A model generated the notes under the pieces. That model was not told the origin of the DNA. It searched no databases and saw only the letters and a list, made by a program, of their open reading frames with translations. Below, one piece after another: positions 1-57,495 of a stretch of DNA of 57,495 bases. Positions within the stretch are counted from its first letter, which is position 1; each line of letters begins with the position of its first letter. Where the stretch lies: assembly GCA_012267435.1 (NCBI GenBank), contig JAAXGM010000016.1:1-57495 (forward strand), in the 5' to 3' direction. The DNA is from Gemmatimonadota bacterium. Lineage in GTDB: Bacteria > Gemmatimonadota > Gemmatimonadetes > Longimicrobiales > Gaopeijiaceae. The position numbers and the translations under genes were made by a program.

Positions 1-1059
<1,059 letters not shown>

Positions 1060-1098
1060 GAGCGTCGACAGGGTTCCTGGTGCTCGCAGGGCCGCCAG

Positions 1099-2025
1099 CT
1101 ACATGTCGATGACCTGGACCAGCTCCTGCACGGCGGCCGCCGACTTCTTCAGCGCCGCGTCCTCGTCCGAAGTCAGCTCGATCTGGATGATCTGCTCGAG
1201 ACCGTTCGCCCCGAGCTTGCACGGCACGCCGACGAAGAGCCCGTCGATGCCGTACTCCCCCTGCAGAAAGACCGAGCAGGGCAGGATCTTCTTCTTGTCC
1301 TTGAGCACGGCTTCGACCATCTCGACCACCGCCGAGCCGGGCGCGTAGTAGGCGCTGCCGGTACCGAGCAGCTTGACGATCTCGGCTCCGCCGTGGGCCG
1401 TCCGGTGCACGATGGCGTCGACCGTCTCCTTGTCGAGCAGCTCGGTCACGGGGATTCCGGCGACGGTGGAGTACCGCGGCAGGGGCACCATGGTGTCGCC
1501 GTGCCCGCCCAGGACGAACGCGTGCGTGTTCTCGACGGAGACGTCGAGCGCCTGCGCGATGAAGGCGCGCATGCGGGCCGAGTCGAGCACGCCGGCCATC
1601 CCGATGACCCTTTCGCGCGGCAGCCCGCTCTTCCGGTACACGACCTGCGCCATCGCGTCCAGGGGGTTGGTGACCGGCAGGATGATGCAGTCCGGAGAGT
1701 GCTGCATCACCTGCTCGGTCACGCTGGAGATGATCGCGCAGTTCTTCGTCAGCAGATCGTCGCGGCTCATGCCCGGCTTGCGCGCGAGCCCCGCGGTGAT
1801 CACGACGATGTCGGACCCGGCCGTGTCGGCGTAGTCGTTGGTGCCGAGCACGCGGGCGTCCGAGCCCTCGACCGGGCAGGCCTCGAGCATGTCGAGCCCC
1901 TTGCCCTGCGGCACGCCCTCCAGGATGTCGAGTACGACCACGTCGGCCAGCTCCTTGTCCGCGATGCTGCGCGCCGCGGTGGCGCCGACATTGCCCGACC
2001 CGATCACCGAGACCTTGCGATTCAT
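1099..2025 (-). CDS. mdh: Malate dehydrogenase (LDH-like type)
   Basis: NAD-dependent oxidation of malate to oxaloacetate, cytoplasmic, TCA cycle. The 308 residues match the LDH-like malate dehydrogenase subgroup. GSGNVG (9-14) is the dinucleotide-binding loop and D33 is the expected NAD-selecting acid. LARKPGMSR carries R82 at the position that separates malate from lactate dehydrogenases, and R88. N120 follows PVT. The catalytic pair is D148 (in VLDSAR) and H175 (in GGHGDT). It lies 21 bp after icd and 39 bp before sucC, so icd-mdh-sucC looks like one TCA operon. Confidence 0.97.
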
Positions 2026-2046
2026 GCTTCTCCCGCTCCAGTCCTT

Positions 2047-3270
2047 CTACATGTTCGCGATGACCGCGTCCGCGAACTCCGACGTCCTCAACTTCGTAGC
2101 GCCCTCCATCAGGCGCTCCAGGTCGTACGTCACGGTCTTCTGCCGAATGGTGCGCTCGATGCCGTCCTCGATGCTCCCCGCCACGTCGCGCCAGCCCATG
2201 TAGCGGAACATCATCGCGCCCGACAGGATGACCGAGCTCGGATTGATGACGTCCCTGTCGGCGTACTTCGGCGCGGTCCCGTGGGTCGCCTCGAAGAACC
2301 CCACCTCGTCGCCGATGTTGGCCCCCGGGGCCAGCCCGAGACCGCCGACCTGGGCCGCGCACGCGTCCGACAGGTAGTCTCCGTTGAGATTGGTCGTGGC
2401 GATGACGTCGTACTCCCCCGTCCGCGTCAGGATCTGCTGGAGCATGCTGTCCGCGATGCGGTCCTTCATGACGACGCGCCCGTCCGGATTGTTCTCCCCT
2501 TCGCCGACGGTGCGGTCGCCGAACTCCTCCTTCGCCACTTCGTAGCCCCAGTCGCGGAACGCCCCCTCGGTGAACTTCATGATGTTCCCCTTGTGGACGA
2601 GGGTCACGCTCCTGCGGTCGTTGTCGACGGCGTGCCGGATCGCCATGCGGACCAGGCGCTTGCTGCCGGTGATGGAGATCGGCTTGATGCCGAGACCCGA
2701 ATCGCGCCGGACCCGCTTGCCGAGAGACGTCGACAGGTAGTCGATGAGCTGGGCCGCCTGCGACGATCCCTGCTCCCACTCGATGCCCGCGTAGACGTCC
2801 TCGGTGTTCTCGCGGAAAATCACCACGTCGAGCTTCTCCGGCTCGCGCATCGGCGACGGCACCCCGGGGATGTAGCGCACGGGGCGAATGCAGGAGTAGA
2901 GATCGAGCTGCTGGCGCAGGGTCACGTTGAGTGAACGGATGCCTTTCCCCACCGGCGTGGTGAGCGGGCCCTTGATGGCCACCTTGAACTCGCGCAGCGC
3001 GTCGTAGGTCTCGTCGGGCAGCCATTCTCCGGTCTTCTCCCGAGCCTTCTCGCCCGCGTACACCTCCATCCACATGATCCTGCGCGAACCACCGTAGGCC
3101 TGAGCCACCGCCGCGGCGACGACGGCGCGGGTGGCGTGCCAGATGTCGGGGCCGATGCCGTCTCCTTCGATGAACGGGACGATGGGCTGGTCGGGCACGT
3201 TGACGGTGCCGTCGTGAATGGTGACGGTCTCGCCCGCGGAGGGCACCTGAGCGTGCTTGTATCGTGCCAT
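2047..3270 (-). CDS. icd: Isocitrate dehydrogenase, NADP-type
   Basis: Oxidative decarboxylation of isocitrate to 2-oxoglutarate, cytoplasmic. The 407-residue protein follows the E. coli Icd pattern throughout. S113 within [11 protein letters not shown] matches the serine that is the substrate-binding and phosphorylation site in E. coli. R129, R153, Y160 and K227 match substrate and catalytic residues. K335-Y336 in [15 protein letters not shown] are the NADP-selecting pair (NAD enzymes have Asp and Ile there). It is the first gene of icd-mdh-sucC. No AceK kinase gene is visible, so control through S113 is only a possibility. Confidence 0.97.
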
Positions 3271-3421
3271 TGGGCTTCAGGGGAGCTAGGATACGGGGGT
3301 GGGTTCCGGCGAGCCCGATCTCGCCCGGATGCGAGGACCCGCGAAGTTTATCGCGGGTGTCGGGCGCTAACAAGCGATTGCCGGGTTGCATGAGCCCAAC
3401 CCGGGGTCATGGAGAGCCGAG
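3271..3421. promoter_or_regulatory. Divergent intergenic region with two inverted repeats
   Basis: About 150 bp separate icd (minus) from a tiny plus-strand ORF. Two perfect 7-bp inverted repeats lie here. ACCCGCG at 3337-3343 pairs with CGCGGGT at 3352-3358 around an AT-rich 8-base loop. CCGGGTT at 3381-3387 pairs with AACCCGG at 3398-3404 around a 10-base loop. Neither is followed by a T run, so they look more like operators or leader hairpins than terminators. The function is inferred. Confidence 0.4.
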
Positions 3422-3544
3422 GTGCGACGCACGAAGGAGGATCGATCCCAGGCCGGCTTCAAGCTGGCGCTGGTTCTGGCGCCCTTCCTGCTCGTGCTGG
3501 TTCTGGGAATGATCGAGTGGTGGATGCGCTCCCGGGGTCCGTAG
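3422..3544 (+). CDS. Possible 40-residue single-span membrane protein
   Basis: Small GTG-initiated reading frame. Ten charged or polar residues (RRTKEDRSQ) are followed by a continuous hydrophobic stretch of about 18 residues (LALVLAPFLLVLVLGMI), then a short EWWMRSRGP tail. This is the layout of a single-span inner-membrane protein with a positively charged cytoplasmic N-terminus. GGAG lies upstream of the GTG at a plausible distance, and an inverted repeat (3381-3404) sits just before it. An ATG at 3409 opens a different frame with no protein-like features. I do not recognise a family. At this size it could be chance; the hydrophobic pattern is the main support. Confidence 0.35.
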   Translation: MRRTKEDRSQAGFKLALVLAPFLLVLVLGMIEWWMRSRGP

Positions 3545-3635
3545 GCCAAGCCCCGTCCCATTCCCGTTCCGGCGTCGTCCCGGAAATGGGACGTGCCCCG
3601 GCCGTGCGAGGGGCTCAGGTAGCGGAGAGTATCGA

Positions 3636-3667
3636 TGGCACGGTTTCTGCACCAAGTTCCCTATAAT
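3636..3667 (+). promoter_or_regulatory. Sigma-54-like promoter overlapping a TATAAT box
   Basis: TGGCACGGTTTCTGCA at 3636-3651 matches the -24/-12 sigma-54 consensus (TGGCAC-N5-TTGC) at every fixed position but one, with the invariant GG and GC 12 bases apart. A perfect TATAAT lies at 3662-3667, where a sigma-54 transcript would begin. A sigma-70-type -35 at the right distance from TATAAT is poor. The site is 25-56 bp before the ATG of the secreted basic protein. Confidence 0.45.
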
Positions 3668-3691
3668 GTCCTGAAGCCTCGGGAGGAAATC

Positions 3692-5125
3692 ATGCGCGCG
3701 ATCCCCGGTAGTGCGGCGATGGTGTTGATGGCAGGGCTGGCTTGGATCCCGGGCGCGGCGGCGGCTCAGGAATTCGCGGAGGAGTCCTCCCTGTCCTTCG
3801 CGGTGGGCGCTTCGGTCTGGGACGGAGTCGGCGTCGGGCTCGCCTACCGGTCGACATCCCTCCCCTCGCGGCCCCCCGCCCCGGCGGCGGAAGTGTTCCA
3901 AGGCGTCGGGGTGGGCGACCGCTACTACGTCGATTCGCATGCGGGATACGACTATTCCGGACCTCGGTGCCGCTGGTACGAGGGCGACCACCTCTACGGC
4001 TGGATCGACCGGTACGACTACGCCGAACACCGGTGCCGGCGGGGGGTGAGCCGGTGGGGGCTGGCGATTTCCTTCGGCTTCGGATGGCATTACCCCGCCT
4101 GGTTCAGCCCCTGGTACACCTGGCATGACCCCTTCTGGAGCCCCTGGTACACCTTCGACCCCTGGTTCGGGAACGGCGGGTTCGCGTTCGGATGGCGCAG
4201 CCGGGGCTACTACCCGTGGTACTCCTATCCCGTCTACCATGGCTATCCGGCGTACCATGGCTACAGCTCCTACTACTACGCCCCGCGCTACCGCCACGTG
4301 AGCGGAGGCAGGCTGGCGTACGGATCCGGATACGTGGGCGGGTATGCCCCGGCTCCGGCGGTCCGGTACAAGGAAAACCCGCGACGGACGGCGGTGGCGC
4401 GGACCGCGCGGGTCGCGCCGCGCTCGGCTGCGGCGCGGGTCTCGGATCGGTCGGCGGCCGCCTCCTCGTCCGCGGTGGAGAGAGGGTCGGGCGTGAGCGC
4501 GCGGCCGCGCGTCGTACGTCCGGAGCCCAGAACGCCCAGGACTGCTCGGCCGCGAGGGACCGGGGGTTCCACGGAGGCGGTTCGGCCCGGGACGCGGACC
4601 GCGACGCCGCGCATCCAGTCGCAACCACGGACGTCGCAGCTTCGGTCGGGGTCGGATGCGACCTCGGTCCGGCCCAGGACGTCGCCGCGGTCCAGCGTCC
4701 AGCCCCGGCCCAGCGCGCGGCGCGCCCAACCGCGTGCGTCGGCATCGCCGAATGTGCGCTCGCGGCCGTCGGCACCGCCCCGCGTCCAGCCGCGCGCCTC
4801 GGCACCACCGAACATCCGCTCGCGGCCGACTCCGACGCTCCGGGCTCAGCCGCGGCCCAGTACGCCCCGCGTCCAGCCCCGACCCGGCAATCCGCGACCG
4901 CAACCGCGGGCGTCGGCACCACCCAGCGTGCGCTCCCGGCCAGCCCCGGCAACCCGCGTCCAGTCCCGGCCCGGCAACCCGCGACCGCAACCGCGGGCGT
5001 CGGCACGACCGACGGCGCGACCCCGGCCGACCCCTGCGGCCAGCGCGCGACCCCGACCGGCCCCGACCTCGCGGGCGACCGCGCGACCCACCCGTCCGCC
5101 CCGCCGCCCACCCGGCGGCCCGTAG
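3692..5125 (+). CDS. Secreted Trp/Tyr-rich protein with long Arg/Pro/Ser-rich basic tail
   Basis: A 478-residue exported protein of unknown function. The ATG at 3692 is preceded by GGGAGGAAATC, a strong ribosome-binding site; an ATG upstream at 3635 lacks this and would bury the signal peptide. Residues 1-24 form a signal peptide ending GAAAAQ. About residues 25-200 hold a compact region with few cysteines (CRWY, HRCRR), then a run very rich in Trp, Tyr, Phe, His, Gly and Pro (WYTWHDPFWSPWYTF). From about residue 225 to the end the chain is low-complexity Arg, Pro, Ala and Ser in degenerate QPRASAPPxVRSRP-type units, with very few acids, so the mature protein is extremely basic. Secreted Tyr/Trp-rich, Arg-rich proteins can be adhesive or bind polyanions; that is inference. 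It lies 31 bp before the LRR protease lipoprotein. Confidence 0.75.
   Translation: MRAIPGSAAMVLMAGLAWIPGAAAAQEFAEESSLSFAVGASVWDGVGVGLAYRSTSLPSRPPAPAAEVFQGVGVGDRYYVDSHAGYDYSGPRCRWYEGDHLYGWIDRYDYAEHRCRRGVSRWGLAISFGFGWHYPAWFSPWYTWHDPFWSPWYTFDPWFGNGGFAFGWRSRGYYPWYSYPVYHGYPAYHGYSSYYYAPRYRHVSGGRLAYGSGYVGGYAPAPAVRYKENPRRTAVARTARVAPRSAAARVSDRSAAASSSAVERGSGVSARPRVVRPEPRTPRTARPRGTGGSTEAVRPGTRTATPRIQSQPRTSQLRSGSDATSVRPRTSPRSSVQPRPSARRAQPRASASPNVRSRPSAPPRVQPRASAPPNIRSRPTPTLRAQPRPSTPRVQPRPGNPRPQPRASAPPSVRSRPAPATRVQSRPGNPRPQPRASARPTARPRPTPAASARPRPAPTSRATARPTRPPRRPPGGP
4640..5120 (+). repeat. Degenerate coding repeats of the basic tail
   Basis: The Arg/Pro/Ser tail is built from imperfect repeats visible at DNA level. 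A 26-bp block at 4894-4919 recurs exactly at 4981-5006, 87 bp (29 codons) later, and shorter CGGCCGTCGGCACC-like units recur through 4740-4960. Several frames on both strands stay open here because the composition almost lacks A and T. Confidence 0.7.
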
Positions 5126-5156
5126 GGGTGCCCACCGCCCTACGCGCCCGACCGGA

Positions 5157-8100
5157 GTGACCCGACCGATCCGCGGCGGCCGGACGGTCCTCCCGAGGGG
5201 CGCACCATACGTGCTTGCGCTCGCCGGCTTGGCGTGGGCCTTGTCCTGCGGCGACGAGGAACCGATCACCCCACCCCCCAACCGCCCCCCGGCGGCCGAG
5301 CGCACGATTCCCGCCCAGAGCCTCAAGCCCTGGGACACGATCACGCTGAACGCGGCCCACTTCTTCAGCGACCCCGACGGACAGCAGCTCACCTTCACGA
5401 CGAGGAGTTCGGACACCACCGTCGTTTCCGTGTCCGCAATGGACGGCACGCTGACCATCCACGCCGCGGGACCGGGAGCGGCCAGGGTTTCCGTGACCGC
5501 CCGCGACCCCGGGGGGCTGGCGGCCAGTCAGATCGTCGACGTAACGGTCGATCCGTACTCCGACCGCCAGATTCTCATCCTCTTCCACGAGGCCACCGGC
5601 GGCCCGAACTGGTACGGCCGGGAGGGCTGGCTCTCCGACGCGCCACTGGACGACTGGCTGGGGATCGAGGTGGACGACGACGGCAACGTCATGGAGTTGG
5701 AGCTCTACCGGAACAACCTGGTCGGCTCCATTCCACCGGAACTCGGCGGACTCGCCAGCCTGACCCGCCTGCAGCTCGCGTCCAACCACCTGAGCGGTCC
5801 GATTCCCCCGGAACTGGCCGAACTGTCCAGCCTGTCGTTCCTCGGGTTCTTCAACAACGACCTGGAAGGCACGGTCCCGCCGGAACTCGGCGGCCTGGCC
5901 GACCTCGCCCAGCTGGAACTCGACCGTAACCGCCTGACGGGCCCGATTCCGCGGAGTTTCCTGGAACTCGATCGGTTGAGGCGCTTCTATTTCGCCCAGA
6001 CCAGCGGGCTGTGCGTCCCCGGCTCGCCGGAGTTCACGGCATGGATCTCGGCCATGAAGGGGGGAGGCCAGGGACCGTTCTGCAACCAGTCCGACCTGCG
6101 CGTGCTGGAATCGCTCTACCTCGCATCCGGAGGCGAGGAATGGACGAACGCCACCGGCTGGCTCGAACGCGCAGCCGCGGCTCAGCGCTACGGAGTCGCC
6201 ACGGACGCGCTGGGCCGGGTCACCGCGCTCGACCTGACCGGCAATGGACTGACCGGCCGCCTCCCAGAGAACCTGGGCCAGCTGACGCTGCTGACCGAGC
6301 TCCGGGTCGCGGACAACGCGCTCTCCGGGCGTCTGCCGCCGTCCCTGTCGGCGCTCCCGCTTCGGTGGTTCGACTACGCGGAAACAGAGCTGTGCGTCCC
6401 GCCGGACGCGTTTTTGAAGGGCTGGCTCGGCGGGATTGAATGGCATCAGGGGACGAGCATCGACTGTGCCCCTCCCTCCGACCGCGATGTCCTCGTGGCG
6501 CTCTACGACGCGACGGGCGGACCCGACTGGACCGAACGCGACAACTGGCTGACCGAAGCGGAACTCGGCGAATGGCACGGCGTCGAGACGGATTCCTCCG
6601 GCCGGGTGACCGCGCTCCGGCTGCGGAACAACGGGCTCGCGGGCCCGATTCCGCCGCAACTGGGGCACCTCTCCGCGTTGCGGGACCTGATTCTCTCGAA
6701 CAACAACCTGTGGGGTCCCATCCCCCCGGAGTTGGGCAACCTCCCCAACCTCACCAACATCGTCGTCCTGAACACCAACCTCTCGGGGACCATTCCGCCG
6801 CAACTCGGCAATCTGGCCGAGCTGACAGTCCTGTTGCTGGCAAACAGCGAACTGACGGGACCCATACCCGCGGAACTGGGCAATCTGGTCAACCTCACCC
6901 GCCTGGGGCTCGACGACAACGCTCTGGAGGGTCCGATCCCGCCGGAACTCGGGAACCTGGTCGCGCTGGAGTCCCTGAGTCTCGCCCTGAACGACCTGAC
7001 CGGCCCCATCCCCCCCGAACTGGGGAGCCTGTCGAGCCTCCGCCAGCTGGGCCTTGGGAGCAACGAGCTCACAGGCTCCATCCCCCCGGAACTGGCAATG
7101 CTGGGGGAGTTGCAGGTCCTCGTCCTCTCCAACAACGATCTCACCGGCCCGCTGCCTCCGGAACTCGGCAGTCTCGGCAACCTGCGTTTCGCGACCCTCG
7201 CCGGGAACAACCTGACGGGCCCCATCCCCTCGGACCTCGGCTCCCTCGCACTCGTCGACTACCTGACCCTCGCGGACAACAACCTCACGGGCCCGATCCC
7301 GCTCGAGCTGGGACGCCTGATCGAGGCAATCGATCTGGATCTCGGAAACAACGCCCTCACCGGTCCGATCCCGGCCGAGCTGGGCCGGCTGCCGCGACTG
7401 GTGCGCCTGTCGCTGGGCCGCAACGACCTGAGCGGTCCGGTCCCGGCCAAGATGGGAGGAATGAGCCACCTCCGCGAACTGGACCTGACGGACAATGCCG
7501 GGCTCTCGGGAGCGCTTCCGGAGGAACTGACGGAGTTGAACATCGACGTGCTCGCGGCGGGAGGAACCGACCTTTGCGCGCCCTCCGACGACGCTTTCCT
7601 GCGGTGGCTCCGAGCCATCCCCAAGCGGCGGGTGGTCCCGTGCGTGGACGGTGAACCGGCGTCGGCGTATCTGACCCAGGCGGTGCAGTCGCGTTCCTAC
7701 CCCGTTCCGCTGGTCGCCGGCCGCCCGGCGCTCCTCAGGGTATTCGTCACCGCCGCGCGCCCCGGCGGCGCGGGCATGCCTCCGGTGCGGGCGAGGTTCC
7801 ATCTCGACGGCGTCGAGACGCACGTGGCCGACATCGCATCCTCCTCGGTCCCCATCCCGACCGATGTGGACGAGGGTGACTTGGCGGCCTCCGCCAACGC
7901 CGAAATCCCCGGAGAGGTCATCCAGCCAGGCCTCGAGATGGCGATCGAAATCGACCCGGAGGGAATCCTGGACCCGGCGATCGGGGTCGTCACTCGTATC
8001 CCCGCGGATGGCCGCAGCGTGGTGGACGTGCGCGCGACGCCAATGTTGGACCTTACCCTGGTGCCGTTCCTGCTGGAGCAGACGCCCGATTCCTCGATCC

Positions 8101-9119
8101 TGGCACTGACCTCCGCCATGGCGGAGGACCCGGGCGGGCACGACCTGCTCCACGACACCCGGACGCTGCTTCCGATCGGGGAACTCAAGGTGACCGCCCA
8201 CGAGCCGGTGCTGATTTCGACCAACAACGCCTACGACCTGTTCCGGGAGACCGTTGCCATCTGGGCCATGGAAGGAGGGATGGGCCACTACATGGGCACG
8301 ATCGCCGGACGCACGACCATCGCCCGTGGCCTCGCGAGCGTCCCGGGCCGCGTCAGCTTCTCGGTGCCCGACTCGCGAATCATCGCGCACGAACTGGGGC
8401 ACAACATGAACCTGCGTCACGCCCCCTGCGGAGGCGCCGGCGGCCCGGATCCCTCGTTTCCCGAGCCGGACGGATCGATCGGCGCCTGGGGATACGACTT
8501 CCGCCGCGGAAGGCTGATCGCGCCCGCCCGGCACGACCTGATGTCGTATTGCGAGCCGCCCTGGGTCAGCGACTACTACTTCACCAACGCGCTGCGCTTC
8601 CGGATCCGTGACGAAGCGGAGCGCGCGACGCATTCAGTGGCATCCGGCCAGTCGATCCTGCTCTGGGGGGGCGTCAACCCGGAGGGTGCGCCATTCCTCG
8701 AACCGGCCTTCGTGCTGGAGGCGCCCGCGAGCGTCCCGCAGGCGGGCGGCGAATACCGGATCACGGGCCGCGACGCGCGCGACCGTGAACTGTTTTCACT
8801 CGGTTTCGACATGCCGGCGCCGGCCGATGGCGACGGAAGGCCCGCGTTCGTCTTCATGCTTCCGGTGCGGGACGGCTGGGCCGAAAACCTGGCCGGAATC
8901 ACGCTCGTCGGCCCGGGCGGCTCGGACACGCTGAACCGGGAGTCGGCACGGCCGATGGCCATCCTGCGCAATCCTCGGACCGGACGGGTGCGAGGAATCC
9001 TGCGTCGCCTCCCACCTTTCGCCCAAGCCGCCATGGACGGCGTCGGCCGCGTCGCCGAACCCGGTATGGAAGTGTTGCTCAGCCTGGGGCTGCCGGGCGC
9101 GGAAGCGTGGAGACGTTGA
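5157..9119 (+). CDS. LRR lipoprotein with C-terminal metzincin-type zinc protease domain
   Basis: A 1320-residue predicted surface lipoprotein. The GTG at 5157 gives a basic n-region (TRPIRGGR), a hydrophobic core and lipobox ALSC, so the mature protein should begin at a lipidated Cys. About residues 36-137 form an Ig/cadherin-like beta domain. Then come three modules, each with an ATGGxxW...W N-cap, 24-residue plant-type repeats (LxxLxLxxNxLxGxIPPELG; 4, 2 and 13 repeats) and a Cys-bounded C-cap (first LCVP...FC, ending near residue 309). The C-terminal part carries HELGHNMNLRH (H1078, H1082, H1088), the HExxHxxxxxH zinc site, with LMSYC at about 1129 as the metzincin Met-turn. M66-like surface proteases are a possible comparison; the exact family is unassigned. 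LRR-guided surface proteolysis is inferred. Confidence 0.85.
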   Translation: MTRPIRGGRTVLPRGAPYVLALAGLAWALSCGDEEPITPPPNRPPAAERTIPAQSLKPWDTITLNAAHFFSDPDGQQLTFTTRSSDTTVVSVSAMDGTLTIHAAGPGAARVSVTARDPGGLAASQIVDVTVDPYSDRQILILFHEATGGPNWYGREGWLSDAPLDDWLGIEVDDDGNVMELELYRNNLVGSIPPELGGLASLTRLQLASNHLSGPIPPELAELSSLSFLGFFNNDLEGTVPPELGGLADLAQLELDRNRLTGPIPRSFLELDRLRRFYFAQTSGLCVPGSPEFTAWISAMKGGGQGPFCNQSDLRVLESLYLASGGEEWTNATGWLERAAAAQRYGVATDALGRVTALDLTGNGLTGRLPENLGQLTLLTELRVADNALSGRLPPSLSALPLRWFDYAETELCVPPDAFLKGWLGGIEWHQGTSIDCAPPSDRDVLVALYDATGGPDWTERDNWLTEAELGEWHGVETDSSGRVTALRLRNNGLAGPIPPQLGHLSALRDLILSNNNLWGPIPPELGNLPNLTNIVVLNTNLSGTIPPQLGNLAELTVLLLANSELTGPIPAELGNLVNLTRLGLDDNALEGPIPPELGNLVALESLSLALNDLTGPIPPELGSLSSLRQLGLGSNELTGSIPPELAMLGELQVLVLSNNDLTGPLPPELGSLGNLRFATLAGNNLTGPIPSDLGSLALVDYLTLADNNLTGPIPLELGRLIEAIDLDLGNNALTGPIPAELGRLPRLVRLSLGRNDLSGPVPAKMGGMSHLRELDLTDNAGLSGALPEELTELNIDVLAAGGTDLCAPSDDAFLRWLRAIPKRRVVPCVDGEPASAYLTQAVQSRSYPVPLVAGRPALLRVFVTAARPGGAGMPPVRARFHLDGVETHVADIASSSVPIPTDVDEGDLAASANAEIPGEVIQPGLEMAIEIDPEGILDPAIGVVTRIPADGRSVVDVRATPMLDLTLVPFLLEQTPDSSILALTSAMAEDPGGHDLLHDTRTLLPIGELKVTAHEPVLISTNNAYDLFRETVAIWAMEGGMGHYMGTIAGRTTIARGLASVPGRVSFSVPDSRIIAHELGHNMNLRHAPCGGAGGPDPSFPEPDGSIGAWGYDFRRGRLIAPARHDLMSYCEPPWVSDYYFTNALRFRIRDEAERATHSVASGQSILLWGGVNPEGAPFLEPAFVLEAPASVPQAGGEYRITGRDARDRELFSLGFDMPAPADGDGRPAFVFMLPVRDGWAENLAGITLVGPGGSDTLNRESARPMAILRNPRTGRVRGILRRLPPFAQAAMDGVGRVAEPGMEVLLSLGLPGAEAWRR
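5688..7640 (+). repeat. Leucine-rich repeat array in three capped blocks
   Basis: Nineteen 72-bp coding repeats fall in blocks of 4, 2 and 13, separated by cap segments. At DNA level the recurring core resembles GGCCCGATTCCGCCGGAACT. The last block is long and uniform; the first two are short and more diverged. Confidence 0.85.
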
Positions 9120-9146
9120 CGATGCGCGGCTCCGGCCCGGACAGGC

Positions 9147-9677
9147 TCAGGTGGCGGGAGCCACCGAGTCCGGTACCTCCGGCGAAGCGACCGCCGCGAC
9201 CGTGAAGTCGGTGAACATCCCCCGGCCGTCATGCCCGGAAAAGTCGCAGATCGCCATATAAGCGCCCGGCTCGAGCTCCACGGTCACCACCCGACGCTCA
9301 CCGGGGTTGAGGCGTCGCTCCAAGACCCAGGCCGGGAGAGCGTCCTCCATCCGGCGGAAGTAGATGTTGTGCTCTTCGAACCCGGCGTTCACGAAGCGCA
9401 CCGGGTGCGGGCCGGCGGGAACGACGAGCGGCATCGAGATGGTGTATTCGTCCACCAAGACCTGCATGGTGTCCAAGCGGAGGGATGCCGGAGCTTGCGC
9501 CGGCGGGGCCGGTCGATCATCGTCCCGTTCCGCGCATCCCCCGGCGGCGAAGCATGCGGCGACGAGGATCAGCAACCCCGAGGCCGCTGGTCGGGTTTTC
9601 CCGGAGCGGCCCGAGCGGCCTTCGCCATCCCGGCAAGACGCGCGCGGGTGAAGACGGGAGCACGCCGATGCCCGCAC
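9147..9677 (-). CDS. Cupredoxin-like lipoprotein
   Basis: Predicted exported copper-binding lipoprotein. The clear part has a hydrophobic segment (LLILVAACFAAGGC) ending in lipobox AGGC, a Pro/Ala linker, and a domain of about 110 residues with a cupredoxin ligand pattern: His in EEHNIYF, then Cys, His and Met spaced CDFSGHDGRGM, as in type-1 copper sites. PLVVPAGPHPVRFVNAG fits the early beta strands. The start is uncertain. GTG at 9677 (176 residues) leaves a long n-region, while a TTG close to the hydrophobic segment would be shorter. The frame stays open upstream across the tRNA genes, which is a composition artefact. A periplasmic electron carrier or copper handler is likely; partners are not evident. 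Confidence 0.7.
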   Translation of the reverse strand: MRASACSRLHPRASCRDGEGRSGRSGKTRPAASGLLILVAACFAAGGCAERDDDRPAPPAQAPASLRLDTMQVLVDEYTISMPLVVPAGPHPVRFVNAGFEEHNIYFRRMEDALPAWVLERRLNPGERRVVTVELEPGAYMAICDFSGHDGRGMFTDFTVAAVASPEVPDSVAPAT

Positions 9678-9880
9678 CCGCTCCCGCCGCGCGGTGCCGC
9701 TGCGAACATGTCCTGGGGATGCCGGATACAAGGAAGCTGCGCGCCGCACGAGGAGTGTCACCAGGGAAGGGAGCGCCTCCGTCCGCCGCGCCTGGTCGGA
9801 TAGGGGTGGACGCCCGGAACCCACGGTCTCCCGCCGGAGACGCGCGCCCGGACCGGCGAGCAACCGGCGCTGTCCCGCAG
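9678..9880. other. Gap between cupredoxin gene and tRNA-Cys
   Basis: About 200 bp upstream of the favoured cupredoxin start. I see no convincing promoter, hairpin or additional gene; the open frames crossing it reflect GC-rich composition. Confidence 0.4.
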
Positions 9881-9951
9881 AGGCGCCGGTCGGAGTCGAA
9901 CCGACGATCGAGGATTTGCAGTCCTCTGCCTTACCACTTGGCCACGGCGCC
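9881..9951 (-). tRNA. tRNA-Cys (anticodon GCA)
   Basis: A 71-nt cloverleaf. Acceptor GGCGCCG pairs fully with CGGCGCC, and the discriminator is U, as expected for Cys. The anticodon stem GAGGA/TCCTC holds loop CTGCAAA, and the T arm is GTCGG-TTCGACT-CCGAC. The 3' CCA is not encoded. It lies 49 bp after tRNA-Gly and is probably on the same transcript. Confidence 0.97.
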
Positions 9952-10000
9952 AAAAGGAATGGGGAGCCGACGAGCGCGCTCCCCATACCGGCTTTGCAAG

Positions 10001-10073
<73 letters not shown>

Positions 10074-10088
10074 AGATGAAGCATCATG

Positions 10089-10117
10089 AGGTTAGAAACA
10101 GCCACCATGGGTGTCAA
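10089..10117 (-). promoter_or_regulatory. Sigma-70-type promoter of the tRNA-Gly-Cys unit
   Basis: On the minus strand TTGACA (10112-10117) is followed by exactly 17 bases and TAACCT (10089-10094). Transcription would start about 8 bases before the mature tRNA-Gly. This is one of the best promoter matches in the window. Confidence 0.75.
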
Positions 10118-10132
10118 CCACCCGCGCCACGG

Positions 10133-11866
10133 ATGTTTTCCCCGCTCCGTCCCGTGACTACCTTTGCACGCTCTCGCCGGGAGCCGGCGCCCGGCCCGCG
10201 CGCACCATCTTCCCCCCGCTTCCCCTTGTCCCACTCCTCTCGCGGGCATTTCCCGCGACCCGGGATTCCGCCTCTCCTGCGCCGGCTGCCGGCGCTTCTC
10301 CCGGCCCTCCTGCTGCCCGGGGCGGTCAGTGGACAGCTTGTCGGGGGGCCGATGGTGCCTTCGGGCCACCTGCGGTTGGACATCGACGCCACCTACGTCA
10401 CTTGGGACGAGCGCTTCGGCCTGCGTTCCGAAGGGGGATCGCTGGTCGAGGAGGTGGAGCCGCTGGGGTGGAACCTCAGCAGCGACGCGCTGGGATCGGA
10501 CCGGCTGCCCGGAGCCGCGCTCACCGAGGCCCGCCTCCGGACCTTGTTCGGGAACCCGAACTACCGATTCAACCTGGGGAGCACCAACCACCTGCTCGCG
10601 GCCCACATCCGGCGCGTGCCACTCGGGTTTCGGCTCGGAGTATTCCGCTGGCTGACGGTGGGAGCGTCGCTGCCCATGGTGCAGCGCAAGCTGGATTCGG
10701 AGCTGGTCTACACGCCCGGGCAGGCGAACGCCGGTCTGGCGCCCTCGGCGTCCGTAAGAGCTCCGTTCATGAACGAATACGGGAATGCTCTCGCCGAGGC
10801 GCGCACCGTCATCGCCAGCTTTTGCGCGGTGGACGAGAGCACCCCCGAGTGCCGGACGGGCCGCGCCGTGCTCGCGGAGGGCGACGCATTGCTGGGATCC
10901 CTCGCGACGCTGTTCGGAGAGGCGGTTTTCTTCCCCTTGGAGGGTTCCGCCGCAGGCCAGGATCTCGCCGGCCGCGTGGAGGAGGTGAGGACCGGCCTGT
11001 CGAACATCGGTGTGACGAGCTTTACGGCCCCGCTCCCTCTCGGCGCCCCCATGGATCGGGCCGGCTTCGATTCGCTGGTCGTCGCTCCGGTGTTCGGCGC
11101 GACCGGTCTTCCCGTTGAGGACATGGACGCCCTCTGGGAACCAGGGGACTTGGAAGTCGGCGCGGCTCTCCAGGTCCTGAACGTGACCCCGCGTCCGGCG
11201 GATCCCCCGGGCCCCGGAGAGGCGGCCGATTCCGTCGTCGGTCCAGGGCAGGACTCCGGCGGCGGGTTCGGGGTTCGGCTGGGCGTCGCCGGTACGCTCC
11301 GTCTGGGAACCGGCAGCCCGCAGGACACGATCCGCGAGTTTCTGGACATGGAGATCGCGGAGGGGCAGATGGATATCGAGGTGCGCGCCTTCGGCGGGGT
11401 CGACTGGGCGCGGCGCGTGGGGCTGACCTTCGATGTACGCTACGGGATCGCCTCACCCGTGTACGTTCGGCGGCGCATCGGCCCGCCCGACAGGGGCTTC
11501 GCCCCGCGGCCGCCCTTGGAGACGGTGCAGTGGCGGCCGGGCAACTACCTGGAGTACGGGATCGCTCCACAACTGCTGCTCACACCCGAGCTTGCGGTCG
11601 GCTTCGTGTACCGGTCCCTTAGCCGCGGGGCGGACAGCTTCGCGGGCGACGTGGCGGATTTGGCGGCGCTTTCGCTCGAGACGGACGCCGAAGTGCGGTC
11701 GATGGGGGTGGACGTCCGGTATTCGAGCTTCCTGGGAGGTGGTTTCCCGGTTGTTGCCCGCTTCGGCTGGGAAGCCGCCCGCGGCGGCACCGGAGGTCGG
11801 ACCCCCAAGACGGGAAGGGTTCGCTTCGGGGCGAGTCTCTATTGGAGGCTGTGGGGCGGAGGCTGA
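10133..11866 (+). CDS. Predicted outer-membrane beta-barrel protein, unknown function
   Basis: A 577-residue exported protein if it starts at ATG 10133. Residues 46-65 (PPLLRRLPALLPALLLPGAV) form the signal-peptide core, with cleavage near VSGQ, so the n-region is unusually long. A TTG at 10226 would give a more normal signal peptide, and neither start has a clear ribosome-binding site. The mature part alternates polar and hydrophobic residues in short strands (LRLDIDATYVTWDERF, FGVRLGVAGTLRLGTG) and ends ASLYWRLWGGG, typical of barrels in this kind of genome. It has one CAVDESTPEC loop. No enzyme motif is visible. Its last 28 bp overlap the 3' end of recN, which converges on it. Confidence 0.65.
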   Translation: MFSPLRPVTTFARSRREPAPGPRAPSSPRFPLSHSSRGHFPRPGIPPLLRRLPALLPALLLPGAVSGQLVGGPMVPSGHLRLDIDATYVTWDERFGLRSEGGSLVEEVEPLGWNLSSDALGSDRLPGAALTEARLRTLFGNPNYRFNLGSTNHLLAAHIRRVPLGFRLGVFRWLTVGASLPMVQRKLDSELVYTPGQANAGLAPSASVRAPFMNEYGNALAEARTVIASFCAVDESTPECRTGRAVLAEGDALLGSLATLFGEAVFFPLEGSAAGQDLAGRVEEVRTGLSNIGVTSFTAPLPLGAPMDRAGFDSLVVAPVFGATGLPVEDMDALWEPGDLEVGAALQVLNVTPRPADPPGPGEAADSVVGPGQDSGGGFGVRLGVAGTLRLGTGSPQDTIREFLDMEIAEGQMDIEVRAFGGVDWARRVGLTFDVRYGIASPVYVRRRIGPPDRGFAPRPPLETVQWRPGNYLEYGIAPQLLLTPELAVGFVYRSLSRGADSFAGDVADLAALSLETDAEVRSMGVDVRYSSFLGGGFPVVARFGWEAARGGTGGRTPKTGRVRFGASLYWRLWGGG

Positions 11867-13569
11867 AGCTGGAGCACGGCCTCGGCAACCTCCCGCCCCG
11901 CGACGCGCAGCAGCTCGCGGGCGTGCTCGCGGGAAGCCGCCGAATGCGGGTCGCCGCCCAGCATGCGCGCGATCTCGTGAACGCGCGCGTCCCCGTCCAG
12001 GACGAAGGCACGCGTATGGATCATGCCGTCATCCGTTGAGAGCCGCTTCTCGACCCGCAGATGATGACTCGCGCGCGACGCGATCTGGGCGAGGTGGGTG
12101 ATGGCGAGCACCTGGTGGGCTCGTCCGGTCTCCTGCAGTCGCGCGCCGACCGCGTTGGCGATCTCGCCCCCGACACCCGAGTCGATCTCGTCGAACACCA
12201 GCGTCGGAACCCGGTCCGCGGCGCCCAGAATCGACTTGAGGGCGAGCATCACCCTCGACAACTCCCCCCCGCTGGCGATGCGGCCGAGGGGCGCGGGCGG
12301 AAAACCGGGGTTGAGCGAGGCCAGGAACTCCACCCGCTCCGCGCCGCCCGGCCCCACTTCCGCCAACGGGCTGAGCGCAACCGAGAACGTGCCCCCATCG
12401 AGCCCCAGCTCCGGAAAAAGCGCTGTAACCCGGCGCTCAAGTTTACGCGCCGCCTTAGACCGCGCCTCGCTGAGAGCTGCCGCCTCCCGTTCCAGCCGGG
12501 CCGTCGTCCGGCGGATGCGTTGCTCCAGGGCGGAGATGTCGAAAGAGGCGGTCTCGATCTCATCGAGCTGAGCCGCCAGCCGACGCCCGGTTTCGAGCAC
12601 GTTCTCCAGCGCGGGTCCGTACTTGCGCTTCAGCCGGAAAATGCGGTCCAAGCGGGCCCTGACCTCTTCCAGCCGGCGCGGATCGTGTTCCAGCGAGCTC
12701 GCATAGTCCCCGAGGAAGCGACCCGCTTCGCTGGCCGCGTGGTAGGACTGCTCCAACAACTCCGAGACCTCGCCCAGCGAGCCATCCAAGCGGATGATGT
12801 CCGCGAGCGCTGCCTGCACCGCGCGAATGCGCACCGTGACGGCGGCGTCACCCGCGTAGAGCTCCTCGTAGGCGCCCCCTGCGTTGCGCGCCAGCTCGTC
12901 GGCGTGTTCGAGCCGGGTCGCCTCCATCTCGAGCGCCGCGTCCTCCCCGTCCTGGAGCGCGGCGTCTTCGATTTCGCCGAGCTGGAAACGGATGAAATCG
13001 GCGCGCGCCTCGAGCTCCCGGATCCTCGCTTCCAGCTGCGCCCGCTCGCGCACCAGCGCCTTCAGCTCACCGCACAACGCCGCAACGGCGCTCGCTCGGC
13101 CGGTCGCGCGCGCCAGGGAGTCCAGCAGCTTGGCCTGTTCGGTCGGCCTGAGCAGGCTCTGGTGCTCGTGCTGCCCGTGCAGGTCGACCAAGTGGCGCCC
13201 CAGCTCCCGCAGGAGCCCCACCGTGGCGGACGAGTCGTTCACCCAGGCGCGGTTGCGTCCCCGGCGCGCCACTTCCCGCCGCAACACCAGCACATCGCCG
13301 CCCGCGCCCAGACCCAGTTCTTCGAGCTTCCCGCGAACCGGCTCGCAGTCCTCGATGTCGAAGGCGGCCTCGATCAGGGCCCGGGAGGCGCCCACGCGGA
13401 CCACCCCGGGAGAGGCCCGTTCGCCCAGCAGGCAGGAAAGGGCGTTCACCACCAGGGATTTGCCGGACCCGGTCTCGCCCGACAGGGCGTTGAGGCCCGG
13501 CGCCCCGTCCAACGTCAGGTCATCAATGACCGCGTAGTCGCGTACACGCAGCTCGATCAGCATGCCCAA
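11839..13569 (-). CDS. recN: DNA repair protein RecN
   Basis: SMC-like ATPase acting on double-strand breaks in recombinational repair. Of 576 residues, the N-terminus LIELRVRDYAVIDDLTL and Walker A GETGSGKS (31-38) are RecN-typical. A long central coiled coil follows, then the signature region GGELSRVMLALK and Walker B LVFDEIDSGVGG with ITHLAQIASRA. Start: ATG 13569 or an in-frame ATG two codons later. It is the last gene of the run ending dxs-nadK-recN, 14 bp after nadK, and converges on the outer-membrane gene. Confidence 0.97.
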   Translation of the reverse strand: MGMLIELRVRDYAVIDDLTLDGAPGLNALSGETGSGKSLVVNALSCLLGERASPGVVRVGASRALIEAAFDIEDCEPVRGKLEELGLGAGGDVLVLRREVARRGRNRAWVNDSSATVGLLRELGRHLVDLHGQHEHQSLLRPTEQAKLLDSLARATGRASAVAALCGELKALVRERAQLEARIRELEARADFIRFQLGEIEDAALQDGEDAALEMEATRLEHADELARNAGGAYEELYAGDAAVTVRIRAVQAALADIIRLDGSLGEVSELLEQSYHAASEAGRFLGDYASSLEHDPRRLEEVRARLDRIFRLKRKYGPALENVLETGRRLAAQLDEIETASFDISALEQRIRRTTARLEREAAALSEARSKAARKLERRVTALFPELGLDGGTFSVALSPLAEVGPGGAERVEFLASLNPGFPPAPLGRIASGGELSRVMLALKSILGAADRVPTLVFDEIDSGVGGEIANAVGARLQETGRAHQVLAITHLAQIASRASHHLRVEKRLSTDDGMIHTRAFVLDGDARVHEIARMLGGDPHSAASREHARELLRVAGREVAEAVLQLQPPPHSLQ

Positions 13570-13583
13570 CGATACTCATAAGA

Positions 13584-14480
13584 TCATGCACCCGAAGGAG
13601 ATTCCAAGGCCCAGTTCAACTTTCGTCTCAAAGTGGAGAAGAAGGTGTGTCCCGGGAAACGAAGCAGGGGCACGCGCACCGTCCCGGTCCGGATCTCCAC
13701 GACCGAGCCGGGCACGACGGCCACGGCCTGCTGACCGTCCACCGTCAGCACCAAGTCGCCCGATGGATCCACCTCCTTGATGATGACGCGCTCGTCCGCG
13801 GCCAGCACCAGGGGCCGCACGGCCAGCGTGTGCGGGCAGATCGGGGTGACCAGGATGCAGTCCACGCCGGGCGCGATGATGGGCCCGCCCGCCGACAGCG
13901 AGTAGGCGGTCGAACCGGTGGGCGTGGAAACGATCACCCCGTCGGCGCTGAAGCTGCCGATCTCGTCGCTCCCCCCGTCATGGCGCACGAACAGGTCGAG
14001 GCGGGAGACCCTGGCCGCTCCGCTGTTGTGGACCACGAAATCGTTGAGGGCCACGTGCCGACTGCCCGGATTCCCGTGCTCGTCGAGGATGGCCGCCTCG
14101 AGTGTAATACGGTGGTCGAGGGTGAAGTCGCCGCCGCGCAGACGCTCGAACGCGGTGGCGAGGTCGGAGCCGGACGAGGAGGTGAGGAAGCCCAGGTGCC
14201 CGAGGTTGATCCCGAGGACCGGGGTTTCCGTTCCCGTGACCGTGCGCGCGCCCCGCAGGAGGGTTCCGTCCCCCCCGAGCGTGACCAGCAGATCCAGCCC
14301 ACCTTCTCCGAGTCGGAGAGGGCGCGTCCCTGGCGGGGCATGCGCGAGGATGTCGGGCTCGCAGGCAATCTCGATCTCGAACCTGCGCGCGAGTTCGTCG
14401 AGACCCGCCAGCGCCGGCGCGAGCCCCGGCTGCCCGGGAAGCGCGAAGACGCCGATGCGGCGGACGGGAGGCGGCACCAT
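13584..14480 (-). CDS. nadK: NAD kinase
   Basis: Phosphorylates NAD to NADP in the cytoplasm. Of 298 residues, GGDGT (69-73) is the nucleotide-phosphate loop with the catalytic Asp. ALNDFVVH (144-151) and TGSTAYSLSAGGP (188-200) are the other family signatures. ATG 14480 gives a normal-length protein beginning near the first beta strand; longer in-frame extensions would run into dxs. It lies 16 bp after dxs and 14 bp before recN. Confidence 0.97.
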   Translation of the reverse strand: MVPPPVRRIGVFALPGQPGLAPALAGLDELARRFEIEIACEPDILAHAPPGTRPLRLGEGGLDLLVTLGGDGTLLRGARTVTGTETPVLGINLGHLGFLTSSSGSDLATAFERLRGGDFTLDHRITLEAAILDEHGNPGSRHVALNDFVVHNSGAARVSRLDLFVRHDGGSDEIGSFSADGVIVSTPTGSTAYSLSAGGPIIAPGVDCILVTPICPHTLAVRPLVLAADERVIIKEVDPSGDLVLTVDGQQAVAVVPGSVVEIRTGTVRVPLLRFPGHTFFSTLRRKLNWALESPSGA

Positions 14481-14496
14481 GGCGTTTCGCGTGGGG

Positions 14497-16419
14497 CTAG
14501 GCGCTCTCTCTCGTCGCCAGCACGCGGAGCGCGGGGGTGCGCTCGGCAAGCCGCAGGGCTTCCCGCGCGATCCCCTTCGCGTCCAGGCCCACCTCCGCCA
14601 GCAGCAGCCCCCTGTCCCCGTGCTCGATGAAGACATCCGGCAACCCCATCGTCCGCACGGTTGGGCGCGATCCCGCGCGTGCCTGGATCTCGCGCGCCAT
14701 GAAGGCTCCGAATCCATTGACGACGGTACCCTCCTCGACCGTCAGGATGTGCGTGTGCGAGCGTAGCACGCGCTCGAGGACTTGCTCGTCGAAAGGCTTG
14801 ATGAAGCGGCAGTTGACGACGGTCGCGTCGACGCCCGCGGCAGCCAGCTCGTCGACCGCGGAGAGCGCCTCCAGGACCATGGTTCCCACAGCGAGAATCG
14901 CCATGTCCGACCCCTCGCGCACGACCTCCCAGCTCCCGTACGGGACCGCATCGATCTCCACGGTCGGCGGAACCGCGGCGGGAACCGCATCGCGCGGGTA
15001 GCGGATGCTGTAGGGGCCCGCGTCGTGCGCGAGGCCGGTCCTGATCAGGCCGATGAGCTCCTCGCCGTCCTTGGGCGCGGTAACGGTCATGCCCGGAACG
15101 AGCAGCATGTAGGCGATGTCGAAGGCGCCGTGATGGGTCGGGCCGTCGGCCCCCGCCACACCCGCCCGGTCCATGCAGAACATCACCGGAAGATCCTGCA
15201 GGGCGACATCGTGCACGATGGAGTCGAAGCCCCGCTGCAGGAACGTGGAGTAGATGGCCACCACCGGACGCACGCCTTCCGTGGCCATGCCGGCGGCCGA
15301 CGTCACACCGTGCGCCTCCGCGATGCCCACGTCGAAGTGGCGGCTCGGAAACGCCTTGTCGAAGATGTCGGTGCTGGTTCCGCTCGGCATTGCGGCCGTA
15401 ATGGCCACGATGCGGTCGTCCTCCGCCGCGAGATCGGTCAGCCCCCTGCCGAAGACCTTCTGGTAACGGGGAAGCCCGACCGGCTTCTTCGGCGAAAGCC
15501 CGGTGATCTTGTCCCAGGGAGAGGATGCGTGCCACTTGACCGGATCGGCCTCGGCCGGCTCGTAACCCTTCCCCTTCTGGGTGACCAGGTGCACCAGCAC
15601 CGGTCCCTTCATCCGGCGGACCCGTCGCAGGGTGTTGACCACTATGTGGATGTCGTGGCCGTCAAAGGGCCCGAAGTAGCGGAATCCCAGCTCCTCGAAG
15701 AGCATGCCGGGAACGAAGAGGTGCTTAACGCTCTCCTCGAATCGGCCGGTGGCGGACTGCATCACGTCGGCGATGCTCGTGGGGACGCGCTGCATCAGCT
15801 CCTTCACCTGATCGCGGACCCGATTGTAGAGGGGGTTGGTGATGACGCCGTTCAGATACTTGTTCATCGCCCCCACGTTGGGAGCGATGGACATGTCGTT
15901 GTCGTTGAGGACCACGATCAGGTTGCGCTCGCTCGCGCCCGCGTTGTTCAGGGCCTCGTAGGCGAGCCCGCACCCGATGGCTCCGTCGCCGATGACCGCG
16001 ACGACGTCGAAGTCCTCGTCCTTGTGATCGCGTCCGATGGCCATGCCCACCGCGGCCGAGATGGAGGTCGCGGCGTGTCCGGCTCCGAAGACGTCGAAGT
16101 CCGACTCGACCCGACGCAGGAAGGGGGCCAGCCCGTCCTTGCGGCGAATGGTGTGCAGGCGGTCGTTCCGCCCCGTGAGGATCTTGTGGATGTAGGCCTG
16201 ATGGCCCGTGTCCCACACGATGCGGTCGCGAGGGGTGTCGAATACGTAGTGCAGCGCCACCGTGAGCTCGGCGACGCCCAGGCTTCCCCCGAAGTGTCCT
16301 CCCACCTTCGCGACGACATCGATGAGGCGTTCGCGCACCTCGCGCACGAGGTCCGGCAGCTGGGACCGCGAGAGCCTGCGCACGTCCCCCGGTCGCTTGA
16401 CGTAGTCGAGAATGGCCAC
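14497..16419 (-). CDS. dxs: 1-deoxy-D-xylulose-5-phosphate synthase
   Basis: Thiamin-diphosphate enzyme making DXP from pyruvate and glyceraldehyde-3-phosphate, the first step of MEP isoprenoid synthesis. I favour GTG 16419 (640 residues), preceded by GGAG eight bases upstream; the frame stays open to 16623 but that extension has no Dxs character. GGHFGGSLGVAELTVALHYV (about 40-59) has the catalytic-region His. GDGAIGCGLAYEALNN (about 144-159) is the ThDP/Mg motif; GA-IG replaces the commoner GA-LT/MT. DVGIAEAHGVT carries the transketolase-type Glu. It lies between ispA and nadK, and a likely internal promoter precedes it. Confidence 0.95.
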   Translation of the reverse strand: MAILDYVKRPGDVRRLSRSQLPDLVREVRERLIDVVAKVGGHFGGSLGVAELTVALHYVFDTPRDRIVWDTGHQAYIHKILTGRNDRLHTIRRKDGLAPFLRRVESDFDVFGAGHAATSISAAVGMAIGRDHKDEDFDVVAVIGDGAIGCGLAYEALNNAGASERNLIVVLNDNDMSIAPNVGAMNKYLNGVITNPLYNRVRDQVKELMQRVPTSIADVMQSATGRFEESVKHLFVPGMLFEELGFRYFGPFDGHDIHIVVNTLRRVRRMKGPVLVHLVTQKGKGYEPAEADPVKWHASSPWDKITGLSPKKPVGLPRYQKVFGRGLTDLAAEDDRIVAITAAMPSGTSTDIFDKAFPSRHFDVGIAEAHGVTSAAGMATEGVRPVVAIYSTFLQRGFDSIVHDVALQDLPVMFCMDRAGVAGADGPTHHGAFDIAYMLLVPGMTVTAPKDGEELIGLIRTGLAHDAGPYSIRYPRDAVPAAVPPTVEIDAVPYGSWEVVREGSDMAILAVGTMVLEALSAVDELAAAGVDATVVNCRFIKPFDEQVLERVLRSHTHILTVEEGTVVNGFGAFMAREIQARAGSRPTVRTMGLPDVFIEHGDRGLLLAEVGLDAKGIAREALRLAERTPALRVLATRESA

Positions 16420-16474
16420 CCGTATCGCTCCATCGGCGGTTTCGCAATCCCGCGACTGCCGGGATCGAGTTCGT

Positions 16475-16504
16475 AGTATAACCGGAATCGAGCCCGACTG
16501 TTGC
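16475..16504 (-). promoter_or_regulatory. Possible promoter upstream of dxs
   Basis: In the 207-bp gap between ispA and dxs, the minus strand carries TATACT at 16475-16480, five of six matches to the -10 box, with a weak GCAACA-like -35 about 18 bases upstream. A start near 16468 would give a leader of about 50 bases before the dxs GTG. Confidence 0.45.
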
Positions 16505-16626
16505 GGATCATCGTCGGGGCGGAGGGCGAACCGGGCTCGTCGTCCCCGGGGTCCGGCGGCCACGCGCGCGGCCCGCAGCCCGCTCATCCGCGTGCGGGTG
16601 CCCGCCGCGAAGTCCCGCCGCAACCT

Positions 16627-17568
16627 CTACCGGCTACGGTGCACGACGTACTCCGCGAGCGCGGCCATGGGTCGGGAATCGAGCCCGGCATCGGCCAGTG
16701 TCCGTGTCGCGAGGGAGGCCTGCCGGAGCGCCCGGCTGCGGGCCCCGTCCAGCCCGTGGAGGCCAACGAAGGTCGACTTGCGCAGGACCCGATCGCTGGG
16801 GTGTTTTCCCAGCTGGTCCGCCGAGGATGTGGCGTCCAGCATGTCGTCCGCAATCTGGAATGCCAGCCCCAGGGCACGCCCGTAGCGATCGAGGGCCTCG
16901 ATGCGGCGGCTGTCGGCCCCCGCGGCCACCCCGCCGATCCGGGGCGCCGCCGCCAGGAGCGCCCCGGTCTTGAGCGCGTGCAGCCGGTTCAGCCGGTCCT
17001 GCGACAGGGTCCGGCCCTCGGATTCGAGGTCGAGGGCCTGCCCTCCGACCATTCCTCCCGCACCAGCGGCCCGCACCAGCGTGCGCACGACCTCCCGCGC
17101 AACCTCGTCCGCGCATCCCAGTTCGAGGGAGGCGCGCCATGCCTGCAGCGCGGCTCCCGGAATCAACGTCGCCGCGGCCCGGGTTGTGCTCCGGACCCCG
17201 AACACGCGGTGCGGGGTGGGAGACCCCCTGCGCAGCTCGGCGTCGTCCATGCACGGAAGGTCGTCGTGCATGAGGGAGTAGGCGTGGATCATCTCGATGG
17301 ATGCGGCCAGATCGTAGCAGCCGTCCTCGATTTCTCCGCCGCAGGCCGCGTACGCGGCGACGCACAGGATGGGTCGGACCCGCTTTCCGTCGGTAAGCAA
17401 CCCATGCCGCAACACCGGGCCGAGGGAAGGACCGACCCGCGGAGTCAGGGTGGCGAGGGCTCGTTCCAGAGCCAGTCCGACCCGCCTCCCCTGCTCGTCC
17501 AGGAATGATGCCAGATCGAAGTCGCCGCTCGGCAGCGTGATCTCCCGGGCCGCGGGGGTCCCGCTCAC
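16627..17568 (-). CDS. ispA: Farnesyl/geranyl diphosphate synthase (short-chain polyprenyl synthetase)
   Basis: Condenses IPP with DMAPP and GPP to make farnesyl diphosphate. Of 313 residues, the first Asp-rich motif DDLPCMDD (102-109) is preceded by IHAYSLMH, the chain-length region of IspA-type enzymes, and the second is DDMLD (241-245). The GKRVRP segment (61-66) binds diphosphate. Its ATG overlaps the xseB stop by four bases, so translation is probably coupled. The gene pairs functionally with dxs downstream. Confidence 0.95.
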   Translation of the reverse strand: MSGTPAAREITLPSGDFDLASFLDEQGRRVGLALERALATLTPRVGPSLGPVLRHGLLTDGKRVRPILCVAAYAACGGEIEDGCYDLAASIEMIHAYSLMHDDLPCMDDAELRRGSPTPHRVFGVRSTTRAAATLIPGAALQAWRASLELGCADEVAREVVRTLVRAAGAGGMVGGQALDLESEGRTLSQDRLNRLHALKTGALLAAAPRIGGVAAGADSRRIEALDRYGRALGLAFQIADDMLDATSSADQLGKHPSDRVLRKSTFVGLHGLDGARSRALRQASLATRTLADAGLDSRPMAALAEYVVHRSR

Positions 17569-17837
17569 CCGGCGTCCTCCCGCCGCCGGGCTTCGCCCTC
17601 GATCAGTTCCTCGACGCGAAGCTCGGCCGACGACAGCAGCCGCTCCGCCGCGCGAACGTGCCGGATTCCCTCCTCGAAGAGCGCAAGGCTCTGCTCCAGC
17701 TCGACGTCTTCGGCGTCGAGGGCGGCAACGATGCGGTCGAGACGCCGCAGTCGTTCCTCCACCGACAATGGCTGCGGATCGCCGGCGCCCCGGCTCGAGG
17801 GCACCGGGTTCCCCGCAGGACGGGCACGCTCATCCAT
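17565..17837 (-). CDS. xseB: Exodeoxyribonuclease VII small subunit
   Basis: A 90-residue small subunit of exonuclease VII, a single-strand-specific nuclease complex with XseA. The core SVEERLRRLDRIVAALDAEDVELEQSL...LFEEGIRHVRAAERLL is the family helical hairpin; the first 25 residues are a polar extension. The ATG at 17837 overlaps the xseA stop (TGATG), and the stop overlaps the ispA start, so the three genes are tightly coupled. Confidence 0.95.
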   Translation of the reverse strand: MDERARPAGNPVPSSRGAGDPQPLSVEERLRRLDRIVAALDAEDVELEQSLALFEEGIRHVRAAERLLSSAELRVEELIEGEARRREDAG

Positions 17838-19204
17838 CAGAGCCGCTCCGGATCGGTGACATCCTGTCGACCGGTCCGGCCTCCGACACGCCCGTCGGCG
17901 CGAGTCCCGGTCACACGGCAGCCGACGCGGCCGTCGACCACCCGCAGGTCGAAGGAGGACCCCTGCGGGAACCCGGCGATGTTCCGGAGCACCCGGCCCG
18001 AGCGGTCGAGCGGCACTCCGTATCCGCGGCTGAGGGTGGCCAGCGGCGATAGTGCGTTCAGGCGCCCGGAAGCGCTCTCCATCCGGACGCGCCGGGAGGC
18101 GAGCCGGCCGCGCATCGCCCCTGCGAGCCGTTCGCCGCGGCCGAGCACCCGGGCGGTCCTTGGCTCGATGACCCCGCCAATTCCCCGGCGGAGCCGGTCG
18201 GCGCAGGTTTCCAAGCGGTGGCGGTAGCGGCGCACGTAGCGCCGGAGCCCGGCGGACAGGCGCGGGCGCAGGTCGGCCAGCCGCCGCGCCAGCACCGCTC
18301 GGTCGGGGACCACCTCCTCCGCTCCGGCCGAGGGAGTGGGGGCGCGCAGGTCGGCCACCAGATCCGCGATCGTGACATCCACCTCGTGACCCACGGCGGA
18401 GACCACCGGTACCGGGCAGGCGGCGATGGCGCGCGCGACCTCCTCCCGATTGAAGGCCCACAGGTCTTCGAGCGAACCTCCTCCGCGCCCCACCAGGATG
18501 ACGTCCGCCCGTCCGCTCCGGCCGATCTCGTCGATGGCCCGCGCCACGTCCTCCGCGGCGCCCTCCCCCTGCACGCGCGCGCTCCTCAGCAGCACCCGCG
18601 TCCAGGGCGCCCGCGCACCGATCACCGACAGGATGTCGTGGAGGGCGGCCCCAGTGGCGGAGGTCACCACCCCCACGCAGGCCGGGCACGCCGGAAGCGC
18701 GCGCTTGCGGGCGGGGTCCATCAGGCCCTCCGCCTCCAGCTTGCGCCGCATCTGCTCGAAGGCCCGGCGCCAGAGTCCCTCTCCGTCCTCCGCCGTCAGC
18801 CTGCGAACGCGCAGCTGGTACCGTCCGCGCGCTTCGTAGAGGGTCACCGAGCCGAACGCCCGCACCCGGCTGCCGTCCTCCGGGTCGGCAGGCAGCCGGC
18901 GGGCGTCGCTGGCGAACATGACCGCGCCGATGTGCGCGGTCTCGTCCTTGAGCGTGAAGTACCGGTGCCCCGCGGGGGTGCGACGCCAGTTGCCGATCTC
19001 GCCGGCCACCCAGAGGGCCGGCATGCCATGCTCGAGCAGCAACCGCGCTCGGCGGTTCACCCGGGCGACCGTCCACGGATCGGTGGCGCGGCGCTCCCCT
19101 GAAGCCCGCGCCGGCGTTTCCACCGGGGCGCCCGCCGGCGGGCCCGGTTTCCTCCCGCCCCCGGCGTGCCGGAAGAGATCGAGCGACCCGTCCCCCGCGG
19201 CCAT
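17837..19204 (-). CDS. xseA: Exodeoxyribonuclease VII large subunit
   Basis: Catalytic large subunit of exonuclease VII. ATG 19204 gives 455 residues, the family norm; the open frame runs further upstream through folD in another reading. The OB-fold is seen in LWVAGEIGNWRRTPAGHRYFTLKD and IGAVMF. The catalytic domain holds VGVVTSATGAALHDI, DVILVGRGGGSLEDLWAFN and VSAVGHEVDVTIADLVADLRAPTPSAGAE, followed by a long Arg-rich helical region and the LSRGYGV tail. It starts 8 bp after folD. Confidence 0.96.
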   Translation of the reverse strand: MAAGDGSLDLFRHAGGGRKPGPPAGAPVETPARASGERRATDPWTVARVNRRARLLLEHGMPALWVAGEIGNWRRTPAGHRYFTLKDETAHIGAVMFASDARRLPADPEDGSRVRAFGSVTLYEARGRYQLRVRRLTAEDGEGLWRRAFEQMRRKLEAEGLMDPARKRALPACPACVGVVTSATGAALHDILSVIGARAPWTRVLLRSARVQGEGAAEDVARAIDEIGRSGRADVILVGRGGGSLEDLWAFNREEVARAIAACPVPVVSAVGHEVDVTIADLVADLRAPTPSAGAEEVVPDRAVLARRLADLRPRLSAGLRRYVRRYRHRLETCADRLRRGIGGVIEPRTARVLGRGERLAGAMRGRLASRRVRMESASGRLNALSPLATLSRGYGVPLDRSGRVLRNIAGFPQGSSFDLRVVDGRVGCRVTGTRADGRVGGRTGRQDVTDPERL

Positions 19205-19212
19205 GGAGCGGC

Positions 19213-20115
19213 TCAGCTCCGGCCTCCGTCCGCGTGCAACCGCACGGCGGCGTCGACCGTATTGGAAAGCAGCATCGCGATGGTCATCGGGCCGACTCCC
19301 CCCGGCACCGGCGAGATCGCGCCCGCGACCTCCCTGACCTCGTCGAAGACCACGTCGCCCGCGATGCGATAGCCCCGCTCCCGGGTCGCGTCCTCCACCC
19401 GGTTGGTGCCCACGTCGATCACAGTGGCCCCCGGGCGCACCATTTCGCCGGTGACGGTTCCGGGACGCCCGATGGCCACGATCAGGATCTCGCCGAGCCG
19501 GGTCACGGCTCCGAGGTCGCGGGTGCGGCTGTGGGCAACGGTGACCGTGGCGTTCCCCCCGGGCGCCTTGCGCAGGAGCAGGGACGCCATGGGCTTGCCC
19601 ACGATGTTGGAGCGTCCCGCGATCACGGCGTGCCTGCCCGACGGATCCACGCCCGAGCGCAGCAGCATCTGGATCACCCCGGCGGGCGTGCACGGGGCCA
19701 GCACATCGGGGGTGCCCGTGGCGAGACGGCCCACGTTAACCGGGTGGAACCCGTCCACGTCCTTTCCGGGCAGAATCCGGTTGAGCACCACCTGGTTGCG
19801 AATCTGGTCCGGCAGGGGAAGCTGCACGAGGATTCCGTGAATCGCCGGGTCCGCGTTGAGCCCGTCGAGCAGTCCCAGCAGTTCGGTCTCGGGCGTCGAG
19901 CCCGGCAGGGTGATCTGCCGGGAGTGCATCCCGGCGGCGCGCGCGGCGCGGTTCTTCATCCGCACATAGCTGTGACTCGCCGGGTCGTCCCCCACCAGCA
20001 CGGTCGCAAGCCCGGGCACCAGCCTGTCCCGTTCCCTCAGGAGGGCGACCCGCTCCCGAAGTTCCTCGCGGATCGCACCCGCAATCTCCGTCCCCGAGAT
20101 GATGGCCGCGCTCAT
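19213..20115 (-). CDS. folD: Bifunctional methylene-THF dehydrogenase/cyclohydrolase
   Basis: Interconverts 5,10-methylene-, methenyl- and 10-formyl-tetrahydrofolate with NADP. Of 300 residues, Y50 and K54 in SYVRMK are the catalytic pair; LVQLPLP (Q98) and PGKDVDGFHP (D121) complete the active site. PCTPAG, GRSNIVGKP and PVPGGVGPMT are family signatures. GDVVFDEV stands where GDVDF is common, a mild variation. The ATG overlaps the rny stop by four bases. Confidence 0.96.
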   Translation of the reverse strand: MSAAIISGTEIAGAIREELRERVALLRERDRLVPGLATVLVGDDPASHSYVRMKNRAARAAGMHSRQITLPGSTPETELLGLLDGLNADPAIHGILVQLPLPDQIRNQVVLNRILPGKDVDGFHPVNVGRLATGTPDVLAPCTPAGVIQMLLRSGVDPSGRHAVIAGRSNIVGKPMASLLLRKAPGGNATVTVAHSRTRDLGAVTRLGEILIVAIGRPGTVTGEMVRPGATVIDVGTNRVEDATRERGYRIAGDVVFDEVREVAGAISPVPGGVGPMTIAMLLSNTVDAAVRLHADGGRS

Positions 20116-21704
20116 CGGGCGAATCCGACGGCGCGGGTTTCACGAATCACCACGATCTTGATCTGGCCGGGATAGCGCAGCTCCTCCTCGAAACGGCGCG
20201 CGATTTTCTCCGAGAGCGTGTTCATTTCGTCGTCGGAGACCCGTTCCGGTTCCACCATGACCCGCACCTCCCGTCCCGCCTGGATCGCAAAGCAGCGCTC
20301 CACTCCGGGATAGTCGAGGACCGTGTTTTCGATTTTCTCCAACCTTTTCACGTAGCTGTCGAACATCTCGCGGCGCGCCCCGGGCCGGGATCCCGAGATC
20401 GCATCGGCCGCCGTCACCAGGAACGTCTCGGCGTAGCGGTGCGGCTCCTCGTCGTGGTGCGCGCGGATCGCGTTCAGGACCTGGTCCGGCTCCCGATACC
20501 TCTCGCAGAGCGCGTATCCCAGCTCCACATGGGTCCCTTCCCGATCGTGGGTCATCCCCTTCCCCACATCGTGCAGAAGCCCGGCTCGCTTGGCGATCGG
20601 CACATCGAGCCCCATTTCCGCGGCCATGCCTCCCGCCAGCAGCGCCACCTCCCTCGAGTGCAGCAGCTGGTTCTGACCGTAGGAGGTGCGGAAGCGAAGG
20701 CGACCGAGCGCCTGGACGATCTTGGGATGCACGTCGTGGATCCCCAACTCGTAGAGCACCTCCTCCGCGGCCGCGAGCATCGTCCGCTTTACGGACTTCT
20801 CGCTCTTCTTGACCAGGTCCTCGATGCGGGCGGGATGTATGCGGCCATCCTCGACGAGCTTGCCGAGGGCGACCCGGGCCACCTCCCGGCGGATGGGGTT
20901 GAACCCGGAGAGGATGACGGCTTCGGGGGTGTCGTCGATGATGACGTCGATGCCCGTGGCCTGCTCAAAGGCTCGGATGTTTCGGCCCTCGCGCCCGATG
21001 ATGCGGCCCTTCATCTCATCGGAGGGCAGCTGCACGACGGATACCGTCATCTCGGCGGTCTGCTCCGCCGCCATGCGCTGGATCGCCTGGGCGATGATCT
21101 TGCGCGCCTCGCGATCACCGGTGCGTTTCGCCTCGGCTTCGATGGCGCGGATGGTGCTGGCGGCCGTCGCGCGGGCCTCGTCCTCCATGTTCTTCATCAG
21201 GAGGCCGCGGGCTTCGGCGGCGGAGAGGCCGGCCAGCGACTCGAGCGTACTCCGCACCGACCGCTCGGCAGCCTCGACCTCCTCGACCCTCCGGTCCAGC
21301 TCGCCGTCGCGCCGCTGGAGCGTCCTCTCTCGCCGCTCCAGCGCCCCCTTGCCCTCCTCCAAGCGGGTTTCGCGCTCGGTAAGGCGGTCGAACTTGCGAT
21401 CCAGCGAATCCGCCCGCTCGCCCGTGCGGCGCTCGAGGGTCTTGACCTCTTCGCGGCGCCGAGCCTCCTCGGACTGCCAGGACTCGCGCAGCCGGTAGAC
21501 CTTCTCCCTACCCTGGAGGGCGGCGGCTTTGAGGGTGGTGTCGGCTTCCTCGTTGGCGCGGGCGATGATGCGCGACGCATCGTCGCGGGCGGCGGCGCGT
21601 TCCCTTTTCTGCCTGGAGCGCTCGATGCCCCGTCCCAGCAAATATCCGGCTGCGGAGCCGAGCGCCATCACGACCGCCGCAAGCAAAATGCTTTGCGGGT
21701 CCAT
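20112..21704 (-). CDS. rny: Ribonuclease Y
   Basis: Membrane-anchored endoribonuclease that starts mRNA decay. Of 530 residues: an N-terminal membrane segment (about 5-24), a long charged coiled coil (about 30-200), a KH domain with GRIIGREGRNIR (233-244), and an HD domain with HSREVA and catalytic H378-D379 in LLHDVGKG, then the conserved AHHDEEP. ATG 21704 is the only start giving the membrane anchor. folD overlaps its stop. The 187-bp gap before it, after zapA, may hold a structured RNA. Confidence 0.97.
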   Translation of the reverse strand: MDPQSILLAAVVMALGSAAGYLLGRGIERSRQKRERAAARDDASRIIARANEEADTTLKAAALQGREKVYRLRESWQSEEARRREEVKTLERRTGERADSLDRKFDRLTERETRLEEGKGALERRERTLQRRDGELDRRVEEVEAAERSVRSTLESLAGLSAAEARGLLMKNMEDEARATAASTIRAIEAEAKRTGDREARKIIAQAIQRMAAEQTAEMTVSVVQLPSDEMKGRIIGREGRNIRAFEQATGIDVIIDDTPEAVILSGFNPIRREVARVALGKLVEDGRIHPARIEDLVKKSEKSVKRTMLAAAEEVLYELGIHDVHPKIVQALGRLRFRTSYGQNQLLHSREVALLAGGMAAEMGLDVPIAKRAGLLHDVGKGMTHDREGTHVELGYALCERYREPDQVLNAIRAHHDEEPHRYAETFLVTAADAISGSRPGARREMFDSYVKRLEKIENTVLDYPGVERCFAIQAGREVRVMVEPERVSDDEMNTLSEKIARRFEEELRYPGQIKIVVIRETRAVGFAR

Positions 21705-21709
21705 TGTAT

Positions 21710-21870
21710 GCGCTCCGGATCAGGCGCACGCGCGCCTGCCAGTTCCCTTCCCGTGGGCCCGTTCCGACCGAGGACGAAGCCGACCCTGACCGATTCCGTG
21801 CCCGCGCCGTACCGAAGGCGATGGGCGGAATGCTTCTAAAGCTCGTCACAATATGAGGATGGAGCGGACA
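21710..21870 (-). ncRNA. Candidate 6S-type RNA between zapA and rny
   Basis: The zapA-rny gap has no ORF but can fold as one long hairpin. CGCTCC (21861-21866) can pair with GGAGCG (21711-21716), enclosing about 145 bases, and a perfect CAGGCGC-loop-GCGCCTG hairpin sits near the 3' side. In many bacteria 6S RNA lies beside zapA. I cannot confirm the conserved central bubble by eye, so this rests on synteny and folding only. Confidence 0.3.
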
Positions 21871-21891
21871 GGCGCAAGCGATGAGTCGGGA

Positions 21892-22203
21892 TCAGTATCC
21901 AGCGTCCTCCGCCAACTCGGCCTCGACTTCCTCTGCCAGCGATCCGGATCTGAGCGCCGTTCGCGCGCGCAGATCGGCCAGATCGGCCTGAGCCTCAAAG
22001 TACCGCGCGGTGATGGAGAGGGCCGCAAGAATCGTGGCCTTGTATGCGTCCATCAGCCCGGCCCGGCGGTGGACCTCGCCGATGCTCTCGTCCAGGAAAC
22101 TGGCACATCGCTCGACTTCCTCGCGGTCGGCGGTGGACCGGATGGCGTACTTCTCGCCCCCGATCTCAACCGTCAGGGATACCGCGTTTTCGGTATCAGC
22201 CAT
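21892..22203 (-). CDS. zapA: Cell division protein ZapA
   Basis: FtsZ-associated protein that bundles protofilaments at the division site. Of 103 residues, VSLTVEIGGEKYAIRSTADREEVERCASFLDE is the ZapA beta-sheet and first helix, followed by ATILAALSITARYFE and a coiled-coil tail of alternating Glu and Ala. GGAGG six bases before ATG 22203 supports the start. Its start overlaps the end of the upstream coiled-coil gene by 8 bp. Confidence 0.9.
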   Translation of the reverse strand: MADTENAVSLTVEIGGEKYAIRSTADREEVERCASFLDESIGEVHRRAGLMDAYKATILAALSITARYFEAQADLADLRARTALRSGSLAEEVEAELAEDAGY

Positions 22204-22513
22204 CCTGATCCTCCAGGAATCGCATCCGGGCCATCATCCTCTCCACCACCTCGCGGCCCCGTTCGAGACGCCCCTCCAACTCCCGTCGCCCGTCCTCGGC
22301 CGCGCGCAGTCTTTCCAACACGCTTTCCGGGCCTGCCTCGCCCGCCGCGATGGGGGCAAGGAGCTCCATCAGCTCGCGGTTTCGCTCCCGGGCCGACCGC
22401 AGTTCGGCCCTCAGCGCCGCGCTCCGCCGGATCAGTCGCCGGACGGCCGACTCCAGGCGCGCGAAGGGCTCGCTAGCGTCCGGGGCCTGTCGCGCCGACT
22501 CTGGGTTCGACAC
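22196..22513 (-). CDS. Small coiled-coil protein, possibly ZapB-like
   Basis: A 105-residue protein that is almost entirely predicted coiled coil: RLESAVRRLIRRSAALRAEL and RELEGRLERGREVVERMMAR have heptad-spaced Leu and Val. The start is decided by AGGAGG a few bases before GTG 22513, inside the end of pheT; the ATG at 22555 lies deeper in pheT without such a site. It overlaps pheT by 41 bp and zapA by 8 bp, so the three are translationally linked. Its place before zapA suggests a division accessory coiled coil, but coiled coils resemble one another and no family is certain. Confidence 0.7.
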   Translation of the reverse strand: MSNPESARQAPDASEPFARLESAVRRLIRRSAALRAELRSARERNRELMELLAPIAAGEAGPESVLERLRAAEDGRRELEGRLERGREVVERMMARMRFLEDQDG

Positions 22514-24890
22514 CAAACTCCTCCTTGAGTCGATGGACGAGACGCCGCACCGCACGGTCGACGGCGCTATCCGTCAGGGTCCGGCGTCCCGACTGATAGC
22601 GCAGGCGGAATCCGACGGACCGGTGGGTACCCGGCACATCCCCGCCCCGGAACAGATCGAAGACGGACACTCCGACGAGGTCCCTGCCTCCGCCGTTCTC
22701 GAGGAACTCCAACACCCGTCGGGCCGGGAGCGAATCGGGAATCAGCAGGGCCAGGTCACGCTCCACCGCCGGAAATGCGGGAAGCGGGCGGAAGGCCGGA
22801 TCGGGCCGCCCTCGGGCACCGTCCCCCAGTTCGAGTTCCAGCCCCCAGACCGGTCCGGCCCGGACGGGGGCGCTCACCCGGTCCGCGCGCACCTTGCCGG
22901 CGCCGCCCACCACCGAGCCGTCGGCCGCCCGCAGCAAAAACTCGCACCCCTCCTCGAAGAAGGTCGAGTCGAAGGTGCCGGGCTCCACCGAGCACTCTCC
23001 CGGGAGCACCACCGCGACCAGTTCCTCGGCCAGGCCGCGCAGCTCCCACTCGTCCCACGGCCGATCCTCGACGGACCAGTGGCGGGGCCGCCGCCGCCCG
23101 GTCAGCGCGACCGCCAGCCGATTCGTCTCGCGCGGCGACCCGCCGGACCCGCCGGCGCCGAATACCGCGCCCATGTCGAAAAGCCGGATGTCGCTAGCGC
23201 CCCGCGCGAAGTTGTGCTCGACCGCGTGCAGAAGCCCGAAGAGCACGGTCCGGCGCAAGTGGCTCTCTTCCGCGGAGACCGGATTGAGCACCTCCACCTC
23301 TCCCTCGTCCGCGGGCGCGAACGCGGTCGTGTGCGCCTCCAGGAAGCCACGACCCACCAAGGTCGTCCTGAGACGGTCGTGCAACCGCAGGAGGGGGTCG
23401 TCCGGGACTGTCCCCGGGCGGAAGGCACCCATGCTGTCCGGGAAGCGATCGTAGCCGTGGGCGCGCGCGATCTCCTCGATCAGGTCGACCTCGCGCAGGG
23501 TGTCGTAGCTCCGGTGCCCCGGGATCGTGACCTTGATGGCGCCGGCGGCCGGCCCGCAACGGTATCCCAGCGGCTCTAGCAGGTCCACGATGTCATCGGC
23601 TTCGAAGCGGACGCCCAGCAGCTGCTCGACGCGTTCGGGACGAAGCATCACGACGGGCGCGCGCCAGGGCCGGGGGCAGACGTCCAGGAGGGTGGGCGCC
23701 GGCTCGCCGCCCGCGGTCGCCACGATGATCGAAACCGCGCGCCGAATCGCACGCTCCAGCCCGGCGGGGTCCACTCCGCGTTCGAAGCGGTGGCTGGCGT
23801 CGGTCGACATGCCCAGCGCCCGTCGCGCCGCGCGCACCCCCTTCGGATTGAAGAGCGCGCATTCCAGGAGGACGTCCGTGGTCCCCTCGCCGATCTCGGA
23901 CTCGCTCCCGCCCATGACTCCGGCGATGGCCAGCGCCTCCCCGGGATCGCAGATGAGAAGCATTCCCTCGTCCAACTTTCGCTGTTCGCCGTCCAGCGTC
24001 CGCACCGTCTCGCCCTGTCGGGCCCCCCGGACCACGATCTCGGGTCCCGCAACCCTCGCAAGATCGAAGGCGTGCAGCGGCTGACCCAGCTCCAGCAGCA
24101 CGTAGTTGGTGGCGTCCACCACGTTGTTGATGGGATGGGCGCCCGCGGCCCGCAGGCGGGACGCCAGCCACTCCGGGGAAGGACCGACCCGCACCCCGCT
24201 CACGACCGCCGCCATGTAGCGCCAGCACTGCCGAGGGTCGTCGATGCGGACGCGCACCCCCGCCCCTTCGACCGCCGGCGATCCGGTGCGCACCGCGAGC
24301 TCGTGCTCGATCGTCCCGGGGAGATCGGCCAGGCGGATCCCGCCTTCACCGACCAGCTCGCGCGCCACGCCCACGTGGGAGAGCAGGTCCCCCCGGTTGG
24401 GAGAGACCTCGATATCCAGGCGGTGGTCGTCCAGGCCGACGGTGGGGGCGAAGGGGCTTCCCGGGTCGAACTGTCCCGCCAGCTCGAGAATGCCGCGGTG
24501 GTCGGTGCCGAGCCCCAGTTCACGAGCCGAGCAGAGCATGCCGCGGGACTCCTGGCCGCGGATGCGGACCCGCTTGATGCGCACGTTCCCGGGAAGGCGG
24601 GCGCCCACCGGCACGAAGGGGTAGCAGGCGCCCGCGCGGACGTTGGGCGCCCCGCACACCACCTGCACGGCGCCGTTGCCCCCGTCGACCTCGCAGACCG
24701 TCAGCCGGTCCGCGTTCGGGTGCCGGCGCACGCGCTCCACGCGGCCGATCACCACCCCGGCGATCCCCGCGGTCAGGTCGGTGACCCCCTCCACGGGCGC
24801 GCCGAGCATGGCCAGCCGCGACGCGATTTCCCCGGCACCCAGGTCGAGCCCCGGCGCCACGGCCTGCAACCACCGGCGCGAGACGTTCAT
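22473..24890 (-). CDS. pheT: Phenylalanyl-tRNA synthetase beta subunit
   Basis: Beta subunit of the alpha2-beta2 enzyme that charges tRNA-Phe. 805 residues, the usual length. Domains in order: the N-terminal tRNA-binding OB domain (VVIGRVERVRRHPNADRLTVC), B3/B4 editing region (HPINNVVDATNYVLLELGQP), B5, the synthetase-like core (TDASHRFERGVDP; YDTLREVDLIEEIARAHGYD), and a C-terminal anticodon-binding domain (LPAFPAVERDLALLIPD...SVGFRLRYQS). The ATG overlaps the pheS stop by four bases, and its last 41 bp contain the start of the coiled-coil gene. Confidence 0.97.
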   Translation of the reverse strand: MNVSRRWLQAVAPGLDLGAGEIASRLAMLGAPVEGVTDLTAGIAGVVIGRVERVRRHPNADRLTVCEVDGGNGAVQVVCGAPNVRAGACYPFVPVGARLPGNVRIKRVRIRGQESRGMLCSARELGLGTDHRGILELAGQFDPGSPFAPTVGLDDHRLDIEVSPNRGDLLSHVGVARELVGEGGIRLADLPGTIEHELAVRTGSPAVEGAGVRVRIDDPRQCWRYMAAVVSGVRVGPSPEWLASRLRAAGAHPINNVVDATNYVLLELGQPLHAFDLARVAGPEIVVRGARQGETVRTLDGEQRKLDEGMLLICDPGEALAIAGVMGGSESEIGEGTTDVLLECALFNPKGVRAARRALGMSTDASHRFERGVDPAGLERAIRRAVSIIVATAGGEPAPTLLDVCPRPWRAPVVMLRPERVEQLLGVRFEADDIVDLLEPLGYRCGPAAGAIKVTIPGHRSYDTLREVDLIEEIARAHGYDRFPDSMGAFRPGTVPDDPLLRLHDRLRTTLVGRGFLEAHTTAFAPADEGEVEVLNPVSAEESHLRRTVLFGLLHAVEHNFARGASDIRLFDMGAVFGAGGSGGSPRETNRLAVALTGRRRPRHWSVEDRPWDEWELRGLAEELVAVVLPGECSVEPGTFDSTFFEEGCEFLLRAADGSVVGGAGKVRADRVSAPVRAGPVWGLELELGDGARGRPDPAFRPLPAFPAVERDLALLIPDSLPARRVLEFLENGGGRDLVGVSVFDLFRGGDVPGTHRSVGFRLRYQSGRRTLTDSAVDRAVRRLVHRLKEEFGVEPRVGATGPGR

Positions 24891-25918
24891 GCGAACTGGG
24901 AGAGGAAGCGGATGTCGTTCTCGTAGAGCGTCCGGATGTCGGTAATCCCGTACTTGATCATGGCGATGCGCGCCGGCCCCATGCCGAACGCCCAGCCCGA
25001 ATAGCGCTCGGGATCGATGCCCACGTTCTCGAGCACCGCCGGATCGACCATGCCGGCTCCCATGATCTCCAGCCAAGCGGTCTCCGCGACGTCGCCGTCC
25101 GCACCCACCACGCGCCTCTTCACGTCGACCTCGGCGCTCGGTTCCGTGAACGGGAAGTAGCTGGGGCGGAAGCGGACGCGCGTGCCGGGTCCCCAGAACC
25201 GGCGCGCAAACTCCGACAGGGTCGCTTTGAAGTCCACGAAGGTGATGCCCTCATCCACCGCCAGCCCTTCGATCTGGAAGAACGCGGGCGCGTGCGTCGC
25301 GTCCCAGGTGTCGCGCCGGTAGGCCGGGCCGGGGGCGAGGATGCGCACCGGTGGGCGATACTCCTCGAGGATCCGGATCTGGACCGGAGAGGTGTGACTG
25401 CGCAGGAGCCCTCCGCCTTTCAGGTAGAGGGTGTCCTGCTCGTCCGCGGCGGGGTGGTCCAGGGGCGTGTTGAGCGCGACGAAGTTGTACCACTCGGTCT
25501 CCGCCTCGGGCCCCCGCGCGCGCGTGAATCCCAGACGCGCGAAAATGTCGCAGATTTCGTCGACGACCCGGGTGACGGGGTGGCGCGCGCCCCTCCATCG
25601 GTCCCGCCCGGGAAGCGTGAGGTCCAAGGCCGGCGTGCCGGTGTCCGCGCGCTCATGCGCGAAGTGGCGTTCCCGCTCCTCCAGTGCGCCGCGCAGCACC
25701 TGCTTGACCCGGTTCGCCTCGGCGCCCACGGCCGGGCGCGCTTCCGGGCGGATGCCGCCGAGTTGGCGCAGGATCCGCGATACGCGCCCTTCCCTGCGAC
25801 CCAGGAATGCTATCCGGACCCGCTCCAGGGCCGCGGGATCACTCGTGCCGGCGATGGCATCCTGTGCCTCCCGTTCGAGCGCCCGGAGCTCATCCAGGAG
25901 GGAGCCGGCCTCTGACAC
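24887..25918 (-). CDS. pheS: Phenylalanyl-tRNA synthetase alpha subunit
   Basis: Catalytic subunit for tRNA-Phe charging. Of 343 residues, an N-terminal helical coiled coil (1-90) is followed by class II motifs: motif 1 with HPVTRVVDEICDIFARLGF, motif 2 LRSHTSPVQIR and YRRDTWDATHAPAFFQIEG, and motif 3 WAFGMGPARIAMIKYGI. FRPSYFPFTEPSAEVDV holds the Phe pocket region. It starts 30 bp after rplT, within the infC-rpmI-rplT-pheST series. Confidence 0.97.
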   Translation of the reverse strand: MSEAGSLLDELRALEREAQDAIAGTSDPAALERVRIAFLGRREGRVSRILRQLGGIRPEARPAVGAEANRVKQVLRGALEERERHFAHERADTGTPALDLTLPGRDRWRGARHPVTRVVDEICDIFARLGFTRARGPEAETEWYNFVALNTPLDHPAADEQDTLYLKGGGLLRSHTSPVQIRILEEYRPPVRILAPGPAYRRDTWDATHAPAFFQIEGLAVDEGITFVDFKATLSEFARRFWGPGTRVRFRPSYFPFTEPSAEVDVKRRVVGADGDVAETAWLEIMGAGMVDPAVLENVGIDPERYSGWAFGMGPARIAMIKYGITDIRTLYENDIRFLSQFA

Positions 25919-25948
25919 GAGGGGTCGGACTAGACGCGCGAACCGCGC

Positions 25949-26311
25949 TCAGGCACTGGCCAGTCCCTGCTTGGCGCGGTCCGCCAGGGCCGCGAAAGCC
26001 TCCGGGTTGCGCACGGCCAGATCCGCCAGCGACTTGCGGTCCAGCTCGATGCCCGCTCGCTGGAGGCCGTTGATGAACCGGGAGTAGGACAGGTCGTGTT
26101 GCCGTGAGGCCGCGTTGATGCGCGTGATCCAGAGTCGCCGGAAGTTCCGCTTCTTCTGCTTGCGGTCCCGGTAGGCGTACTCCCAGCCGCGCTCCACGGC
26201 GTCCTTCGCCGTGCGGTACAACTTCCTTCTGGCGCCGAAATAGCCTTTGGCCTGGCGAAGAATCTTCTTCTTGCGACGTTTGCGCGCGGGGGCGCCGGTT
26301 GTTCTGGGCAT
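25949..26311 (-). CDS. rplT: 50S ribosomal protein L20
   Basis: Large-subunit assembly protein of 120 residues. The Lys/Arg-rich N-terminus ([20 protein letters not shown]) and the [10 protein letters not shown] and SYSRFINGL segments are L20-typical. It follows rpmI by 21 bp. L20 commonly autoregulates this operon; no leader element for that was identified here. Confidence 0.98.
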
Positions 26312-26332
26312 GGGGTTCTCTCCACGGCGGCC

Positions 26333-26530
26333 TTATGTGTTGGGAAGCAGGCGGCGGAGCCTCCGCTCGTCCGCGCTGGACACCACCGTGGCGGAGCGCA
26401 GGCGACGCTTCCGCTTCCGGGTCTTCTTGGTGAGGATGTGGCTCTTGTAGGCCCTCATCCTGCGGAGCTTGCCGCGGCCGGTCCGGCGGACCCGCTTGGC
26501 CGCTCCGCGATTGGTCTTCATCTTCGGCAC
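26333..26530 (-). CDS. rpmI: 50S ribosomal protein L35
   Basis: A 65-residue ribosomal protein. GTG 26530 gives the classic [13 protein letters not shown] start; an in-frame ATG three codons later would lose it. [14 protein letters not shown] and [15 protein letters not shown] are family-typical. It lies 2 bp after infC and 21 bp before rplT. Confidence 0.97.
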
Positions 26531-26532
26531 GA

Positions 26533-27045
26533 TCAACTCCTCGGAGCCAGCACCATTGTCATCGTGCGCCCTTCCCTCACGGGGCGCGTCTCTATCTTGG
26601 AGACCTCTTCCAGATCGTCCGTCACCCGCCTCAGCACCTCCAGTCCGATCTCGGGGTGGGAAAGCTGCCGCCCACGGAACATCATCGTCAGCTTCACCTT
26701 GTTGCCATCGCCGAGGAAGCGGCGGGCGTGGCGGACCTTGAAGTCGTAGTCGTGATCTTCGATTCCGGGCCTGAACTTCACTTCCTTGATCTGTATGTGA
26801 TGTTGCTTCTTCTTTGCTTCCTTGGCCTTGCGGGCCGCGTTGTACTTGTACTTCCCGTAGTCCATGAGCCGGCATACGGGCGGACGCGCGGCCGGCGCCA
26901 CCTCGACGAGATCCAAGCCGGCCCTGCCGGCCCTTTCGCGCGCCTCCTCTATGGAGACGATACCCACCTGGGCGCCCCGCTCGTCGATGAGTCGAACGGG
27001 ACTGATCCTGATCTGGTCGTTGACTCGGATCCTCTGTTCCTTGAT
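26533..27045 (-). CDS. infC: Translation initiation factor IF-3, likely ATC start
   Basis: Binds the 30S subunit, blocks 50S joining and checks the start codon. I place the start at ATC 27045, preceded by GGAGGA eight bases upstream. That gives 170 residues beginning [12 protein letters not shown], exactly where IF-3 homology begins. No ATG or GTG lies near; the first upstream canonical start (27237) would add 64 unrelated residues across a terminator hairpin. Non-AUG starts in infC are known in other bacteria and let IF-3 repress its own translation. The N-domain has [23 protein letters not shown], and the C-domain runs from [17 protein letters not shown] to [12 protein letters not shown]. 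Confidence 0.93.
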
Positions 27046-27099
27046 AGCCTGTTTCCTCCGTGGTTGAATGAAGCTGCCGTCCGGCAGGTGACGTGGGAC

Positions 27100-27121
27100 A
27101 AAAAACCCGGGCCACCCCGGG
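27100..27121 (-). terminator. Terminator hairpin in the infC leader
   Basis: On the minus strand CCCGGG-GTGG-CCCGGG is followed at once by TTTTTT (bases 27121 down to 27100). It lies about 55 bases before the infC start and downstream of a possible TTGACA box (27232-27237), so it could act as an attenuator of infC-rpmI-rplT-pheST or end readthrough from upstream. Confidence 0.65.
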
Positions 27122-27267
27122 ACACGAAACGCCGGGCGACCGATCGACGCTGCTCGTCGGCCGACCCGTCTCGTAACCCTGCGGCGCCTGGCGCCGAAGG
27201 TGGAGGGAACGTGCGATCCTCGCTTCCGCGTTGTCAACGGCGAAAGATAGGGACCAGCGGCGCACGG

Positions 27268-28146
27268 TCAAGCGAAGCGCTTCAGGTAGAGCCGCATTCC
27301 CGCCCAGTCGTTGGTCGCGTTGAAGACATCGAAATAGCGTAGGGCTCTCTCCCGCCCGATCACCGCCGCCTGCCGTTCCCTCGTCTCCGTCTCGAATTCC
27401 TCGGCCAGCCGCGGGTCGTCCGCGTCCAGGCTGGCCCGCACCCTGTCCTCCAGCGCCGCCAGCGCTTCGCTCAGCTCTTCCCGTCGGGCGTCGAAGTCGT
27501 CGTAGATGCCGAAGTGGGCCACCGCGAAGCGGTCGGGATCGTAGATCCGCACCCGCTCCAGCGTGGCCTGCCAGGCCTCCGCGTCCACTCCGGGCGCCGG
27601 GGTGGGCGGGTGCACGGGAGCGCGGCGGTCGAGAATCACACCCAGCGCGTCGCCGCACAGCAGCACGCCGTCGCGGTCGTGCAGCCAGGCGACGTGATGG
27701 CCGATGTGGCCTGGCGTGGAGATGGGGCGCAGGAGCGGCAGCGGCGCGCGCTCCCCCGGCGCCCACGGGCGGATGTTGCGCGCCGGCACCGGGCGCACCT
27801 CCCCCCACAGGCGATCATGGGCCTCGCCGAACGTGCGCCGCGTGCTTCGCACCAGGCGCTCGGGATCGGCAACATGGGGCGCTGCGTCCGCGTGGACATG
27901 CACGGTAAGCGCCTCGTTCTCGCCCGCCAGATGCCCCGTCGCGCCGGCGTGATCGAGGTGGATGTGGGTGAGGAGGACGGCGCGCAGGTCGGAGATCGCG
28001 AGACCTCGCTCCGCCAAGCGGGCCCGGAGCGCATCCAGGCAGGTCGCCGGTCCCGGATCGATCAGAACCGGCTCGGGGACCTCCAGCAGAAAGGATGAGA
28101 TCGCGCCCCGAAGACCTAGATGTTCGAGGTCGAGGAGCTCGATCAA
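27268..28146 (-). CDS. Metallo-beta-lactamase-fold hydrolase
   Basis: A 292-residue cytoplasmic hydrolase of the MBL fold. [11 protein letters not shown] (residues 59-68) is the HxHxDH dinuclear zinc motif; [12 protein letters not shown] and LLCGDALG supply the later His and bridging Asp. There is no signal peptide. The C-terminal part is helical and acidic ([15 protein letters not shown]). It resembles glyoxalase II-like or lactonase-like members; the substrate is unknown. The ATG overlaps the citrate synthase stop by four bases, implying coupling. Confidence 0.85.
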
Positions 28147-29441
28147 CCGCTTTCAGGGTAGGGACGCTCTTCGGATCCCACGAAGACCTGTCGCGGACGC
28201 GCGATGCGCTGCTCGCGGTCGTTGACCATCTCCTCCCACTGCGTGAGCCAGCCCACGGTGCGGGGAATGGCGAAGAGCAGCGGGAACATCTCCGTCGGGA
28301 ACCCCATCGACTGATAGATGAGCCCCGAGTAGAAGTCGACGTTGGGATACAGATTGCGCCGGATGAAATACTCCTCTCCCAGCGCGATCCTCTCCAGCTC
28401 GAGGGCGATGTCGAGAAGCGGATTCTTGCCCAGCACCTCGAACACCTCGTGCGCGGTCCGCTTGATGATGCTGGCGCGCGGGTCGTAGGCCTTGTACACC
28501 CGGTGTCCGAAGCCCATCAGACGCCGCTCGCCGCGCTTCACGCTTTCCATGAATTCGGGGATGTGATCGGTGCTGCCGATCTCCTCGAGCATGCGCAGAA
28601 CCGCCTCGTTGGCGCCTCCGTGAAGAGGCCCGAACAGTGCCGCCATCGCGCCGGCGTGGGCGGAATAGGGGTCGGACTGGGAGCTGCCGATGACGCGCAT
28701 CGCGGTCGTGGAGCAGTTCTGCTCGTGGTCGGCATGCAGGATGAACAGCACCTCCAGGGCGCGCTCCAGCGCCGGATGGGGCTCGTACTCGCGAACGCCC
28801 ACGCGGAAGAGCATCGACAGGAAGTTCTGCGTGTAGTTGAGGTTGTTGTCGGGATAGGCGAGCGGCAGCCCCTTGTGATGGCGGTAGGTGAAGGCCGCGA
28901 TGGTGGGCATCTTGGCGATCAGGCGCACCATCTGCTTCCAGCGATTCTCCGGGTCGTGGATGTTCCTGGCTTCGGGGTAGAAGGTGGACAGCGCCGCCAC
29001 CGTGCTGATCGCCATTCCCATCGCGTGCGCGTTGTAACGGAACGCGTCTATCAGCTTGGTCAGGTTCTCGTGGATGTAGGTGTGGATCCTGACTTCGTGG
29101 CGGAAGGCGTCCAGCTCGTCGGACGTCGGCAGCTCACCCTTGAGGATCAGGTAGGCCACCTCCAGGAAGGTGGACTTTTCCGCCAGTTGCTCGATGGGGT
29201 AGCCGCGGTACTGCAGGATCCCCTTGGAGCCGTCGATGTAGGTGATGGTGCTGCGGGTATTGGCCGTGTTCGAGAAGCCGGGATCGTAAGCCATCATGCC
29301 GAAGTCGGTGTCCCGGACCTTGATCCGGCGCAGATCCATGGCCCGGATCACGTCGCCTTCCAGGATGTCGACCTCGTACTTGGCGCCGGTACGATTGTCG
29401 GTAATCGAAAGAGTGCCGTTCTGCGCCCCGCCGTTCTCCAT
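28143..29441 (-). CDS. gltA: Citrate synthase
   Basis: Condenses acetyl-CoA with oxaloacetate to citrate. Of 432 residues, an N-terminal beta domain of the Gram-negative type II form (SITDNRTGAKYEVDIL) precedes the catalytic core with H274 (GPLHGGANEA), H313 (FGHRVYKAYDPRA) and D369 (PNVDFYSG). ATG 29441 follows GGAG. It is 25 kb from icd-mdh-sucC, so the TCA genes here form two loci. Confidence 0.97.
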   Translation of the reverse strand: MENGGAQNGTLSITDNRTGAKYEVDILEGDVIRAMDLRRIKVRDTDFGMMAYDPGFSNTANTRSTITYIDGSKGILQYRGYPIEQLAEKSTFLEVAYLILKGELPTSDELDAFRHEVRIHTYIHENLTKLIDAFRYNAHAMGMAISTVAALSTFYPEARNIHDPENRWKQMVRLIAKMPTIAAFTYRHHKGLPLAYPDNNLNYTQNFLSMLFRVGVREYEPHPALERALEVLFILHADHEQNCSTTAMRVIGSSQSDPYSAHAGAMAALFGPLHGGANEAVLRMLEEIGSTDHIPEFMESVKRGERRLMGFGHRVYKAYDPRASIIKRTAHEVFEVLGKNPLLDIALELERIALGEEYFIRRNLYPNVDFYSGLIYQSMGFPTEMFPLLFAIPRTVGWLTQWEEMVNDREQRIARPRQVFVGSEERPYPESG

Positions 29442-29758
29442 GTCCGCCCTCCGCACGGGCTCAGGCTGAGCCGGTTCATGTCGTTTGGGTTGCGCGGGCT
29501 TCCGGTCGCCGCGGAACCCGCTTCCGCTCCCACCGACGGATAGTCTAACCTGGAGCGCAAGCGGCGCGGTAGATGTGAGCCGCGCGCCGCCGTCTCCGCG
29601 CCCTCTGGTCGCCCGCCTCCACGCCCCTCGCGTCGGGCTCCCTCCGGAACGCCCCATCCAGTCATGGCAGCGCCCGGCCTGGAGTGTTTGGATTCATGGG
29701 GTGTCAACGGGAGGCGCGGCCCGGAAACCGCGCGAGACAATCATCCAAAGGGGGGGCA
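29442..29758. promoter_or_regulatory. Divergent region between gltA and the prepilin gene
   Basis: About 317 bp without a gene. A near-perfect inverted repeat at 29494-29521 (GCGGG-c-TTCC with GGAA-CCCGC) sits about 55-80 bp upstream of gltA. The minus strand has a TAGACT -10-like box near 29542-29547 with a poor -35. The rest shows nothing convincing. Confidence 0.35.
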
Positions 29759-30151
29759 ATGCGCGGTTCACACGGGTTTTCTCTCATCGAGCTACTTCTG
29801 GTGACCCTGATCATCGGCATTCTGGCCACCATCGCGATTCCACGGCTGACGGCGGCGCGCGACCGGGCCTTCGTGGCGACGATGCAGGCGGATCTCAGGA
29901 ACCTGGCCACCCAGCAGGAGATCCACTACGCCGACAGTCTGACCTACTCGAGCAACTTCAACGACCTCGAGTTCTCTTCCTCGGACCGGGTGACCGTCTC
30001 CATCGCGGAAGCAACGGGTACCGGCTGGTCCGCAACCGCAACCCACCAGGCCTTCGGAGCCGCCGACGGGTGCTCCGTCTATTACGGCAACGCGACGGCG
30101 ACCACGCTGGGGAATCCGGGCGGACCCGGCGAAATCGCCTGCACCCGATAG
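29759..30151 (+). CDS. Type IV prepilin-like protein
   Basis: A 130-residue class III-signal protein. MRGSHG is cleaved before F7 in G-FSLIELLLVTLIIGILATIAIP, the textbook prepilin motif with Glu at mature position 5, followed by the hydrophobic assembly helix. The globular part is short, with a possible CSVYYG...EIACTR disulfide near the C-terminus, like minor pilins. ATG 29759 follows a purine-rich AAAGGGGGGGC; the ATG at 29684 would place the motif too far in. No pilus assembly, peptidase or secretion ATPase gene is nearby. Confidence 0.9.
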   Translation: MRGSHGFSLIELLLVTLIIGILATIAIPRLTAARDRAFVATMQADLRNLATQQEIHYADSLTYSSNFNDLEFSSSDRVTVSIAEATGTGWSATATHQAFGAADGCSVYYGNATATTLGNPGGPGEIACTR

Positions 30152-30222
30152 GCGAGCCGATCCGCTCCACCCCCGGGGGATTCCAGATCCGGGATGGGGA
30201 TCCGGGGGCGCTGGAGGCGCGG

Positions 30223-30708
30223 CTACCGAACCGTGAAGCGAACCGTGTCGATCACCCAGGGTTGCAGCGGCACGTGCAAGCCGTCCGCCACGACCGCGAT
30301 GATCGTGTAGTCGCCCGGCTCCAGGTCCGTCATCTCGTACTCCGTCTGGGCCAGACCGAAGTGGACGTAGCTTCCTTCGACCGCGGGGATGGGCTGGTCG
30401 GCGGGCGTGAGGTCGGCGTTGATTAGCAGATGATGATGACCGGTGCCCGGGTCCATCACTCCCGCCTCGACGACCTCGAGGTTGTCGACCTCGAAAACGA
30501 CCCGAACGGAGCCGCCGTCGACCGTCGCGCCGTCGGCGGGTTCGGTGATGCGGACCCTCATGGCGTCGTCCATGGCGGCCGGTTCTTCGGCCATCCCGGT
30601 CTCGTCCATCGAATCACCCGCATCTCCCCCGCCACCACAGCCCAGCGCGGCGAGAAGTGCGGCCAACGACCACGGGCTCCATCTGCGAGTTCCTGGCATG
30701 AGTACCAT
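30223..30708 (-). CDS. DUF4399-domain lipoprotein
   Basis: A 161-residue exported lipoprotein: MPGTRRWSPWSLAALLAALGC gives a signal peptide with lipobox ALGC, followed by a Gly/Asp/Met-rich linker. The mature domain (VRITEPADGATV...GTGHHHLLINADLTP...YEMTDLEPGDYTII...VRFTV) matches DUF4399, a small beta-sandwich with a conserved HHHL segment that may bind metal; its role is unknown. Start is ATG 30708 or the in-frame ATG at 30699. It converges on the prepilin gene. Confidence 0.8.
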   Translation of the reverse strand: MVLMPGTRRWSPWSLAALLAALGCGGGGDAGDSMDETGMAEEPAAMDDAMRVRITEPADGATVDGGSVRVVFEVDNLEVVEAGVMDPGTGHHHLLINADLTPADQPIPAVEGSYVHFGLAQTEYEMTDLEPGDYTIIAVVADGLHVPLQPWVIDTVRFTVR

Positions 30709-31030
30709 CCGTGTTGACGGGGAATGGTTGGCGGTTTCCGGCCGGGCGGCGGTCGAATCGCCGCCCGTGCCAGTATTGAGCCGCGCCTTGCCGCCCGGCA
30801 AGACCCGGGAGGGCCGGGGAGCCGGCGGATGATCGTGCCGGACAACACCTCGCGGGACATCCGCAAACGGCTGGATGATCTTGCCGGGCGCGCCGAGGTC
30901 GCCCAATCTGATACTATACCGACTCGGCGATTCCAGGCGGTCTCCGCAATCATCGATGCGGCCCTGCGACCTGCTTTGCGCTCAGCCCGCATCACGCCAT
31001 GCCGGCCGTCCCAGCAAGAGGAGATGACGC
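30709..31030. promoter_or_regulatory. Divergent region with two strong palindromes
   Basis: About 322 bp without a gene. GGGCGGCG (30744-30751) pairs with CGCCGCCC (30759-30766), and CTTGCCG (30787-30793) with CGGCAAG (30796-30802). No T run follows either. A TACTAT box at 30912-30917 could serve the lectin-like gene but lacks a fitting -35. Confidence 0.35.
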
Positions 31031-31681
31031 ATGCGCAAGCTACTCCCGATCCTCGTCATGACGCTCGTGCTTTCCGCCCAGGTCGCGGCCGCGCAGAGCG
31101 GGCAGATGAACTTCTTCCTCACCAGCGCCGGTTCCGGCGACGGAGCCAACCTCGGCGGCCTGCAGGGAGCCGACCAGATCTGCCAGGACCGCGCCTACGC
31201 GGTGGGTGCCGGCGACCTGATCTGGCGTGCCTACCTGAGCGCGACCGGCGGCGGCGGCGAGGCGGCCGTGAACGCGCGCGACCGCATCGGCGACGGCCCC
31301 TGGTACAATTACGCCGGCACCATGGTCGCCCGCGATCTTGACGACCTCCACTCCGAGAGCAACCTGCTCGGCAAGGAGAATTCGCTCACCGAGCGCGGCG
31401 ACCAGGTGAACGGCCGGGGCGACTCGCCCAACATGCACGACATCATCACCGGGTCGACCATGGACGGCATGGTCTCAGACGCGGATGGCGACACCACCTG
31501 CGAGGACTGGACCAGCAACAGCGGCGACGGCAGCGCGCTGGTCGGCCACCACGACCGCGTGGGCGGCGGGCAGAACCCCACTTCCTGGAACTCGGCGCAC
31601 GCCTCGCGCGGCTGCGGCCAGGAGGATCTGCAGGGCACGGGCGGCAACGGGTTCTTCTACTGCTTCGGAATCGGTAGCTGA
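31031..31681 (+). CDS. Secreted lectin/endostatin-fold-like protein
   Basis: A 216-residue exported protein. AGGAG sits seven bases before ATG 31031. Residues 1-22 are a signal peptide ending AAAQ. The mature domain begins MNFFLTSAGSGDGANLGGL and QICQ, followed by an Asp/Gly-rich middle and a C-terminal SWNSAHASRGCGQ...GNGFFYCFG. Four cysteines (QIC, TTC, RGC, FYC) could form two disulfides. The pattern resembles secreted C-type-lectin/DUF1554-like domains, so carbohydrate or surface binding is possible; the family call is tentative. No membrane anchor is present. Confidence 0.65.
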   Translation: MRKLLPILVMTLVLSAQVAAAQSGQMNFFLTSAGSGDGANLGGLQGADQICQDRAYAVGAGDLIWRAYLSATGGGGEAAVNARDRIGDGPWYNYAGTMVARDLDDLHSESNLLGKENSLTERGDQVNGRGDSPNMHDIITGSTMDGMVSDADGDTTCEDWTSNSGDGSALVGHHDRVGGGQNPTSWNSAHASRGCGQEDLQGTGGNGFFYCFGIGS

Positions 31682-31743
31682 GGTCCTGAGGGGACGGCCT
31701 GCGAGGTCGCCCGATCGGCGGCTGACAGTATCATCCGCGCCAT

Positions 31744-32901
31744 TCAAGGCTGGGGTTCGAACCTCACTCTCGCCACGCGCTGGACATCCATCGAGTTCCT
31801 CGTCGTGCCGTAGAGCGTTGACTCGCTCACCCAGGGAACCTCTCCCACCCCGACGCGGCTTGGCCACCGATACCGCGCCACCAGCTCGGTCCCCGCGTAG
31901 ACGTCCGCCTCCCGCATCTCGTCGCCGTCCGCACCCGTTTTCTCGATCCACAGGCGGCCGGAGCGATCGAAGAAGATGTCGGCCAGCGGCGGCTTGCGGT
32001 CGGGAATCCCGAAGGGATGGCTCCGGAGGTTCGCCCTGCTGAGGTCACGGTCGATGGAGGACTGCGCGCGCTCCCGCTCGGGGGGACCGAGCGGCGGGCC
32101 CGGAAGTCGCGGCCCCTCGATCCGGGAAACGGTTCCGTCCGGGTGGTGGAGCGTGACCGAGTACTCCGAGGTGACCGCTTCGGCCCACACGCCGCCGGGG
32201 CCGTGGGCGTGAATCCAGCGCGGGCCGGACGGCTGGAAGATGTGAACGGCGATAGCCATCTCCCCGAACATGCGCTCCACCGTGGTCGACCCCGTCGCCT
32301 GCCGCTCCGGATCCGCCATCCGGACCGTGTCCACGGCGCCGCCCGCACCGTGGTGGAGGCGCGCAGTGAGGTACCCGCCCTCGACCATTATCGAGCCGAT
32401 GTCCACAAGCCGATCCTCCGCGTCGAAGGTGACCGGTGCGACCAGGCCCAGACTTGCGTGCGCGATCCTCACGATGCGGTCGTGGTCCGCACCAGCGTCC
32501 GCCAGCCGGAACACACTGTAGCGGGTGCTCTCCCGCACCCAGAGCGCGCCGTCCGGCCCGAACGCGAGGCAACAGGGTTGCGTCAGTTCGCCGGGACCTT
32601 CCCCCTGGCCTCCGAACCGGAAAAGGAAGCGCCCCTCGGGCCCGAACACCCGCACTTCGTGCGACTGCATGTCGGCAACGATCAGCCGACCGCTCGGGCC
32701 CTCCACGATCGAGGGGATCCTCGTGAAGAGGTGGGGATCGTACTCGTCGATCTCTCCGATCTCGAGGTCGATCGCGCCCCGGAAGATCGGGATTTCATCG
32801 GACGACGGCTCATTGGCTCGCCCGGAGCAGCCGGACGCCGCGAGCAGCACAAGCAGCAATCCCGCGGGGAGGAGCGTGTCGGCGCCGGAACGGCTTCTCA
32901 T
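31744..32901 (-). CDS. Six-bladed beta-propeller lipoprotein
   Basis: A 385-residue lipoprotein. The signal peptide has h-region LLPAGLLLVLLAASGC with lipobox ASGC. The mature protein shows repeated blade motifs: GRLIVADMQSHEVRVFGPEGRFLFRFGGQGEGPGEL, FGPDGALWVRE, FFDRSGRLWIEKTG. This is the NHL/6-bladed propeller pattern common in outer-membrane lipoproteins of Gram-negatives. Its ATG overlaps the stop of the HupE-like gene by four bases, so the two are coupled. The ligand is unknown. Confidence 0.8.
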   Translation of the reverse strand: MRSRSGADTLLPAGLLLVLLAASGCSGRANEPSSDEIPIFRGAIDLEIGEIDEYDPHLFTRIPSIVEGPSGRLIVADMQSHEVRVFGPEGRFLFRFGGQGEGPGELTQPCCLAFGPDGALWVRESTRYSVFRLADAGADHDRIVRIAHASLGLVAPVTFDAEDRLVDIGSIMVEGGYLTARLHHGAGGAVDTVRMADPERQATGSTTVERMFGEMAIAVHIFQPSGPRWIHAHGPGGVWAEAVTSEYSVTLHHPDGTVSRIEGPRLPGPPLGPPERERAQSSIDRDLSRANLRSHPFGIPDRKPPLADIFFDRSGRLWIEKTGADGDEMREADVYAGTELVARYRWPSRVGVGEVPWVSESTLYGTTRNSMDVQRVARVRFEPQP

Positions 32902-34244
32902 TCTCCCCCCTTCCCTTCCGGCCGCCGGATCCAGCCGATCACCAGCCAGGTGGCCCCCATTACCGCGAGCGTGAGCGCCACCAACGCCAGGGTGCGCGCC
33001 AAGAGCCCCAGGTCGAAAACCGGCCAGCGGAACGTGTACTGGGTGAGAACGCCCCACCGTTCCGTCATCCAGTGCCACGCCGTGTGCGCCACCAGGGCGG
33101 AAAGCAGGATGTTGCCGATCTTCTCCCTGATCGCGAAGCGGTAGAGCAGCTCCAGCGCCGGCACGATGATCAACAGCGCGGCGAGCTGACCCAGCTCCAC
33201 CCCGACGTTGAACGCCAGCAGCGAGGTCACCAGGTGCGACCCCGCGAACTGCATGGTTTCGCGCAGCGCGAAGGAGAACCCGAAGCCGTGGGCCAGGCCG
33301 AAGGCGAAGGTGATGATCCAGCGGGTCTTCACCTTGGTGCCCACGATGTTCTCGAGCGCCATGTAGACGATCGAGGCGGCGATGAGGGTCTCGACCAGGG
33401 GCGGAAACCAGAGGGTGTTGGGGGCGAAGTTGAAGGCGGAGGCCGCCAGCGTCACCGAGTGGGCAACCGTGAAGGCGGTGACGAGAATCACCAGCGAGCG
33501 GATCCTGCGCAGCGGCGCGACCAGGCAGAGCAGGAAGAGCAGGTGGTCGATGCCGTCCAGGATGTGCTGAAAGCCGAGCACGACGAAGCGCCACGCCGCC
33601 TGGTGCCAGCGGGGATCCAGGCGCACGACCCCGGGATGGCCCGTGTACTGGTAGAGCCGCTCCGAGCCCTCCGCGGGCAGGAAGCGAAGGATCGTGTTCA
33701 CCCGGAGCGCCAGCCGCTCCAGCCCGGGATCCATCGAAAAATCGGAGTCCGCGGACGCAATGGGATACTCGAAGAGGATGTCGAGCAGAGCCTGCTGCCA
33801 GACGAGCTGGGTCTCGGGAGCGAGCGGCGGACCGGTGACGTGCTCCAGCGCCGCCTCATAGCTGGTGAAGGAGCGGTCCGAGGGAATGGAGACGAGCGCG
33901 GCCACCAGTTCGGGCGCGGGAAGCCGCTCCCCGTTCTCGAAGAGCTGCAGCGGCGTGCCGATCCAGAGCATCGCGCCCTGACGGATCTCGTCCTCGGCCT
34001 CCGGGATATCTAGGTAGCCCGGTCCGAAGGTCGGGAAGACGATGTCCTGCATGGTGTTGAGCGGCACCCGCACTAGGAGCCTAAGGCGGTCTTCCTCGGG
34101 CTTCACGAACATGCGCACGATGGCGTCGGCGGGGATGTCGTGAGGCACGGGAGCCCCTTCCAGCGGCGCGGAAGGACGCGTCAGGCTCACCACCCCCGCG
34201 ACGACGAGGGCGAGACCGACGATGGCAAGGTGGGTTCCGCGCAT
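32898..34244 (-). CDS. HupE/UreJ-type membrane protein with N-terminal extracytoplasmic domain
   Basis: A 448-residue integral membrane protein. An N-terminal hydrophobic segment (LAIVGLALVVAGVVSL) is followed by about 180 residues likely outside the cytoplasm (DIPADAIVRMFVKPEEDRLRLLVRVPL, then a helical part). From about residue 215 there are six or seven membrane helices with the signature WRFVVLGFQHILDGIDHLLFLLCL, plus AFTVAHSVTLAAS and FGLAHGFGFSF. The conserved His/Asp motifs are those of HupE/UreJ-like proteins, some of which carry nickel or cobalt. No urease or hydrogenase gene is nearby, so the substrate is open. A propeller lipoprotein overlaps downstream. Confidence 0.75.
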   Translation of the reverse strand: MRGTHLAIVGLALVVAGVVSLTRPSAPLEGAPVPHDIPADAIVRMFVKPEEDRLRLLVRVPLNTMQDIVFPTFGPGYLDIPEAEDEIRQGAMLWIGTPLQLFENGERLPAPELVAALVSIPSDRSFTSYEAALEHVTGPPLAPETQLVWQQALLDILFEYPIASADSDFSMDPGLERLALRVNTILRFLPAEGSERLYQYTGHPGVVRLDPRWHQAAWRFVVLGFQHILDGIDHLLFLLCLVAPLRRIRSLVILVTAFTVAHSVTLAASAFNFAPNTLWFPPLVETLIAASIVYMALENIVGTKVKTRWIITFAFGLAHGFGFSFALRETMQFAGSHLVTSLLAFNVGVELGQLAALLIIVPALELLYRFAIREKIGNILLSALVAHTAWHWMTERWGVLTQYTFRWPVFDLGLLARTLALVALTLAVMGATWLVIGWIRRPEGKGGE

Positions 34245-34472
34245 GGTTGTCGGGAAGCTGGGGGGCGCCGGGATGCCGGCCGGGCGCCGTGATCCACTGC
34301 GACGCCGACCGGAGGCGGAGGAATCGTAACCGCCGCGGCCTTCCGCGAACAAGCCGACCTCCGTGTACTTGGGAATGTGCGCGCGCGGCATCAACGCCGT
34401 ATACTGATGTTCTGTCGCAGATCCCTCTTGGCGCTGGTGATCCAGCCTTTTTCGACAAAGGAGATGAAAGGG
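34245..34472. promoter_or_regulatory. Divergent region, HupE-like gene and NHL lipoprotein gene
   Basis: About 228 bp. A TATACT box at 34400-34405 points toward the plus-strand lipoprotein gene but has no good -35 at 16-18 bp. Nothing else is convincing. Confidence 0.3.
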
Positions 34473-35678
34473 ATGAGAAGAACACGCGATCTTCTTGCCG
34501 GGGCGATTCTCGTGGCCCTCGTGGCCGCCTGCGCGGACGCCGGCACGCAGTCGGCCCAAGTGTCGATGGACATGGACGGAGGCGACGGCATGGCGCCGAT
34601 GTTCGAGGTGGACCCCTTCTGGCCCAAGCCGCTCCCGAACCACTGGCTGCTCGGCGCCACCATCGGCGTGGCGGTCGACTCGCGCGACCACGTCTACATC
34701 GTGCACCGCAACACCCCGGACCAGTTCGCGGCGCGCACCGAGATCGGGCTCGCCCAGGACCCGCCCCTGAGCGAGTGCTGCCAGCCGGCGCCGCCGGTTC
34801 TGGAGTTCGATCCCGAGGGCAATCTGGTCAACGCCTGGGGCGGACCCCAGGAGGGTGCCGATTACGAGTGGCCGACGTCCAACCACGGCATCGTGGTCGA
34901 CCACATGGACAACGTCTGGATCGGCGGCAACGGCGGCCAGGACAACCACGTGGTGAAGTTCACCCGCGAGGGCGAGTTCCTCATGCAGATCGGCCGCTCC
35001 GGCATGCGCGAGAACAGCATGGACACGGAGAACTTCGGCCGCGTCGCCAAGATCGCCTTCGACGCCGCGGCCAACGAGGCCTACATGGCCGACGGATACC
35101 TCAACAAGCGGGTTGTCGTCGTCGATATGGACACCGGCGAATTCAAGCGCTTCTGGGGTGCGTACGGCAACGAGCCGGACGACGAGTACGAGTTCATGCC
35201 CTACTCGCCGGAAATCCCGCCCGCCCAGCAGTTCCGCGGGCCGGTGCACTGCGCCGATCCGTCGCGCGACGGGCTGGTCTACGTGTGCGACCGCGCATCC
35301 GACCGCATCCAGGTCTTCCAGACCGACGGCACCTATGTTGACGAGGTGTTCATCGCGCCCGAGACCCTGTCGCAGGGCTCCACCTGGGACGTCGCCTTCT
35401 CGCCCGACTCCGAGCAGACCTACATGTACGTAGCGGACGGCCAGAACATGAAGGTCTACGTCATACTGCGCGAGACGATGGAGGTCCTCTACAGCTTCGG
35501 CGACGGCGGGCGCCAGCCGGGTCTCTTCTTCGCGGTGCACAGCATCGCCACCGACTCGCAGGGCAACATCTTCACCACCGAGACCTACGAAGGGAAGCGG
35601 GTTCAGAAGTTCGTCTACACGGGGATGGGAGAGGTGACCAGCATGAACATGGGTCCCGCCTGGCCCAGCGGCGGCTGA
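34473..35678 (+). CDS. NHL-repeat beta-propeller lipoprotein
   Basis: A 401-residue lipoprotein. AAGGAG nine bases before ATG 34473 supports this start over the in-frame ATG at 34464. The signal peptide RRTRDLLAGAILVALVAAC ends in lipobox VAAC. Blade motifs include VAVDSRDHVYIVHR, IVVDHMDNVWIGGNGG, VVKFTREGEFLMQIG, VYVCDRASDRIQVFQTDG and IATDSQGNIFTTETYEGKRVQKFVY, typical of NHL/SMP-30-like propellers. One paired Cys segment (SECCQP) stands out. A strong terminator follows. The function, perhaps binding or enzymatic, is unknown. Confidence 0.82.
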   Translation: MRRTRDLLAGAILVALVAACADAGTQSAQVSMDMDGGDGMAPMFEVDPFWPKPLPNHWLLGATIGVAVDSRDHVYIVHRNTPDQFAARTEIGLAQDPPLSECCQPAPPVLEFDPEGNLVNAWGGPQEGADYEWPTSNHGIVVDHMDNVWIGGNGGQDNHVVKFTREGEFLMQIGRSGMRENSMDTENFGRVAKIAFDAAANEAYMADGYLNKRVVVVDMDTGEFKRFWGAYGNEPDDEYEFMPYSPEIPPAQQFRGPVHCADPSRDGLVYVCDRASDRIQVFQTDGTYVDEVFIAPETLSQGSTWDVAFSPDSEQTYMYVADGQNMKVYVILRETMEVLYSFGDGGRQPGLFFAVHSIATDSQGNIFTTETYEGKRVQKFVYTGMGEVTSMNMGPAWPSGG

Positions 35679-35702
35679 TCGTTGAATCTCTCAGCAGTTC
35701 CG

Positions 35703-35736
35703 GGCCCCTTCGCTGCTCTCGCGGAGGGGCCTTTTT
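35703..35736 (+). terminator. Rho-independent terminator after the NHL lipoprotein gene
   Basis: Stem GGCCCCTTCGC (35703 on) pairs with GCGGAGGGGCC (35721-35731), followed by TTTTT. It lies 25 bp after the stop. Confidence 0.9.
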
Positions 35737-35905
35737 CGGGGCCGGACCGCTACATGACACGCTTCCCGGAATTCCCGGATGAAGCTCCCAACATTCCTCG
35801 CCTTCGGGGTGTCCTTGAAATGGCGCGCGGCGGATGCTGCGGGGTCGGGGCGCGACTGTCCGGGCCAAGGACCTCACAATTCCTGAAATCCAGGACCTGA
35901 AATCC

Positions 35906-38275
35906 ATGTCGAAGATTGGCCGGGCAGTATACCTGGCGTTGGGTGCGGCGGTGGTGGCGTCTCCCGCGCTCGCGCAGGACCAGCAGCTTCAGAATCCGCC
36001 TGACGGTGGAGCCGCGGTCGTCGTGCTCGAGGCCGAGCCCCTCCTTCCCGACATGGGCATCAGCCTCGATGGCGTGTTGGACGAAGCCATGTGGAGCCGC
36101 GCCGTTCCCATCACCGACTTCACGCAGCAGGAGCCGGTCGAAGGCGGCGTCCCCTCCCGGAGGACCGAGGTGCGGGTTCTCTTCGACGAGGACAACATCT
36201 ACATCAGCGCGATCCTCTACGACGATCCCGAAGGCATTCTCGCCTACCAGATGCAGCGGGACGCGCCGCTGATGACCGACGACCGCTTCATGTGGATCCT
36301 CGACACCTTCAACGACGGACGCACCGGGTATTTCTTCGAGATCAACCCCAACGGCCTCATGGGCGACGGCCTCATCACCGGCAGCGGTGGTGGACGGGGC
36401 GGTGGCGGCGGTGGCGGCGGCTGGGGCGGCGGCGGCATTACCAAGGCATGGGACGGCATCTGGGAGGCGCGGACCTACCGCCGGCCCGATGGCTGGTCCG
36501 CCGAGATTCGCATCCCCTTCCGAACCCTCAATTTCGACCAGGACGCCGACCACTGGGGCATCAACTTCCAGCGCACCATCCGGCGCAACAACGAGGAAAT
36601 CCTTTGGCGCGGATGGCGGCGCACCGAGGGGCTCTTCAGGCCGATCTTCGCCGGGGACGTGGTGGGAATCCGCAAAGACGAGATCCAGCGCGGCTACGGG
36701 CTGGAACTGCGCGGTTCGGCCATCGGCAGTTGGCGCAATCAGCCGGGAACGGTCGAGCCCACGACCTTCCCCAGGGACATCAGCCTCGACATCGACTACA
36801 ACATCACGCCCAGCCTGCGCGCCTCGGCCTCCATCAACACCGACTTCGCCGAGGTCGAGAGCGACGAGCGCCGGGTCAACCTGACCCGTTTTCCCCAGCG
36901 CTTCCGCGAGCGGCGCGCCTTCTTCCTCGAGGGCTCCGGGGTCTTCAGCTTCGCTCCCCGCAGCAACCCGCAGCCGTTCTTCTCCCGGCGCATCGGCCTG
37001 AACGCGGGGCAGGAGATTCCCATCGAATACGGAACCCGCATGGCCGGCCAGGCGGGCAGGTACGAACTCGGGTTCTACCAGATCGGCACCGGGAACCACG
37101 ACTACACGGATTCCGAAGGGATCGTCCAGGACTTCACGCGCGAGCAGTTCTCCGTGGCCCGCGTCAAGCGGCGCATCTTCGAGCAGTCGACCATCGGAGC
37201 CATCTACACGCGGCGCGCAACATCGGCCGGAGTCCCTCTGCCAGGCGAAGCGGCGGCTTCGCCGGCCGACCGGCATACGGCAGGGGTGGACCTGGCTTTC
37301 AATACGCGCAACTTCCTGGGCAACAAGAACTTCTCGGTGGAGGCGTTCTACGTCTGGAACTCAAACCCGGACCCGACGGTAGCGCTGACCAACACGGATC
37401 TCTCCGCGCACGGCTTCCGCCTCACCTACCCGAACGACATCTGGTCGGCGCACATCTCCTACCGGCAGTTCGGCGACGACTACAGCCCGGCCGTGGGCTT
37501 CGTTCCCCGCAACGACTTCCGCCGGGTCGAGCCGCGCATTGGCTGGTCGCCGCGGCCGTCGTCCATCGACTGGATCCGCCAGTTGGACTTCTCGGTGCAG
37601 TTCCGGCATCTGGAGGAGCTGGGCACCGGAATCATCGAGGAGCGCGAGTGGGACCTCAACCTGATCGGCTTCGAATTCGAGAGCGGGGACGGCTTCGATA
37701 TCACCGCCAAGCGCGTCTACGAATTCCTGGACTTAGGATACGAGATCGTGGACGGGGTCGACATCCTGCCGGGCGAGTACACCAACTGGGAGTATTCCAT
37801 ACGCGGCAACACCGCCGGCCGGCGGCGGGTGTCCATCTGGGGAGGAATCACCACCGGCGGCTTCTGGGACGGATCCCGGACCCGCTACGGAGGGCGCATC
37901 TCGTTCCGTCCCAACCCGGGCATCAACATCTCGACAAACATCGAATACAACGACGCGCACCTGCCGACGGCCAACTTCACCACCAGTCTCTACGAGCTCG
38001 AGACCGAGTGGAACCCGAGCCCCTGGATAAGCCTCACCAATCAGCTCCAGTACGACAGCCGGAGCGAAATCGTCGGCCTGTTCGCGCGCCTGCGTTGGAT
38101 CGTCGAGCCAGGAAACGACATCTACCTGGTCTACACGCACAACTGGCGGGACTGCTCGATGTACGGAGCGGATTCCGGATGCAGTACGCTGGATTTCGAC
38201 CCGCGCGCGGATCCGAGGTTCATGACCCTGTCAAGGGGCGGAGCCCTGAAGCTGAACTACACATATCGACTGTGA
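35906..38275 (+). CDS. DUF5916 outer-membrane protein with CBM9-like N-terminal domain
   Basis: A 789-residue exported protein. MSKIGRAVYLALGAAVVASP is a signal peptide cleaved at ALAQ; upstream in-frame starts would bury it. About residues 45-240 are a CBM9/DOMON-like beta-sandwich (ISLDGVLDEAMWSRA, EVRVLFDEDNIYISAILYDD, AEIRIPFRTL). An uninterrupted Gly-rich run (about 153-172) is inserted in it. The rest is the DUF5916 region, predicted as a beta-barrel, with RERRAFFLEGSGVFSF and FFSRRIGL, ending ALKLNYTYRL as outer-membrane barrels do. The family is widespread in secretion-rich Gram-negatives; its role is unknown, perhaps surface carbohydrate binding. Confidence 0.85.
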   Translation: MSKIGRAVYLALGAAVVASPALAQDQQLQNPPDGGAAVVVLEAEPLLPDMGISLDGVLDEAMWSRAVPITDFTQQEPVEGGVPSRRTEVRVLFDEDNIYISAILYDDPEGILAYQMQRDAPLMTDDRFMWILDTFNDGRTGYFFEINPNGLMGDGLITGSGGGRGGGGGGGGWGGGGITKAWDGIWEARTYRRPDGWSAEIRIPFRTLNFDQDADHWGINFQRTIRRNNEEILWRGWRRTEGLFRPIFAGDVVGIRKDEIQRGYGLELRGSAIGSWRNQPGTVEPTTFPRDISLDIDYNITPSLRASASINTDFAEVESDERRVNLTRFPQRFRERRAFFLEGSGVFSFAPRSNPQPFFSRRIGLNAGQEIPIEYGTRMAGQAGRYELGFYQIGTGNHDYTDSEGIVQDFTREQFSVARVKRRIFEQSTIGAIYTRRATSAGVPLPGEAAASPADRHTAGVDLAFNTRNFLGNKNFSVEAFYVWNSNPDPTVALTNTDLSAHGFRLTYPNDIWSAHISYRQFGDDYSPAVGFVPRNDFRRVEPRIGWSPRPSSIDWIRQLDFSVQFRHLEELGTGIIEEREWDLNLIGFEFESGDGFDITAKRVYEFLDLGYEIVDGVDILPGEYTNWEYSIRGNTAGRRRVSIWGGITTGGFWDGSRTRYGGRISFRPNPGINISTNIEYNDAHLPTANFTTSLYELETEWNPSPWISLTNQLQYDSRSEIVGLFARLRWIVEPGNDIYLVYTHNWRDCSMYGADSGCSTLDFDPRADPRFMTLSRGGALKLNYTYRL

Positions 38276-38324
38276 TCGAGGGGCGCCCCCGGGCGCCCGC
38301 CCGCTTTTCCGCCGGAGGTTATGC

Positions 38325-40082
38325 ATGCGGTATTCCCGTCCCGTCCGTAACTTGGCCGCCTTCGTCTGCCTGACCCTCGCGACCGCCTGCGCGCCACAGG
38401 CGGTGATGGAGCAGGCAGCGATGGAACGCGGCGAGGTCCCCCTCCCGGTGACCGGGCGCTCGGTGGTGAACACCGAAATGGGGATCGTTGCGACCAACAA
38501 CCCGCTCGCGTCGTCGGTGGGCGTGCAGATCCTCGAGCAGGGCGGGAACGCCATCGACGCGGCCATAGCGGCCAACTCGGCGCTCGCGCTCATGGATCCC
38601 ACCTCCAACGGCATCGGCGGAGACCTGTTCGCCATCATCTACCTGGCCGAGACCGAGGAGATCTACGGGCTGAACGCCAGCGGCTGGTCGCCCGCGGCCC
38701 TCGACGCCCAGTACCTGAAGGAGCTGGGGCACGAGAGCATGCCGCGCCGCGGCATCCACTCGATCACCGTGCCGGGGGTGATCGCCGGCTGGGACGCCAT
38801 GCGCGAGCGCTTCGGCAACCTCGACTTCGGCACCATCCTGGCGCCCGCCATCTGGTACGCCGAAAACGGCTTCCCCATCCACGAGGTCACCGGGCGCATG
38901 TGGGCCGGGTCGGTCGACATGCACCAGCAGCACCCCAACAGCGCCCACACCTACCTAGTGGACGGCGAGCGGGCACCCAAGGTCGGCGAAGTGTTCAGGA
39001 ACCCCGACTTCGCGAACACCCTGCGGCGCATCGTCGCGGACGGCCGCGACGGCTACTACAAGGGCCCCACGGCCGAGGCCATCATCGCCATCTCCGACGA
39101 GTTCGACGGCACCATGACGCCGGAGGACCTGGCGGAATACGAGCCCGAGTGGACGGAGACCATCTCCACCACCTACCGCGGCTGGACGGTGCACGAGATG
39201 CCCCCCAACGGCCAGGGCATCGCCGCGCTCATGATGCTCGACCTGATGGAGAACTTCCCCCTCGGCGAGTACGGCTTCCACAGCCCCGAGGCTCTGCACG
39301 TCATGATCGAGTCCAAGAAGCTGGCCTACGCCGACATGATCACCTACGTCGGCGATCCGCGCTTCAGCAAGGTTCCGGTCGAAGGGATGCTCGACAAGGA
39401 GCGGGCCAGGGAGCGCGCCCGGCTCATCGACATGGACCAGGCGATGTGCTCGGTCGAGCCGTCACGCTTCGTGGGGCTCGACAACGAGGACGGCGGAGAC
39501 ACGATCTACCTGACCACGATCGACAAGGACGGGAACATCGTTTCCTACATCCAGAGCAACTACTCGGGTTTCGGCTCCGGGCTGGTTCCGCCCGGCACCG
39601 GCTTCATGCTCCACAACCGGGGCGCGCTGTTCACGCTGGACGAGAGCCACCCCAACGTGCTCGAGGGGCACAAGCGGCCACTCAACACCATCATTCCGGG
39701 TCTGATGGTGAACGACGAGGGCGGGGAGCGGATCGGCTTCGGCATCATGGGCGGCTTCAACCAGCCGCAGGCGCACGCGCAGTTCATCGCCAACATCGTC
39801 GATTACGGGATGAACATTCAGCAGGCGCACGAGGCGGGCCGCTTCACCAAGGGCAGCTTCGACGGTTGCGACGTGAACATGGAAGTGATGGTGCCCGAGT
39901 GGGTGCGCGCCGAGCTGACCGCGTTGGGCCACGAGATCAGCGTGCGACCTCCGCGCACCGGCGGCTTCGGCTACGGCCAGGCGGTCATGGGCGACGGCAC
40001 CGGCGTCCACTACGGCGCTTCGGAATCACGTCACGACGGGATGGCCATGCCTCAGCCCGCGCCGGTGTTCGCGAACCGGTAG
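38325..40082 (+). CDS. ggt: Gamma-glutamyltransferase
   Basis: Cleaves or transfers gamma-glutamyl groups from glutathione and related peptides, probably periplasmic. Of 585 residues, an N-terminal export signal ends near LATACAP, possibly a lipoprotein with an atypical lipobox. The large-subunit motifs are GGNAIDAAIAANSAL and DPTSNGIGGDLF. The autoprocessing site is T393 in GGDTIYLTTIDKDGN, where the family nucleophile Thr sits; TIY replaces the more usual TTH. SNYSGFGSGLVPPGTGF and the RPLNTIIPG region form the substrate site. It is 49 bp after the DUF5916 gene and ends in a terminator. Confidence 0.92.
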   Translation: MRYSRPVRNLAAFVCLTLATACAPQAVMEQAAMERGEVPLPVTGRSVVNTEMGIVATNNPLASSVGVQILEQGGNAIDAAIAANSALALMDPTSNGIGGDLFAIIYLAETEEIYGLNASGWSPAALDAQYLKELGHESMPRRGIHSITVPGVIAGWDAMRERFGNLDFGTILAPAIWYAENGFPIHEVTGRMWAGSVDMHQQHPNSAHTYLVDGERAPKVGEVFRNPDFANTLRRIVADGRDGYYKGPTAEAIIAISDEFDGTMTPEDLAEYEPEWTETISTTYRGWTVHEMPPNGQGIAALMMLDLMENFPLGEYGFHSPEALHVMIESKKLAYADMITYVGDPRFSKVPVEGMLDKERARERARLIDMDQAMCSVEPSRFVGLDNEDGGDTIYLTTIDKDGNIVSYIQSNYSGFGSGLVPPGTGFMLHNRGALFTLDESHPNVLEGHKRPLNTIIPGLMVNDEGGERIGFGIMGGFNQPQAHAQFIANIVDYGMNIQQAHEAGRFTKGSFDGCDVNMEVMVPEWVRAELTALGHEISVRPPRTGGFGYGQAVMGDGTGVHYGASESRHDGMAMPQPAPVFANR

Positions 40083-40100
40083 TCGACCACCCGGCAAGGA

Positions 40101-40142
40101 AAGGCCGGCTTCCCCGTTCCACCGGGGGAGCCGGCCTTTTCG
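40101..40142 (+). terminator. Rho-independent terminator after ggt
   Basis: AAGGCCGGCTTCCCC pairs with GGGGGAGCCGGCCTT across a short loop and is followed by a T-rich run (TTTTCGCTTT). It lies 19 bp after the ggt stop. Confidence 0.88.
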
Positions 40143-40166
40143 CTTTGCTGCCGCTTGTCGCGTCGG

Positions 40167-41783
40167 CTACCTGCTGCGGCTGCTGTTGTCGGTGCTCTCC
40201 AGGAAGCGGAGGGCTTCCTGGTACCCGGGGAAGGTATCCCGGCCCACCCATACCTCGCTGACAAGCGTCTCGTAGGCCTCGGTGGCGCGTTCGAAATCGC
40301 CGGTCTCGACGCTCGCGCGCGCCAGGCCTAGGAGCGAACGAGGCCGCTTCGGCATGCGCAGCAGCGAGGTCTCGAACATGCCGGCGGCGGCCTCGTGGTC
40401 CCCGAAGCCGGCCAGGATCTCGCCGTACAACTCGTGCACCGGCTTGATCGGGCTCGCCGAACCGCGCGGGGGCGCCATCGCCTCGACGGTCTCGACGGCC
40501 TGGTCCATGAGCTCGCGGGCGCCGGCCTCGTTGCCGCGGTCCGCTTCCAGCAGCGCCGCCACCTGATTGTGCATGATGCCGTTGTAGTTGCCGAAACGAC
40601 CTCCAGGCGCATCGGCGTTCTCGCTTAGCGCGGCTTCCGCGGCTTCCAGCGCCGTCCGGTCGCCGGTGCGGGCCGCGCTCAGCGCGGTGGCGAGCAGCTC
40701 GTGGCCGGTCGATTCGTCGGTGATGGGAAGAATCGCCCACTCCTCGGTGTCGACGATGTAGCGGGCCTTGAGGAGCGGCTCGGCGCCGCGCGGCCGGGCC
40801 TGCCCGGTCTCCTCCGAAGGGCCTCCTTCGCCGAACTCCAGGAAGGTCCCGGAAGCCAGTTTCTCGATGCGCCGGATCCAGAGGCGTGCCTTCTCATAGT
40901 CGCCAAGCTGCAGATCGCCGTACTGGCCCCAGTCGAGCGAGTGGGTGGCGTCGCCCATGGGCTCGCCGGGCTCCCACAGCTCGCGGGCGGCGTCGTAGGC
41001 CGACTGGTTGTGCCCGGAGACGTAATCCCACATGCCGTGCTGGATGAAGATGTGGGTCGGCATGTGGCGCGCGTGCGACACCGCGGGCGCGATCTCGGCG
41101 AAGCGATGCGCCGCCTCGAGCGCCAGCGGCGCGTGGATCGGATCGTCGAAGGAGTGAATGATGTAGTGGACCGCCCCGGGGTGGTACGCGTTGTCCTTGA
41201 ACAGCTTCAGCGCAATGGTGCCCGCCTTCACGTTCAGGCGCCCGCTCAGGTCGCGGGTCGCGGCCACGGCGCTCAACATGGACAGTGAGTAGAAGGCGGC
41301 CACCTCGGGGTCGTCCGGGTATTGCTCGTACAGCCGCTCCATGGCTTCCATGTAGCCAACCCGGCGATCGACGTGCTCGCCCTCGCCCCACAGAATCTCG
41401 ACCGCGTGGAGGAAGCCCTTCTCGCGGTCGGTGGGCGCCTTTGCCAGCCGTTCGGCGCGCGTCGGCGCCAGCCGCTCCAGGGCTTTGCGCGGCTCGGTGG
41501 CGTCCATCTGCGACGTCAGCGGATGGTTGTAGGCCAGCGACTCTCCCCAGTACGCCATGGCGAAGTCGGGGTCCAGCTCCTGAGCGGCGTGGAACTGCTC
41601 TCGAGCCTGGATCCAGCCGAAGCTGTGCAGGATCGCCACGCCACGCAGGAAGTGGTCCTGCGCCTCGCCGCTCGCCGACGTGGGGAAGTCGATGACCCCC
41701 ACGCTCTCGAACTGCGCGTGCGCCTGACCTGCCGCCATGGCGAGCATACAGACGGTCAACACTACGTTCCGTACCAGCTTCAT
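40167..41783 (-). CDS. Secreted TPR-repeat protein
   Basis: A 538-residue exported helical-repeat protein. MKLVRNVVLTVCMLAMAAG is a signal peptide cleaved at AHAQ. Helical pairs such as AREQFHAAQELDPDFAMAYWGESLAYNHP and FERATEAYETLV are TPR-like. The segment SFDDPIHAPLALEAAHRFAEIAPAVSHARHMPTHIFIQHGMWD is a conserved His-rich stretch of this family that could bind metal. A scaffold role is likely; partners are unknown. It converges on ggt and diverges from the SDR gene. Confidence 0.8.
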   Translation of the reverse strand: MKLVRNVVLTVCMLAMAAGQAHAQFESVGVIDFPTSASGEAQDHFLRGVAILHSFGWIQAREQFHAAQELDPDFAMAYWGESLAYNHPLTSQMDATEPRKALERLAPTRAERLAKAPTDREKGFLHAVEILWGEGEHVDRRVGYMEAMERLYEQYPDDPEVAAFYSLSMLSAVAATRDLSGRLNVKAGTIALKLFKDNAYHPGAVHYIIHSFDDPIHAPLALEAAHRFAEIAPAVSHARHMPTHIFIQHGMWDYVSGHNQSAYDAARELWEPGEPMGDATHSLDWGQYGDLQLGDYEKARLWIRRIEKLASGTFLEFGEGGPSEETGQARPRGAEPLLKARYIVDTEEWAILPITDESTGHELLATALSAARTGDRTALEAAEAALSENADAPGGRFGNYNGIMHNQVAALLEADRGNEAGARELMDQAVETVEAMAPPRGSASPIKPVHELYGEILAGFGDHEAAAGMFETSLLRMPKRPRSLLGLARASVETGDFERATEAYETLVSEVWVGRDTFPGYQEALRFLESTDNSSRSR

Positions 41784-41851
41784 CGGGTTCCTCCTCCTGT
41801 AATGGCTTTCCCGGGCCCATGACCGCCCTGCTACCCGGGGGCGTGATTCAG

Positions 41852-41857
41852 TATAAT
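41852..41857 (+). promoter_or_regulatory. TATAAT box upstream of the SDR gene
   Basis: A perfect TATAAT lies 44 bp before the GTG start, with a weak TGCTAC -35 17 bp upstream. AAGGAGG seven bases before the GTG is a strong ribosome-binding site. Confidence 0.5.
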
Positions 41858-41900
41858 GCGTTGGACTGGTGTTCACACGCAAAAAAAAGGAGGCTGCATC

Positions 41901-42653
41901 GTGTCGGCATCTCTAACCGGGAGCGTCGCCATCGTTACCGGAGCATCGAGCGGGATCGGCCGGGCCACCGCCGTCACGCTGGCCGACGCGGGAGCCGCGG
42001 TGGTGGTGGCGGCGCGGCGCGGCGACCGCCTGGACGAGGTGGTGGCGCGGATCCGCCGGGACGGGGGTCGCGCGCTGGCCGTGGCCACGGACGTGGCCGA
42101 CCGCGAGGCCGTGTTCGCGCTGGTGGAGCGCGCGGCGGCGGAGTTCGGACCGGCGGACATCCTGGTGAACAACGCCGGCATCATGCCCACCTCACCCGTC
42201 AGGGAAATCCACCTGGACGACTGGCTGCGCATGGTGGACGTGAACGTGAAGGGCGTGCTGCACTGCATCGCCGCCGCGCTTCCGGCCATGCTGGAGCGCC
42301 GCCGGGGTCACATCGTGAACGTGGGCTCGCTGGCGGGGCGGCGCCCCTTCCCGGGGGGCACCGTGTACGCGGCCACCAAGTTCGCCGTGCGCTGCATCTC
42401 GGCCGGGATGCAGCTGGAGCTCTCGGCCGCGCATGGCATCCGGATCACCGACATCCAGCCCGGAGTTGTCGCCACCGAGCTGGTGGAGCACATCCCCGAT
42501 CCGGAGACCCGGGAGGGGTTCGTTCAGCGCTGGCGGGACAAGAAGCCCATGGACCCGGAGGACGTGGCAGCGGCCATTCTCTACGCGGTCACGGCTCCCG
42601 CGCACGTCAACATCAACGAGATCCTGATGCGCCCGCGCGACCAGCCGACCTGA
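41901..42653 (+). CDS. Short-chain dehydrogenase/reductase
   Basis: A 250-residue cytoplasmic NAD(P)-dependent oxidoreductase. GTG 41901 follows AAGGAGG. TGASSGIG (13-20) is the cofactor loop; the AARRGDRL basic patch after the second strand suggests NADP. NNAG is at 90-93, and the catalytic residues are S143, Y156 and K160 (YAATK). The closest look-alikes are the YdfG/serine-3-dehydrogenase-like classical SDRs; the substrate is not predictable. It appears to be a single gene with its own promoter. Confidence 0.9.
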   Translation: MSASLTGSVAIVTGASSGIGRATAVTLADAGAAVVVAARRGDRLDEVVARIRRDGGRALAVATDVADREAVFALVERAAAEFGPADILVNNAGIMPTSPVREIHLDDWLRMVDVNVKGVLHCIAAALPAMLERRRGHIVNVGSLAGRRPFPGGTVYAATKFAVRCISAGMQLELSAAHGIRITDIQPGVVATELVEHIPDPETREGFVQRWRDKKPMDPEDVAAAILYAVTAPAHVNINEILMRPRDQPT

Positions 42654-42685
42654 CGGCGCCGCGGCGGGAGGACGCCGAACAGGCT

Positions 42686-42758
42686 CGGTTCCAGAAAGAG
42701 GGTCGGGCTACAGGAAGAGGCCCCGGTTACAGGAAGAGGGCCCGGCTAAAGCAGGAAG
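42686..42758. repeat. Tandem 19-bp repeat at the 3' end of the barrel gene
   Basis: Units at 42701-42719, 42720-42738 and 42739-42757 share the pattern GGCCCGGCTACAGGAAGAG with few changes, and a degenerate fourth copy precedes them. On the minus strand each copy repeats the last coding bases and stop of the barrel gene (reading about LFL-stop), so the end of the gene has been duplicated in tandem. Confidence 0.7.
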
Positions 42759-43267
42759 ATCGCGAACGAGAGCACGAACTGGTTGTCAACGTCCTCCACG
42801 ATCTCGTAGCGAACCTCAATGCTCGTGTTGTCGGAGTCCAGGCCCGCGAGCGCGTTGAAACCCCGCGCCCGGGTCGCATCCTCGAACGGGTTCGCCTTGA
42901 TGCTCTGCAGGTGCCAGCCGCCGCCGACGTAGCGAAAGAAGGGGATGGGGAGCAATGGGAGCGAAACAAGGGCGTTGACGTTCGCCTCCCAATAGCGGCA
43001 CTGGTTGCAGTTCGGGAAGAAGTAGTCGCCCGACGCCGCCAGCCGCACCGGAAACGCCGGAATCCCGAACTCCGCCCTTGGCCCCACGCCAACGGTACCG
43101 CCCAGAACATCATCGGCGTAGGAGATCTGCCCGCCCAGGCGCAGCTGGGCGGACGCCGGGGCTGGCGTGGAACTCGCCGCCACGACCCCGGCGAAGGTCA
43201 GGGCCGCGGCGACGGCGGTCAACCGGGCGCGCCCGGCCATGCCGTGATCCGCGGACACCGCCATCAT
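42746..43267 (-). CDS. Small outer-membrane beta-barrel-like protein
   Basis: A 173-residue exported protein. The start overlaps the M14 peptidase stop (ATGA) if ATG 43267 is used; the ATG at 43240 would give a tighter signal peptide (MAGRARLTAVAAALTFAGVV, cleaved at ASAQ). The mature part consists of alternating strands (LRLGGQISYADDVLGGTVGVGPRAEFGI, FFRYVGGGWHLQS, SIEVRYEIVEDVDNQFVLSFAIFLL) with an aromatic or hydrophobic end, as in small 8-stranded barrels. A CNQC pair may form a disulfide loop. The family is unassigned. Confidence 0.7.
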   Translation of the reverse strand: MMAVSADHGMAGRARLTAVAAALTFAGVVAASSTPAPASAQLRLGGQISYADDVLGGTVGVGPRAEFGIPAFPVRLAASGDYFFPNCNQCRYWEANVNALVSLPLLPIPFFRYVGGGWHLQSIKANPFEDATRARGFNALAGLDSDNTSIEVRYEIVEDVDNQFVLSFAIFLL

Positions 43268-46044
43268 CCTCCACCCGCCATCATGCGGCCCGGCAGGATG
43301 ACTTCGCGGGCCGCCCCGTAGTGGATGCCGTTGAACAGGAACGGGAACGTCCCGTGCGACTGGGCGCGGAAGGTGATCTTGGGACCGAACAGGAACAGGC
43401 GTCCCTCGCCGAGGCGTGCGTCGGCGATCGAGACCCCGTCCCGCAGATGGTGCTGGCCCCAGGCCCATCCGCTCCGCAGCGGCGCATCCGTGTCGAACCA
43501 TCCGACCGGGGTAACTCCCGCCGCCGCGCCCCGCAGGCCGAACACGGGGCTCCTGCTGAAGAGCACGTTGGCCCGCTCGCCGACTCCGGTGGCCAGCGGA
43601 TGGGCACCGTCCACGCGCAGGTCGAGCACCGAGCCGGGCACGTAGTACTCCTCGGAGGCCAGCGGCTGGCCATCGGCCCCCACCAGATAGTCGCGCACGG
43701 GCAGGTCCGCGTGGTAGGCCAGCGCGGTCGAACTGCCGATCGCCACCACCGTCCCCCCCGCCCGGATGAAGTCGAGCACGGAGGGCACCGTGGTCGCCGA
43801 GGTGAAGGCTCCGATGCGGCTCTGGAATTCGTCCGGCACCGTGGCCGCGAACTCGGGCAGCATGGTCCTGCCGGCATCGCGGCCCGGCAGCGGGACCGCG
43901 CCGTCCTCGAGCACTAGGACGTCGAACCTCTCGATCAGGTTGCCCTGGTCGAGGTCGGGCGGGAAGACCACATCGAAGTCGAACTCGAAGTCCTCGAGGA
44001 TCATGCGCGTCCAGCCCGATGGCATCGATCCGCCGTACACGTCGCCGAGCGCAATCCGCGGCGCGGTGAGCTCGAAGGCGCGGCCCGACGGCGCGGATTC
44101 CAGGCCAACGAAGTCGATGCCCAGCTCGGCCGCCATGGCGGTGACCGACGCCTCGTCCGCTCCCGCTCCGGACAGGAAGAAGGTCCCCGCCGGGTGCCGC
44201 GAGCCGCCCGCCTGGAAGTCATCCCGCAGCCAGTGCGCGCTCCCGCCCGCCGCCAACACGCGGTTGACCGCGACGAAGGCGTCGTTGGCGTCGTGACTCA
44301 CCAGGTAACCGGCGACATCGGCCGCTCCCGCGACGGTGCCGGCGGGAGGTTCGGCCAGCCACTCGATCAGCTCGAAGGGGCCGTCGAAGCCGTCAAGGAT
44401 GCGGTCGAACTCGACGCCCATCTGATAGGCGAGGGTCCACCCCGCGTTGTCGTAGGGCGCGGTCGGGGGCGCGCCCGGGTAGGCGAAGTCGTTGGGGTGG
44501 TTCTGCGGCTCGAACATGTCGAGGACGTGCGGGCGGAACGCCTGGGCGGCCAGCACCACGTAGGACCCGGCTGGATAGCTCGTGCCTCCCGCCTCGAAGT
44601 CGGCGGTCGCCCGGTGCACCCGCACCCCGCCCTTCAGGAGCGCATTCACGAACTTGGTCGCGGTCGGGAAGTCCGGCTGGTCGGAGGGCAGAATGAAGCC
44701 GCGCGGATCGCGGTCCGCGGGATCCCGCAGAAGCCGCTCGTAGTCGGCGCGCGAGCCAAGGCCGGCGACCGTCCCGCCGGCCTCGTCGATCTCGAAGGGC
44801 AGCACCGTCCAGTGGTCGCGGCTGCCGCGCTCGATGGAGTTGGTCCCCATCCGCCAGATGTTGAAGAGCAGGTGGTCCTTGTTGCGCGAGGCGAAGTCGA
44901 GCACCGCGAGATTGGCGGTCATCGAATAATCGACCGACTGGCGGAAATGCCACAGGCCGGGCTCCACCGGCAGCGGCAGATCGCCGTGGGGCAGCTGCCG
45001 CCGGGGGATGAAGGGAATCGCAATGGGCGTCGGGTTGCCGATGGTCTCGGTCAGCAGCCCGATCTGGTTCTTGAAGTACGGGGTCGTGCGCAGGCCGCCG
45101 TTCCACCAGGTCGAGTAGCTCGCCCCGCTGCGCATGGTGGTGCCTCCCTTCCCTTCAAGGACGAAGCGTTGGTGCATCGCCGAGCCGACCCGGTCGAGGC
45201 CGGTGAGGATGAGCGGATCCAGGTAGTGGTTGGGGGGATCGCGGAAGGGCGGCGCGAACATGACCGTCCCAAGCGGGCCGGTCTGGTGGTGGTTGTAGAC
45301 GATCTGCGGGAACCACTCGCGCGCGATGATGCGGTTGATGTTGGTGGTCTCGGCGAGGGCCGACATGTAGAAGTCGCGGTTGTTGTCGTGGCCCGCGTAC
45401 TTCTGGTAGAGCACCGGGGCGCCGCCCGTGCTGCGCTCCTCGGGCGTCTCGATGCGCATGTACCAGTTGGCGAGCAGATCGTGGCCATCGGGGTTGGCGT
45501 GGGCGACGAGCACGATCACGTCGTCCAGGATGCGCATGGTCTCGTCGTCGGTGCGGCTCACCAGCTGGTAGACCAACTCCATCAGCTGTTGCGCGCCGAG
45601 CACCTCGTTGGCGTGCAGCCCGCCGTCGATCCAGACCACGGCCCTGCCCTCCCCCGCCATCGCCCGGGCCTCGGCCTCCGAGATTCCGTCCGCGTGCGCC
45701 ATCCGCTCCGCGATCTCCTTGTGGCGGGGCAGATTGCGGTGGTTGGCGGGAGAGGTGATGGTCGCCATCAGCTGCTCGCGGCCCTCCTCGGTCCGACCGA
45801 TGGACTCGAGGATCATGCGATCCGACTCCGAAGCCAGCAGCTCCCAGTACTCGCTCAGAGCCGCGTAGTTGGGGAGGACGTAGTCGGCCCCGATCTCGTG
45901 CCCGAACTGCTCCATGGGGGAGGTGACCCGGGTGGCGGTGGCCATCTCCCCGCACGCCCACAGGGCGGGCACAAGAAGCAGGAAGACGGACGCCAGACTC
46001 GCCTGGCCCCGGGAGAACGGGGGATTCCGCTCGATCATGCGCAT
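43264..46044 (-). CDS. M14-family zinc carboxypeptidase-like protein, exported
   Basis: A 926-residue predicted periplasmic or surface metallopeptidase. AGAGGA before ATG 46044 supports the start. The signal region SVFLLLVPALWAC resembles a lipoprotein signal (lipobox LWAC). The M14 domain occupies about residues 45-400: DGGLHANEV gives zinc ligands H144 and E147; AHANPDGHD and DNNRDFY match the substrate Asn-Arg motifs; YNHHQTGP offers the third His. The C-terminal half is a multi-domain region with glutamine-amidotransferase-like beta strands (RFDVLVLEDGAVPL, RAGGTVVAIGSSTALA). Enzymes of this layout trim peptides from a terminus. It overlaps the small barrel gene. Confidence 0.88.
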   Translation of the reverse strand: MRMIERNPPFSRGQASLASVFLLLVPALWACGEMATATRVTSPMEQFGHEIGADYVLPNYAALSEYWELLASESDRMILESIGRTEEGREQLMATITSPANHRNLPRHKEIAERMAHADGISEAEARAMAGEGRAVVWIDGGLHANEVLGAQQLMELVYQLVSRTDDETMRILDDVIVLVAHANPDGHDLLANWYMRIETPEERSTGGAPVLYQKYAGHDNNRDFYMSALAETTNINRIIAREWFPQIVYNHHQTGPLGTVMFAPPFRDPPNHYLDPLILTGLDRVGSAMHQRFVLEGKGGTTMRSGASYSTWWNGGLRTTPYFKNQIGLLTETIGNPTPIAIPFIPRRQLPHGDLPLPVEPGLWHFRQSVDYSMTANLAVLDFASRNKDHLLFNIWRMGTNSIERGSRDHWTVLPFEIDEAGGTVAGLGSRADYERLLRDPADRDPRGFILPSDQPDFPTATKFVNALLKGGVRVHRATADFEAGGTSYPAGSYVVLAAQAFRPHVLDMFEPQNHPNDFAYPGAPPTAPYDNAGWTLAYQMGVEFDRILDGFDGPFELIEWLAEPPAGTVAGAADVAGYLVSHDANDAFVAVNRVLAAGGSAHWLRDDFQAGGSRHPAGTFFLSGAGADEASVTAMAAELGIDFVGLESAPSGRAFELTAPRIALGDVYGGSMPSGWTRMILEDFEFDFDVVFPPDLDQGNLIERFDVLVLEDGAVPLPGRDAGRTMLPEFAATVPDEFQSRIGAFTSATTVPSVLDFIRAGGTVVAIGSSTALAYHADLPVRDYLVGADGQPLASEEYYVPGSVLDLRVDGAHPLATGVGERANVLFSRSPVFGLRGAAAGVTPVGWFDTDAPLRSGWAWGQHHLRDGVSIADARLGEGRLFLFGPKITFRAQSHGTFPFLFNGIHYGAAREVILPGRMMAGGG

Positions 46045-46213
46045 GGGAACATCCTCTTGTATGGAAAGCGCGAAGGCTACGCCCGCCTGGCTCAGTTGTG
46101 ATTCTTTGCCGCGGGACCTCGGATCGTCAACAAGCGGGCACCGAACCGGCGTGCGGGCGCCAAGCGACATCGCCCGGTGCCGGTGGCCGACTTCGACGCG
46201 GAAACAGATGCGA
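46045..46213. other. Gap between M14 peptidase and YVTN propeller genes
   Basis: About 170 bp with no gene. On the minus strand a TTGACG box has no adequate -10 partner. No terminator is visible, so the YVTN and M14 genes may be co-transcribed. Confidence 0.3.
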
Positions 46214-47389
46214 TCAGGGCAGCTCCATCTTCCAGAACGCGATGCCGCCGGCCTGCTGTCCCACCTCCACGTCGCCCACGCGGGAGAAATCGGCGAGGTC
46301 GAACACGTCCACCTTGCCCGGCTCCGCGCCCACCCCCTCCGAACTCACGAAGGCATAGCGCGAGTCGGGCGACACCTCCACCCCGTGCGTGACCGTGGTC
46401 GTTGTGGGCCCGCGCGCGAGGCTTTCGCCGGTGCGCAAGTCGAAGAACTCCACCCCCGCTCCCTGCTTGAGCGTCGCCACCAGCAGGCGGCCGTCGGGCG
46501 TGATCGCCAGGTTGTAGGGACCGGTCCCGGTCCTCAGCACGCGGGTCAGCTCCCAGCTCCGCCGGTCCAGGTGCAGGATGCGGCTCCCCGCGTTGCAGGC
46601 CACGTAGAGGCTGAGGCCGTCCGGCGAGGGCTGTACCCAGGTGGGCGAGCATTGAGAGCCCGCCATCGCTCCGGCGCCCATCCCGCTCATGCCGCCCGCC
46701 ATACGTTCGCCGACCCCTTCCGCATCGAGCGGGCCCTCGCGTCCGGGCGCGACCGAGAACCTGCGCGCCACCTCGAAGGTGCGGGTGTCGATCTCGACCA
46801 CCTGCTCGTCCATCATGCAGTTGGAATAGAGAAACAGCCCGTCCGGCGCCATGCGCGCGCCGTGGGGCATGGTGCAGGTCTCGATCTGCTCCACTTCGAC
46901 CAAGTCGGGGGTGTAGACCACCGAGACGGTGGAGGGCACGTGCTCGCCGTGCAGGTTGAAGTTGACGACGAAGGCGTAGAGGCCGTCCGGGGTGAGGTCG
47001 ATGGTCGCGGGGAAGTAGCCCAGCAGGATGGGCTCCGCGACGACCGTGTCCGGGCCGGCCTCGAACTTCCACAGCTTCCCGTCCGGAAAGCCGTGTCCGG
47101 TGGTCATGTAGAGGTGGCGGCCGTCGGGCGAGATGCGGAGCCCGTGGGGCCCCTCGGTTTCGGTGGGGATTTCGCCCACCATGGTGGTCTGCTCCAGGGT
47201 GAGCGTGCCGTCGAAGCGGATGAGGTGGATCAGGTCGGCCGACTCCGCCCCGACATAGAGCCAGTACACCGCGCCCGGATCGGCCGCGCGCGCCATCGAG
47301 CCGCCGCCCGCGGCCGTGCCGGATCCGGAGACGCACCCGGCGGAGAGCAGCAGCAGCGTCGCGGCGCCTGCACGTGGTATCGACAACAT
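46214..47389 (-). CDS. YVTN-type beta-propeller lipoprotein
   Basis: A 391-residue lipoprotein. Signal peptide MLSIPRAGAATLLLLSAGC with lipobox SAGC. Propeller blades recur as GLRISPDGRHLYMTTG, TIDLTPDGLYAFVVNFN, RMAPDGLFLYSNC, VQPSPDGLSLYVACNAGSRILHLD, AITPDGRLLVATLKQG and EVSPDSRYAFVSSEGVG, the YVTN/lactonase-like pattern. A Gly/Met-rich insert (AGGMSGMGAGAMAG) lies between two blades. AAGGAAAGAG before the ATG supports the start. It may bind a ligand or support the M14 peptidase downstream; no catalytic site is evident. Confidence 0.82.
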   Translation of the reverse strand: MLSIPRAGAATLLLLSAGCVSGSGTAAGGGSMARAADPGAVYWLYVGAESADLIHLIRFDGTLTLEQTTMVGEIPTETEGPHGLRISPDGRHLYMTTGHGFPDGKLWKFEAGPDTVVAEPILLGYFPATIDLTPDGLYAFVVNFNLHGEHVPSTVSVVYTPDLVEVEQIETCTMPHGARMAPDGLFLYSNCMMDEQVVEIDTRTFEVARRFSVAPGREGPLDAEGVGERMAGGMSGMGAGAMAGSQCSPTWVQPSPDGLSLYVACNAGSRILHLDRRSWELTRVLRTGTGPYNLAITPDGRLLVATLKQGAGVEFFDLRTGESLARGPTTTTVTHGVEVSPDSRYAFVSSEGVGAEPGKVDVFDLADFSRVGDVEVGQQAGGIAFWKMELP

Positions 47390-47475
47390 CGCTCTTTCCT
47401 TGTTTCAGGGTGGCGCCACGCACGCATCCGGCGTGAACCGCCCCGCCTCCACGGCCGGTGACCGGCGCCAACCCC

Positions 47476-49527
47476 TCACGTTTCCGCCCGGCTCTCGTCC
47501 AGCTCCCCCAGATTGCGTCTCAGCAGTGCGTCCGGATCCGGGTCCCGTCCCATGAAGGCGCGGAACATCCGGTCCGGTTCGCGGCTGTCTCCCTGCGCCA
47601 GGATCGTGTCCATGAAGGCCGCGCCGGTCTCCCGCGAGAGGACCCCTTCCCTGCGGAACCGTCCGAAGGCGTCCGCCTCCAGCACCTCGGACCACATGTA
47701 GCTGTAGTAGGCCGAGGCATAGCCACCCGAAAACAGATGGCTGAAGGTGGTGAGGATGTGGCTCCTGGCGAAGCTCTCTTCCGGGGCGAACGGCCTCATG
47801 ACCTTTTCCGCGTACGACATCAGCTCCTGCGTGCCATCGTACTCGCGATGAAGCCGCAGGTCGAGGGTCGCAAACCCCAGCTGCCTCATCTGCGCCTGGC
47901 CGCCCATGAAGCGGCGCGCCGCCAGCATGCGGCCGTACAGGTCGCCGGGCAGGGGTTCCCCGGTCTCGTGGTGCCCGGAGAAGATGGACAGCGCCTCGCG
48001 CTCCCAGGTCCAGTTTTCCATGATCTGCGAGGGCACTTCCACCCAGTCCCAGGGCACCTGCATCCCCGACCGGGAAGGCAGCGGCACCCGCGAGGTGCAG
48101 TGGTGCAGGAGATGCCCGAACTCGTGAAAGATGGTCTGGACGCTGCGGTGCGTGAGCAGGGCCGGCTTGCCCGGCACCGGCGGGGCGAAGTTGCCCGCCA
48201 TCATGCCGGTGTGGGGAACGAAGTCCCCGTCCGGCCGCGGACCTCCGGTGGTCAGGGTCGCCATCCACGCCCCCTGGCGCTTTCCCGTGCGCGGGAACCA
48301 GTCGGTGTGGAAGTATCCGAGGCGGGTGCCGTCCTCCGCGATCAGGCGGTAGGAACGCACATCGGCGTGCCAGAGGTCCCTGGCCGACACCTCCTCGACC
48401 CGGACTCCGAAAACCCGCTCCACGATCTCGAACAGGCCTGCCAGGACCCGGTCGAGGGGAAACCAGGGACGCGTGACCTCGTCATCGAACTGAAAGCGCT
48501 CGCGCCGGAGCGCCTCCGCAACGTATGCCAGATCCCACGGCTTCAGGGGTTCGAGCCCCATGCGCGCGGCCTTCTCCCGAACCAGCGCCAGATCGCGCCG
48601 CCAGTACGGAAGGGTGCGCTCCCGCAGGTCGCTGACGAAGTCGAAGGCGCGGGTCCCGGTGCGCGCCATGGCGTCATCCAGGCGATAGTCGGAGAAGTCA
48701 CCGTACCCGAGCAGGCCGGCGAACTCGCGTCTCAGCTCCAGGATGCGCGCGATGATCGGGCGGTTGTCCAGCTCCCCGTCCCGGCAGCGTCCCACATAGG
48801 CCTGGTGGAGCCGCCGGCGCAGCTCGCGGTCGTGGGCGTACTTGAGCACCGGCTCGAAGGACGGGAAATCCAGCGTCAGCAGCCAACCCTCCAGGTCCTT
48901 CGCCCGAGCCTTGTGGCGGGCCAGCTCGAGGGCGGTGTCGGGAATCCCACTGAGCCGGGAGCGGTCATCCTCGGGGATGTGCAGCCGAAAGGCTTCCGTG
49001 GCATCGAGGACGTTTTCCGAGAAGCGCCGTTCCAGCCGTGACAACTCGACCCGGATCTCCTCGACGCGGACGCGGGGTTCGTCACCCAGATCGGCCCCGG
49101 CGGACCGGAACTGGTGCATCATCCTGTCGAGGTTGCGGCGGCGCAGCGGGCCGAGCCCCTCCGCCTCCGGAGTGCCGGAGAATTCCCGCACCGCCGCCCA
49201 CAGGCCCCGGTGCAGCGGGAGCCGCGACCAGAACGCGGCGATCTCGGGCAGGACCGCGTTGTAGGCGCGTCTCAGCTCCGGCGTTTCCGCGACCGCGAGC
49301 AGAACCGTGATCGGCGCAAGTTCTTCCTCCACCCGCTGAACGATATCGTCGAGGGGTTGGATGATCTTGTTGTAGCTCGCGGGCGACCCGCCGCTCCCGG
49401 CGAGGTCGTCAATCTCCGCCCGCGCGCGCTCCAGCACGGCGCGCACGGACGACGCCAGACCCGATGCGGTGATGCCCCGGAAAGTGGGCGGAGAGCCGGC
49501 GGCTGACGGCGTGGCGGCGTCCGGCAT
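47476..49527 (-). CDS. M3-family oligopeptidase (thimet/oligopeptidase A type)
   Basis: A 683-residue cytoplasmic metallopeptidase cutting short peptides. No signal peptide. HEFGHLLHHC (HExxH at 468-472) is the zinc site, with the third Glu in EVPSQIMENW, the M3 pattern. Other family motifs are RLGYFHTDWFPRTGKRQGAW and SGGYASAYYSYMWSEV near the C-terminus. Its job would be to finish peptides imported or released in the cell. It lies 2 bp after the nicotinamidase gene on the same strand. Confidence 0.93.
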   Translation of the reverse strand: MPDAATPSAAGSPPTFRGITASGLASSVRAVLERARAEIDDLAGSGGSPASYNKIIQPLDDIVQRVEEELAPITVLLAVAETPELRRAYNAVLPEIAAFWSRLPLHRGLWAAVREFSGTPEAEGLGPLRRRNLDRMMHQFRSAGADLGDEPRVRVEEIRVELSRLERRFSENVLDATEAFRLHIPEDDRSRLSGIPDTALELARHKARAKDLEGWLLTLDFPSFEPVLKYAHDRELRRRLHQAYVGRCRDGELDNRPIIARILELRREFAGLLGYGDFSDYRLDDAMARTGTRAFDFVSDLRERTLPYWRRDLALVREKAARMGLEPLKPWDLAYVAEALRRERFQFDDEVTRPWFPLDRVLAGLFEIVERVFGVRVEEVSARDLWHADVRSYRLIAEDGTRLGYFHTDWFPRTGKRQGAWMATLTTGGPRPDGDFVPHTGMMAGNFAPPVPGKPALLTHRSVQTIFHEFGHLLHHCTSRVPLPSRSGMQVPWDWVEVPSQIMENWTWEREALSIFSGHHETGEPLPGDLYGRMLAARRFMGGQAQMRQLGFATLDLRLHREYDGTQELMSYAEKVMRPFAPEESFARSHILTTFSHLFSGGYASAYYSYMWSEVLEADAFGRFRREGVLSRETGAAFMDTILAQGDSREPDRMFRAFMGRDPDPDALLRRNLGELDESRAET

Positions 49528-49529
49528 CT

Positions 49530-50300
49530 CTACCGGTCGTCCACGGGCCGCCGGACACCCATCGACGACGGCGCGGACACCCGGTGCGCACCCGCGTCAC
49601 AGGCTTCGGCCTCGTCGCGCGGAAGGTCGGCCGCCTCGATGACGCGCCCCTTCCCTCGCCAGCGCGCCAAGGTGTCCTCCTCCGCCTCGAGCCCGAGACC
49701 CCACATGGCGTCCCGGATGGCGGTGACCCGGTGGCCGCGGGCCTGGAGGCCGTCGATCGCCTGGGTCACGCACACGTCGCGCGCAACTCCCGCCACGAAG
49801 AACTCCACCGGCTCGAGCGCGCGCGCGAGCAACTCCACGAAGAGGTCGGCCCCCCGATTGCCCTCGAACACGTCCAAGCGGTCCTTGCGGATGAGCACCG
49901 GCCGGGGGCGGCGGCGCCAGCGCGCCAGCAGCGCGCGCACCTCCGTGGATGTGGCGTGCGTCCGCAGCACCAGGCAGTCCGGGGAAGCCAGCGAGGGAAT
50001 GATCTCCGCGCCGAGGCGCTCCGCGGGATCCGTCGATCTGCCCATGCAGTGGGGCGGGTAGGTGCCCTTGCCCGGATCCGGGTTCCTCGCATCGATCTCG
50101 GCGTCGTCGTAGCCGTGCCAGTCTCCCGTATACACCACCAGGCCCGCGTGCGCATGCATCCATTCGACGGCCTCGATCAGCCGGGGCTCGGCCGTCACCG
50201 CTCCGGGATCGCCATCGTCGAACAGGTCGCGCACGTAGAGTCGCCCGTCCGGCTCCATGAAGTCCCGCTGCACATCCACCACCCATCCGATGCGGGTCAT
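49530..50300 (-). CDS. Nicotinamidase (isochorismatase-fold)
   Basis: Hydrolyses nicotinamide to nicotinate. Of 256 residues, the triad is visible: D9 (VVDVQRDFMEPDG), K139 (IRKDRLDVFEGN) and C177 (GVARDVCVTQAIDGL). DWHGYDDAEIDARNP supplies metal-site His and Asp. ATG 50300 with GGAGGG upstream is preferred over the in-frame ATG at 50366. It directly follows nicotinate phosphoribosyltransferase, giving a two-step route from nicotinamide to NaMN. A C-terminal tail of about 30 residues (RDEAEACDAGAHR...) is extra. Confidence 0.9.
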   Translation of the reverse strand: MTRIGWVVDVQRDFMEPDGRLYVRDLFDDGDPGAVTAEPRLIEAVEWMHAHAGLVVYTGDWHGYDDAEIDARNPDPGKGTYPPHCMGRSTDPAERLGAEIIPSLASPDCLVLRTHATSTEVRALLARWRRRPRPVLIRKDRLDVFEGNRGADLFVELLARALEPVEFFVAGVARDVCVTQAIDGLQARGHRVTAIRDAMWGLGLEAEEDTLARWRGKGRVIEAADLPRDEAEACDAGAHRVSAPSSMGVRRPVDDR

Positions 50301-50369
50301 TCGGGTCTTTCCCTCCGATGAAGTTTCTCCGTCGGCCCCGAGCTCGCCGTCCCGCTCCGCGCCCATGAG

Positions 50370-51503
50370 TCAGGCCACTCGCTCAAGCGACGGGTTCGGC
50401 CGATATCGCCGTCCCGCCTTGGCGACAAGATCGTCGCCCACCTTCACGACGTCCGCGGTGAAGTTGACCTGGCCCCGGATCAGGGACGAGCCCACCCCGA
50501 AGGCGTCCACCGGAACTCCGTCCGTGCGAAAACGGCGAATCCTGGCACCGTCGAATCCTCCCGAGACGACGATGCGCACATGGCCGAAGCCGTTGCGGTC
50601 GAGGGCCTCCCGCACCTTGTGCACGAGCCACCGGTTCACGCCCCGAAGCTCCGCCTCGCTCCTGCCGCCCGCCTCCACCTCCCCCGCGAGCGACCGGTCC
50701 ACCATGTTCTCCGCCGTGTCCAGGCGGACGGCGTACAGCTTCTCGCCCAGCGCACGGGCCACCTTCAGCGCCGTCCCCACGCAGTCGTTGTCGAAGTCCA
50801 CCAGCGAAACGACTCGCACGGTCTCGGGCACCCGGCGGGCGAGCGCCGCAGTGGCGGCGACCGTGTCCCCCGAGTACGCCGCGATCAGCGAGTGCGGCAG
50901 CGTCCCCTGCCCCCTGCCGCCCCACCACGCCCCCTGCGCGTCGGTGGAGACGCCGGCCGCCCCGGCCACATGTGCCGCCCAGCCGTCCGCCATCTGCACC
51001 GCCCAGTGGTCGTGGCGCGCGGCGAAGTACAGCACCGGCGCCGGCCAGGCCGCCTCGACCGCCCGGCGGGTTCCCGTGGCGACCCGGGTGCCCCGGGCGA
51101 GCGCGCCCAGGTAGAGGGTCTCCAGGTGGCAGAAGGCGGGGTAGGGCCCGCGGATGTGCATGACCGACTCGCCGGGAGCCGCCCGGTCGCCGTCCCACAG
51201 CGACCACACCTCCAAGTCTTCCCACCTGTATCCCTCCGCCAGGCACAGCTTGAGGATCGCCGTCGCCTCGTCGGTACCCGCCAACAGAACATCCTGTTTC
51301 TGGAAAACCTGCATGGTCACCGAGGGCGCGCGCGCCTCGGCCTGGAGCACCCGGCAGGCCCAGTTGAAGTACTGGTCGGTGTAGTGGCCTGCCCGCATCG
51401 CGGCCGCGGGCAGGCCGAAGACCTCGGAAGCCAGCCGTTCCGCCCTGCGGCGCGGCGGGGGGGGGGCTGGGGAATCGGTGGGGACGGGCCCTTTGCGGCT
51501 CAT
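50370..51503 (-). CDS. Nicotinate phosphoribosyltransferase
   Basis: Makes nicotinate mononucleotide from nicotinate and PRPP, the Preiss-Handler entry to NAD. Of 377 residues, GHYTDQYFNWACRVL opens the fold. GTLPHSLIAAYSGDT carries H204, at the position of the His phosphorylated in family members. VSLVDFDNDCVGTALKVA, RIVVSGGFDGARIRRF and DAFGVGSSLI form the phosphoribosyl site. A Pro/Arg-rich N-terminal tail (about 20 residues) precedes the core. The downstream nicotinamidase completes the salvage pair. Confidence 0.92.
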   Translation of the reverse strand: MSRKGPVPTDSPAPPPPRRRAERLASEVFGLPAAAMRAGHYTDQYFNWACRVLQAEARAPSVTMQVFQKQDVLLAGTDEATAILKLCLAEGYRWEDLEVWSLWDGDRAAPGESVMHIRGPYPAFCHLETLYLGALARGTRVATGTRRAVEAAWPAPVLYFAARHDHWAVQMADGWAAHVAGAAGVSTDAQGAWWGGRGQGTLPHSLIAAYSGDTVAATAALARRVPETVRVVSLVDFDNDCVGTALKVARALGEKLYAVRLDTAENMVDRSLAGEVEAGGRSEAELRGVNRWLVHKVREALDRNGFGHVRIVVSGGFDGARIRRFRTDGVPVDAFGVGSSLIRGQVNFTADVVKVGDDLVAKAGRRYRPNPSLERVA

Positions 51504-51595
51504 TTCTGAATTTCGGTCCGGCGCACGTCAAATGGAAGGTGTGCGGGCGGCCCGCGGGGGGTTTGCACCCGTCCGCGCAAAATGCGATCATCGGT

Positions 51596-52843
51596 ATGAT
51601 GACGATCCTGATCGTGACCCTGATCGCCACGCTCGCCGTCTCGGGGCTCTGTTCGATTCTGGAGGCGGTACTCCTCTCCATCGACACGAGCTTCGTCGAG
51701 ATGAGGCGCGCGGAGGGACGACGCTCCGGTCGCCTTCTGCACGAGCTGAAGAGCCAAATCGATCAGCCGATCGCGGCCATCCTCACGCTGAACACCGTGG
51801 CGCACACCGCGGGTGCCGCGTTCGCCGGGTCGCTGGCCTACGAACTCTTCGGCAGCGCCTGGGTGGCCGGCTTCTCGGCCGTCTTCACCTTCGCCATCCT
51901 GGTCTTCTCCGAGATCATTCCCAAGACCGCCGGAGCCCGCTTCTGCAAGCAGCTCGCCCCGCCGTCCGCCTACGTCCTCAAGACGCTGACGTTCACCATG
52001 ACACCTTTGCTCGTGCCTCTTTCCTGGGTGCAGAGGCTGGTACAGGGATCGGGGAACGGCCCGGACATCAGCCGCGAGGAAATCGAAGTGATGGCGCGCA
52101 TGGCGTGGACCACCGGAACCCTGGCGGAGGACGAGTGGCAGGTGGTGTCCAACGTCATGCGCCTGGGCGAGGTCCCGGTGGGAGAGGTCATGACGCCGCG
52201 CACCGACATCGTGGCGATCGATGCGGGCGCCACGGTGGAAGAAGCCAAGGAGGTCATGCTTGACCACGGCCACCTGCGGCTCCCCGTGCACACCGGAACG
52301 CTCGACAGGATCGTGGGCGTGCTGGTGGCGCGCGACCTGTGGCGGGCGGACCAGAAGGGGGTGGCCGAGATCCGCGATCTGCCCCGCGCGCCGATCTTCG
52401 CCCCCGTCTCCCGGCCCGTTCAGGAACTCATTCCGGAACTCCGGGACAAGGGCGCCAAGATGGCGATCGTGCTGGATGAATTCGGCGGCACCGCGGGGCT
52501 GGCGACCTTCGAGGACCTCATCGAGGAGATCGTGGGCGAGATCCGTGACGAGCACGAGGCGCACGAGCCCGCCGAATTCCAGCGCCTCGCCGACGGCAGC
52601 GTCCGTGTCTGGGGAGGCGTCTCGGTGCGGGAGGCGAACCAGCGGCTGGAGATGGAGCTTCCCTCCGACCCGTTCGACACCGTCGGGGGATACGTGTTCG
52701 GGAGCCTGCGCCGGATTCCGCGGCCGGGCGACGAGGTGCCGGTGGATGGCGGGCGGTTGCGGATCGCGCGCATGCGCGGCCGTCGCGTGGAGTTTGTCGT
52801 ATTTTTTCCAGAGAATGTCGCATCCCGGCAGGACACGCCGTGA
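51596..52843 (+). CDS. CorC/HlyC-type membrane protein (DUF21-CBS-CorC_HlyC)
   Basis: A 415-residue membrane protein. The DUF21 (CNNM) domain in about residues 1-180 has three or four membrane helices (ILIVTLIATLAVSGLCSILEAVLLS; FAGSLAYELF; VFTFAILVFSEIIPKT). Two CBS domains follow (VGEVMTPRTDIVAIDAGAT...RLPVHTGTLDRIVGVLVARDL; VLDEFGGTAGLATFEDLIEEIVGEIRDE). A C-terminal CorC_HlyC domain ends at PVDGGRLRIARMRGRRVEFVV. Members are linked to magnesium/cobalt efflux or resistance; CBS domains often sense adenine nucleotides. Start is ATG 51596 or 51599. It is divergent from the NAD-salvage genes. Confidence 0.9.
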   Translation: MMTILIVTLIATLAVSGLCSILEAVLLSIDTSFVEMRRAEGRRSGRLLHELKSQIDQPIAAILTLNTVAHTAGAAFAGSLAYELFGSAWVAGFSAVFTFAILVFSEIIPKTAGARFCKQLAPPSAYVLKTLTFTMTPLLVPLSWVQRLVQGSGNGPDISREEIEVMARMAWTTGTLAEDEWQVVSNVMRLGEVPVGEVMTPRTDIVAIDAGATVEEAKEVMLDHGHLRLPVHTGTLDRIVGVLVARDLWRADQKGVAEIRDLPRAPIFAPVSRPVQELIPELRDKGAKMAIVLDEFGGTAGLATFEDLIEEIVGEIRDEHEAHEPAEFQRLADGSVRVWGGVSVREANQRLEMELPSDPFDTVGGYVFGSLRRIPRPGDEVPVDGGRLRIARMRGRRVEFVVFFPENVASRQDTP

Positions 52844-52868
52844 TGACGGGATCGCCGCCCGCAGAAGG

Positions 52869-52897
52869 TTGACAGGCTCGCAAGCCGCTGATAACGT
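52869..52897 (+). promoter_or_regulatory. Sigma-70-type promoter for glnA
   Basis: TTGACA (52869-52874), exactly 17 bases, then TAACGT (52892-52897). Transcription would begin near 52904, leaving a leader of about 250 bases before glnA that contains a terminator hairpin. Confidence 0.65.
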
Positions 52898-52970
52898 CCC
52901 TCGTGCTGAAAATGGTTTACCCGCTCAGGATCGCCCCGTGAGGGTCGTCGTCCCCGGGCGGAGGTGTCTC

Positions 52971-53020
52971 CGGCCAGGACCCGGACGAAGTGTCTCCGGG
53001 AACTTGGCCGCTTTTCTTTT
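52971..53020 (+). terminator. Terminator hairpin inside the glnA leader
   Basis: CGGCCA (52971-52976) pairs with TGGCCG (53005-53010) and CCCGGA (52980-52985) with TCCGGG (52995-53000), followed by CTTTTCTTTT. It may end the upstream CorC transcript or attenuate glnA. Confidence 0.7.
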
Positions 53021-53152
53021 CGGGGGTTCGCGGCACACGCGAATCTCCCCCTCCTCTGCGTTCCCGCAGACCTTCCATCGGCCTGATTCGATTCCCGGGG
53101 CGCGCTGCGGCCCTCGTCCCGGACTCTTTTCCTACCTCAGCGGAGCGTGACC

Positions 53153-54568
53153 ATGGACCGGAACGAGTACCTGTACGCAGCGGAAGAAACTCGGGAGGAG
53201 ATGGAGGCGTACATCGACGAGATGGGCAGTCGCAACGGGCTGTCCCTCGCGACCGACGACGACGTCATGAAGTACGTGAAGGAGCATGACGTCAGCTCGG
53301 TCCGCCTCTGGTTCTCCGACATCCTGGGGTTCCTGAAATCCTTCTCGATCACCCCGAAGGAGCTGGCGGGCGCCTTCGAGGAGGGAATGGGTTTCGACGG
53401 CTCCTCCATCCAGGGCTACAAGCGGATCCAGGAAAGCGACATGGTCGCGTTCCCGGTGCCGGACACGGCTCAGGTGCTGCCCTTCCGCTCCGGCGGGGGA
53501 CGGTCGCTGCGCATGTTCGCCCAGATCCGCAACCCCGACGGGTCGGCGTACGACGGCGATCCCCGCAACATCCTGGTTCGCACCCTGGATCGACTCGAGG
53601 ATCACGGATGCACGAACATGTACGTCGGCCCGGAGGCGGAGTACTTCTACTTCAAGCACGAGCGAGGGACCGAGCTCCTCGACGACGCCGGATACTTCGA
53701 CATCAACCCGGTCGACATCGGGGACGACATCCGGGAAGTCACGGTGTGCGCGCTCGAAGCGATGGGCATCCAGATCGAGTACCACCACCATGAGGTCGGG
53801 CCGTCACAGCACGAAATCGACATCCGCTTCAAGGATGCGCTGCGGATGGCGGACAGCCTCCAGACCTACAAGTACCTGGTCAAGGAGATCGCGCGCCGCT
53901 GCGGGGCGTTCGCGACGTTCATGCCCAAGCCGCTCGCGGGACAGAACGGGAGCGGCATGCACACCCACCTGTCGCTCTTCAAGGGTAGCCAGAACGCCTT
54001 CTACGACGGCGCCGACGAGCACCATCTGAGCGCCATGGCCAAGCATTTCATCGCGGGGGTGCTCAAGCACTCGCGCGAGATGGCGCTGGTCACCAACCCG
54101 ACCCACAACTCCTACCGGCGCCTGGTGCCCGGCTACGAAGCGCCCGTCTACATCGCCTGGGCCGAGCGCAACCGGTCGGCGGCCATCCGTATCCCGATGT
54201 ACAAGCCCGGCAAGGAGGTGGCCACCCGCATCGAGCTGCGCTTCCCCGATCCCACCTGCAACCCGTACCTGACCTTCGCGGTCATGCTCGCCGCCGGCCT
54301 CGACGGCGTCGAGAACGCCCTTCCCTGCCCGGATCCGGTGACCGTGGACATCTACCACCTCACCGCGAAGTGGCGTGAGCAGATGGGCATCGACGCCTTG
54401 CCCCACAACCTGTTCGAAGCCGCGCGCGTCGGCCAGTTCAGCGACTTCCTCAAGAACGCCCTGGGCGAGGACGTGCACCGCAAGCTGATCGAGACCAAGC
54501 TGGAGGAGGCGGACGTCTTCCGCCTGCACGTCTCGCAGCTCGACCTGCGGAAGCACTTGGTGCTGTAG
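53153..54568 (+). CDS. glnA: Glutamine synthetase type I
   Basis: ATP-dependent glutamine synthesis from glutamate and ammonia; cytoplasmic dodecamer in this family. ATG 53153 follows GGAG at seven bases (GTG 53147 is an alternative); 471 residues. Conserved segments: MGFDGSSIQG, YVGPEAEYFYF, EVGPSQHEIDIRF, NGSGMHTHLSLFK, NPTHNSYRRLVPGYEAPVYIAW, and RIELRFPDPTCNPYLTFAVML. About 30 extra residues precede the usual start. DIYHLTAKW stands where adenylylated GS-I-beta enzymes have NLYDLPPEE, so adenylylation control is unlikely. A leader terminator suggests transcript-level control. Confidence 0.97.
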   Translation: MDRNEYLYAAEETREEMEAYIDEMGSRNGLSLATDDDVMKYVKEHDVSSVRLWFSDILGFLKSFSITPKELAGAFEEGMGFDGSSIQGYKRIQESDMVAFPVPDTAQVLPFRSGGGRSLRMFAQIRNPDGSAYDGDPRNILVRTLDRLEDHGCTNMYVGPEAEYFYFKHERGTELLDDAGYFDINPVDIGDDIREVTVCALEAMGIQIEYHHHEVGPSQHEIDIRFKDALRMADSLQTYKYLVKEIARRCGAFATFMPKPLAGQNGSGMHTHLSLFKGSQNAFYDGADEHHLSAMAKHFIAGVLKHSREMALVTNPTHNSYRRLVPGYEAPVYIAWAERNRSAAIRIPMYKPGKEVATRIELRFPDPTCNPYLTFAVMLAAGLDGVENALPCPDPVTVDIYHLTAKWREQMGIDALPHNLFEAARVGQFSDFLKNALGEDVHRKLIETKLEEADVFRLHVSQLDLRKHLVL

Positions 54569-54590
54569 TCGAGACCCCGGAAGGGAAGAA

Positions 54591-54609
54591 CCCCGCCCGG
54601 GGGCGGGGG
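54591..54609 (-). terminator. Terminator-like hairpin after lspA
   Basis: On the minus strand CCCCGCCC and GGGCGGGG form a stem followed by TTCTTCCC. It lies 41 bp past the lspA stop, in the convergent gap with glnA. Confidence 0.6.
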
Positions 54610-54669
54610 AAACGACCCCCGGCGGCCCGGGAGGCTCCGGACGGATCCCTCAGCCGCCCGGGGTCGTTT
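54610..54669 (+). terminator. Long inverted repeat between glnA and lspA
   Basis: AAACGACCCCCGGCGG (54610-54625) is nearly the reverse complement of CCGCCCGGGGTCGTTT (54654-54669), which lies over the end of lspA. On the plus strand it ends in TTTCC. It could stop transcription from both sides. Confidence 0.55.
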
Positions 54670-55237
54670 CCGTGGTGGCGGAGGCGTCCTCCGACTGGAC
54701 CGGAAGGCCCGGCGCCGGCTCCGCGGCGCCGGGCTCTTCCCCCGACGCGGCCTCGCGGGCGCGGGTGCGCTCCTCCCGCCAGAAGGAGATGCCGAGCAGG
54801 ACCGCGCCGCAGGTGATCGCGGAATCGGCCACGTTGAAGATCGGCCAGTCCATGAAGCCCAGGTCGATGGGACCGATGAAGTCCACCACCCCGCGGTCCC
54901 AGCGCACCCGGTCCACCAGGTTGCCGAGCGCCCCGGAAAGGATGAGCGAGATCGACACCACCTTCACCCGGTCCCCGCTCTCGCTCTGGACGAAGAGCAC
55001 GGCGAGCAGCCCCATGGCCAGGATCGTCACCGGAATGAAGAACCAGCGCGGATCGTTGCCGACGGAGATGCCGAAGGCCGCCCCCCGGTTGAAGGCGAGG
55101 GTCAGCGGCACGAGACCGTCGAGGATCTCCATCCGGCGTCCGCCGCCAAGGGCGTTCAGCGCCCAGCGCTTGGTGATGACGTCGAGCAGGAGAACCGCCG
55201 GAAGGATGGCGGCGAGAATGCGGAGTTTGCTGTTCAC
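54650..55237 (-). CDS. lspA: Lipoprotein signal peptidase
   Basis: Inner-membrane aspartyl protease that removes signal peptides from prolipoproteins. Of 195 residues, four membrane helices are visible (ILAAILPAVLLLDVITK; FIPVTILAMGLLAVLFV; VKVVSISLILSGALGNLVD; AITCGAVLLGISF). The catalytic aspartates are D119 (GVVDFI) and D138 (IFNVADSAI). A charged tail of about 40 residues extends the C-terminus. It processes the many lipobox proteins in this window. It converges on glnA. Confidence 0.96.
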   Translation of the reverse strand: MNSKLRILAAILPAVLLLDVITKRWALNALGGGRRMEILDGLVPLTLAFNRGAAFGISVGNDPRWFFIPVTILAMGLLAVLFVQSESGDRVKVVSISLILSGALGNLVDRVRWDRGVVDFIGPIDLGFMDWPIFNVADSAITCGAVLLGISFWREERTRAREAASGEEPGAAEPAPGLPVQSEDASATTETTPGG

Positions 55238-55261
55238 GTTCCTTCGCTGACTGGGTCGGGA

Positions 55262-55614
55262 TGGAGGCGGCGGGAGTCGAACCCGCGTCCGCGAGTGGGT
55301 CCGGCGAAGCTTCTACGTGCGTAGATCGCTGTTGCGCTTCATCGGGTGGGCGGCCAGCGACCCGCCGAACCCCCGACTAGCCGTCGAACGTCTCGCCCGC
55401 GGCGCGACGGCATCGCCGCGGACCAGCCCAACTTGTCGACGCCTCGAAGGCCTGCCTTGGGCGGGCGGACCAGGAGACGGGCTGTGAGAAAACTCAGGCA
55501 GCCAGTGCCAGTTGATTGTTGGCGGTTGTGTTGATTCCGGGTTTTTTCCGAGGCTTCCCGGACCTCGGCACGCTACCTCGCGTTCACCAAACACGTCGAA
55601 GCCGTTACGCCCCC
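55262..55614 (-). ncRNA. ssrA: tmRNA (transfer-messenger RNA)
   Basis: A 353-nt tmRNA. The ends form the tRNA-like acceptor: GGGGGCG (from 55614) pairs with CGCCTCC plus discriminator A (55262), with one G-U pair. The T arm is GCGGG-TTCGACT-CCCGC. The 5' end continues TAACGGCTTCGACG as tmRNAs do. The tag frame (55523 down to 55494) reads GCC...TGA and encodes ANNQLALAA, with the usual ALAA end recognised by Clp/FtsH proteases. CCA is not encoded. It sits between lspA and dus, all on the minus strand. Confidence 0.97.
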
Positions 55615-55697
55615 GTACGGTCTGGTGCAGACGGCTCAGGGTCCGTTGCACGTTCTCCTTTGCTGTGGTGGTCGCCGATCGCTTGCGTCCGCCGCGC

Positions 55698-56693
55698 TCA
55701 GGCGGCGCTCGCCAGCTCCCGTTCAAGATAGCACTTCAGCGCTTCCCGTGTTTCCTCGAGGGTGGTAAGCCTGAAAAGCCGGGTCCGGAGCTGTCGCCCG
55801 TTGGGGAGCCCCTTCGTGTACCAGCCCATGTGCTTGCGGAACTCGATGACCGCCTTCCGGTGATCCCTCTCGAAGTCCACCGCGTTCTGCGCGTGCTCCA
55901 AGCAGATGGCCAGACGCTCGGCCGGGTCCGGAAGCGGGGGAAGGCGCCGGCCGTCGAGGGCGGCGCGAGCTCCCGCGAACACCCACGGGCTGCCGTGGGA
56001 GGCACGCGCGATCATCACCCCGGCGCACCCGGTCTCCTCCTGCATGCGGCGAGCGTCCTCGCCGGTCTTGATGTCGCCGTTGCCCACTACGGGGATGTCC
56101 AGCGCATCCACGAGGGCCGCGATTTCGTGCCAGCGCGCGTGCCCGGAATACATGTCCGCCCTGGTGCGCGGATGCAGCGTGACCACGGCGGCGCCCGCGT
56201 CCTGGCAGCGCAGGCCGATGGTGACCGGGTCGCGCGTCCTCTCGTCGAAGCCGCTGCGGATCTTGGTCGTGACCGGCAGCGGCGTCGCGCGCGCCACCGC
56301 GCGCACGATGCGCTCGACCAGCCCCAGATCCCGCAGGCAGCCCGAGCCGCCGTTGCGCCTCACCACCTTCTTGACCGGGCACCCGAAGTTGATGTCGATG
56401 AAGTCGGGCTGGTACACGTCCGAGACCAGCGCCGCGGCCTGGGCCATGCTCTCGGGGCGGGCGCCGAAGATCTGCACGCCGATGGGCCGCTCCTCCTCCT
56501 CGAAGCGCAGGTAGGCGCGCGTCCGCTCACTCCCATGGCAGATGCCCTCGGCGCTCACGAACTCCGTCACCACCACGTCCGCGCCGAAGCGCCGGCACAG
56601 GCGCCGGAAGGGCGACTCGCTCACCCCCGCCTGGGGGGCGAGGAACAGAGGAACGTAGCCGCTGGAGGCTTTGGGAAGGTAGGGAAATCTCAT
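55698..56693 (-). CDS. tRNA-dihydrouridine synthase (DusB-like)
   Basis: FMN enzyme that reduces uridine in the tRNA D-loop with NADPH. Of 331 residues, FLAPQAGVSESPFR opens the TIM barrel. NFGCPVKKVVRRNGGSG holds C105 and the flavin-site Lys; TTKIRSGFD and TLHPRTRADMYSGHARW follow, and VVGNGDIKTGEDARRM with GVMIARASHGSPWVF closes the FMN site. The helical RNA-binding tail ends EALKCYLERELASAA. The subtype is not certain. It is upstream of tmRNA. Confidence 0.93.
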   Translation of the reverse strand: MRFPYLPKASSGYVPLFLAPQAGVSESPFRRLCRRFGADVVVTEFVSAEGICHGSERTRAYLRFEEEERPIGVQIFGARPESMAQAAALVSDVYQPDFIDINFGCPVKKVVRRNGGSGCLRDLGLVERIVRAVARATPLPVTTKIRSGFDERTRDPVTIGLRCQDAGAAVVTLHPRTRADMYSGHARWHEIAALVDALDIPVVGNGDIKTGEDARRMQEETGCAGVMIARASHGSPWVFAGARAALDGRRLPPLPDPAERLAICLEHAQNAVDFERDHRKAVIEFRKHMGWYTKGLPNGRQLRTRLFRLTTLEETREALKCYLERELASAA

Positions 56694-57010
56694 GGATGCA
56701 AGATATCACACTTCGGCGCGGCTCGTGCGCAAAAGCGGCCTCGGGGACCCGCCGACACGACCCGTGGGCAGCTTGCGGAACGGGAAACCGACACGGATAA
56801 TGACGCATTCGATGATGGATCCGTCGTGAAACGATGGGTGCCGGCATCCTGTCGGAGAATGCGACGATTTCGTATATGGAAGCGACAAAAACGGACATAC
56901 CCGATAGAAAGGTTCCGAGGAGCGGGGCGGAATCCGCCCGGCGCCGGCCGCGAGGCGCGCCGAGGGCGATCGCCCGACCGCGACGCAACCATATCACCAC
57001 CGGAGAAACC
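56694..57010. promoter_or_regulatory. Divergent region, dus and ammonium transporter
   Basis: About 317 bp without a gene. On the plus strand TTGCGG (56773-56778), 17 bases and GATAAT (56796-56801) form a good sigma-70-type promoter for the transporter, with a leader of about 200 bases. The leader includes a short GGGCGG-AAT-CCGCCC hairpin (56925-56939) and GC-rich self-complementary stretches. I found no sigma-54 site. Confidence 0.5.
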
Positions 57011-57495
57011 ATGCACTTTCGTCCACTCAGCACGACCACCCGCTCCCTTCGAACCCGGATCGGTCGCATCGGGGCACTCGTCGGCCTGTTCGCGGCCGGC
57101 CTCCTTCTCGCTCCCGCGCCCGCGGCCGCCTTCGCGCAGGAGTCCGTACCGGATCTGAACTACGTCCTCAACACCTTCTCGTTCCTGATCTGGGGCGCGC
57201 TGGTGATGTGGATGTGCGCCGGCTTCACCATGCTGGAATCCGGTTCCGTGCGTTCCAAGAACGCATCCATGATCTGTCTCAAGAACATCGGCATCTACGC
57301 GATCGCCGGGCTCACCTACTACTTCATCGGCTATGGCCTGATGTACGTCGACGTGAGCGGCCTGATCGGGTCCATCAGCCTCTTCTACGGCCCGTCGGCG
57401 GACGAGATCGCGCTGCTCGGAGGGGACGAAAGCGCGCTGGCCGCCGTGGTCGAAAACGGCCACGCGGTCACCTCGGACTGGTTCTTCCAGATGGT
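57011..57495 (+). CDS. amt: Ammonium transporter, N-terminal part
   Basis: Start of an Amt/MEP/Rh-family ammonium channel, cut by the window end after 161 residues. GGAG precedes ATG 57011. Residues 1-42 form a signal peptide-like segment (GALVGLFAAGLLLAPAPAAA, then FAQ), as in some bacterial Amt proteins. Then NYVLNTFSFLIWGALVMWMCAGFTMLESGSVRSKNASMICLKNIGIYAIAGLTYYFIGYGLM matches the first Amt helices, with the F-xxLE-G-R-KN pattern. It pairs in function with glnA 2.4 kb upstream. A glnK gene is not in view. Confidence 0.95.
   Translation, partial: MHFRPLSTTTRSLRTRIGRIGALVGLFAAGLLLAPAPAAAFAQESVPDLNYVLNTFSFLIWGALVMWMCAGFTMLESGSVRSKNASMICLKNIGIYAIAGLTYYFIGYGLMYVDVSGLIGSISLFYGPSADEIALLGGDESALAAVVENGHAVTSDWFFQM

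Follow-up and report, generated by a model that had tools for sequence, protein, structure and literature searches.

A conserved glnA leader in sponge-associated Gemmatimonadota resembles an RNA attenuator with its own promoter

The glnA locus and the layout of its leader

The glnA gene, encoding a glutamine synthetase of 471 amino acids, was located as an open reading frame at positions 53153 to 54568 (start approximate) of the forward strand in the window, i.e. the whole stretch of 57,495 nucleotides of Gemmatimonadota DNA analyzed here, and it is 93-94% identical within the genus and 63-73% identical in other genera. The upstream gene, corC, ends at 52843 and runs in the same direction as glnA in this genus. 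Also close to glnA are a tmRNA gene (55259-55614, reverse strand) and the beginning of a gene for an ammonium transporter (56834-57493, forward strand); the leader motif was not found before the transporter gene.

The region between corC and glnA contains a series of elements, all on the forward strand. A -35 element, TTGACA (52869-52874), is invariant in 11 of 11 genomes of the genus and is present as TTGAC, with the same spacing, before glnA in eight other genera. The -10 element TAACGT (52892-52897), which reads TATCAT or similar in other genera, matches the consensus weakly here, at three of six bases, and the spacer between both boxes measures 17 nt in every leader except L014, where it is one longer. 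The transcription start, deduced from the promoter spacing, would lie at about 52903, within a CGTGC motif (52902-52906, with GTG at 52903) that is kept in this genus (g1) and in g46, g7, g58, g14 and g48. A possible leaderless reading frame of 12 codons, GTG..TGA (VLKMVYPLRIAP), spans 52903-52941. It overlaps the small hairpin P1 (52929-52949), whose arms GAU-C-GCCC and GGGU-C-GUC enclose the loop CGUGA at 52937-52941. Further downstream, a two-part terminator-like hairpin extends from 52972 to 53009, with the lower stem GGCCAGG/CTTGGCC at 52972-52978/53003-53009 and the upper stem CCCGGA/TCCGGG at 52980-52985/52995-53000, and it is followed by a T-rich tail, GCTTTTCTTTTC (53010-53021; CTTTTCTTTT at 53011-53020). 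The coordinates of a preliminary description were correct, and the promoter and the two hairpins are backed by conservation across the genus and across genera.

The comparison within the genus was based on an alignment of its 11 genomes. Hardly any change was seen between the -35 box and the T-tract, the 11 genomes having six distinct 120-nt leaders, and the mean pairwise divergence of the leader is 2.1% versus 18.0% at the fourfold sites of glnA, i.e. about 8-fold lower. The flanks diverge by 24.3% just upstream of the -35 box and by 13.3% downstream of the leader. CTTYTCTTTT is kept in the tail of all 11 genomes and conservation ends directly after it, as expected of a transcribed unit that ends there. 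According to the alignment and the folds, the 45 nt that start directly after the T-tract (53022-53066) form a variable segment with one or two extra hairpins, which is absent from 6 of the 11 genomes. Among the genomes that keep this hairpin-rich segment, compensatory changes were observed (L002, L008, L009 and L010), with U-A to C-G double changes in L002 versus L008-L010.

A generic consensus scan for promoters and terminators called neither the promoter nor the terminator of the leader, because the -10 box matches at only three of six positions and the stem is interrupted. Moreover, the folding stability of the whole 131-nt leader did not exceed that of shuffled sequences (z 0.09). The case for the leader therefore rests on comparison, and the -10 box and the terminator are supported by conservation, not by consensus.

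Distribution of the leader and its link to glnA

Ten genera of the family share the GlnA type encoded in this window, which also occurs, at 63% identity, in another family (f9). Seven other genera of the family (g46, g58, g7, g48, g2, g15 and g16) show a similar layout upstream of glnA. Except in g15, it comprises TTGAC-N18-TATCAT or similar and a start region resembling CGTGC, followed by a first hairpin, whose loop lies some 32-37 nt away from the predicted start, and by a second hairpin with the lower stem GRCCAGG/CCUGGYC; g15 has the promoter and the terminal hairpin, and its first hairpin is different. The lower stem is nearly fixed across genera, and the upper stem and the tail vary. Good U-tracts were found in g46, g58 and g48, the T-rich tail is conserved in g1, and the tracts are poor in g2, g15 and g16. 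One g46 genome (L036) has kept the promoter and lost the terminal hairpin, none of the leader is present in g52 (L037), and no related leader was seen in f9. In the small-genome genus g14 (L017, L038 and L040) the promoter is kept and followed by a different leader, internally conserved and structured, without a U-tract terminator. In genus g7 (L013 and L035) a second, canonical terminator, GGCGCCGG..CCGGCGCC-TTTTT, lies directly behind the terminator-like hairpin and about 60 nt upstream of glnA. Four contigs (L047, L048, L050 and L054, from bins SB0675, SB0662, RHO1 and RHO2) were deposited as 'Gammaproteobacteria bacterium', a submitter name that looks wrong; their glnA is 93-94% identical to that of the genome studied here.

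The leader is linked exclusively to glnA. In the 121 genomes of the family, a covariance model built on the full leader retrieved 17 leaders at E<1e-18, all of them before glnA and one per genome, and it found nothing else convincing in 395 genomes of the phylum. The g15 leader, which had been left outside the building of the model, gave a weak match (E=0.057) among chance matches of similar score. With a model of the hairpin only, 20 glnA leaders were recovered at E<=1.2e-6, and the next matches checked were coding sequence or unrelated genes. Second copies elsewhere were also considered and rejected, since the weaker R1/R2 model matches that were inspected (L168, L169, L181-L185 and L213-L218) fall at unrelated genes and for the most part within coding sequence. 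Likewise, the start-proximal motif ATCATCGCNCGTGC occurs in the family before glnA and otherwise only in apparent coding sequence, and a general promoter signature was rejected on this ground.

The preliminary description had considered that the hairpin might be nothing but the terminator of corC. This reading draws on the position of corC, which in this genus ends shortly before the leader in the direction of glnA, but a conserved promoter separates corC from the hairpin, and the neighboring gene upstream of glnA is divergent in g46, g58 and g14. The element therefore belongs to glnA and not to the end of the upstream gene, and we regard its service to corC alone as highly improbable.

Hairpin structure and covariation

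Unlike the leader as a whole, the terminator-like hairpin is more stable than expected, folding 3.9-4.5 standard deviations below shuffled sequences in this genus (z -3.9 to -4.5) and 3.6-5.4 below them in most leaders across genera. The hairpins of L013, L035 and L032 are only about 2 standard deviations below shuffles; in the first two the stem was cut short in the calculation, and in L032 it has a mismatch.

When RNAalifold was applied to nine leaders, both P1 (its inner four pairs) and the terminal hairpin were recovered. The covariation that the preliminary description had proposed to look for among glnA leaders was found in both hairpins. P1 shows double compensatory changes, including two that distinguish L032 from L033 of one genus, and the terminator-like hairpin shows a GC to AU double change at pair 2 of the lower stem and several in the upper stem. 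The main measures, i.e. the cells paired (89.5%), the double-change cells (15) and the covariation score, were above those of 500 of 500 shuffles and of all slid controls. Six pairs had a double change, a value as high as that reached by 22 of 500 shuffles, and further pair types were not above shuffles. Because the controls leave relatedness in and the sequences tested were also those that gave the structure, covariation provides good but not overwhelming evidence for the two hairpins.

A different fate befell the proposed switch. The exact 10-nt repeat GTGTCTCCGG is indeed present at 52964-52973 and, within the terminator-like hairpin, at 52990-52999, and its first copy could form CGGAG-GUGU-CUCCG together with 52959-52963. 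The repeat had been interpreted as offering two equal partners to an upstream strand, but it is restricted to this genus and lacks covariation, its first copy is changed in L005 and L006, and its second copy is changed to GTGTCTTCGG in L008. Pairing of the 5' arm of the terminator with upstream RNA equals that of shuffles in g1, and competing hairpins built on GTGTCTCCGG find no support; the leaders in which such pairing was somewhat stronger than in most shuffles were L033, L013, L035 and L034.

Comparison with known regulators and proposed role

The known glutamine riboswitches, the glnA RNA (glutamine-I) and the Downstream-peptide or glutamine-II RNA, are known from cyanobacteria and marine metagenomes. 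The glnA leader described here resembles them as a structured RNA in front of a nitrogen gene such as glnA, but it has no aptamer-like core conserved across genera and no covariance-model match. In line with the preliminary description, which saw no consensus of the known cyanobacterial glutamine riboswitch, Rfam cmscan reported no family, including both glutamine riboswitches, either in the window at the gathering score or in ten leader loci at E<=5.

ANTAR proteins such as EutV and NasR act on paired hairpins that overlap terminators, the RNA consensus being two hairpins with AnnGnn hexaloops, and ANTAR antitermination of glnA itself is known from nitR-glnA of clostridia. With its small hairpin and subsequent terminator-like hairpin ahead of a nitrogen gene, the leader is reminiscent of this arrangement, but the P1 loop, CRUGA in the genus and CNUGA-like in several relatives, does not fit AnnGnn. 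The ANTAR domain (PF03861) was detected in none of the 11 genomes of the genus, of which G000 is 68% complete and the others 87-99%, and control by an ANTAR protein was rejected for this genus on that basis. PF03861 is found in other families of the order. In four genomes of the sister family f2 (L020, L022, L026 and L029, at G035:C49, G043:C69, G037:C33 and G039:C260, respectively), about 1.2-1.4 kb separate an ANTAR-domain gene from a glnA of a 42-45% identical type, suggesting that glnA may be subject to ANTAR antitermination in that family.

The intrinsic-terminator attenuators of amino acid genes share with the glnA leader the order of promoter, short leader, terminator-like hairpin and structural gene, but here there is no conserved peptide with regulatory codons and the antiterminator is only a candidate. 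Ribosome-controlled attenuation would require translation of a leaderless peptide of 12-15 codons with its stop in or near P1, and an in-frame GTG..TGA of 12 codons does exist in g1, g46 and g48, as does one of 15 codons in g7, with proline as the last residue except in g48. However, the frame is absent from g58, g2, g15 and g16, it contains no run of Gln codons, and most of its changes within g46 and g7 are non-synonymous. A conserved leader peptide with regulatory codons was rejected on these grounds, the frame being neither kept across genera nor under amino-acid constraint; the frame at 52903-52941 is probably non-functional as a peptide, and we find this mode of attenuation very doubtful. 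No paper joining glnA, a riboswitch and Gemmatimonadota was found in the collection searched. The lack of an Rfam match, of ANTAR proteins, of leader-peptide constraint and of any such paper makes this element an undescribed candidate cis-acting leader of a biosynthetic gene.

A conserved leader with two hairpins thus precedes glnA, to which it is exclusively linked and with which it stays independently of the gene upstream. By a slight balance, we consider it probable that this leader is an undescribed, glnA-specific attenuator with its own promoter, serving nitrogen assimilation. As in an intrinsic attenuator, a promoter and a terminator-like hairpin with a T-tract lie before the gene, as judged by conservation and folding, the T-tract being poor in g2, g15 and g16. 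According to this proposal, transcription would start near 52903 from a housekeeping-type promoter, and the first 115 nt or so would fold into P1 and the terminator-like hairpin. A share of the transcripts would probably end at the T-rich tail near 53020, and a nitrogen-related signal may allow more polymerases to read through into glnA.

Two observations fit attenuation poorly, namely the poor T-tracts of three genera and the retention of the lower stem as sequence, beyond what pairing needs, and they keep alive both a small-RNA and a protein-bound-hairpin reading. A protein partner, mutually exclusive pairing or a trans-acting small RNA could account for this. Against attenuation also stand the loss of the terminal hairpin in L036, the missing leader of g52 (L037) and an antiterminator pairing that exceeds shuffles, weakly, in L033, L013, L035 and L034 only. 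If 52903-53020 were a stand-alone small RNA acting in trans, glnA would be reached by readthrough or from elsewhere; such an RNA would account for the freezing of the full 120 nt in the genus, unpaired parts included, and for the end of conservation at the T-tract, and base pairing of its C-rich loops (GUGUCUCC) with ribosome-binding sites would be conceivable. We nevertheless judge it unlikely, since the element always lies directly before glnA in eight genera, with one copy per genome, and its sequence diverges between genera, an unusual trait in a small RNA that acts through a seed; moreover, no promoter consensus was found between 53021 and glnA, in a scan that also misses the conserved promoter. 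The near fixation of GRCCAGG/CCUGGYC beside a variable upper stem and tail, together with the three poor tails, would also suit a hairpin that binds a protein or an RNase or stabilizes the glnA mRNA and does not terminate transcription, but the good U-tracts of g46, g58 and g48, the conserved T-rich tail of g1 and the second canonical terminator of g7 make this quite improbable. As for the leader itself, it is conceivable, if rather unlikely, that it represents a novel class of RNA that senses a metabolite or a protein and is dedicated to glutamine synthetase in Gemmatimonadota, characterized by a P1 at a near-fixed distance from the 5' end and by a sequence-constrained terminator stem, and distinct from glutamine riboswitches and ANTAR RNAs.

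None of the papers found described the control of nitrogen assimilation in Gemmatimonadota, which include abundant sponge symbionts. The carriers of the leader are sponge-associated bacteria of this phylum, in which it looks like an RNA on/off control for nitrogen assimilation, and it lies outside the groups known for glutamine riboswitches. Frozen in one genus and found in eight genera, the glnA leader offers a defined RNA of about 115 nt for the search for a ligand or a protein partner. Taken together with the ANTAR genes that a sister family has beside its own glnA, it suggests that control of glnA at the RNA level may have evolved repeatedly within a single order.
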